DNA from: Halobacterium sp. CBA1126 | GTDB taxonomy: Archaea; Halobacteriota; Halobacteria; Halobacteriales; Halobacteriaceae | Assembly: GCF_009741975.1 (NCBI RefSeq) | Contig: NZ_WPCF01000017.1 | Location: 1 to 33,590, forward strand | Direction of reading: 5' to 3' | Length of the DNA stretch: 33,590 bases | In this document: in pieces, positions 1 to 33,590 of the stretch | Position numbering within the stretch: the first letter of the stretch is position 1 | Layout: every line of letters starts with the position of its first letter | Program-made: the position numbers and the translations under genes | Notes under the pieces: generated by a model | The model's input: the letters and a program-made list of their open reading frames with translations, nothing else | Told to the model about the DNA's origin: nothing | Database searches by the model: none

Positions 1-60
1 GAGGCGGCGCTGGCGGCGGCGGCCGACGACCTCGCCGCGGAGGTGGCGACGTATGCGTGA
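1..60 (+). CDS. argH: C-terminal end of a gene, probably argininosuccinate lyase
   Basis: The window opens inside a reading frame that ends in TGA at 58-60 and encodes only 19 residues, rich in Ala and ending in VATYA. In several haloarchaea argG-argH lies directly upstream of argW, so the C-terminal helix of argininosuccinate lyase is the likely identity. This rests mainly on gene order: the tail carries no diagnostic motif. The frame is real in the sense that it is open from base 1 and GC-rich at third positions. Confidence 0.45.
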   Translation, partial: EAALAAAADDLAAEVATYA

Positions 61-231
61 GGCGTCCGCCGACGGCCCCGCGTTCGCGCTGCGACGAGAA
101 CGACCGCCCCTCCGTGGGTGAATACACATCGTACTTACAACGAATCTGGTTCCGGTCGGTCGCTCGTTCTCGGCGGCTTCGCGCCGTTAGCCGCTCCTGC
201 AGTTAGTGATGTTTGTTTGACAAGTCCGATT

Positions 232-243
232 AGCTTAAGTGCC
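232..243 (+). promoter_or_regulatory. TATA-like box of the argW operon
   Basis: The sequence AGCTTAAGTGCC is centred about 29 nt before the argW ATG, the spacing expected for a leaderless or near-leaderless haloarchaeal transcript. The surrounding 61-266 stretch has no gene and is less GC-rich than its flanks. No obvious operator palindrome was seen. Confidence 0.5.
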
Positions 244-266
244 ATCAGTGAGAACGTGGGAGTGCT

Positions 267-431
267 ATGAGCACATGTCCCGAATGCGGGTCCGACGTGG
301 CCCTGCACGACGACCTCGAAGTCGGCGAAATCGTCGACTGCGACACCTGTGGCACCGAACTGGAAGTCGTCGACACCGCCCCGCCGGTCCTCGATCGAGC
401 GCCCGAGCTCTCCGAGGACTGGGGGGAGTAA
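267..431 (+). CDS. argW: Amino-group carrier protein ArgW/LysW
   Basis: This 54-residue acidic protein is the carrier on which glutamate (and in related systems 2-aminoadipate) is modified. The ligase ArgX joins the substrate amino group to the side chain of the C-terminal Glu. The sequence shows the family hallmarks: an N-terminal zinc knuckle CPECG, a second pair CDTCG near residue 32, and the exact C-terminal signature EDWGE ending in Glu54. It is too short for many gene callers. It opens the arginine operon; argX follows after one base. Length and ends match the LysW family, so the call is firm. Whether it serves arginine only or also lysine cannot be read from this protein, but the neighbouring argF and probable argH favour arginine. 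Confidence 0.93.
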   Translation: MSTCPECGSDVALHDDLEVGEIVDCDTCGTELEVVDTAPPVLDRAPELSEDWGE

Positions 432-432
432 G

Positions 433-1299
433 TTGCGCGTCGGCATCCTGTACTCCCGGATCCGGAAGGACGAGAAACTGCTGCTCGGGGAGCTCCGCGA
501 GCGCGGCCACGACGTCGAGAAGATCGACGTGCGCAAGCACGGCTTCGGCCTCGACGACAGCGACGCCGCCATCGCGGACTGCGACCTCGTGGTCGACCGC
601 TGTCTGGCGACCAGCCGCAGCAAGTACGCCACGGAGTTCTGCCGGCACTACGACGTCCCCGTCGTGAACAGCCCCGAGACCGCGGCCGTCTGCGCGGACA
701 AAGTGCGGACGAGCCTCGCGCTCGACGACGCGGGACTCCCCACGCCCGACACCACGGTCGCGTTCACCACCGAGAGCGCGCTGGAGGCCGTCGAGGCGTA
801 CGGCTACCCCTGCGTGCTGAAGCCCGTCGTGGGCTCGTGGGGCCGCCTGATGGCGAAACTGGACTCGCGGAACGCCGCCGAGGCGGTCCTCGAGCACAAG
901 GCGACGCTCGGGCACTACGAGCACAAGGTGTTCTACGTGCAGGACTTCGTGGAGAAGCCCGGCCGGGACATCCGCGTGCTCGCGACCGACGGCGAGCCCG
1001 TCGCCGCGATGACGCGCTCGGGCGACCACTGGCTGACCAACGCCGCGAAGGGCGCCGAGACCGACTCCTTCGAGGTCGACGAGGAGGTCGCCGGGCTCGT
1101 CGAGACCGCCAGCGACGCGGTCGGCGGCGGCCTGCTCGGCGTCGACCTGATGGAGACCGGCGACGGCTACACCGTCCACGAGGTCAACCACACCGTCGAG
1201 TTCAAGGCGCTGAACGAGGCCAGCGACGTCGACGTGCCCGGCACGGTCGTCGACTGGCTGGAGGACCGCGCGGCCGCCGAAGTCGGGGTGACGCCCTGA
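433..1299 (+). CDS. argX: Glutamate--ArgW (LysW) ligase, ATP-grasp
   Basis: ArgX uses ATP to couple the alpha-amino group of glutamate to the C-terminal Glu of ArgW, the first step of carrier-bound ornithine synthesis. The 288-residue product starts LRVGILYSRIRKDEK, typical of the RimK-related LysX/ArgX family, and contains the ATP-grasp nucleotide segment KPVVGSWGRL near residue 130 and the metal/substrate loop HEVNHTVEFKAL near 250-260. I chose the TTG at 433 because it places the family N-terminus correctly and lies one base past the argW stop. The open frame extends upstream to 349 but there reads antigene sequence of argW. The stop overlaps the argC start (TGATG). ArgX rather than LysX is inferred from context. 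Confidence 0.9.
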   Translation: MRVGILYSRIRKDEKLLLGELRERGHDVEKIDVRKHGFGLDDSDAAIADCDLVVDRCLATSRSKYATEFCRHYDVPVVNSPETAAVCADKVRTSLALDDAGLPTPDTTVAFTTESALEAVEAYGYPCVLKPVVGSWGRLMAKLDSRNAAEAVLEHKATLGHYEHKVFYVQDFVEKPGRDIRVLATDGEPVAAMTRSGDHWLTNAAKGAETDSFEVDEEVAGLVETASDAVGGGLLGVDLMETGDGYTVHEVNHTVEFKALNEASDVDVPGTVVDWLEDRAAAEVGVTP

Positions 1300-2339
1300 T
1301 GGCCGGCACGACGACCGCGTCCGTCGTCGGCGCGAGCGGGTTCGCGGGCGGCGAGCTCCTGCGGCTGCTCGCCGGCCACCCCGAGTTCGAGGTGGCGCAG
1401 GCGACCAGCCGCGAGTACGCGAACAAGACCGTCGGCAGCGTCCACCCGAACCTCCGCGACCTCGGCGTGCGGTTCACGCCGCCGTCGGACCTCGAGGCCG
1501 TCGACGTGCTGTTCGCGGCGGCGCCCCACGGCGTCGCGATGGACCACCTCGAGGAGTGGCGGGCCGTCGCGGACACCGTGGTCGACCTGAGCGCGGACTT
1601 CCGGCTGGACAGCGAAGCCCAGTACGAGGAGTGGTACGACGGCCACAGCGCGCCCGAGCACATCGACGACGCGGTGTACGCGCTCCCGGAGCTCTCCCGG
1701 GACGACCTCTACGGCGCGGACCTAATTGCGGGGGGCGGCTGCAACGCCACCGCGACGATTCTCGGCCTGCTCCCGCTGCACGAGGCCGGCCTCCTCGAGG
1801 ACGCCCACGTCGTCGTGGACGTGAAGGTCGGCTCCTCGGAGGGCGGCGCGGGCGGCGGCCCCGCCTCCTCGCACCCCGAGCGCTCGGGCGTCGTGCGCCC
1901 GTACGCGCCCACGGGCCACCGCCACGAGGCAGAAATCGAGCAGGAGCTCGGCCTCTCGGTGTCGTTCACGGCGCACGCCGTCGACATGGTGCGCGGCGCG
2001 AGCGCGACATGCCACGTGTTCCCCGACGAGACGCCTTCGACAGGCGACCTCTGGACGGCGTACCGGGAGACGTACGAGGACGAGCCGTTCGTCGACATCG
2101 TCGCGGGCGGCGGCGGCGTCTACCGCTACCCCGAGCCGAAGGCCGTCGCCGGCACGAACGGCGCGGAGGTCGGCTTCGAGCTGGACGAGGACAACGACCG
2201 CGTCGTCGCGTTCTCGGCCATCGACAACATGATGAAAGGCTCCGCGGGGCAGGCCGTCCACGCGGCGAACCTCGCGCTCGGCTTCGGGGAGACCACGGGC
2301 CTCGACCAGCTCGGGTTGCACCCGGTGGGGAGTCCATGA
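1299..2339 (+). CDS. argC: N-acetyl-gamma-glutamyl-phosphate reductase / ArgW-glutamyl-phosphate reductase
   Basis: This NADPH-dependent reductase converts the carrier-bound glutamyl phosphate to its semialdehyde. The 346-residue protein begins with a Rossmann motif, GASGFAGGELLRLL. It carries the catalytic cysteine in GGGCNATA at about residue 148, and a glycine-rich SSEGGAGGG segment follows. Length agrees with ArgC/LysY. The start overlaps the argX stop by one base and the stop overlaps the argB start (ATGA), so translation is probably coupled. Nothing is missing. ArgC and LysY cannot be told apart by eye; the arginine assignment follows the operon. Confidence 0.93.
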   Translation: MAGTTTASVVGASGFAGGELLRLLAGHPEFEVAQATSREYANKTVGSVHPNLRDLGVRFTPPSDLEAVDVLFAAAPHGVAMDHLEEWRAVADTVVDLSADFRLDSEAQYEEWYDGHSAPEHIDDAVYALPELSRDDLYGADLIAGGGCNATATILGLLPLHEAGLLEDAHVVVDVKVGSSEGGAGGGPASSHPERSGVVRPYAPTGHRHEAEIEQELGLSVSFTAHAVDMVRGASATCHVFPDETPSTGDLWTAYRETYEDEPFVDIVAGGGGVYRYPEPKAVAGTNGAEVGFELDEDNDRVVAFSAIDNMMKGSAGQAVHAANLALGFGETTGLDQLGLHPVGSP

Positions 2340-3172
2340 CCGTCGTCGTGAAAATCGGCGGCGCGCGCGCCGTCGACCCGGCGGGCGCGGTGACCGACGT
2401 CGCGCACCTCACGGTGAACGACGAGGACGTCGTGGTCGTCCACGGCGGGTCGACCGCCGTCGACGACGCGCTCGACAGGATGGGCAAGGAGCCCGACTAC
2501 GTGGAGTCGCCGTCGGGCGTCACCGGCCGGTTCACGGACGCGGAGACGATGGAGATCTTCGAGATGGCGATGGGGAAGGTCAACACCGACCTCGTCGCGG
2601 CGTTCGAGAACGCGGGCGTGCCCGCCGTCGGGCTGAACGGCGTCGACGGGAAGCTCCTGTCGGGGCCGCGGAAGTCCGCGGTGCGCGTCGTCGAGGACGG
2701 CAAGAAGAAGATCCGCCGCGGCGAGCACTCCGGCACCATCGAGGACGTCAACACCGACCTGCTGGCGGCCCAGCTGGACGCGGGCTACGTGCCCGTCGTC
2801 TCGGTGCCGATGTTCGCGCGCGAGAGCGAGGACGGCGAGGAGTGGACGCCCGTGAACGCGGACGCGGACCGCGCGGCCGCCGCGGTGGCTGGCGCGCTGG
2901 ACGCGACGCTGGTCGTCCTGACGGACGTCGAGGGCGTCTACGCGGACCCCGACGACCCCGAGTCGCTCATCGAGGAGGTGCTGACGCCCGAAGACCTCGA
3001 CGGCGCGAAGGACGCCGCCGAGGGGTTCATGACGAAGAAGGTGCTGGCGGCGACGGAAGCGCTGGAGGGCGGCGCGGAGTCGGTCGTGGTGTCGGACGCG
3101 AACCGCCGCGACCCCATCGTCGCCGCGCTCGAGGGCGCTGGGACGCGCTTCAGCCCGGAGGCCCTGCCATGA
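2336..3172 (+). CDS. argB: Acetylglutamate kinase-family ArgW-glutamate kinase
   Basis: The enzyme phosphorylates the gamma-carboxylate of ArgW-bound glutamate. The 278-residue product is a compact amino acid kinase: the N-terminus VVVKIGGARAV supplies the phosphate-binding Lys and Gly-Gly, VHGGSTAVD forms the substrate loop near residue 40, and VLTDVEGVYADPDD is the ATP-site aspartate motif. FMTKKVLAATEAL near 230 is the conserved Lys segment. Both ends overlap neighbours by four bases (ATGA). The short N-terminus, lacking the extension of arginine-inhibited ArgB, fits the LysZ/ArgB group of archaea. Confidence in the family is high; carrier use is inferred from argW and argX. Confidence 0.93.
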   Translation: MTVVVKIGGARAVDPAGAVTDVAHLTVNDEDVVVVHGGSTAVDDALDRMGKEPDYVESPSGVTGRFTDAETMEIFEMAMGKVNTDLVAAFENAGVPAVGLNGVDGKLLSGPRKSAVRVVEDGKKKIRRGEHSGTIEDVNTDLLAAQLDAGYVPVVSVPMFARESEDGEEWTPVNADADRAAAAVAGALDATLVVLTDVEGVYADPDDPESLIEEVLTPEDLDGAKDAAEGFMTKKVLAATEALEGGAESVVVSDANRRDPIVAALEGAGTRFSPEALP

Positions 3173-4281
3173 GCGGGTTCGTCTTCGGCGAGAAGCCCAT
3201 CCAGATCGAGTCCGGCGAGGGCCCGTTCGTCTACGACGACGGCGGGACCGAGTACCTCGACATGGGCGCGTCGTACGCGTGCGCGCCCGTCGGCCACTGC
3301 CACCCCGACGTGGTCGAGGCCGTCGAGTCGCAGGCCAGCGATTTGCTGTTCGTGCAGGGCTCGTACCCCACGGGGACCCGGACCGCGCTGTACGACCGGC
3401 TCGCGGACGTCGCGCCCGGCGACCTCTCGAACGTCTGGCTCTGCAACTCCGGGACGGAGGCCAACGAGGCGGCGCTGAAGTTCGCGCGCCACGCGACCGG
3501 CCGCGAGAAGGTCGTCGCGGCGAAGCGCGCGTTCCACGGCCGCACGCTCGGGTCGCTGGCGGCGACGTGGAAGCAGAAGTACCGCGAGGGGTTCGCGGTC
3601 CCCGAGAACGTCGAGTTCGTCGACTACGGGGACGGCGAGGCGCTCGCGGACGCCGTCGACGACGAGACGGCGGCCGTCGTCCTCGAGCCGATTCAGGGCG
3701 AGGGCGGCGTCCACCCCGCGCCCGAGGGGTACCTGCAGGCCGCACGCGACGCCTGCGACGAGACCGGCGCGGCGCTGATTTTCGACGAGATTCAGACCGG
3801 CCTCGGCCGCACGGGCACGCTGTGGGCGTGCGAGCAGGCCGGCGTCGCCCCGGACGCGCTCACCGTCGCGAAGGGACTGGGCAGCGGCCTCCCAATCGGC
3901 GCGACGCTGGTCGCTGACTGGCTCGCCGAGGACAGCGGCGACCACGGGTCGACGTTCTCCGGCGGCCCCGTCCCGTGCGCCGCGGCGCTCGCGACCCTCG
4001 ACGTGCTCGAGGACGAGGACCTCGCGGCGAACGCGGCGAGCGTCGGCGACCACCTCCGGGCCGAGCTCTCGGCGCTCGACGTGCGCGACGTGCGCGGCGA
4101 GGGGCTGATGGTCGGCGTCGAGGTGAAACGGGGGGCGAACCGGGCGCTGAAGTCGCTCGCGCTGAACCACGGGATTCTCGCGCTCCCCGCCGGCCGCACG
4201 GTAGTCCGGCTGCTACCGCCGCTAACTGTCACGGAGTCCCACGCCGACCGCGTGGTGGACGCGCTCGCCGAGGAGCTATGA
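3169..4281 (+). CDS. argD: Acetylornithine / ArgW-semialdehyde aminotransferase
   Basis: This class-III PLP aminotransferase transfers an amino group from glutamate to the carrier-bound semialdehyde, giving ArgW-ornithine. The 370-residue protein contains [16 protein letters not shown] (phosphate-binding region), [13 protein letters not shown] with the PLP-contacting Asp, and the Schiff-base lysine in [10 protein letters not shown] at about residue 235. The final [13 protein letters not shown] is the usual C-terminal active-site Arg segment. It overlaps argB and argE by four bases on each side. Its length is slightly short for bacterial ArgD but normal for archaeal ArgD/LysJ. No defects were seen. 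Confidence 0.93.
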
Positions 4282-5288
4282 CCCCGCGGGAGCTGCTCGA
4301 AGCGCTCGTCTCGACCCCCTCCGTTTCGGGTGCGGAGGCCGAGGCCGCGGGCGTGCTCGTCGACTACTTCGAGCGCCACGGCCGCGAGGCGTACACCGAC
4401 GACGCGGGCAACGTCCGCGCGCCCGCCGACGACAGCGTGCTCCTCACGAGCCACGTCGACACCGTCCCCGGCCACATCGACGTGCGCGTCGAAGATGGCG
4501 AACTCTGGGGCCGGGGCAGCGTGGACGCGACCGGGCCGCTGGCCGCGATGGCCGCGGCGAGCGTCGAGACCGGCGCCTCGTTCGCGGGCGCGTCGAGGAG
4601 GAGACCACCTCCGCCGGCGCGCGCCACCTCGTCGAGGACCGCGCGGAGCCCGACGCCGTCGTGAACGGCGAACCCTCCGGCTGGGACGCGCTCACGCTGG
4701 GCTACCGGGGGGCTCGTCGCGGGCACCTACGAGGTCGCCACCGAGAGCGGCCACTCCTCGCGGCCCGAACCGAACGCCGTCCAGCTCGCGACCGCGTGGA
4801 CCGAGCGCGTGCGGGCGGCGTTCCCCGACGACGACACCGTCTTCGAGTCGGTGACCGTCAAGCCCGTCTCCTTCGACGGCGGCCTCGCGGAGGACGGAAC
4901 GGCCGTCGAGGCGACCGTGGAGATGCAGTTCCGGCTGCCGCCCGGCACCACCACCGAGGACGTCCACGAGACCGTCGCGGACTGCACCACGCACGGGTCG
5001 GTGACGTGGACGGAGTCGATTCCGCCCGTGATGGCGAGCCCGCGGACGCCCGTTGCCGGCGCGCTCCGCGCGGGCATCCGGGAGGCCGGCGGCGACCCAA
5101 CGCACCTCCGGAAGACCGGGACGAGCGACGCGAACATCTACGCCGGCGCGTGGGACTGCCCGGTCGCCACCTACGGCCCCGGGGACTCCGAGCTGGACCA
5201 CGCGCCCGACGAACGCATCGACCTCGCCGCGTTCGACCGCGGCGTCGACGTACTCACCACCGCAGCAGACCGCCTATGCACTTCCTGA
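4278..5288 (+). pseudogene. argE: ArgE/LysK carboxypeptidase releasing ornithine from ArgW, with two compensating frameshifts
   Basis: The M20 metallopeptidase that cleaves ornithine from ArgW. The reading frame starts at the ATG overlapping argD and shows TSHVDTVPG and [11 protein letters not shown], the first zinc-ligand segments. After GASFAG (about 4590) it loses one base: the next frame reads [13 protein letters not shown], with the catalytic Glu pair, up to LTLGYRG. There a run of six G at 4707-4712 has one base too many, after which the first frame resumes ([13 protein letters not shown]) to the stop. The C-terminal part keeps [11 protein letters not shown] restored gene would be about 336 residues. 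The two indels cancel and no residue between them looks degenerate, so an assembly error is more likely than true inactivation. The end overlaps argF by 13 bases. Confidence 0.85.
4315..4334 (-). repeat. ORB-like element near the argE start
   Basis: On the minus strand GCACCCGAAACGGAGGGGG is a close match to the ORB core, located within the first 20 codons of argE. Confidence 0.35.
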
Positions 5289-6156
5289 CAATCGACGACC
5301 TCACGACAGACGAACTGGCCGCCGTCGTCGACGACGCGGCCGCGTTGAAGCGCGCGCAAGCCGACGGCATGCCCCACGAGGCCCTCCCCGGGCGCTCGCT
5401 GGCGATGCTGTTCGAGAAGCCGTCGACGCGAACCCGCGTGAGCTTCGAGGTCGGGATGACCCAGCTCGGGGGCCACGCCGTCTTCCTCGGCGACGACGAC
5501 ATCCAACTGGGCCGCGGCGAGCCCGTCGCGGACACCGCCCGCGCGCTCGGCCGGTACGTCGACGCGGTGATGGCCCGCGTCTTCGACCACGACGACCTCG
5601 AGGAGATCGCCGCGCACGCCGACGCCCCGGTCGTGAACGGGCTCACGGACGACGCCCACCCGTGTCAGGCGCTCGCGGACCTCCTGACGCTCCGCGAGGT
5701 CGCCGGCGACGCCGCGACGGTCGCGTGGGTCGGCGACGGCAACAACGTCGCGGCGTCGTTCACCGTCGGCGCGGCGATGATGGGCTACGACGTGCAGGTG
5801 GCTACGCCCGAGGCGTACGCGCTCGACGACTCGGTAATCGCGCGCGCCGAGGAGCACGGCGACGTGACCGTGACCACGGACCCCGAGGCGGCCACCGAGG
5901 ACGCCGAGTCGTCTACACGGACGTCTGGGTGAGCATGGGCCAGGAGGACGAACGCGAGCAGCGCCTCGACGCCTTCGAGGAGTTCCAGGTGGACGAGGAG
6001 CTGCTCGGGGACGCCGCGTTCATGCACTGCCTGCCGGCGAACCGCGGCGAGGAGGTCACCGCCGACGTCATCGACGGCGAGCAGTCCGTCGTCTGGCAGC
6101 AGGCCGAGAACCGCCTGCACGCCCAGAAGGCGCTGCTCGTCGAGCTCGTCGACTGA
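5276..6156 (+). pseudogene. argF: Ornithine carbamoyltransferase with one frameshift
   Basis: ArgF condenses ornithine and carbamoyl phosphate to citrulline. The first frame encodes the carbamoyl-phosphate loop [13 protein letters not shown] near residue 47, the HPCQ motif near 125, and the Rossmann segment [12 protein letters not shown]. At 5907-5908 one base is missing, between TEDA and [12 protein letters not shown]. The next frame then carries the catalytic [11 protein letters not shown] and the C-terminal helix [11 protein letters not shown]. Without the shift the protein would be 293 residues, normal for the family. Both halves are well conserved around all active-site motifs, so the break is probably a sequencing or assembly deletion. 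It is the last gene of the arginine operon; 61 bases separate it from thrC. Confidence 0.87.
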
Positions 6157-6186
6157 CCGGCCGGCAAAACGCGCGACACCCGCCCC

Positions 6187-6195
6187 GTATTTGTG
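6187..6195 (+). promoter_or_regulatory. TATA-like box of thrC
   Basis: GTATTTGTG is the only AT-rich patch between argF and thrC and is centred 27 nt before the ATG at 6218, consistent with a leaderless thrC transcript separate from the arginine operon. Confidence 0.45.
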
Positions 6196-6217
6196 TCTCC
6201 GTCACCGAGACGTGACC

Positions 6218-7465
6218 ATGACCGACCTCTCGCTGGGCGGCTCGACCCCGGCCGTCGCCGACGACGGCGTCTGGCTGGCGTGCGTCGAGTGCGGCGACAC
6301 CATCGCGCCGTTCGACGACGTGGTGTACGAGTGTCCCGACTGCGGCGGCCTGCTGGAAGCCCGCTACGACGAGTACCCGACGTTCGACGACTTCTCCGGC
6401 GATGGCGTCTGGCGGTACGCCGCGGCGCTCCCGTTCGCCGAGGGCGTCTCGATTCGCGAGGGGAACACGCCGCTGTACGACGTCCCCGAAATCGAGGCCG
6501 AGGCGGACGTCGCGGACCTCCGCGTGAAACACGAGGGCGCGAACCCGACTGGTAGCTTCAAGGACCGCGGGATGACCGTCGGCGTGAAGGTCGCCGACCG
6601 GCTCGGCGTCGACCGGCTCGCCTGCGCCTCCACCGGGAACACGTCGGCGGCGCTGGCGGCGTACGGCGCTCGCGCGAACACGCCCGTGCTCGTGCTCCTG
6701 CCGGCGGGGAAGGTCGCCGCGGGGAAGGTCGCGCAGGCGGCGCTGCACGGCGCGCGCATCTGCGAGGTCGACGGGAACTTCGACGACTGCCTCGACGTCG
6801 TCTCGGAGCTCGCCGACCGTGGGGAGGCGTACCTCCTGAACAGCCTGAACCCGTTCCGACTGGAGGGCCAGAAGACCATCGGGCTCGAGATCCTCGAGCA
6901 GTCCCGGGACGCCCACGGCCGCCTCCCGGACCGCATCGTGCTCCCGGTCGGGAACGCGGGGAACACGGCGGCCCTCTACAAGTGCTTCCGCGAGCTCGTC
7001 GAGGCGGGCGAGCTCGACGAGGCCGACGTGCCGAAGCTGACGGGCGTGCAGGCCGAGGGCGCGGCGCCGATGGTCGAGGCCGTCGAGGAGGGGCGGGATT
7101 ACGTCGAGCGGTGGGACGACGTGGAGACGCGCGCGACCGCCATCCGCATCGGCAACCCCGTGAACGCGCCGAAGGCGCTGCCCGGCATCTACGACACGGG
7201 CGGCACCGCGGTCGCGGTCTCCGACGAGAAGATCACCGAGGCCCAGCGCATGCTCGCCGAGGACGGCGTCGGCGTGGAGCCGGCGTCCGCGGCGAGCGTC
7301 GCCGGCCTCCTGAAGCTCCGCGAGCGCGGCGACATCACCGCCGACGAGCGCGTCGTCTGCCTGACGACGGGGCACCTCCTGAAGGACCCCGAGGCGGCCG
7401 CCGAAGCCGGCGGCGACACGACGCCCGTGCCCGCGGACGCGGACGGCGTGCTGGACGCGCTGTAG
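6218..7465 (+). CDS. thrC: Threonine synthase
   Basis: Converts O-phosphohomoserine to threonine with PLP. The 415-residue protein has an N-terminal zinc ribbon (CVECG and CPDCG, residues about 21-45) common in archaeal ThrC. The PLP lysine lies in TGSFKDRGM at about residue 115, and ASTGNTSAALAAYG and PVGNAGNTAA form the phosphate and cofactor loops. I took the ATG at 6218 rather than the upstream ATG at 6191 because the latter lies inside the TATA-like box and adds residues absent from the family. It is followed convergently by a thioesterase gene two bases away. Confidence 0.92.
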   Translation: MTDLSLGGSTPAVADDGVWLACVECGDTIAPFDDVVYECPDCGGLLEARYDEYPTFDDFSGDGVWRYAAALPFAEGVSIREGNTPLYDVPEIEAEADVADLRVKHEGANPTGSFKDRGMTVGVKVADRLGVDRLACASTGNTSAALAAYGARANTPVLVLLPAGKVAAGKVAQAALHGARICEVDGNFDDCLDVVSELADRGEAYLLNSLNPFRLEGQKTIGLEILEQSRDAHGRLPDRIVLPVGNAGNTAALYKCFRELVEAGELDEADVPKLTGVQAEGAAPMVEAVEEGRDYVERWDDVETRATAIRIGNPVNAPKALPGIYDTGGTAVAVSDEKITEAQRMLAEDGVGVEPASAASVAGLLKLRERGDITADERVVCLTTGHLLKDPEAAAEAGGDTTPVPADADGVLDAL

Positions 7466-7467
7466 CC

Positions 7468-7911
7468 CTACTCGCTGTTCTCGCTGGCGAGCGCTTCCTG
7501 CTCGAGCCGGCGGTCCCGCTCGGTCTCGACCGCGAGCTCGGGGACCGTCGTCGGCTCCATCTCCTCGTCGACGGCGACGAACACGAAGTGCGAGCTCGTC
7601 GTCTGCTCGGTGTCGCCCGTCCGGGGGTCCTCGCGGAACGCCCGCAGGCGGACGCGCACGCTGCTCGTGCCAGCGGCGTACGCGTACGACTCGATGACGC
7701 AGATGTCGCCCTGCGGAATCGGGCGCTCGAAGTCGAGGCCGTTGATGCGCGCGGTGACGCAGGTGGCGCCCGCGAGCCGCATCGCGGACATCGCGCCGAC
7801 CTCGTCCATCCACTTCACGACGTTGCCGCCGTGCGCGGACGCGTAGTTGTTCGTGTCGTCGGGCTGGACGCGCACGCGGTTCTCGACGTACGTCTCGGAG
7901 ACAGTCGGCAC
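7468..7911 (-). CDS. Acyl-CoA thioesterase, hotdog fold
   Basis: A 147-residue hotdog protein of the cytosolic acyl-CoA hydrolase (YciA/BFIT-like) group, which hydrolyses acyl-CoA thioesters; the natural substrate is unknown. Diagnostic features are N-terminal NRVRVQPDDTNNYASAHGG, the helix VVKWMDEVGAMSAMRLAG with its catalytic-site Asp, and ICVIESYAYAAGTSS in the central strand. The start is GTG at 7911, because no ATG is available before the conserved NRVRVQ stretch. A TATA-like TAGAAAAG element (plus-strand 7934-7941) sits 27 nt upstream, so the gene is probably leaderless with its own promoter just outside the serA stop. It converges with thrC, with two bases between the stops. Confidence 0.85.
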   Translation of the reverse strand: MPTVSETYVENRVRVQPDDTNNYASAHGGNVVKWMDEVGAMSAMRLAGATCVTARINGLDFERPIPQGDICVIESYAYAAGTSSVRVRLRAFREDPRTGDTEQTTSSHFVFVAVDEEMEPTTVPELAVETERDRRLEQEALASENSE

Positions 7912-7943
7912 GGGGGAACGAACGCGCCCCCGGTAGAAAAGCG

Positions 7944-9527
7944 CTACTCGCCGTTCAGCTCGATGTTGTGGACGTCGATGATGCGGTCGTCCGCGAGCAG
8001 CTCCTCGAGGGCTTCCTCGGGGACCGTGGAGTCGAGGTTGTAGACGGTCAGCGCCTCGCCGCCGATGGTCTCGCGGGCGTTGAACATCCCCGCGATGTTG
8101 ACGTCGGCGTCGCCGAGCACGGTGCCGATGAAGCCGATGACGCCGGGCTCGTCCTTGTTGCGCGCGGCGAGCATGTGGCCGTGCGGGACGGCGTCGACGC
8201 GGTAGCCGTCGATCTTCACGAGGCGGGGGTCGTCGCCCGCGAACAGCGTGCCGGAGACGGTGAGCTCCTCGTCGCTGTTCCCGACCGTGACCGAGACGAG
8301 GCTCTGGAAGTCCTCGCTCTGGCGGGTCTTCGACTCGGTGACGTCGATGCCGCGCTCCTCGGCGACCCGGGGAGCGTTGACGGCGTTGACCTGCCACTCC
8401 AGCGGGTCGAAGACGCCCTTCTGGGCGCTCGCGGTGACGAGGTCGAGGTCCTCCTCGGCGATGTCGCCCTCGTAGCTGACCTCGACGCGCTCGATGCGGC
8501 CGTCGAACAGCTGCGCGGCGACCTTCCCCGCGGTCTCGGCGAGGCCGATGTACGGCTCGATGCGGCCGAACGAGCTCTCGTCGACGCTCGGCGCGTTCAG
8601 CGCGTTCAGCACCGGTTCGTCGTCGAACGCCGCGACCACCTGGTCGGCGGTGGAGGTGGCGACGTGTTCCTGGGCGGCCTGCGTGGACGCGCCGAGGTGC
8701 GGCGTCACCACGATGTCCTCGACGTCGAGCAGCGGGGAGTCGTCGGGCAGCGGCTCCTCCGTGAACACGTCGAGTGCGGCGCCCGCGAGCACGCCGTCCT
8801 CGACGGCTTCGACGAGCGCGTCCTCGTCGACGACGCCGCCGCGCGCGACGTTCACGACGTAGCCGTCCTCGAGCTGCGCGAACTCGTCCTCGCCGAGCAG
8901 CCCCTCGGTCTCGTCGGTGAGCGGGACGTGGACGGTGACGAAGTCCGCGCGCTCGATGCACTCGTCGAACTCAACGAGGTCGGCGCCGAGCTGTTCGGCG
9001 CGGTCCTCGCCGATGTAGGGGTCGTAGGCGACGAGGTCCATGCCGAGGCCGCCGAGGCGCTTGGCGACCTCCTGGCCGACGCGGCCGAGGCCGACGACGC
9101 CCAGCGTCTTCCCGTTGAGTTCCGTGCCGAGGAACTCGCCTTTCGCCCACTCGCCGCCCTTCAGGCGGGTGTGGGCCTGCGGGATGGAGCGCGCGGCGGC
9201 GAACGCCATCGCGACGCTGTGCTCGGCGGCGGCGCGGACGTTCCCCTCGGGGGCGTTCGCGACGATGACGCCGTGGTCGGTGGCGGCGTCGATGTCGATG
9301 TTGTCCACGCCGATGCCGGCGCGCCCGACGATGAGGAGGTCGTCGGCGGCCTCGAAGACCTCCTCGGTGACTTCGGTGCCGGAGCGGACGATGAGACCGT
9401 GGGCGTCGCTGACGGCGTCGAGGAGCGCGTCGCCCTCCACGTCGTAGGCGGTTTCGACGTCGTGGCCCGCCTCGCGGAGCCGGTCGAGGCCGGCGTCCGC
9501 GATGGGGTCCGTGACGAGTACCTTCAT
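7944..9527 (-). CDS. serA: D-3-phosphoglycerate dehydrogenase
   Basis: First enzyme of serine synthesis: oxidises 3-phosphoglycerate to 3-phosphohydroxypyruvate with NAD+. The 527-residue protein has the full long-form layout. The substrate domain comes first, then the NAD-binding motif GLGRVGQEVA at about residue 147. NVARGGVVDE carries the substrate Arg, the Glu lies in the DVFTEEP region, and VTPHLGAST carries the catalytic His near 280. An intervening domain spans about 310-440, and a C-terminal ACT domain contains KDEPGVIGFIGTVL. The ACT domain suggests serine feedback, as in bacterial long SerA (knowledge of the family, not seen here). serB lies about 1 kb away, divergently. Confidence 0.95.
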   Translation of the reverse strand: MKVLVTDPIADAGLDRLREAGHDVETAYDVEGDALLDAVSDAHGLIVRSGTEVTEEVFEAADDLLIVGRAGIGVDNIDIDAATDHGVIVANAPEGNVRAAAEHSVAMAFAAARSIPQAHTRLKGGEWAKGEFLGTELNGKTLGVVGLGRVGQEVAKRLGGLGMDLVAYDPYIGEDRAEQLGADLVEFDECIERADFVTVHVPLTDETEGLLGEDEFAQLEDGYVVNVARGGVVDEDALVEAVEDGVLAGAALDVFTEEPLPDDSPLLDVEDIVVTPHLGASTQAAQEHVATSTADQVVAAFDDEPVLNALNAPSVDESSFGRIEPYIGLAETAGKVAAQLFDGRIERVEVSYEGDIAEEDLDLVTASAQKGVFDPLEWQVNAVNAPRVAEERGIDVTESKTRQSEDFQSLVSVTVGNSDEELTVSGTLFAGDDPRLVKIDGYRVDAVPHGHMLAARNKDEPGVIGFIGTVLGDADVNIAGMFNARETIGGEALTVYNLDSTVPEEALEELLADDRIIDVHNIELNGE

Positions 9528-9551
9528 GAGAGGTCGGTCGGTTCACTCGCG

Positions 9552-9557
9552 GATAAG
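9552..9557 (-). promoter_or_regulatory. TATA-like box of serA (leaderless)
   Basis: On the minus strand the hexamer CTTATC lies centred 27-28 nt before the serA ATG at 9527, preceded by an A-rich BRE-like patch. The spacing predicts transcription starting at or next to the start codon. Confidence 0.6.
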
Positions 9558-9581
9558 CGTTTCCGCACGCACACGAATTGT

Positions 9582-9601
9582 CGGTGGTTCACGCACCACC
9601 G
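9582..9601. promoter_or_regulatory. Perfect inverted repeat, candidate operator
   Basis: The arms CGGTGGT and ACCACCG are perfect complements around a 6-base spacer (TCACGC). The repeat lies in the 249-bp divergent gap between serA and the aldolase gene, about 25-45 nt upstream of the serA TATA-like box. It could bind a dimeric regulator of serA or form a small hairpin. No known operator is matched. Confidence 0.35.
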
Positions 9602-9745
9602 TACTATCCTCGTTCGTGCATACTTCTCCCGCAGAAAGTGGACGTTTGCCCACGCCCGCGCGGCGAGCCGGCGGCGCTTGCCGGCCCCGGCCGGTTCCGC
9701 GGTGTCTGGCGTCCTCGGCCGGTTCGGGGCGCGTCGGCCCCCGAA

Positions 9746-9754
9746 GCCTATCTG
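9746..9754 (+). promoter_or_regulatory. TATA-like box of the aldolase gene
   Basis: GCCTATCTG is centred 27 nt before the ATG at 9777, consistent with a leaderless transcript. Confidence 0.45.
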
Positions 9755-9776
9755 TGGACCGCGCGTCGGTAGTGGT

Positions 9777-10566
9777 ATGGCTCACTCACCGCCCGGGAAC
9801 CAGTTGCGTGAGCGCGTCCAGAACGACGGCGTCGCCGTCGGCGTGCTCGACTCGACGTACAGCCCGACGCTCGTGGAGTTCTACGGCGAGCTCGGCGTGG
9901 ACTTCGTGTGGCTGGACTTCGAGCACGGCGGCCCCGACCCGTGGGACGGCCCGACCGTCGAGAACCTCCTGCGGGCGGCCGAGCGCACCGGCGTCGACCT
10001 GCTCGTGCGCCTCCCGGACAGGGACCCGTCGCTCGTGCGGAAGGCCCTCGACCTCGGCGTCCGGAACGTCTTCCTGCCGCGCGTCGAGACCGCCGCCGAG
10101 GTCGAGGCCGCCGTGAAGGCTCGCGCTTCGAGTACGACGGCGGCCCCGGCGACCGCGGGCTCGGGTCGCCGCGGGCGCGACGCTGGGGGCTCGCCGAGGA
10201 CTACGTCGCCCGCGAGGACCGCGAGACGATGGTCGGCGCCACGATCGAGACGCGGGAAGCCGTCGAGAACATCGACGACATCCTCGCCGTGCCCGAGCTC
10301 GGGTTCGTCTTCCTCGGGCCGCTGGACCTCTCGGTGGCGTACGGCCACCCCGGGGAACTCGACCACCCAGAGGTACAGGAGGCCGTGGAGACGGCGCGCG
10401 CGGCGGCCGTCGACGCCGGCGTCCCGGTCGGCGGGCTGGGCTTCGGCACCGAGGACGCCAGCGAGAAGGCCGAGGACGGCTACCAGATACTGAACCTCGG
10501 GAGCACCACGGCGCCCTGGAGGAGGTCGTCTCCGGCTGGCTCGAAGCCTTCGACGGCCGCGAGTAA
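9777..10566 (+). pseudogene. HpcH/HpaI-family aldolase with two single-base frameshifts
   Basis: Class-II, metal-dependent aldolase of the HpcH/HpaI (2,4-dihydroxyhept-2-ene-1,7-dioate aldolase / RhmA) family. These enzymes cleave 2-keto-3-deoxy acids to pyruvate and an aldehyde; the substrate here is unknown. The first frame shows DFVWLDFEHGG (catalytic base region) and NVFLPRVETAAEVEAAV with the metal-ligand Glu. One base is lost at 10120-10121, after which SRFEYDGGPGDRG, ETREAVENIDDIL and FLGPLDLSVAYGHPG follow. A second base is lost at about 10510, after LNLGSTT, where the last frame gives ALEEVVSGWLEAFDGRE. The restored protein has about 263 residues, normal for the family. Both lesions lie in short GC-rich strings and all motifs are intact, so assembly error is plausible. 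Placement between serA and serB may be functional or chance. Confidence 0.8.
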
Positions 10567-10617
10567 CGTCTGCCAGAGGAGCGGGGCTTTTCCCTGCCCG
10601 TCGCCTACCCGGAGCTG

Positions 10618-11256
10618 ATGACGCTCGTCGCGTTCGACTTCGACGGCACGCTCGCAGACTCGGAGATGATGGACCGCCTCGCCGCCCGCCACGGCGTCGG
10701 CGACGAGGTCGCCGGCATCACCGAGCGCGCGATGCGCGGGGAGCTCTCGTACGCCGAGAGCCTCCGCGAGCGAGCCTCGCTCGTCGGCGGCCTCTCCGCG
10801 GCCGACGCCGCCGACGTGTACGGCGACGTCCGCCTGCGGGACGGCGCGGGCGAACTGCTCGCCAAGCTCTCCGAGGACGGCGTCCGCGTCGTCGTGCTCA
10901 CCGGCGGCTTCGGGCCGGGCGTGGAGGCCGCCCTCGACGCCGCGGGCGCGTCCGTCGACCGCGTGGTCGCCAACAGCCTCCCGGAGGCCGACGGCGTACT
11001 CACGGGCGACGTGGAGGGGCCGCTCATCGAGGGGACGAAAGACGACGCGCTCGCGGAGGTCTGCGCGGAGTACGGCGTCGACGTCGCCGACTCCGTGGCC
11101 GTCGGGGACGGCGCCAACGACGCGCCGATGCTCGACGAGGCGGGCTGCGGCGTCGGCTTCCAGCCGAAACCCGGCGTCGAAGAGCACTGCGACGTGGTCG
11201 TCGAGTCGATGGCCGAACTGGAGGCGCTGCTGCGCGAGCGAAGGATTCTGGGGTAG
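10618..11256 (+). CDS. serB: Phosphoserine phosphatase
   Basis: HAD-family phosphatase that finishes serine synthesis by removing phosphate from phosphoserine. The 212-residue protein starts with the nucleophile motif FDFDGTLADSE (the DxDGT aspartates at about residues 7-9). It continues with motif II VVVLTGGFGPGVEAAL, and ends with motif III/IV lysine and VGDGANDAPML. A GGAG sequence at 10611-10614 could help initiation. It follows the aldolase gene by 51 bases and may be cotranscribed with it. A closely related HAD phosphatase of other specificity cannot be excluded, but linkage to serA supports SerB. Confidence 0.88.
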   Translation: MTLVAFDFDGTLADSEMMDRLAARHGVGDEVAGITERAMRGELSYAESLRERASLVGGLSAADAADVYGDVRLRDGAGELLAKLSEDGVRVVVLTGGFGPGVEAALDAAGASVDRVVANSLPEADGVLTGDVEGPLIEGTKDDALAEVCAEYGVDVADSVAVGDGANDAPMLDEAGCGVGFQPKPGVEEHCDVVVESMAELEALLRERRILG

Positions 11257-11272
11257 GCCCGCGAGAGCGGGC
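11257..11272 (+). terminator. Hairpin directly after serB
   Basis: GCCCGC and GCGGGC pair perfectly around a GAGA tetraloop immediately after the serB stop. No long T-tract follows, so termination is unproven. A second hairpin at 11310-11332 has 8-bp arms (CCCGCGAC / GTCGCGGG). The rest of the 217-bp gap before the next gene holds AT-rich patches but no further gene. Confidence 0.4.
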
Positions 11273-11473
11273 GACGGGGTTGTCGCGTTCTCGAAGCGTG
11301 TGACAGAAACCCGCGACGGGTGGAGTCGCGGGGGTTCCCGAGTCGGGCGGCCAGGGCACACTGAGCGGTACCGACCCGGGCGACTGTCCGTAGGCCGCTC
11401 TCACCCTTGCTTAATTGCCCGTTAACGTCGCTTTCCTCACGTGATTACGGGGACAGTTCCAGCGGAAGCTTGA

Positions 11474-12034
11474 TTGGCCGAAGCGCCGAACCCCGGCGTA
11501 GTGGCTGCCGACAATCCGACCGCCGACCTCCCCGAGACGGACATCCACGACGTCCTGCGGAACGACCGCCGCCGCATGGTCCTCGAGCTGCTCGGCGACG
11601 CCGACGAGCCGGTGACCGCCCGAGAGCTCTCGGAGGTCATCGCGGCCCGGGAGACCGGCGAGGAGCCGCCGCCGCGCGACGTCCGGCAGAGCGTCTACAT
11701 CTCCCTCCAGCAGACCCACCTGCCGAAGCTCGCGGAGCTGGGCATCGTGGAGTACGACGAGCAGACGAAGGAGGTGCGGCCCGCGGAGAACGCGCCCGCG
11801 GTCGGCGTCTACATGGAGGTCGTCCCGAAGTACGGCCTCTCGTACGCCGAGTACTACGCCGCGCTGGGCGTGCTCGGCGCGCTCCTCGTCGTCGCCGCGG
11901 AAGTCGGCGTCCCGGGCGTGAGCGCGGTGAGCGCGAGCGCGTGGGCGGTCGCCGTCTTTGCCGTACTCGTGGCGTCCGCGGCGTACCAGACGTACAGCCA
12001 GCGGAGCGCGCTCGTCCACCGGCTGCGGGACTAG
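11474..12034 (+). CDS. DUF7344-type winged-helix protein with two membrane segments
   Basis: A 186-residue haloarchaeal protein. Residues about 23-95 form a winged-helix-like domain with the signature DVLRNDRRRMVLELL, then RELSEVIAARE and VYISLQQTHLPKLAELGIVEYD, typical of the DUF7344 family. The C-terminal third has two hydrophobic segments (about 125-145 and 150-168), so the regulator is probably membrane-anchored. Its targets are unknown. The TTG at 11474 has GATTAC about 28 nt upstream. The in-frame GTG at 11501 is an alternative start, and the sequence does not settle the choice. The stop shares the palindrome CTAG with the stop of the convergent metY gene. Confidence 0.75.
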   Translation: MAEAPNPGVVAADNPTADLPETDIHDVLRNDRRRMVLELLGDADEPVTARELSEVIAARETGEEPPPRDVRQSVYISLQQTHLPKLAELGIVEYDEQTKEVRPAENAPAVGVYMEVVPKYGLSYAEYYAALGVLGALLVVAAEVGVPGVSAVSASAWAVAVFAVLVASAAYQTYSQRSALVHRLRD

Positions 12035-13326
12035 TTCGACGCTTCTTCGATGGCGGCCTCGAGGTCCGCGACGACGTCCGCGGGGTCCTCGATGCCGACG
12101 CTCAGGCGCACGAGGTCGTCGCGGACGCCCGCGGCCTCCTTCTCCTCGTCGGTGAGCTGCTGGTGGGTGGTGCTCGCGGGGTGGATGATGAGCGTCTTCG
12201 CGTCCCCGACGTTCGCCAGCAGGCTCGCGAGGTCGGTGTTCTCCGTGGTCTCCTTGGCGGCCTCGTAGCCGCCCGCCAGCCCGAACGTGATCATGCCGCC
12301 GTAGCCGCCGTCGAGGTACTCGGTGGCGTTGTCGTGGGTCGGGTGGTCCTCCAGCCCGGGGTAGGTGACCCACGCGACGTCCTCGTGGTCGACGAGGTAC
12401 TCCGCGACCTTCTGGGCGTTCTCGCAGTGTTTCTCCATGCGCAGCGGCAGCGACTCCAGTTTCTCCAAGGTCTGCCACGCGTCGAACGGCGACTGCTGGT
12501 TCCCGAGGTCGCGGAGCCCACGGGCGATGGCGGTGTACGTGAACGCCGCGTCGCCGAACGCCTCCGAGAAGTTCACGCCGTGGTAGGCGGGGTTGTCCTG
12601 GGCGACCTCGGGGTACTTCTCGGCGTGGGCGTCCCAATCGAAGTCCCCGCCGTCGACGAGCGCGCCGCCGACCGTGGTGCCGGCGCCGTGAATCCACTTC
12701 GTGGTGGAGTGCCAGACGATGTCCGCGCCGTGCTCGATGGGGTTACAGAGGTACGGCGTCGCGAACGTGTTGTCCACGATAAGGGGAACGCCCGCCTCGT
12801 CGGTGATTTCGCCGAGGCGCTCGAAGTCCGGCGTCGTGAGGCTCGGGTTGCCGATGGTCTCCACGAGCACGTACGCGGTGTCCTCGTCGATGGCCTCCTC
12901 GTAGGCGTCGTAGTCGAGGGCGTCGACGAACTCCGTCTCGATGCCGCGGCGCTCCACGCTGTGCGTGAGGTACGTGTACGTGCCGCCGTAGAGGTCGCTG
13001 GACGCGACGATGTTGTCGCCGGCGCTCGCGAGCACGAACGTCGCGAGGTCGAGACTCGCCATCCCGGAGGAGGTGGCGACCGCGCCGACGCCGCCCTCGA
13101 GAGCCGCGAGCCGCTCCTGGAGCGTCTCCACCGTGGGGTTCATCAGCCGCGAGTAGATGTACCCGGGCTTCTCGAGGGCGAACTGCGCGGCGGCGTCGTC
13201 GCTGTCCTCGAAGACGTACGACGTCGTCTGGTAGATGGGCGGCGCGCGCGACCCGGTCGCGGGGTCGACTTCCTGTCCGGCGTGGACGCTGTTCGTGTCG
13301 AACTCGTAGTCGTCTCCGTCTCCCAT
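12031..13326 (-). CDS. metY: O-acetylhomoserine aminocarboxypropyltransferase (sulfhydrylase)
   Basis: PLP enzyme that makes homocysteine from O-acetylhomoserine and sulfide. The 431-residue protein has the Cys/Met-metabolism fold. [11 protein letters not shown] is N-terminal, IYSRLMNPTVETLQERLA and SSGMASLDLATF form the cofactor site, and [14 protein letters not shown] holds the PLP Asp. The Schiff-base Lys lies in HSTTKWIHGAGTT. HPASTTHQQLT and RLSVGIEDPADV are the C-terminal substrate motifs. An ATG at 13326 is preceded by a TATA-like box at leaderless spacing. It is about 100 bp downstream of metX on the same strand but appears to have its own promoter. Confidence 0.9.
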   Translation of the reverse strand: MGDGDDYEFDTNSVHAGQEVDPATGSRAPPIYQTTSYVFEDSDDAAAQFALEKPGYIYSRLMNPTVETLQERLAALEGGVGAVATSSGMASLDLATFVLASAGDNIVASSDLYGGTYTYLTHSVERRGIETEFVDALDYDAYEEAIDEDTAYVLVETIGNPSLTTPDFERLGEITDEAGVPLIVDNTFATPYLCNPIEHGADIVWHSTTKWIHGAGTTVGGALVDGGDFDWDAHAEKYPEVAQDNPAYHGVNFSEAFGDAAFTYTAIARGLRDLGNQQSPFDAWQTLEKLESLPLRMEKHCENAQKVAEYLVDHEDVAWVTYPGLEDHPTHDNATEYLDGGYGGMITFGLAGGYEAAKETTENTDLASLLANVGDAKTLIIHPASTTHQQLTDEEKEAAGVRDDLVRLSVGIEDPADVVADLEAAIEEASN

Positions 13327-13351
13327 GGGCGTACGTGCGTGCCCCGGGGCC

Positions 13352-13357
13352 GTTAAG
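13352..13357 (-). promoter_or_regulatory. TATA-like box of metY
   Basis: On the minus strand CTTAAC is centred about 28 nt before the metY ATG in an otherwise very GC-rich gap, suggesting a metY promoter separate from the metX operon. Confidence 0.5.
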
Positions 13358-13430
13358 CCGGGGGGTCGCCCGCAGTTCCTGCCGGCTGCGGTGACGCGCA
13401 CGCGGCGACGAATCGGCCGGGAGACGCGCG

Positions 13431-14612
13431 CTACCCCGAGAAGAGGCTGTTGTGGACGGGGGCGTACAGCGTCCGACGGTCGTCGTCGTGGTCGACGGTG
13501 TCGGTGACGGCGCGGCCGGCGACGCCGTTCGCGAGGAAGTCCCGGACCGGCGGGCCGACGGACTCCGGTTCGACGAGGAACGCGTCGTGGCCGTGGTCGG
13601 ACTCGACGACGTGGTGGGAGACCGGGACCTCCTGCTCGCGGAACGCCTGCGCGACGCCCTCGCTCTGGTCGACCGTGAAGTGCCAGTCGCCCGTGAACGA
13701 CACGAGCAGGGCCTCGCCGGCGAACGCGCCGACGGCGCCGGCGTCGGAGTCGTACCCCTCCGCGAGGTCGTAGTCGTCCATCGCCCGCGTGAGGTAGAGG
13801 TAGCTGTTCGCGTCGAAGCGGTCGGTGAACTTCTCGGCCTGGTAGTCGAGGTACGACTCCACGTCCCGGTAGGGGAAGAACGCGCCCGCGTCGTCGACGG
13901 GGAACGCGTCGCTGCCGGCCTCCCGGCCCGCGGTGCGGCGGCCGAACTTCTGCTCCATGGAGTCCTTCGAGAGGTACATCAGGTGGCCGAGCTGGCGGGC
14001 GAGCGCGAGCCCCTGCGTCGGGAACTCGCCGTCGTAGTAGTCGCCGCCGTTCCAGTTCGGGTCGCCGCGGATGGCCCGTCGCGCGACCGCGTTCAGCCCG
14101 AGACACTGCGCGTCGAGACGCGGGGCGGCGGCGATGGCGGCGACGCGGCGGGCGTCGTCGGGGAACCGGCGCGCCCAGTCGAGGGCGTTCATCCCGCCGA
14201 CGCTCCCGCCGAGGACGGCGTGCAGGCGGCCGACGCCGAGGTCGTCGAGGAGGCGGCGCTGGCTGCGCGTCCAGTCGCCGACCGTGACCGGCGGGAAGTC
14301 CGTGCCGTAGGGCTCGCCGTCCGGCCCCTCGGTGGCGGGGCCGTCCGTGCCGTAACACGACCCGGGGACGTTCGCGCAGACGACGTAGTACTCGTTCGTG
14401 TCGATGGCCTTCCCCGGGCCGACGACGTCGTGCCACCAGCCCCGGCCCTGGCCGTCGCCGCGGCCGCGGACGTGCTGGCTGCCGGTGAGCGCGTGACAGA
14501 CCAGCACCGCGTTGTCGCCCGTGAACTCGCCGTACGTCTCGTAGGCGACGGTGAAGTCCTCGAGGGTCTGCCCGCACTCGAACTCGAACTCGTCGAAGGT
14601 GGTCGTCGGCAT
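13431..14612 (-). CDS. metX: Homoserine O-acetyltransferase
   Basis: Alpha/beta-hydrolase-fold enzyme transferring acetyl from acetyl-CoA to homoserine, which supplies the substrate of both neighbouring sulfhydrylase-like genes. The 393-residue protein shows the nucleophile elbow [13 protein letters not shown] near residue 145, with [10 protein letters not shown] and [12 protein letters not shown] before it. The conserved NPNW-like segment reads [10 protein letters not shown]. The Asp and His of the triad lie in FTGDWHFT and [10 protein letters not shown] near the C-terminus. The ATG overlaps the stop of the upstream gene by one base (TGATG), indicating translational coupling. Confidence 0.93.
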
Positions 14613-15895
14613 CAGTGAGCGACCTCCAGCGCGCGGTCGAAGTCCGCGAGCACGTCCGCGGCGTCCTCGATGCCGACGGAGACGCGGATCATGTCGGGGC
14701 GGACGCCGGCGGCTCGCTGTTCGTCCTCGGAGAGCTGTGCGTGCGTGGTGCTCGCGGGGTGGATGACGAGGGTCTTCGCGTCCCCGACGTTCGCCGCGAA
14801 CGACGCCAGTTCGACGCCCTCGCAGACGGCCTTCGCGGCGTCGAAGCCGCCCTCGGGGCCGAACGTGAGCATCCCGCCGTACCCGTCTTCCAGGTACTCG
14901 CTGGCGGCGTCGTGCGTGGGGTGGCCCTCGTCGCCGGGGTAGGAGACCCACGCGACGTCGTCGCGGTCCGCGAGGAAGTCCGCGAGCGCGGCGGCGTTCT
15001 CGCAGTGGCGGTCCATCCGCAGCGGGAGCGTCTCGACGCCCTGCATCGTCTGCCAGGCGTCGAAGGGCGTCTGCCCGGTGCCGGTGGCGCGGACGGCGCG
15101 CTGGCGGACGGCCGCGGCGAGCGCGCGGTCGCCGAAGCGCTCGGTGAAGTCGAAGCCGTACGCGGGGTTCTCCCCGGAGAGTTCGGGGAAGTCGGCGTCG
15201 GGGTGGTCCCACGGGAACGTGCCGCCGTCGACGACGACGCCCCCCAGGGTCGTGCCGGCGCCGTGGAGCCACTTGGTCGTGGACTCCCAGACGACGTCCG
15301 CGCCGTGCTCGATGGGGCGGCAGAGGTGCGGGGTGGCGAACGTGTTGTCCACGACGAGCGGGACGGCGTGGTCGTGGGCGACGTCCGCGATGGCCTCGAA
15401 GTCGGGGGTGACGAGCGAGGGGTTCGCGATGGTCTCGACGTGGACGAACGCGGTGTCCTCGTCGATGGCGGCCTCGACGTCGGCGGGGTCGAGGGCGTCG
15501 ACGGTCCGAGTGTCGACGCCGCGCTTGCCCGCGATGTGCGAGAAGTACGTGCCGGTGCCGCCGTACATGTCCTCGCTGGCGACGATGTTCCGGCCGGCTT
15601 CCGCGAGGACGGTGGTGATGCCGTCGATGGCGCCCATGCCGGCGTTCGTGGCGACGGCGTCGACGCCGCCTTCGAGGCTGGCGAGGCGGTCCTCGAGGGT
15701 CGACACCGTGGGGTTGGAGATGCGCGAGTAGACGTCCGCCTCGGACTCCAGGGCGTACCTGTCGGCGGCGTCGTCGGCGTCCGGGAAGACGTACGAGGTG
15801 GTCTGGTAGATGGGCGGGGCGCGCGCCCCCGTCTCGTCGGGGGCCTGGCCCGCGTGGACGCTGCGGGTGTGGCGCCCGCCGCTCGCGTCGGTCAT
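14612..15895 (-). CDS. Second O-acetylhomoserine sulfhydrylase / cystathionine synthase-like PLP enzyme
   Basis: A paralogue of the metY product (427 residues) with the same architecture: [47 protein letters not shown], the PLP lysine in [13 protein letters not shown], and [13 protein letters not shown]. Substrate preference (sulfide, cysteine or another thiol) cannot be decided by eye. It could be a MetY isoenzyme or act as MetB (cystathionine gamma-synthase). It is the first gene of a two-gene operon with metX. I placed the start at 15895, where SVHAG follows directly as in the paralogue. The open frame upstream to 16048 runs through the promoter region and is not expected to be translated. 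Confidence 0.85.
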
Positions 15896-15916
15896 GTATC
15901 CAAGTAATATAGCTCG

Positions 15917-15926
15917 AATAGAATAT
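15917..15926 (-). promoter_or_regulatory. TATA-like region of the metX operon
   Basis: The 30-bp stretch 15898-15927 is strikingly AT-rich for this genome. On the minus strand ATTCTATTCG lies about 27 nt before the ATG at 15895. A second AT-rich string at 15905-15912 lies closer to the start and may be part of an operator. Confidence 0.45.
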
Positions 15927-16052
15927 GCGTGGTAGTTACGGCAACGCTTGCCCGGTCCCGGCGAGACGGCGGCGCCGGCCGCCGATGCCCCCGGTTCCGG
16001 GTGCCGTGACCGATTCCGGCGCGTTCTTGACGGGGCGCGCGCAAGCACGGGT

Positions 16053-19383
<3,331 letters not shown>

Positions 19384-19498
19384 GCGGAGCGCTCGGCGCG
19401 TGGGCGTCGCTGTCCACTCGAAACCGCGGGCCGCCCCGGTCGCGTCGCTACGCGGCGAGAGAGCGGGAAAATACCGCCGTTAGTTCAGAAATCCGGGG

Positions 19499-19693
19499 TT
19501 ACGCGCGGACGACGTTCGTCGCGCGGGGACCCTTGGGAGCCTGCTCGATGTCGAATTCGATGCTCGTCCCCTCGGTGAGGTCCTCGCCGCCGACGTCCTC
19601 CATGTGGAAGAACACGTCGTCGTCCGCATCGTCAGTCGTGATGAAACCGTAGCCGCCGGTCTGGTTGAAGAAATCAACCTTGCCTTCTGCCAT
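19499..19693 (-). CDS. cspA: Cold-shock domain protein
   Basis: A 64-residue CSD/OB-fold nucleic-acid-binding protein, thought to act as an RNA chaperone. It shows AEGKVDFFNQTGGYGFITT with RNP1 (GYGFI) and DVFFHMEDV with RNP2, and ends PKGPRATNVVRA. Relative to bacterial CspA the surface is strongly acidic (DDADDD), as usual in halophiles. A TATA-like element on the minus strand (GTTATACG, plus-strand 19719-19726) lies about 30 nt before the ATG. The 115-bp gap between the ligA stop and the cspA stop contains a partial ORB-like string (19413-19430). Confidence 0.93.
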   Translation of the reverse strand: MAEGKVDFFNQTGGYGFITTDDADDDVFFHMEDVGGEDLTEGTSIEFDIEQAPKGPRATNVVRA

Positions 19694-19719
19694 TACGTAC
19701 ATAGAGAGGGGAGATGCAC

Positions 19720-19726
19720 GTATAAC
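19720..19726 (-). promoter_or_regulatory. TATA-like box of cspA
   Basis: GTTATAC on the minus strand is centred about 30 nt before the cspA start, predicting a 5' leader of only a few bases. Confidence 0.55.
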
Positions 19727-19824
19727 CATTCCGAGAGGAAGGGTAGCACGGAGGCCGGCGGACGAACGTCCAGATGGGAGTTCAGACAGCCGGCCGGAGG
19801 GCGCGAGCGCAGCGCAAAACGTGC

Positions 19825-21576
19825 TTACGCGAATTTCCGGACCGTCACGTCCAGCGTGTCCAGATCGAGGATGGGGGCGGTGGCGACGTCGGGGTCGATG
19901 TTGACGGACTTCTGGAACTCGGTCTGGTGCTGCCAGCAGCCGGAGTTCACCAGACGGACGTTGTGGTAGCCGCCGACGCCGAGCTTGTGGACGTGGCCGG
20001 TGTGGAAGACGTCCGGCGCCTCGTCGATGACCAGGTAGTCTTCCTTCTCGGGGGCGACGCGGGTGCGGCCGCCGAACTGCGGGGCGACGTGGCGCTTCTT
20101 GAGGAGTTGCTCCATCGCGCGGTGGGGGTTGTCGTAGGAGACGTCGTCGCCGGGGTACTCGGCGATGATCTCGTCGATGGAGACGCCGTGGTACATCAGA
20201 ATGTCGACGCCTTCGAGGGTGACCGTGGAGGGGTTCCCGGTGAAGCGCGCGTCGTGGGCGCTCATGATCGAGCGGAGTTCCTCGTCGAAGGCGGGCTGGG
20301 GTTCGGCGAGGCGGACGGCGTCGTGGTTCCCGGGAATCATCACGATCTCCATGTCCCCGGGGACGTCCTTGAGGTGTTCCGCGAACGTCTCGTACTGGTC
20401 GTAGATGTCGACGATGTCGAGTTCCTCGTCCTGGTCGGGGTAGACGCCGACGCCTTCGACCATGTCGCCGGCGACGAGGAGGTACTCGACGGCGTCGGCT
20501 TCCTCGGTGTGGAGCCAGTCGGCGAACGCGTCCCACGCGTCCGCGGCGAACTCCTGGCTGCCGACGTGGACGTCGGAGACGAGCGCGGCCTGCACGTGGC
20601 GGTCCGCCGTGGACGGCCGGTGCGTGCGCGGAATGTCGGGGAAGTGGAGTTCGTCCGCGAACAGGATGCCGCCGTCGTCCGAAATTGTCCCTTCGACGGC
20701 GATGACTTCGTCCATGAGGAGTTCGTCGACGTGGGCGGCGATGTCGCGGTCCTTCATCACGAGCGTCGGGAAGACGCCGTTCGTGTCCTCGACTTCGACG
20801 AGCCAGTGGCCGCTGGCGGTCGACCGGATGTCGTTGACCATGCCGACGACAGCGGCCTCGCTGCCGCCGGGCATCGAGTCGAGCGCGTCCGTCGGCCGGT
20901 GGTTGACGCGGCCGCGGAGCTTCTTCGAGAGGCGGTCGTAGCGGTCGCGGAACGTCGCGACGAAGTCCGCGTACTCGCCGGTCCCCGTCGACTCGCCGGT
21001 GACGTCGCCCTCGATCTCGACGCTGCGCTGGGCGTCGTCCCGCGCCGGCCGGTCGTCCCGCCGCCCCGTGGCGTTCCGGCCGTCGTCTCCCCCCTTCGTT
21101 TCATCTGGAGTGGTTGATTCAGTCGTCCAAATGTCCTCGATTTCGTCTCCAGTCGAAGACGTGGTGCCTCGTTCGCTGGTGGCGTCCGCCGCGGCGTCGG
21201 GCGTTTGGCTCGCGGCTGCGGCGCCGGCCGCGGCACCCGCGGGCTCGTCAGAGGGAGCTGGTGGTTCCGCGGGTTCGTCTGTCGGTTCGGTCGTCGCAGC
21301 TGCGGTCGTCCCGTCGGTGGTTTCGGCGGCCGGTTCGTCGGTGGCGTCGTCCGAGGGCGTGTCTTCGGCGGGCGCGTTCGGCGTCGCGTCGTCGAGCACC
21401 GCGCGGACGTGGTCCGTCGTGAGCGTGAGCGCGTCCTCGGGCGCGGCGTCGACCGCGCGCTCGACCGCGGCCGCGGGGTCGCTGGCGCCCGCGAGCAGCG
21501 TCACGGCCTCGCGTTCCGCGTTGTACCCCCGGCTGGTGAGTTCGCGGACGACTCGGACCGGGGGCTCTCGTGGCAC
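19825..21576 (-). CDS. polB: DNA polymerase II (PolD) small subunit DP1
   Basis: The exonuclease subunit of the archaeal replicative polymerase PolD. The 583-residue protein has an N-terminal helical region (1-65), a long low-complexity acidic linker rich in Ala, Thr, Pro, Asp and Glu (about 65-190), an OB-fold region, and a C-terminal calcineurin/Mre11-like phosphoesterase. The metal-ligand motifs are SDVHVGS, GDMVEGVG, PGNHDAVR, LMYHGVSID and HTGHVHKLG, all present, so proofreading activity is expected. The start is GTG at 21576, preceded by a CCTTTTGCTC-like TATA element at about -29. It runs divergently from the signal peptidase gene. An ORB-like sequence is embedded in its linker-coding part at 21089-21113. 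Confidence 0.95.
   Translation of the reverse strand: MPREPPVRVVRELTSRGYNAEREAVTLLAGASDPAAAVERAVDAAPEDALTLTTDHVRAVLDDATPNAPAEDTPSDDATDEPAAETTDGTTAAATTEPTDEPAEPPAPSDEPAGAAAGAAAASQTPDAAADATSERGTTSSTGDEIEDIWTTESTTPDETKGGDDGRNATGRRDDRPARDDAQRSVEIEGDVTGESTGTGEYADFVATFRDRYDRLSKKLRGRVNHRPTDALDSMPGGSEAAVVGMVNDIRSTASGHWLVEVEDTNGVFPTLVMKDRDIAAHVDELLMDEVIAVEGTISDDGGILFADELHFPDIPRTHRPSTADRHVQAALVSDVHVGSQEFAADAWDAFADWLHTEEADAVEYLLVAGDMVEGVGVYPDQDEELDIVDIYDQYETFAEHLKDVPGDMEIVMIPGNHDAVRLAEPQPAFDEELRSIMSAHDARFTGNPSTVTLEGVDILMYHGVSIDEIIAEYPGDDVSYDNPHRAMEQLLKKRHVAPQFGGRTRVAPEKEDYLVIDEAPDVFHTGHVHKLGVGGYHNVRLVNSGCWQHQTEFQKSVNIDPDVATAPILDLDTLDVTVRKFA
21089..21113 (-). repeat. ORB-like element inside the polB linker
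   Basis: Read on the minus strand this is CCACTCCAGATGAAACGAAG followed by six G. It contains the core GAAACGAAGGGG seen at the origin. It falls in the low-complexity linker, where protein constraint is weak. It could be a dispersed Orc1-binding site, or a coding coincidence. Confidence 0.45.
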
Positions 21577-21662
21577 ACCACGTCAGCACGGCGAGCGCGA
21601 GCAAAAGGGTGGCGGTCCGCGAGGGGAAAGTTGAAACGCGGGTGCGGCGAAGAGGCGAGTAG

Positions 21663-22430
21663 ATGACCAACGGCGACGACGTGCCCGACCCGCGGGGCGG
21701 TCCGCGGGCCGCGCTCGCCTGGTTCCTCCGCACCGACCACGGTGCCGTCCTGTTCGTCCGCGAGGCCGTCAGCAGCGCGCTCACCGTCGCCATGGTCGGG
21801 CTGCTGCTGTTCGCCGTCAGCGGCGTCTGGCCGCCGCTGGTCGCCGTCGAGAGCGGGAGCATGCAGCCGAACATGGAGCGCGGCGACCTCGTGTTCGTGA
21901 TGGAGGAACAGCGGTTCGCGCCCGAGTACGCCACCGGCGACACCGGCGTCGTCACCCACGAGACCGCCGTCCGGCACGGCTACAGCCAGTTCGGCGGCCC
22001 CGGCGACGTCGTCGTCTACAAGCCGTACGGGAACGGCCGGCAGACTCCGGTGATACACCGGGTACGCTTCTGGGTCGACGACGGCGAGAACTGGTACTCG
22101 AAGGCCGACCCCGACTACGTCGACGCCGACAGCTGCGAGGCGCTCCGGAACTGCCCCGCGCCCCACGCCGGCTTCATCACGAAGGGCGACAACGAACTGA
22201 CGAACGACTACTACGACCAGGCGCGGGGCATCTCCAGCCCCGTCAAGCCCGCGTGGGTGAAGGGGACCGCCGAGTACCGCCTCCCGTACCTCGGCTGGGT
22301 GCGGCTGACGTTCGCGGGCGCGGTGACGCCGGGGACGCCGACGGGCGTCGAATCCGGGGGTGTGGCCGCCGGCGCGAGTGATGGCTCGCCGGCGAACGCG
22401 ACGAGCACCGCGCTCACACCGGTCACGTAG
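21663..22430 (+). CDS. sec11: Archaeal signal peptidase I (S26, Sec11-like)
   Basis: Membrane-bound serine protease that removes signal peptides from secreted proteins. The 255-residue protein has one clear N-terminal membrane segment (about residues 40-60), followed by the nucleophile motif VESGSMQPNMERGDLV (Ser at about 66). The general base is His in PVIHRVRFW at about 132, in place of the bacterial lysine, which is the eukaryotic/archaeal Sec11 arrangement. ITKGDNELTND supplies the downstream Asp region. The C-terminus (about 215-255) is Gly/Ala/Thr-rich and poorly conserved. Adjacency to the PolD small subunit is also seen in Halobacterium. Confidence 0.9.
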   Translation: MTNGDDVPDPRGGPRAALAWFLRTDHGAVLFVREAVSSALTVAMVGLLLFAVSGVWPPLVAVESGSMQPNMERGDLVFVMEEQRFAPEYATGDTGVVTHETAVRHGYSQFGGPGDVVVYKPYGNGRQTPVIHRVRFWVDDGENWYSKADPDYVDADSCEALRNCPAPHAGFITKGDNELTNDYYDQARGISSPVKPAWVKGTAEYRLPYLGWVRLTFAGAVTPGTPTGVESGGVAAGASDGSPANATSTALTPVT

Positions 22431-22513
22431 CGTAGTTCTCGTTCTGTACGGCTGGAAGGACAGCAGTGGCTGGCGGCGACGAGAGTCGCGGGTGGCTCGC
22501 GCGGGCCGGGCAG

Positions 22514-22786
22514 TCAGTCGACGTACAGCGAGTAGACGATGACCGCGAAGCCGACGGCCGTGAGCGCGCTCTCGGTCAGCACCGCGAGCGTGCGGTCGAC
22601 GGCGAGCAGCTGGTCGGCGATGCCCGCGAGCAGCGACCCGAGGGTCACACAGCCGAAGCCGATGGCGAGCGACCGCAGGGCCGGCGAGCCCGTGCGCTTC
22701 CACGCCTTCAGCGCGAAGTACGTGACTGCGCCGCCGAGCACGAGCGTGATGGTCTTCAACGCGACGACTGGCAAGTAGTGTGTCAT
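22514..22786 (-). CDS. Small haloarchaeal membrane protein, DUF7521-like
   Basis: A 90-residue protein with three hydrophobic segments (about 5-25, 38-60 and 65-88), beginning THYLPVVALKTITLVLGG. It resembles short haloarchaeal membrane proteins labelled DUF7521, found next to winged-helix regulators; the function is unknown. The ATG overlaps the stop of the upstream regulator gene (ATGA), so the two are translated together. The family name is from memory and should be treated as tentative; the membrane nature and coupling are read directly. Confidence 0.7.
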   Translation of the reverse strand: MTHYLPVVALKTITLVLGGAVTYFALKAWKRTGSPALRSLAIGFGCVTLGSLLAGIADQLLAVDRTLAVLTESALTAVGFAVIVYSLYVD

Positions 22787-23157
22787 GTCTCTTTGCTCAC
22801 CTCCGCCCAGAGCGTCTCGAGGCGCTCGTCCGTGGACTCCGAGGGCCGCGTCACGCCGACGTCGAGCGTGCGGTCGTCGTCGAGCTGGATGACGACCTCC
22901 TCGAACACGAGGCTGTACTCCGTCGTGTGGTGGCCGTCCGGCTGGAGCACCGCCCGCTCGTCCAGCAGCGCGGCGTCCGTCAGGAGCTCGAGCTTCCGGT
23001 AGGTCGTCGACAGCGGGATGTCGCACGCCTCCGAGAGCTCCTTCGCCGTCATCGGCTCCTCGAGCGTCTCGATGATGCGCCTGCACCCCTCGTCGTCGAG
23101 CGCGTCGAGGACGGCCTGGAGTTCGGGCGCCTCGTCGGTCCCGAGCGGAGCACGCAT
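22783..23157 (-). CDS. Winged-helix (ArsR/HTH-type) transcriptional regulator
   Basis: A 124-residue DNA-binding protein. ALDDEGCRRIIETLEEPMTAKELSE opens a winged helix, and the recognition helix follows in CDIPLSTTYRKLELLTDAAL; the C-terminal wing and strands read HHTTEYSLVFEEVVIQLDD. It resembles haloarchaeal ArsR-like regulators. I used the ATG at 23157 instead of the adjacent GTG at 23160; the difference is one residue. A GTTAACT patch lies about 29 nt upstream on the minus strand. The product probably controls its own two-gene unit with the following small membrane protein, by analogy with similar pairs. Confidence 0.8.
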   Translation of the reverse strand: MRAPLGTDEAPELQAVLDALDDEGCRRIIETLEEPMTAKELSEACDIPLSTTYRKLELLTDAALLDERAVLQPDGHHTTEYSLVFEEVVIQLDDDRTLDVGVTRPSESTDERLETLWAEVSKET

Positions 23158-23302
23158 CACTCGACGCTCGGGCGTACGGAGAGTTAACTGGTGGTCCGAT
23201 TTTCAGAGTCCGGGAACGTCGTTCTCACTGGCTGGGAACGCGTCCTACGGCGCTGGAATCGCTGCCCCCGGTTATGGGCGTCGAGGGGGTACGTCCACAC
23301 GT

Positions 23303-23310
23303 GAGGTGAT
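23303..23310 (+). promoter_or_regulatory. Shine-Dalgarno site of the doxX gene
   Basis: GAGGTGAT is complementary to the 3' end of archaeal 16S rRNA and lies four bases before the ATG at 23315. It decides for this start over the in-frame ATG at 23309, which overlaps the site. An upstream GGTTATGGG (23269-23277) may be the promoter, giving a short leader that contains this site. Confidence 0.65.
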
Positions 23311-23314
23311 GGGA

Positions 23315-23833
23315 ATGTCATACGACGCGGCTACCCCGTTGAGGAACGACGTCGGGTTGGAACTCTCGGGGCCGTGGGCGGCGTACTGGGTCGCGATGCT
23401 CCGCGTGCTCACGGGGTGGTGGTTCTTCCACTCCGGGGTCGGGAAGCTGCTGGACAGCGGCCTGAACTTCGGCGCCGCGGGCTACCTGCAGGGGATGAGC
23501 GGCACCACGCTCGGGCCGCTCGCGACGTTCCTCGCCGGCTTCCCCGACCTGCTCGGCGCGCTCGTCCCGCTCGGCGAGACGGCCATCGGGCTCGGGCTCA
23601 TGTTCGGCGTGCTCGTGCGGCTCGCGTCGTTCTTCGGCGCGCTGTTCATGAGCCTGTTCTTCGTCGGGAACGCCAGCTTCGGGCACGGCCTCGTCAACAG
23701 CGACCTGATGGGGCTGCTGTTGTTCGTGACGATGATCGTGTTCGCGGCCGGCCGCTACTACGGCCTCGACGCGCTCATCGAGCGCACCGAGTTCGTCCGG
23801 AACAGACCGCGCTTGAAGTACCTACTCGGCTAG
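23315..23833 (+). CDS. DoxX-family membrane protein
   Basis: A 172-residue integral membrane protein with four to five hydrophobic segments. The first helix has the DoxX-type sequence VAMLRVLTGWWFFHSGVGKL, followed by a second helix from FLAGFPDLLGALVPLGETAIG and a third with SFFGALFMSLFFVGN. DoxX proteins include the thiosulfate:quinone oxidoreductase subunit and many proteins of unknown role; none of that activity can be read here. The next gene follows after 13 bases, so the pair is an operon, and both starts have strong Shine-Dalgarno sites, unlike most genes in the window. Confidence 0.85.
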   Translation: MSYDAATPLRNDVGLELSGPWAAYWVAMLRVLTGWWFFHSGVGKLLDSGLNFGAAGYLQGMSGTTLGPLATFLAGFPDLLGALVPLGETAIGLGLMFGVLVRLASFFGALFMSLFFVGNASFGHGLVNSDLMGLLLFVTMIVFAAGRYYGLDALIERTEFVRNRPRLKYLLG

Positions 23834-23840
23834 GAGGTGA
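23833..23840 (+). promoter_or_regulatory. Shine-Dalgarno site of the gene after doxX
   Basis: GGAGGTGA begins at the last base of the doxX stop codon and lies six bases before the ATG at 23847. It is a full match to the anti-SD core. Confidence 0.7.
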
Positions 23841-23846
23841 CAGAAC

Positions 23847-24152
23847 ATGCAATCCAACGACGTCGACCTCGTGGACAGGCTCGCGATGGCGCTGAGCGGC
23901 GGCTTGCTGCTGCTCGGCGTCGTCGGCACCGGCCTCGTAGAGACGTTCGACGGCCCGCCCCGCGGCGCGGCGCCCGTGACCAACGACGCCGGCCAGGTCG
24001 TCGCGCAGCCGACCGTCGACCCGAACGTGCGGACGGCGCTGGTCGTCGGCGCGCTGCTCGTGCTGCTCGCGTACGCGCTCTACCGCATCGCCGTCCCGCG
24101 CGTCGAAGCCGGCACGGAGCGCGCGACCCCCGAGACCCAGCCCGGCGACTGA
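23847..24152 (+). CDS. Small two-helix membrane protein in the doxX operon
   Basis: A 101-residue protein with membrane segments at about 15-32 and 66-83, and an outside-type loop GPPRGAAPVTNDAGQVVAQP between them. I do not recognise a family. Its tight spacing behind doxX and its own strong ribosome-binding site suggest a partner of the DoxX protein. The 211-bp stretch after it, up to the orc1 stop, has no gene and contains two ORB-like strings. Confidence 0.75.
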   Translation: MQSNDVDLVDRLAMALSGGLLLLGVVGTGLVETFDGPPRGAAPVTNDAGQVVAQPTVDPNVRTALVVGALLVLLAYALYRIAVPRVEAGTERATPETQPGD

Positions 24153-24242
24153 CTGCCGCGCTCGGGGCGTCGGGGCCGTCAGCAGTAGTTCGGGGTCGCT
24201 GAGAACGCTCGCGGACGAATCGACGTTCTGCCGTCGAGGAGT

Positions 24243-24303
24243 GTTTCGAGTGGATGGGGCGTCGCCGCGCAGTCGTGGTGTGTCGACGAGAAACGAAGGG
24301 GGA
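24243..24303. repeat. Two ORB-like strings downstream of orc1
   Basis: GTTTCGAGTGG at 24243-24253 is the reverse complement of the ORB left half CCACTCGAAAC. GACGAGAAACGAAGGGGGA at 24285-24303 carries the right half GAAACGAAGGGGG. Neither is a full element, but together with the sites upstream of orc1 they bracket the gene. Confidence 0.4.
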
Positions 24304-24363
24304 CGACTGTCGGCGGTTCGGAGCGAGTGGAATCGGGAGTGAGACTGCGAGCGGAGTCCGCGT

Positions 24364-25857
24364 TCAGTTGTCGAAGCGCGCCTGCACGAACGGCGTGACG
24401 TTCTCGATGTCGCTGAGCCGGGAGTCGGCCTCGAGGACGGCCTCGGTCTCCTCGACGGGGACCGAGAGGGAGATCTCCTTCGTGCGGCCGTACCGGCCCT
24501 TCGAGACGACGACCGCGTTCACGATGCCGAGCATGTCGAGCTCGCTGATGAGGTCGGTGACGCGGCGCTGCGTGAGCACGTCCGCGTCCAGCTCGTCGCA
24601 GAGCGTCTTGTAGATGTTGTACACCTCGCCCGTGTTCACGTTGTGGACGCCGTTGTCCTCCAGCAGGAGGATGGCGTACAGGACGAGCTTGCTCTGGGTG
24701 GGGAGCGTACGGACGACTTCGACCACGCGGTCGAGTTCGATCTTGTCCTGCGCGCGCCGGACGTTCTCCTCGGTGACCGAGTCGGACTGGTCGCGCTCGG
24801 CGAGCTCGCCCGCGGTCCGCAGGAGGTCGAGCGCGCGCCGCGCGTCGCCGTGCTCCTGGGCGGCGAACGCCGCGCACAGCGGGATGACGTCCTCGGAGAG
24901 CGCGTCCTCCTTGAACGCCACCTCCGAGCGGTGCTGGAGGATGTCCCGGAGCTGGTTGGCGTCGTACGGCGGGAAGACGATCTCCTCCTCGCCGAGGCTG
25001 GACTTGACGCGGGGGTCGAGGAAGTCGGTGAACTTCAGGTCGTTGCTGATGCCAATAATGGAGACCCGGGAGTTCTCCAGCTCGGAGTTCATCCGCGAGA
25101 GGTTGTAGAGGGTGTCGTCGCCGGACTTCTCGACGAGCTTGTCGATCTCGTCGAGCATGATGACGGCGACGCGCTCGACGTAGTCGACGGCCTCGAAGAA
25201 GCGGGCGTACACGCGGTCGGTCGGCCACCCCGTCATCGGGACGTCGTCCATCTCGGCCTTCTCCTCGCGGAGCGCTTCGATGCGCTCGTCGACGGCCTCC
25301 GGGGAGTCGAAGTCGAGGTGGTCGTCGTTGTCCTCGTCGGCTTCGAGGACGCTCGGGTCGTCCTCGGCGGCCTCCCGGAGCCCCTGCAGTTCCTCGATGC
25401 GCTCGTCGACGAACTCGCGGTTCTGCTCGATGAACGTGTTCGCGAGCTGCGCGAGCACGCGGTACTGGGTGTCCGTGACCTCGCAGTTGATGTACTCGAC
25501 CTCGCAGGGGACGTCGTACTTCTGGGAGGTCTTCTCGAGTTCCTGGCTGACGAACTTCGCGCTCGCGGTCTTCCCCGTGCCGGTCTTCCCGTAGATGAGG
25601 ATGTTCGACGGCGTCTCGCCGCGGAGCGCCGCGACGAGGATGGTCGCCATGTTGTTGATCTGGTCCTTCCGGTGGGGGAGCTCGTGCGGCGTGTACGACG
25701 GCCGCAGCACCTCCTTGTTCTCGAAGATGGGTTCGCCGCTGAGGAGGTCGTCGAACAGCCCCTCGTCGCCGTCCTCGTCTTCGAGGACGTCGTCGAGGTC
25801 CACCTCGAAGTCCCGGTCGGCGGTTCGTCGGCCGTCCGTCGTCGGTTCGTCTGACAT
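24364..25857 (-). CDS. orc1: Orc1/Cdc6 replication initiator, oriC1 type
   Basis: AAA+ initiator that binds origin recognition boxes and loads the MCM helicase. The 497-residue protein begins with an acidic tail, then DDLLSGEPIFENKEVLRPSY and ELPHRKDQINNM, the N-terminal motifs of Orc1 proteins linked to the main haloarchaeal origin. Walker A is YGKTGTGKTASA near residue 96, Walker B is VIMLDEIDKL, and sensor 1 is IGISNDL. A charged insertion of about 60 residues (roughly 150-215) is typical of this haloarchaeal group. The winged helix at the C-terminus contains LTQRRVTDLISELDMLGI, and the protein ends FVQARFDN. The gene points away from the putative origin, and an ORB-like site lies 10-31 bases upstream of its ATG. 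Confidence 0.96.
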   Translation of the reverse strand: MSDEPTTDGRRTADRDFEVDLDDVLEDEDGDEGLFDDLLSGEPIFENKEVLRPSYTPHELPHRKDQINNMATILVAALRGETPSNILIYGKTGTGKTASAKFVSQELEKTSQKYDVPCEVEYINCEVTDTQYRVLAQLANTFIEQNREFVDERIEELQGLREAAEDDPSVLEADEDNDDHLDFDSPEAVDERIEALREEKAEMDDVPMTGWPTDRVYARFFEAVDYVERVAVIMLDEIDKLVEKSGDDTLYNLSRMNSELENSRVSIIGISNDLKFTDFLDPRVKSSLGEEEIVFPPYDANQLRDILQHRSEVAFKEDALSEDVIPLCAAFAAQEHGDARRALDLLRTAGELAERDQSDSVTEENVRRAQDKIELDRVVEVVRTLPTQSKLVLYAILLLEDNGVHNVNTGEVYNIYKTLCDELDADVLTQRRVTDLISELDMLGIVNAVVVSKGRYGRTKEISLSVPVEETEAVLEADSRLSDIENVTPFVQARFDN

Positions 25858-25866
25858 GATTAGCGG

Positions 25867-25888
25867 TCCCCCTTCGTTTCGTGTGGAG
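25867..25888 (-). repeat. ORB-like element at the orc1 start
   Basis: On the minus strand it reads CTCCACACGAAACGAAGGGG plus GA. It lies 10-31 bases before the orc1 ATG, so bound Orc1 could block the gene. Confidence 0.7.
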
Positions 25889-25982
25889 AGCGCCGCGCGC
25901 CGAGAGGAAGCCACAGACCGACGCGAACGGGGCATTCGAGGCGGTTCAGTGACCGGGCGCTCCAGTTGATGCAGATGAACTA

Positions 25983-25997
25983 ATGGAAACGAGAGGG
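25983..25997 (+). repeat. Partial ORB-like element
   Basis: ATGGAAACGAGAGGG resembles the ORB core TGGAAACGGAGGGG with an altered G-tract. It adjoins the AT-rich string ACTAATAAG (25998-26006), a candidate orc1 promoter on the opposite strand. Confidence 0.4.
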
Positions 25998-26290
25998 ACT
26001 AATAAGTTTCGATGGAATCGGAGCGGCGGCGGAATCCGCCGATCTCGCGACCCGGTGAACGTGCCCGTGTGCGGTCGAGAACCGCAAGATAGCGGTGGGG
26101 TAGAGGATAAGGCCGGAGGTACGGTTCCGGAATCTCGCCTGTCGTCGAGCTGTGGAGACGGGAGAGCCTGCGGTCGGTCGCGCAATCGAGAACTGAAGGG
26201 GACCGTTTCGGGTGCGTGGCCGAGTCGCAGCCGGAGTGGGCGGGGATGGGTGAGTGAGTAGGTCGCGATTGGTCGCGGACTCAGTGGAGT

Positions 26291-26310
26291 TGCACTGGAA
26301 ACGGAGGGGT
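26291..26310 (+). repeat. ORB element (forward)
   Basis: TGCACTGGAAACGGAGGGGT matches the general archaeal ORB pattern (CCAxxGGAAACxxAGGGG). It faces the reverse ORB at 26331-26360, so the two G-rich ends point towards each other. Confidence 0.75.
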
Positions 26311-26323
26311 TGTGGTGCGGGAC

Positions 26324-26343
26324 GGGGTGGCGCCCCCCACCCC
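26324..26343. repeat. G-rich perfect inverted repeat between facing ORBs
   Basis: GGGGTGG (26324-26330) and CCACCCC (26337-26343) are perfect complements around CGCCCC. The right arm is part of the G-string of the reverse ORB. Confidence 0.5.
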
Positions 26344-26360
26344 TTCGTTTCGAGTGGAAC
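26331..26360 (-). repeat. Extended ORB with G-string (reverse), left flank of the unwinding region
   Basis: On the minus strand it starts GTTCCACTCGAAACGAAGGG and continues into GTGGGGGGCG. It agrees at about 27 of 30 positions (hand count) with the element at 26554-26583 in opposite orientation. The G-string matches the halophile-specific extension described for haloarchaeal ORBs. Confidence 0.85.
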
Positions 26361-26389
26361 GGCGAAAGACACCGGGGGAGGGGTCGCAG

Positions 26390-26503
26390 AAAGAGAGTTA
26401 TCTCTAGACGAGAGCAAAGACTAAGTGCTATGTCTAGAAACAGTATCCGTAAACCAAGCCGAACTGCATTTTGGATGGGTGGTATGGTCTAGGACTAGTG
26501 GCT
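26390..26503. other. Candidate duplex unwinding element
   Basis: About 44% GC by hand count over 26393-26500, against clearly GC-rich flanks. It contains TCTAGAC (26403-26409) and its inverted copy GTCTAGA (26432-26438) and two more CTAG tetramers (26489-26492 and 26495-26498). It lies between the two inverted extended ORBs. Confidence 0.65.
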
Positions 26504-26553
26504 TCCCCGGCCGTAACCGCTCGTCTCGTGCCGCCCGGGGTCGGTCTCCTCCC

Positions 26554-26583
26554 GTTTCCACTCGAAACGATGGGGTGGGGGCC
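26554..26583 (+). repeat. Extended ORB with G-string (forward), right flank of the unwinding region
   Basis: It starts GTTTCCACTCGAAACGATGG and continues into GGTGGGGGCC. It is the inverted partner of 26331-26360. It differs from that element mainly by T for A before the G-tract. Confidence 0.85.
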
Positions 26584-26844
26584 ACTCGGCTTATCCTCGG
26601 CACTCACTCACACACCTCCCGTCGCCCTTCCCGCCGCCCGTCTCGCGCCCGTTCAATCCTACTGGCTCTATCCCGCTCGTTCCGTCCTCGACGTCCCGAC
26701 TGGCGCGATCGCGAGCTGTCTACAGACGCTCTCGCGGAGCGCCACGTCTGACGTAAGTTTAAGTCCGCTCGCCGGCTCTCACCTATCAACCGTCCGCATC
26801 CTGCGTCAAGCATACAAGGCGCGGGGTGCGTATGGAGGCCAAGG

Positions 26845-27489
26845 ATGGGACTGTTCGCAGAACTCAGAGACAGCATCTCGCGGGTGTCGGCGAGCCTGTT
26901 TGCCGACGACTCGGAACCGAAACGAATCGGGATTTACGGCCCGCCGAACGCCGGGAAGACCACGCTCGCGAACCGCATCGCTCGCGACTGGACCGGGGAC
27001 GCGGTCGGCCCGGAGAGCCACATCCCGCACGAGACGCGCCGCGCGCGCCGGAAGGAGAACGTCGAGATCAAACGCGACGGGAAGACCGTCAACATCGACA
27101 TCGTCGACACGCCCGGCGTGACGACGAAGGTCGACTACTCGGAGTTCCTCGAGCACGACATGGAGAAAGACGAGGCCGTGCGCCGCTCCCGCGAGGCCAC
27201 CGAGGGCGTCGCGGAGGCGATGCACTGGCTGCGCGAGGACGTCGACGGCGTCATCTACGTGCTGGACTCCACCGAGGACCCGTTCACGCAGGTGAACACG
27301 ATGCTCATCGGCATCATCGAGAGCCGGGACCTCCCCGTGCTCATCCTCGCGAACAAGACCGACCTCGAGGGCGCGAACATCCAACGCGTCTCGAACGCCT
27401 TCCCCCAGCACGAGACGATTCCGCTCTCCGCCCTGGAGGGCGAGAACATGGACGAGGTCTACGAGAAGATCGCGGAGTACTTCGGGTGA
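26845..27489 (+). CDS. oapA: Era-like small GTPase OapA/ArvA
   Basis: A 214-residue Ras-like GTPase with G1 YGPPNAGKTTLAN near residue 33, a Thr in the G2 region, G3 DIVDTPGV near 88-95, and G4 LANKTDLEG near 167. There is no C-terminal KH domain, so it is not Era itself. Gene order (orc1, origin, then this gene and two partners) identifies the origin-associated protein OapA, also called ArvA. Published work in haloarchaea links this small GTPase to extracellular vesicle formation. A CATACAAG string about 31 nt upstream and GTTTAAGT at 26757-26764 are promoter candidates. It is followed after six bases by oapB. Confidence 0.92.
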   Translation: MGLFAELRDSISRVSASLFADDSEPKRIGIYGPPNAGKTTLANRIARDWTGDAVGPESHIPHETRRARRKENVEIKRDGKTVNIDIVDTPGVTTKVDYSEFLEHDMEKDEAVRRSREATEGVAEAMHWLREDVDGVIYVLDSTEDPFTQVNTMLIGIIESRDLPVLILANKTDLEGANIQRVSNAFPQHETIPLSALEGENMDEVYEKIAEYFG

Positions 27490-27495
27490 CCCACG

Positions 27496-27888
27496 ATGCC
27501 TGAAACCACGAGCGACGACGGACCCGGTGACGGCGTCCAGATCGACCTCATCAGCGCCGAGCGGATGTCCGGGAAGACGTCCATGGAGAAGATCCGGATG
27601 ATTCTCGACGGCGTCCGCGACGGCAAGATCGTCGTCCTCGAGTCCGGGCTGACGCCCGACGAGGAGTCGAAGCTCATCGAGGTGACGATGAGCGAGATCA
27701 ACCCGGACGGCTTCTCCGGCATCGAGATCGAGAGCTTCCCGCAGTCCGAGGCCAACGACACCGGCTTGCTCGGCCGCCTGATGGGCAAGCAGTCGACGTC
27801 GAAGCTCACGGTCGTCGGACCGGCGAACCAGATCCAGTCCCTCCACAAGGACGAGACGCTCATCAGCGCGCTCGTGTCCCGCAAGTAA
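27496..27888 (+). CDS. oapB: OapB/ArvB family protein
   Basis: A 130-residue protein that lies between the GTPase and zinc-ribbon genes in the conserved oapABC set. It has a compact conserved sequence with IDLISAERMSGKTSMEKIR, GKIVVLESGLTPDEESKLIE and a C-terminal KLTVVGPANQIQSLHKDETL. Reading GMSGKT as a P-loop would be wrong: the surrounding strand and glycine pattern is missing. The biochemical role is unknown; in vesicle work it is a partner of ArvA. The stop overlaps the oapC start (TAATG). Confidence 0.9.
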   Translation: MPETTSDDGPGDGVQIDLISAERMSGKTSMEKIRMILDGVRDGKIVVLESGLTPDEESKLIEVTMSEINPDGFSGIEIESFPQSEANDTGLLGRLMGKQSTSKLTVVGPANQIQSLHKDETLISALVSRK

Positions 27889-28646
27889 TGCCCCACCAGT
27901 GTACGAACTGCGGGCACGTCTTCGCGGACGGCTCCAAGGAGATGCTGTCGGGGTGTCCGGACTGCGGCGGGAACAAGTTCCAGTACCACCCCGGGGACGT
28001 CGACGAGGCGCCCGCGGACCCGCCCGCCGACGCCGACGCGGAGCCGCCGGAGCCGCCCGAGCAGGAGGGGAGCTCGGTCGCGGGCGCGGTCGGCCGCGCC
28101 GCGAACAAGGTCCGGGACGCCGTGACCAGCGACCCCGACCCCGCAGCGCGTACGACTGGCGACGACGCCGGTGCGACTGACGCCGCGGACGCGTCGAGCG
28201 CCGACGCGGAGACCGACCCCGTTGCACCCGAAACGGAGGCGTCCGCGTTCGCCGACGAACCCGACGCGGACAGTTCCAGCGCACCCGAAACGGGGGGCGA
28301 GGGCGACGAGCCGGCGGAGGCCATCGACGCGAACACGGCGACCGGCGACGAGGACGCCGCGCAGGCCGACGCCCGCAGCTCCGTCGTCGACACGGACTCC
28401 CTGCCGGACGCGCCCTCCGAGGGCCGCGTCGTCAAGGAGCCCGACGACCCCGACGACCGCCCCGACATCGAGGCGCTCCGCCAGGAGCTCAACGACCAGT
28501 TCGAGTCCATCCGCATCGTCGCGCCCGGCCAGTACGAGCTCAACCTCATGGAGCTGTACGACCGCCAGGAGTACATCATCGCGCTCCAGGAGGACGGCCA
28601 GTACGTCATCGAAGTGCCGGACGCGTGGGAGACCGACGACGAGTAG
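27888..28646 (+). CDS. oapC: OapC/ArvC family zinc-ribbon protein
   Basis: A 252-residue protein with an N-terminal zinc ribbon (CTNCG and CPDCG, residues 5-27), a very long acidic low-complexity middle (about 40-175), and a conserved C-terminal domain containing IEALRQELNDQFESIRIVAPGQYELNL and ending EVPDAWETDDE. Third gene of the oap/arv operon, translationally coupled to oapB. The disordered middle suggests a tether between the metal-binding head and the C-terminal domain. Two ORB-like strings lie within the part coding for the middle (28224-28241 and 28281-28300). Confidence 0.9.
   Translation: MPHQCTNCGHVFADGSKEMLSGCPDCGGNKFQYHPGDVDEAPADPPADADAEPPEPPEQEGSSVAGAVGRAANKVRDAVTSDPDPAARTTGDDAGATDAADASSADAETDPVAPETEASAFADEPDADSSSAPETGGEGDEPAEAIDANTATGDEDAAQADARSSVVDTDSLPDAPSEGRVVKEPDDPDDRPDIEALRQELNDQFESIRIVAPGQYELNLMELYDRQEYIIALQEDGQYVIEVPDAWETDDE
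28224..28300 (+). repeat. Two ORB-like strings within oapC
   Basis: GCACCCGAAACGGAGGCG (28224-28241) and GCACCCGAAACGGGGGGCGA (28281-28300) share 13 identical leading bases, both encoding APET in frame. The pairing of DNA and peptide repeat means a coding explanation is equally possible. Confidence 0.35.
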
Positions 28647-28747
28647 CGCGAACAGTCCCACCACACCACTCGTCGCGGCTCCCCGAACCCGCGGTAGGTT
28701 GCCGCCTGCCGAAGTTGTTTTCCGCGCCGACGCGACCCTTCCGATAG

Positions 28748-30217
28748 ATGTCCCTGCGCCGCCGCGTGGAGGCCGTCGTCGCCGCGTTCCCCGCGCTGCT
28801 GGCCCGCCTCGGGCTCGTCGACCGGCGGAAGGGCGAGGAGGCGTTCGACCTCGCGCTCCCCGCGATGGTCACGGGCGGGCTGCGCACGCTGCTCCGGACG
28901 ACGGACTTCCTGATGGTGAGCCTCGCCGCGGGCGACGTCGCGGTCGCCGCCCTCGAGTTCGGGTTCCAGTACTACTTCATCCCGTTCGGGCTGGCGCTCG
29001 CGCTCACCAGCGGCACCATCAGCGTCGTCTCCCGGCTGAAGGGCGCGGAGGCGGACGCCGACGCGGACTTCGCCATCAAGCAGTCGCTGTGGCTCTCCCT
29101 GCTGGTCTCGGTGCCGCTGACCGTGGGCGCGTGGCTGTACGCCGACCCGCTGGTGGGGCTGCTCGCGAGCGACCCGGAGACGGTGGCGCTGGGCGCGGAC
29201 TACCTCCGCGTGGTGATGCTCTCCGTGGCGTTCCGGTTCTGGAGCATGATCGCGGCCCGCGCGCTCGCCGGCGCCGGCGACACGCGCACGCCGATGTACG
29301 TCCGGCTGGTGACGCTGCCGACGAACATCGTGTTGAACGCCGTGCTCATCTTCGGGCTGTTCGGCTTCCCGGAGCTCAGCGTCGTCGGCGCGGCGTGGGG
29401 CACCGCGGTCGCGAACGCGCTCGCGGGCGTCGTCTTCTTCGCCGTCCTCCTGTCGGGGCGGTGGAGCGTGACCCTCCACCTCGGCGGCAAGCAGTGGGAC
29501 TGGAGCGTCGCCCGCGAGATCGTCCGCGTCGCGCTCCCGCTGGCGGGCACCCGGCTCTCGCGGACGTTCGGCCGGTTCCCGTTCCTGTTCGTGCTCGGCG
29601 TGCTCGGGACGCCCGTGGTGGCGTCGTACGCCATCGGCCGGCGCGTGATGTTGCTCGCGCTGATGCCGGCGTGGGGGTACTCGACGGCCTCGAGCACGCT
29701 CGTCGGCCAGCGCCTCGGCGCGGGCGACCCCGACGAGGCCGCCGACTACGGCTGGCAGACGCTGCGCATCGCGCTCGTCACCCAGCTGCTCATCGGCGCC
29801 GGCCTCTTCGTCGCGGCCGACCCCATCGCGCGGGCGTTCGGCGCGACGAACGTCGGCCTCACGGTCACGTTCATCCGCGTGTTCGGGCTGAGCGTCGCCG
29901 GCTTCTCGGTCTCGCGGACGCTCCGCGGCGGCCTCCGCGGCGCCGGCGACACGCGCTGGCCGTTCTACGGCGCCATCGCGGGTACCTACCTCGTGCGGCT
30001 GCCGCTGGCGCTCGTCGCGCTCCCCGCGGCGTTCACGGTCGGGCCGTTCGCCGTCGGGCCGCTCGCGATTCCCGCGGTCTCGCCCGGGATGGGGCTCGGC
30101 CTGACGGCCATCTTCGCGGCCATCCTCGGGGACATGTACGTGCGCGCGGCCGTGAACTTCGTCCGCTTCAAGTCCGGCGCGTGGCGCGCGTACGGCGCGA
30201 AGACGCCCGCGGACTGA
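28748..30217 (+). CDS. MATE-family multidrug/cation efflux transporter
   Basis: A 489-residue integral membrane protein with about twelve membrane segments in two homologous halves, the MATE/MOP pattern. The first half has EAFDLALPAMVTGGLRTLLR near residue 31 and the second VRVALPLAGTRLSRTFGR near 260. The repeated sequence RALAGAGDTRTPMY / RGGLRGAGDTRWPFY in helix 5-6 and 11-12 loops is a MATE hallmark. It exports drugs or metabolites in exchange for Na+ or H+; the substrate is not predictable. AGTTGTTTTCC about 30 nt upstream may be its TATA element. Confidence 0.92.
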   Translation: MSLRRRVEAVVAAFPALLARLGLVDRRKGEEAFDLALPAMVTGGLRTLLRTTDFLMVSLAAGDVAVAALEFGFQYYFIPFGLALALTSGTISVVSRLKGAEADADADFAIKQSLWLSLLVSVPLTVGAWLYADPLVGLLASDPETVALGADYLRVVMLSVAFRFWSMIAARALAGAGDTRTPMYVRLVTLPTNIVLNAVLIFGLFGFPELSVVGAAWGTAVANALAGVVFFAVLLSGRWSVTLHLGGKQWDWSVAREIVRVALPLAGTRLSRTFGRFPFLFVLGVLGTPVVASYAIGRRVMLLALMPAWGYSTASSTLVGQRLGAGDPDEAADYGWQTLRIALVTQLLIGAGLFVAADPIARAFGATNVGLTVTFIRVFGLSVAGFSVSRTLRGGLRGAGDTRWPFYGAIAGTYLVRLPLALVALPAAFTVGPFAVGPLAIPAVSPGMGLGLTAIFAAILGDMYVRAAVNFVRFKSGAWRAYGAKTPAD

Positions 30218-30244
30218 CCCGCCCGCGACCGCGAACGCCCGCAA

Positions 30245-30250
30245 TTTAAG
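30245..30250 (+). promoter_or_regulatory. TATA-like box of the microprotein gene
   Basis: TTTAAG is centred 26-27 nt before the ATG at 30274, ideal for a leaderless transcript. Confidence 0.6.
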
Positions 30251-30273
30251 TCGCCGCGGGCGAACCCTCGGGT

Positions 30274-30357
30274 ATGAGCACTGCAACGAAGTACGTCGCC
30301 ACGACCGTCGGCCTCGCGGCCGTCCTGTCGCTGATCATCGTCGTCAACGTCGCGTAA
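30274..30357 (+). CDS. 27-residue single-helix membrane microprotein
   Basis: A 28-codon frame (27 residues) encoding a short polar head (STATKY) and one hydrophobic stretch, VGLAAVLSLIIVVNV, of about 16-18 residues. It is likely inserted in the membrane. I know no family. Support comes from three things seen in the sequence: a TATA-like box at the exact leaderless distance, a stop that overlaps the next ATG (TAATG), and a membrane-like composition. It may be a functional microprotein or a leader whose translation couples to the downstream gene. Confidence 0.65.
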   Translation: MSTATKYVATTVGLAAVLSLIIVVNVA

Positions 30358-31148
30358 TGTTCTCGGAGCGCGACCTCGCGGGCGACCTCGCGGCCGTCCG
30401 CGAGGCGTACGCGCCTGACGCACTCGTCCTCGACTGCGAGCGGGACTTCCAGACGCTGCCCCCGGAGCACCGCGACGACCTCGCGCTGCTCACCGAGTCG
30501 CTGTCGCCCGCCGCGTACGACGACGACTGGCTCCCCGCGGACGCCCCCGAGATTCTCTCCCGGCTCGCGTCCACGGACCTCGTCGTCGGCACGCCCGGCG
30601 ACGGCGCCGTCGCGTGGACGACCCAGACGGAGCCGCCGGTCGTCTTCGTGAAGGCCCGCATCGAGGGGACGCCCGAGGCGTTCGCGGACTTCCTCGTCGC
30701 GGAGGCGCTCGTCGAGGCCGGCCTCGACCTCCCCGAGCAGTTCCTCGGCTTCTTCGAGGCCGACTACCGCGCGTTCGACGCCGCCGTCGACGCCGACCCG
30801 ACCTCCGTCTACCAGCTCGCGTCCGCGTGCTGCGACGCCTACCGCGGCCTCCACACCCGCGAGGAGTTCGCGTCGTGGGCCGACGACTACCCGGACCTCC
30901 ACGAGGCGTGGGCGGACGCCGGCGAGCGCGTCAGCGGCCGCGTCGACGGCCTCCCGCGGGAAATCGCGCGCGGCGAGACGTCGTTCGCGGACGCCGCCGA
31001 ACTCGCGTGCAGCGCCGTCAAACACGACGTCGACCTGCCCGCGCCGTTCGCCGCGCTGGACACCCTCGCCTACCGCCGGCACGGCGCCAGCTACGCGGTC
31101 AAGTGGGCGGAGAAAGTCTTCGACGCCGAGTCGGCCGACTCCTCGTAG
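30357..31148 (+). CDS. Uncharacterised haloarchaeal protein, probably DUF7089
   Basis: A 263-residue, acidic, mostly helical soluble protein. It contains APDALVLDCERDFQTLPPEH near the start, LVVGTPGDGAVAWTTQTEPP in the middle, and SACCDAYRGLHTREEFASW with two adjacent cysteines. No catalytic motif is recognised. The DUF7089 name is my best recollection of the family seen beside the RecA-like gene in haloarchaea and is tentative. Its ATG overlaps the microprotein stop, so expression depends on that upstream frame. It converges with the next gene with three bases between the stops. Confidence 0.7.
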   Translation: MFSERDLAGDLAAVREAYAPDALVLDCERDFQTLPPEHRDDLALLTESLSPAAYDDDWLPADAPEILSRLASTDLVVGTPGDGAVAWTTQTEPPVVFVKARIEGTPEAFADFLVAEALVEAGLDLPEQFLGFFEADYRAFDAAVDADPTSVYQLASACCDAYRGLHTREEFASWADDYPDLHEAWADAGERVSGRVDGLPREIARGETSFADAAELACSAVKHDVDLPAPFAALDTLAYRRHGASYAVKWAEKVFDAESADSS

Positions 31149-31151
31149 CTC

Positions 31152-31730
31152 TCAGTACTCGGCGACGACGTTGTCGTCCTCGTCGAGCTCGACGACCACG
31201 TCGCTCTCGCCGCGGAACGCGTCGATGACGTCGGCGTCGTGGACCTCTCGGGAGACGTGGACGAGCGCGACCGCGTCGTGTTCCGCGAGGAGGTCGCCGA
31301 GGCGGCCGAGCGCGTCGAGCGCGCGGTCGTCGTCGGCGTAGTACGCGAGCTCGGTCAGCGAGTCGAAGCTGATGCGGCGCTTCCCGGGATTGTCCGTGAG
31401 GAACTGCTCGACGGCCGCGAGGATGCCGTCGACGTCGTCGGGCGCGGAGACGTAGTGGATGTGGCTCGCGCCCCGCCGCGAGTAACCGCGGTCGACCGAG
31501 AGAGTGTCCAGAATCTCGGCGCTGTCCTCGTCGACGTCGTAGTACTCCAGTTTCTGGGTGACCTCGCGGGCGGTCGTGCGCGTGGAGACGACGAGGAAGT
31601 GGTCGGTGTCGGTCTTCAGGAAGTCGGTGTCGATGCGGTCGGTCTCGCCGGTGCTCGGGTGGAGCAGCAGTACGACGGTGCCGCCCGGGACGGAGTCGGG
31701 CGCTCCGTCGATGGCGAGGTCGTAGTCCAT
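31152..31730 (-). CDS. RecA/KaiC-like protein with degenerate P-loop, probably DUF7090
   Basis: A 192-residue protein with the strand order of a RecA-superfamily ATPase core. VPGGTVVLLLHPSTGETDRID is where Walker A would be, but it lacks the Lys of GK[ST]. FLVVSTRTTAREV forms the second strand, and RRISFDSLTELAYY takes the Walker-B place. VALVHVSREVHD follows as a late core strand. Nucleotide binding is therefore uncertain. Haloarchaea have several such reduced KaiC-like proteins of unknown role. It starts with ATG at 31730; the gap to the next gene is 58 bp. Confidence 0.7.
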   Translation of the reverse strand: MDYDLAIDGAPDSVPGGTVVLLLHPSTGETDRIDTDFLKTDTDHFLVVSTRTTAREVTQKLEYYDVDEDSAEILDTLSVDRGYSRRGASHIHYVSAPDDVDGILAAVEQFLTDNPGKRRISFDSLTELAYYADDDRALDALGRLGDLLAEHDAVALVHVSREVHDADVIDAFRGESDVVVELDEDDNVVAEY

Positions 31731-31788
31731 ACCGCAGGAAAGCGCCCACGCGGTCTTAACCTTCGGGGTCGAGGGGGCGGTCGCCGCC

Positions 31789-32226
31789 TCAGAACACGCT
31801 GTCCGCGGTCGCCGCGCCGACGACGCTGAAGATGGCGCCGACGCAGACGGCCTTCGCGGTGAGCGCCGCGAGCACGGGGAACGCGGGCTCGAGGCCGAGC
31901 TGGACGGCGAACGTCGTGGGCGCGGTGACGGCGATCGCGAGCACGAGTACGGAGCCGTACGCGACCCCCATCAGGGAGACGAACCGAACCGGGACCCCGG
32001 CGACGTCGGCCTCGCGGTCGGGGTCGCGGTCGTCGTCGGCCTCGTAGAGCGCGCCGTAGCCGATGCCGAACACGACGACGACGGTCGCGAGCACGTGGAC
32101 CGGCCCCATGTGGCTGGCGAGCAGCCACACCTCCTCGGTGACGACGAACGGCCCCGCGAGCAGGAAGCCGCCCACGACCTGCTGGGCGGTGTCCGAGAGC
32201 CGGTAGCGTCTGCTTCGGCCGACCAT
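31789..32226 (-). CDS. DUF2391-type integral membrane protein
   Basis: A 145-residue protein with four hydrophobic segments. The N-terminal helix pair contains TAQQVVGGFLLAGPFVVTEEVW, the conserved start of haloarchaeal DUF2391 proteins, then GPVHVLATVVVVFGIGYGALY; an acidic loop DDDRDPDRE separates two more helices. The function is unknown. The start is ATG at 32226; a GTG at 32235 would add three residues. Tentative family name, firm membrane prediction. Confidence 0.75.
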   Translation of the reverse strand: MVGRSRRYRLSDTAQQVVGGFLLAGPFVVTEEVWLLASHMGPVHVLATVVVVFGIGYGALYEADDDRDPDREADVAGVPVRFVSLMGVAYGSVLVLAIAVTAPTTFAVQLGLEPAFPVLAALTAKAVCVGAIFSVVGAATADSVF

Positions 32227-32290
32227 ACCGTCCACTCGTAGACGGCGGGGAAAACGTCTGCGGGTGCGGGCGCCGCCCGGATTCCTGCGG

Positions 32291-32297
32291 GTTTTTG
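32291..32297 (+). promoter_or_regulatory. TATA-like box of the methyltransferase gene
   Basis: GTTTTTG is centred 28 nt before the ATG at 32322, consistent with a leaderless transcript. Confidence 0.5.
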
Positions 32298-32321
32298 CCC
32301 GCGGCGGCCGTCGCCCCGTCC

Positions 32322-32999
32322 ATGAGTGTTCGCGAGGAGTTCGACGAGTGGGCGGCGTCGGGCCGCGACCGCGGGATGGAGGACCGCCACTGGCACACCG
32401 CCAAGCACGTGCTCGCGCGGATGCCCGTGGAGGCCGACGACTACGTGCTCGACCTCGGGACGGGCAGCGGGTACGCGCTGCGCGCGCTCCGCGAGCGCGG
32501 TATCGCCCGCGGCTACGGCCTCGACGGCGCCCCGGAGATGGCGCGGAACGCCAAGTCGTACACGGACGACGACGAGATCGCCTACGTCGTCGGGGACTTC
32601 GGGAGCCTGCCGTTCGCCGACGACAGCGTCGACCACGTGTTCTCGATGGAGGCGTTCTACTACGCCAGCGACCCGCTCGAGACCCTCCGCGAGGTCCGCC
32701 GCGTGCTGGAGCCCGGCGGGACGTTCTACTGCGCGGTGAACTACTACGAGGAGAACGTCCACAGCCACGACTGGCAGGAGAACATCACCGTGGAGATGAC
32801 CCGCTGGGACAGGAGCGAGTACCGCGAGGCGTTCCGCGAGGCGGGCCTGCACGTCGCCGAGCAGGACAACGTCCCGGACCGCGAGGTCGACATTCCGCCC
32901 GCGGCGGAGTTCCCCTACGAGGGGTTCGAGACCCGCGAGGACATGCTCGAGCGCTACCGCACGTACGGCACGCTCCTCACGGTCGGCGTCGCGCCCTGA
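32322..32999 (+). CDS. Class I SAM-dependent methyltransferase
   Basis: A 225-residue Rossmann-type methyltransferase. Motif I VLDLGTGSGYALRAL at about residue 40 binds SAM. The acidic end of strand 2 is in YGLDGAPEMAR, motif III-like GSLPFADDSVDHVFS is at about 95-110, and LREVRRVLEPGGTFYC is at about 125-140. It belongs to the Methyltransf_11/UbiE-like group. The substrate is unknown. I used the ATG at 32322, nine codons into the open frame, because the TATA-like box sits 28 nt before it. Confidence 0.85.
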   Translation: MSVREEFDEWAASGRDRGMEDRHWHTAKHVLARMPVEADDYVLDLGTGSGYALRALRERGIARGYGLDGAPEMARNAKSYTDDDEIAYVVGDFGSLPFADDSVDHVFSMEAFYYASDPLETLREVRRVLEPGGTFYCAVNYYEENVHSHDWQENITVEMTRWDRSEYREAFREAGLHVAEQDNVPDREVDIPPAAEFPYEGFETREDMLERYRTYGTLLTVGVAP

Positions 33000-33031
33000 G
33001 GAGTCGTAACCGCTCGTTCACGCGCGACACG

Positions 33032-33590
33032 TCACAGTAGCGTGGCGTCCGCGGGGTCGAACCCGAGCACGGCCTCCCCCGACGGCGGCTCGTCGCGGGT
33101 CTTCACGAGCACCTCGCGGCCGTCCCAGTCGCAGTGTGCGCGGTAGGCGTCTCCGAGGAACTCCACGCTCTCGACGCGAACCGGGAAGCGGTTCTGCTCG
33201 CAGTCGAAGCGCAGGGACTCGGGACGCACACAGACCGTATCGCGACCGTCGACGCGCTCTCCGACGTCGAAATCCGTCTCCCCGACGCGAACCGAACACC
33301 CCTCCGTTTCGACTGGAGTCTCGCCGTCGAAGACGTTGTTGTCGCCGACGAACTCCGCGACGAACCGGGACGCCGGCTCCCGGTACACCTCCTCGGGCGT
33401 CCCCACCTGCTCGACGCGGCCCGCGTTCAGGACCGCCACGCGGTCCGAGATGGCGAGCGCCTCGCTCTGGTCGTGCGTGACGTAGACGGTGGTGATGCCG
33501 AGCTCGGACTGGATCTGCTTGACCTGCACGCGCAGGCGCTCCCGGAGCCGCGCGTCGAGCGCGCTCATCGGCTCGTCCAGCAGGAGCACG
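33032..33590 (-). CDS. ABC transporter ATP-binding protein (C-terminal part, MalK/FbpC/PotA type)
   Basis: The gene enters from the right edge; about 185 residues are present. Visible are Walker B VLLLDEPMSALD with D-loop, the switch His in VYVTHDQSEALAISD, and GTPEEVYREPASRFVAEFVGD, the usual end of the ATPase domain. A TOBE-like C-terminal domain (about the last 90 residues) starts at NNVFDGETP. This layout is typical of importers for sugars, polyamines or iron/thiamine; the substrate cannot be told. Walker A and the signature motif lie outside the window. An ORB-like string (33297-33320) sits at the join to the TOBE domain. Confidence 0.9.
   Translation of the reverse strand, partial: VLLLDEPMSALDARLRERLRVQVKQIQSELGITTVYVTHDQSEALAISDRVAVLNAGRVEQVGTPEEVYREPASRFVAEFVGDNNVFDGETPVETEGCSVRVGETDFDVGERVDGRDTVCVRPESLRFDCEQNRFPVRVESVEFLGDAYRAHCDWDGREVLVKTRDEPPSGEAVLGFDPADATLL
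33297..33320 (-). repeat. ORB-like element inside the ABC ATPase gene
   Basis: On the minus strand it reads GACTCCAGTCGAAACGGAGG then GGTG, a near-complete match to the ORB core (CCAGTxGAAACGGAGGGG) inside a coding sequence. Confidence 0.4.

What the first reader, a model, noticed from the sequence alone, without database searches (positions are those of the whole stretch)
26291..26583. Inverted extended ORBs around an AT-rich element: a haloarchaeal replication origin core
Two 30-bp elements, nearly identical and in opposite orientation, with GGGGTGGGGG-type G-strings, flank about 190 bp whose centre is about 44% GC in a very GC-rich genome. It lies directly between orc1 and oapA. This is the documented layout of haloarchaeal oriC1. 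I can assign the ORBs and the unwinding element at base level, while its activity is inferred.
Basis: partly seen in the sequence, partly recalled or inferred. Interest (0 to 1): 0.8.

Follow-up and report, generated by a model that had tools for sequence, protein, structure and literature searches.

The report
Haloarchaeal replication origin with hidden module
This is the main chromosomal replication origin of a salt-loving Halobacterium, an ordinary and well-known kind of origin, but its AT-rich middle, usually treated as mere melting DNA, holds a short two-part sequence that most haloarchaea examined keep at nearly the same place, so a second factor probably acts there.

Summary
In detail: two near-identical inverted origin recognition boxes (ORBs; 25/26 nt) flank a 196-nt core holding the lowest-GC 100 nt of the window, between orc1 and oapA. 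Anatomy and synteny are those of haloarchaeal oriC1, as published for Halobacterium NRC-1. The object is a known kind; activity is inferred. Most important, the core carries a bipartite module, GGAAG-n-TTTAT - 13 nt - AAACMRWAYCCGYA. In 90 of 96 training cores and 14 of 19 held-out cores half B scores above the 99% shuffle null at 62-81 nt from one ORB (null 0.0005, and 0 of 380). It has one exact match in its genome and is absent from the nearest ORB pair in 13 testable orc1 loci outside the order. I found no report of it, but key papers and supplements were unavailable. Best reading: site of an origin-activation factor, analogous to Sulfolobus ucm; rival: embedded promoter.

The parts
26334..26359 (-). 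ORB-L, extended haloarchaeal ORB (TTCCACTCGAAACGAAGGGGTGGGGG), G-string pointing outward
26556..26581 (+). ORB-R, inverted partner (TTCCACTCGAAACGATGGGGTGGGGG), G-string pointing outward
26360..26555 (.). 196-nt core (presumed duplex unwinding element); contains the lowest-GC 100 nt of the window
26414..26425 (+). half A of the conserved bipartite core module (GCAAAGACTAAG; family consensus GGAAGnTTTAT; the TA at 26422-26423 is kept in 102 of 107 cores)
26438..26455 (+). half B of the module (AAACAGTATCCGTAAACC; family consensus AAACMRWAYCCGYACTAG), 78 nt inside ORB-L
   Evidence: the only exact pattern match in its genome
26404..26407 (.). CTAG site 1 of 4 in the core
26434..26437 (.). CTAG site 2, directly before half B
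26489..26498 (.). CTAG sites 3 and 4 as the pair CTAGGACTAG; GTCTAG-nn-CTAG is present in all 12 Halobacterium origins aligned
26374..26383 (+). [quoted passage not shown] the right half (about 26545-26553, TCTCCTCCC) is degenerate
   Evidence: sequence; enhancer role from PMC3936714 passages
26290..26315 (+). ORB-0, weaker third ORB; its G-string faces that of ORB-L (offset 50 nt)
   Evidence: a 21/26 inverted match to ORB-L
25869..25888 (-). orc1-proximal ORB (CTCCACACGAAACGAAGGGG), 11 nt upstream of the orc1 start codon
25998..26011 (-). orc1 promoter-like block (CGAAACTTATTAGT), identical in 11 of 12 Halobacterium origins
   Evidence: the promoter reading is inference
24364..25857 (-). orc1 (Orc1/Cdc6 initiator, 497 aa)
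26845..27489 (+). oapA / arvA small GTPase
   Evidence: function from PMC10927574 passages
27496..27888 (+). oapB (Pfam PF09846)
27888..28646 (+). oapC (Pfam PF09845)

Best explanation
This is oriC1, the conserved Orc1-dependent chromosomal origin, of a Halobacterium species. Orc1 made from the adjacent gene binds ORB-L and ORB-R through their TTCCA-nnn-GAAAC cores and extended G-strings (family knowledge) and recruits MCM to the core. Orc1 on the weaker ORB-0 should pack head-to-head against Orc1 on ORB-L, and Orc1 on the orc1-proximal ORB should repress its own gene (both inferred). The core is not passive: at 62-81 nt from one ORB it carries a two-part site (GGAAG-n-TTTAT and AAACMRWAYCCGYA), which I read as the site of a second, sequence-specific factor that helps open the DNA or release MCM, working like the Sulfolobus ucm/UBP pair but not shown to be related to it (inferred; I put this part at about 0.5). 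CTAG sites around the module offer a place for methylation to mark newly replicated origins (inferred, about 0.3). Shown: the anatomy, its conservation, spacing and genome uniqueness. Not shown: any binding, methylation or activity. The confidence given is for the oriC1 identification with the module as a real conserved element; the sub-claims carry their own figures.
For: Inverted ORBs and AT minimum. Orc1 equivalog and oap synteny. Same arrangement in 85 of 102 upstream regions, window included; 8 duplicates and L112 (76 nt) had been dropped before, and the 17 without a pair include truncated contigs and Halorubrum with orc1 moved away. Module: found in training cores; held-out test, 14 of 19 cores above the 99% null and all 14 at 62-72 nt from one ORB; best hit at 62-81 nt in 17 of 19 against 12.1% of dinucleotide-shuffled cores. 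No held-out core is identical to, or shares over half its 12-mers with, a training core. Half A was not used for selection, yet TA at -16/-15 is kept in 90 of 93 training and 12 of 14 held-out cores with half B. One exact genome match. Not found in eight loci around other orc1/cdc6 hits of the same genome.
Against: No functional data. The genome is a fragmented assembly (209 contigs, 87% complete), so no whole-chromosome skew test was made; local skew flips weakly (+0.037 left, -0.019 right). 5 of 19 held-out cores fell below the module threshold, 1 of them at the right place; 6 of 96 training cores also miss the joint criterion. The cores are related by descent, so counts are not independent events. 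Half A resembles a haloarchaeal BRE/TATA, so part of the conservation could be transcriptional. This genome has several orc1/cdc6 genes, so this may not be the only origin.
Confidence: 0.85

Rival explanations
1. The bipartite module is an embedded promoter. GGAAG-n-TTTAT is BRE plus TATA bound by TFB and TBP, and the CCGYA end of half B is the start-site region; transcription from inside the origin helps to open it, makes a primer, or makes a regulatory RNA.
For: Half A fits the haloarchaeal promoter elements CGAAA (BRE) and TTWT (TATA) quoted in PMC4983044 (passages); the distance from TATA to CCGYA is about that usual from TATA to start site (recalled). 91 of 99 modules point away from orc1.
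Against: Half B (A2 and C9 in all 107 cores, though these were selected by the matrix) is kept more strictly than start regions usually are (recalled). Direction follows the nearby ORB: about 7 origins carry it flipped towards orc1 with the ORB distance kept. orc1 has its own promoter-like block elsewhere. In most Halobacterium origins half A reads ACTAAG, a poor TATA.
Confidence: 0.3
2. The CTAG cluster is a methylation switch like Dam/SeqA at E. coli oriC: the orphan CTAG methylase marks old origins, and hemimethylated CTAG in the core delays re-firing. (It can hold beside the other readings.)
For: 241 CTAG in 18,444 nt of 85 cores against 224 in 643,273 nt of flanks. In methylase-bearing genomes 237 against 75.7 expected from dinucleotide shuffles. 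66 of 70 methylase-bearing and 2 of 15 methylase-lacking origins have a CTAG; with 11 origins added later, 67 of 73 and 4 of 23. The own-genome methylase is 48.6% identical to that of plasmid pFZ1 beside an MjaI-family nuclease. Blow et al. 2016 report CTAG clusters near orc1/cdc6 correlating with the methylase (PMC4752239 passages).
Against: With the tree taken into account only 5 independent pairs exist: on average 1.9 agree, 0.1 disagree, 2.9 do not differ; not significant. Within Halorubrum, 3 of the 4 methylase-bearing origins have none. Further exceptions: L049, L072 and L080 have the methylase but no CTAG; L046 (an assembled metagenome) and L062 lack it but have 3 and 1; so do L138 and L139 with 2 and 1. 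Hfx. volcanii showed raised CTAG density only at oriC2, and its RM-deletion strain had no growth defect (PMC5867850 passages).
Confidence: 0.3
3. The region is only the shared regulatory region of orc1 and oapA, or a dormant origin; ORBs serve orc1 autoregulation.
For: An ORB lies 11 nt from the orc1 start; a site of at least 12 bits lies between orc1 and ORB-L, within 350 nt of orc1, in 55 of 71 loci, though within 60 nt of the aligned start in only 13. Some haloarchaeal orc-linked origins appear dormant (PMC3528665 passages).
Against: oriC1 is conserved in all haloarchaeal genomes analysed in PMC4010727; it gives autonomous replication in NRC-1 (PMC1447603), is the most active origin of Hfx. 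volcanii (PMC7776575) and one of two active main-chromosome origins of Har. hispanica (PMC3936714); all passages only. ORB pair, G-strings and core are intact here.
Confidence: 0.07

Closest known systems
Halobacterium sp. NRC-1 oriC1 (orc7-dependent)
   Same: 33-bp near-perfect inverted repeat round 189 bp at 56% GC upstream of orc7 (PMC1447603 passages); here 25/26-nt repeats round 196 nt at 56% GC in the same genus. The H. salinarum DSM 3754 origin (L025) carries the module and the CTAG pair.
   Different: Only details: ORB-0 sits at offset 50 here and 48 in L025; the core has 4 CTAG here and 5 in L025. The NRC-1 sequence itself was not compared.
Haloarcula hispanica oriC1 (oriC1-cdc6A)
   Same: Inverted ORBs with extended G-strings shown essential; internal G-rich inverted repeat shown to be an enhancer (PMC3936714 passages).
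   Different: Here only the left G-rich half is intact, as reported for NRC-1. The passages read describe no element corresponding to the module.
Sulfolobus oriC1 ucm with UBP
   Same: A short conserved element inside the AT-rich region between two inverted ORBs; there it is essential and bound by UBP, which contacts MCM (PMC12141716 passages).
   Different: The 11-nt ucm is not present: best match 7 of 11 in the window core, the commonest value in shuffles. UBP is reported only from Desulfurococcales and Sulfolobales and binds over 300 sites, while the module has one exact match here.
CTAG clusters at haloarchaeal origins (Blow et al. 2016, PMC4752239)
   Same: CTAG density near orc1/cdc6 in methylase-bearing haloarchaea.
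   Different: Here resolved to the inter-ORB core at base level, with peaks 30-50 nt from ORB-L and in the third quarter of the core, and a tree-aware test that comes out inconclusive.

Membership tests
haloarchaeal oriC1 | adjacent orc1/cdc6 of the oriC1 type | tested here: met
   NF001625 657.8 bits, cut-off 501
haloarchaeal oriC1 | inverted ORBs with extended halophile G-string | tested here: met
haloarchaeal oriC1 | AT-rich region between the ORBs | tested here: met
   lowest-GC 100 nt of the window
haloarchaeal oriC1 | synteny with oapA (gbp) and its operon | tested here: met
[quoted passage not shown]
   left half intact, right half degenerate; regex search in 85 cores: left 48, right 20, both 12
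haloarchaeal oriC1 | skew inflection at the origin | tested here: inconclusive
   weak local sign change only; the contig is 33.6 kb of a fragmented genome
haloarchaeal oriC1 | replication initiates here in vivo / ARS activity | not testable with these tools
   needs marker-frequency sequencing or a plasmid assay
Sulfolobus ucm | conserved element inside the DUE between inverted ORBs | tested here: met
Sulfolobus ucm | ucm sequence | tested here: not met
   11-nt ucm deduced from the oligonucleotides printed: best match in the window core 7 of 11; over 115 cores 12 reach 9 or more against 57 of 1,150 mononucleotide shuffles, a small excess that I do not read as membership
Sulfolobus ucm | bound by UBP | not tested
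   ubp was not searched for in this genome; the paper says it is confined to Desulfurococcales and Sulfolobales
Sulfolobus ucm | essential for origin activity | not testable with these tools
   needs mutagenesis
CTAG orphan methylase and origin clusters | methylase of the CTAG family in the genome | tested here: met
   L132 ORF, 48.6% over 94% to the pFZ1 enzyme; that the pFZ1 enzyme methylates CTAG is recalled
CTAG orphan methylase and origin clusters | CTAG cluster at the origin | tested here: met
   4 in the core, 2 in the other 33.4 kb
CTAG orphan methylase and origin clusters | cluster and methylase co-vary independently of ancestry | tested here: inconclusive
   5 independent pairs, not significant

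The most novel reading that the evidence does not exclude
Haloarchaeal oriC1 is built asymmetrically round a dedicated two-part site inside the unwinding element, set at 62-81 nt from one ORB and specific to oriC1. A so far unknown haloarchaeal factor (or TBP/TFB with transcription from within the origin) binds it to trigger opening or MCM release. It would be the euryarchaeal counterpart of the ucm/UBP step known from Sulfolobales and their relatives.
Probability: 0.4. Interest if true: 0.8.

Novelty: new variant of a known kind. Interest (0 to 1): 0.58.

Why it matters
The origin itself is a known kind. [quoted passage not shown] A conserved site, unique in its genome, at a set distance from an ORB across many haloarchaeal genera gives a concrete bait and mutational target in genetically tractable species (Haloferax volcanii, Haloarcula hispanica, Halobacterium salinarum).

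Tried and rejected
RNA family: no Rfam match over 25500-27300 at gathering threshold.

CTAG/methylase link as an independent result: strong raw association, but the added Halorubrum and Halobellus origins and the independent-pairs test do not support it beyond shared ancestry; also already in print. Not claimed.

ORB-0 at about 50 nt as a general oriC1 feature: rejected. At 12 bits it is in 19 of 85 loci, 18 of them among the 20 loci of the window's own family and 1 outside. The two family members without it are L105 (below 12 bits but at the same place) and L084.

orc1-proximal ORB as a general feature: an ORB on the orc1 side is common (55 of 71), but a position right at the orc1 start is not (13 of 71 within 60 nt of the aligned start). 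In one search the hit listed for L025 was ORB-L itself; one search excludes ORB-L and finds a separate site for L025.

Module in other archaea: 17 of the 30 orc1 loci kept lie outside the window's order (taken as non-haloarchaeal). 13 of these have an inverted ORB-like pair in range, and none has the module in the nearest pair. L220 and L223 have 15.1-bit hits elsewhere in the locus; that of L223 falls inside a wider, non-nearest pair.

Module as a general chromatin-protein site: not supported in this genome (1 exact match; 11 one-mismatch matches against 7 for the reversed control pattern).

Helical phasing of the ORB-module distance: the distances 62-81 nt look weakly two-peaked; not tested, not claimed.

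Full report
OBSERVATION. The two inverted elements are real: 26334-26359 (-) and 26556-26581 (+), 25 of 26 positions identical, 196 nt apart. Apart from shifted registers of the same pair, no inverted match of 26-mers within 500 nt in the 33.6-kb window exceeds 23/26. The core between them contains the lowest-GC 100 nt of the window, 43% against a mean of 70.6%. Neighbours are orc1 on the left (-) and oapA-oapB-oapC on the right (+).

WHAT IT IS. The contig belongs to a fragmented 2.73-Mb assembly (209 contigs, 87% complete) in the genus Halobacterium, judged from OapA, which is 100% identical to that of Halobacterium sp. KA-4. orc1 meets the NCBIfam equivalog NF001625. The layout equals the NRC-1 oriC1 as reviewed in PMC1447603 (passages read): 33-bp inverted repeat, 189 bp between, 56% GC. 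I collected upstream regions of oapA from named genomes (best 80 loci kept) and unnamed relatives (57 of 59 genomes with a match, 30 loci kept). Eight duplicates and L112 (76 nt upstream) were dropped; of the remaining 102 regions, the window included, 85 have an inverted ORB pair. The 17 without a pair include short contig ends and Halorubrum or Halobellus genomes where orc1 is not next to oapA. For 15 genomes, mostly such cases, I fetched the orc1 locus: 12 have a pair, one of them (L149) already counted; 3 do not. So 96 training cores in all.

EXTRA ORBs. ORB-0 (26290-26315) lies at an offset of 50 nt from ORB-L with G-strings facing; at 12 bits such a site occurs at 48-52 nt in 19 of 85 loci, 18 of them among the 20 of the window's own family. 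Between orc1 and ORB-L, within 350 nt of orc1, an ORB of at least 12 bits occurs in 55 of 71 loci, within 60 nt of the aligned start in 13 (which corrects one misassigned hit). In Halobacterium it sits 10-14 nt from the start codon in the eight examined, which suggests autoregulation (inference). The block CGAAACTTATTAGT before orc1, identical in 11 of 12 Halobacterium origins, resembles a promoter (inference).

G-RICH REPEAT. GGGGGAGGGG at 26374-26383 is the left half of the repeat that Wu et al. showed to be an enhancer in Haloarcula hispanica (PMC3936714, passages); the right half is degenerate; that paper reports a half repeat for NRC-1 too.

CTAG. CTAG occurs 4 times in the core and 2 times in the remaining 33.4 kb. 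Over 85 cores: 241 in 18,444 nt against 224 in 643,273 nt of flanks; 68 of 85 cores have at least one. In methylase-bearing genomes the enrichment is in the first three quarters of the core (15, 15 and 30 per kb), with 1.6 per kb in the last quarter, and mostly fades within 200-400 nt outside. There the count is 237 against 75.7 in dinucleotide shuffles; in the other genomes 4 against 7.9. The methylase (341 aa, contig 171) is 48.6% identical to the pFZ1 plasmid enzyme beside an MjaI-family nuclease; that these act on CTAG is recalled. Presence was scored (one locus, L043, not held). CTAG is present in 66 of 70 origins with and 2 of 15 without the methylase, or 67 of 73 and 4 of 23 after adding 11 origins. 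Against an independent link: three of four methylase-bearing Halorubrum origins have no CTAG, and only 5 tree-independent pairs exist, not significant (FastTree on 93 rows). Blow et al. 2016 had already reported the cluster and its correlation (PMC4752239, passages); Ouellette et al. argue against a role in Hfx. volcanii (PMC5867850, passages).

THE MODULE. Aligning 12 Halobacterium origins showed invariant blocks inside the core. A matrix seeded on AAC-A-nn-A-n-CC and refined over the 96 cores finds an 18-nt element in 89 of 96 above the 99% mononucleotide-shuffle null, or 91 of 96 above the 99% dinucleotide null, 90 of these at 62-81 nt from the ORB its AAAC end faces. Because the matrix was trained on these cores, I fetched 30 further stretches after noting the prediction, 60-85 nt (note; fetches). 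Twenty have an ORB pair, one is a duplicate, and of the 19 new cores 14 exceed the 99% null, all at 62-72 nt with the predicted orientation. The five misses are G057, G039, G030, G053 (9.0 bits, right place) and G049. The best hit lies at 62-81 nt in 17 of 19, against 12.1% of shuffled cores; above threshold and in place together, 0 of 380 shuffles. No new core is identical to, or shares over half its 12-mers with, a training core. Anchored on the element, a second conserved half appears upstream that was not used in the search: GGAAG-n-TTTAT, with TA at -16/-15 in 90 of 93 training and 12 of 14 held-out cores that have half B. It is seen in genera including Halobacterium, Haloarcula, Natronomonas, Halorubrum and Halorussus. 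Core length varies from 156 to 466 nt while the distance stays in that range. In 91 of 99 loci where orc1 is in the stretch it points away from orc1, in 8 towards it, of which L101 is doubtful; 9 more of the 108 loci do not show orc1. The flipped cases keep the distance to the ORB then nearest. In this genome the pattern has one exact match, and eight loci around other orc1/cdc6 hits lack it. Of 17 orc1 loci outside the order, 13 have an ORB-like pair in range and none of these has the module in the nearest pair.

MECHANISM. Shown: sequence, spacing, orientation, conservation and genome uniqueness. Established for the family: Orc1 binds ORBs by winged helix and AAA+ domain, the G-strings are essential (Har. 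hispanica), and MCM is recruited. Inferred: a second factor reads the module. In S. islandicus the DUE between the ORBs was largely insensitive to mutation except at ucm, which is bound by UBP, a protein that contacts MCM (PMC12141716, passages). The haloarchaeal module is in the same kind of place but the ucm sequence is not found, so I claim 'works like', not 'is'. The main rival is an embedded promoter, because half A resembles the haloarchaeal BRE and TATA quoted in PMC4983044 (passages).

NOVELTY. The origin is a known kind; the rating 'new variant' is for the module alone. Listings of eight literature searches and the passages read show no description of the module. Berquist and DasSarma 2003 and Coker et al. 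2009 were not held, and supplements, including the oriC1 alignment of PMC3936714, could not be opened. An earlier description is therefore possible.

Noticed in passing
window 26845-28646: The 'origin-associated' oapA-oapB-oapC operon is the archaeal vesiculating GTPase operon arvABC: an oapA deletion in Hfx. volcanii is reported unable to make RNA-associated vesicles (PMC10927574 passages). Why a vesicle operon stays beside oriC1 in so many haloarchaea is open.
   Followed up: partly
window 24367-25857: This Orc1 matches orthologues from outside the order in two pieces (about residues 32-142 and 205-494), so it carries a roughly 60-residue acidic insert inside the AAA+ part.
   Followed up: no
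L137, L138, L139, L141, L144, L145, L147: In these seven Halorubrum genomes oapA has no orc1 within 4 kb upstream, yet the ORB pair and module stay with orc1.
   Followed up: partly
L030, L077, L094: Halapricum and Halorhabdus have unusually long inter-ORB cores (466, 386 and 404 nt) with the module still at 77-80 nt from ORB-L.
   Followed up: no
Halorubrum cores, for example L047, L076, L139: Half B takes the form AACAGTACCCTCGACAA or close to it in the Halorubrum origins seen, which probably explains the TCGA excess in methylase-lacking cores.
   Followed up: partly
window 30357-31730: Two neighbouring genes belong to uncharacterised families DUF7089 and DUF7090.
   Followed up: no
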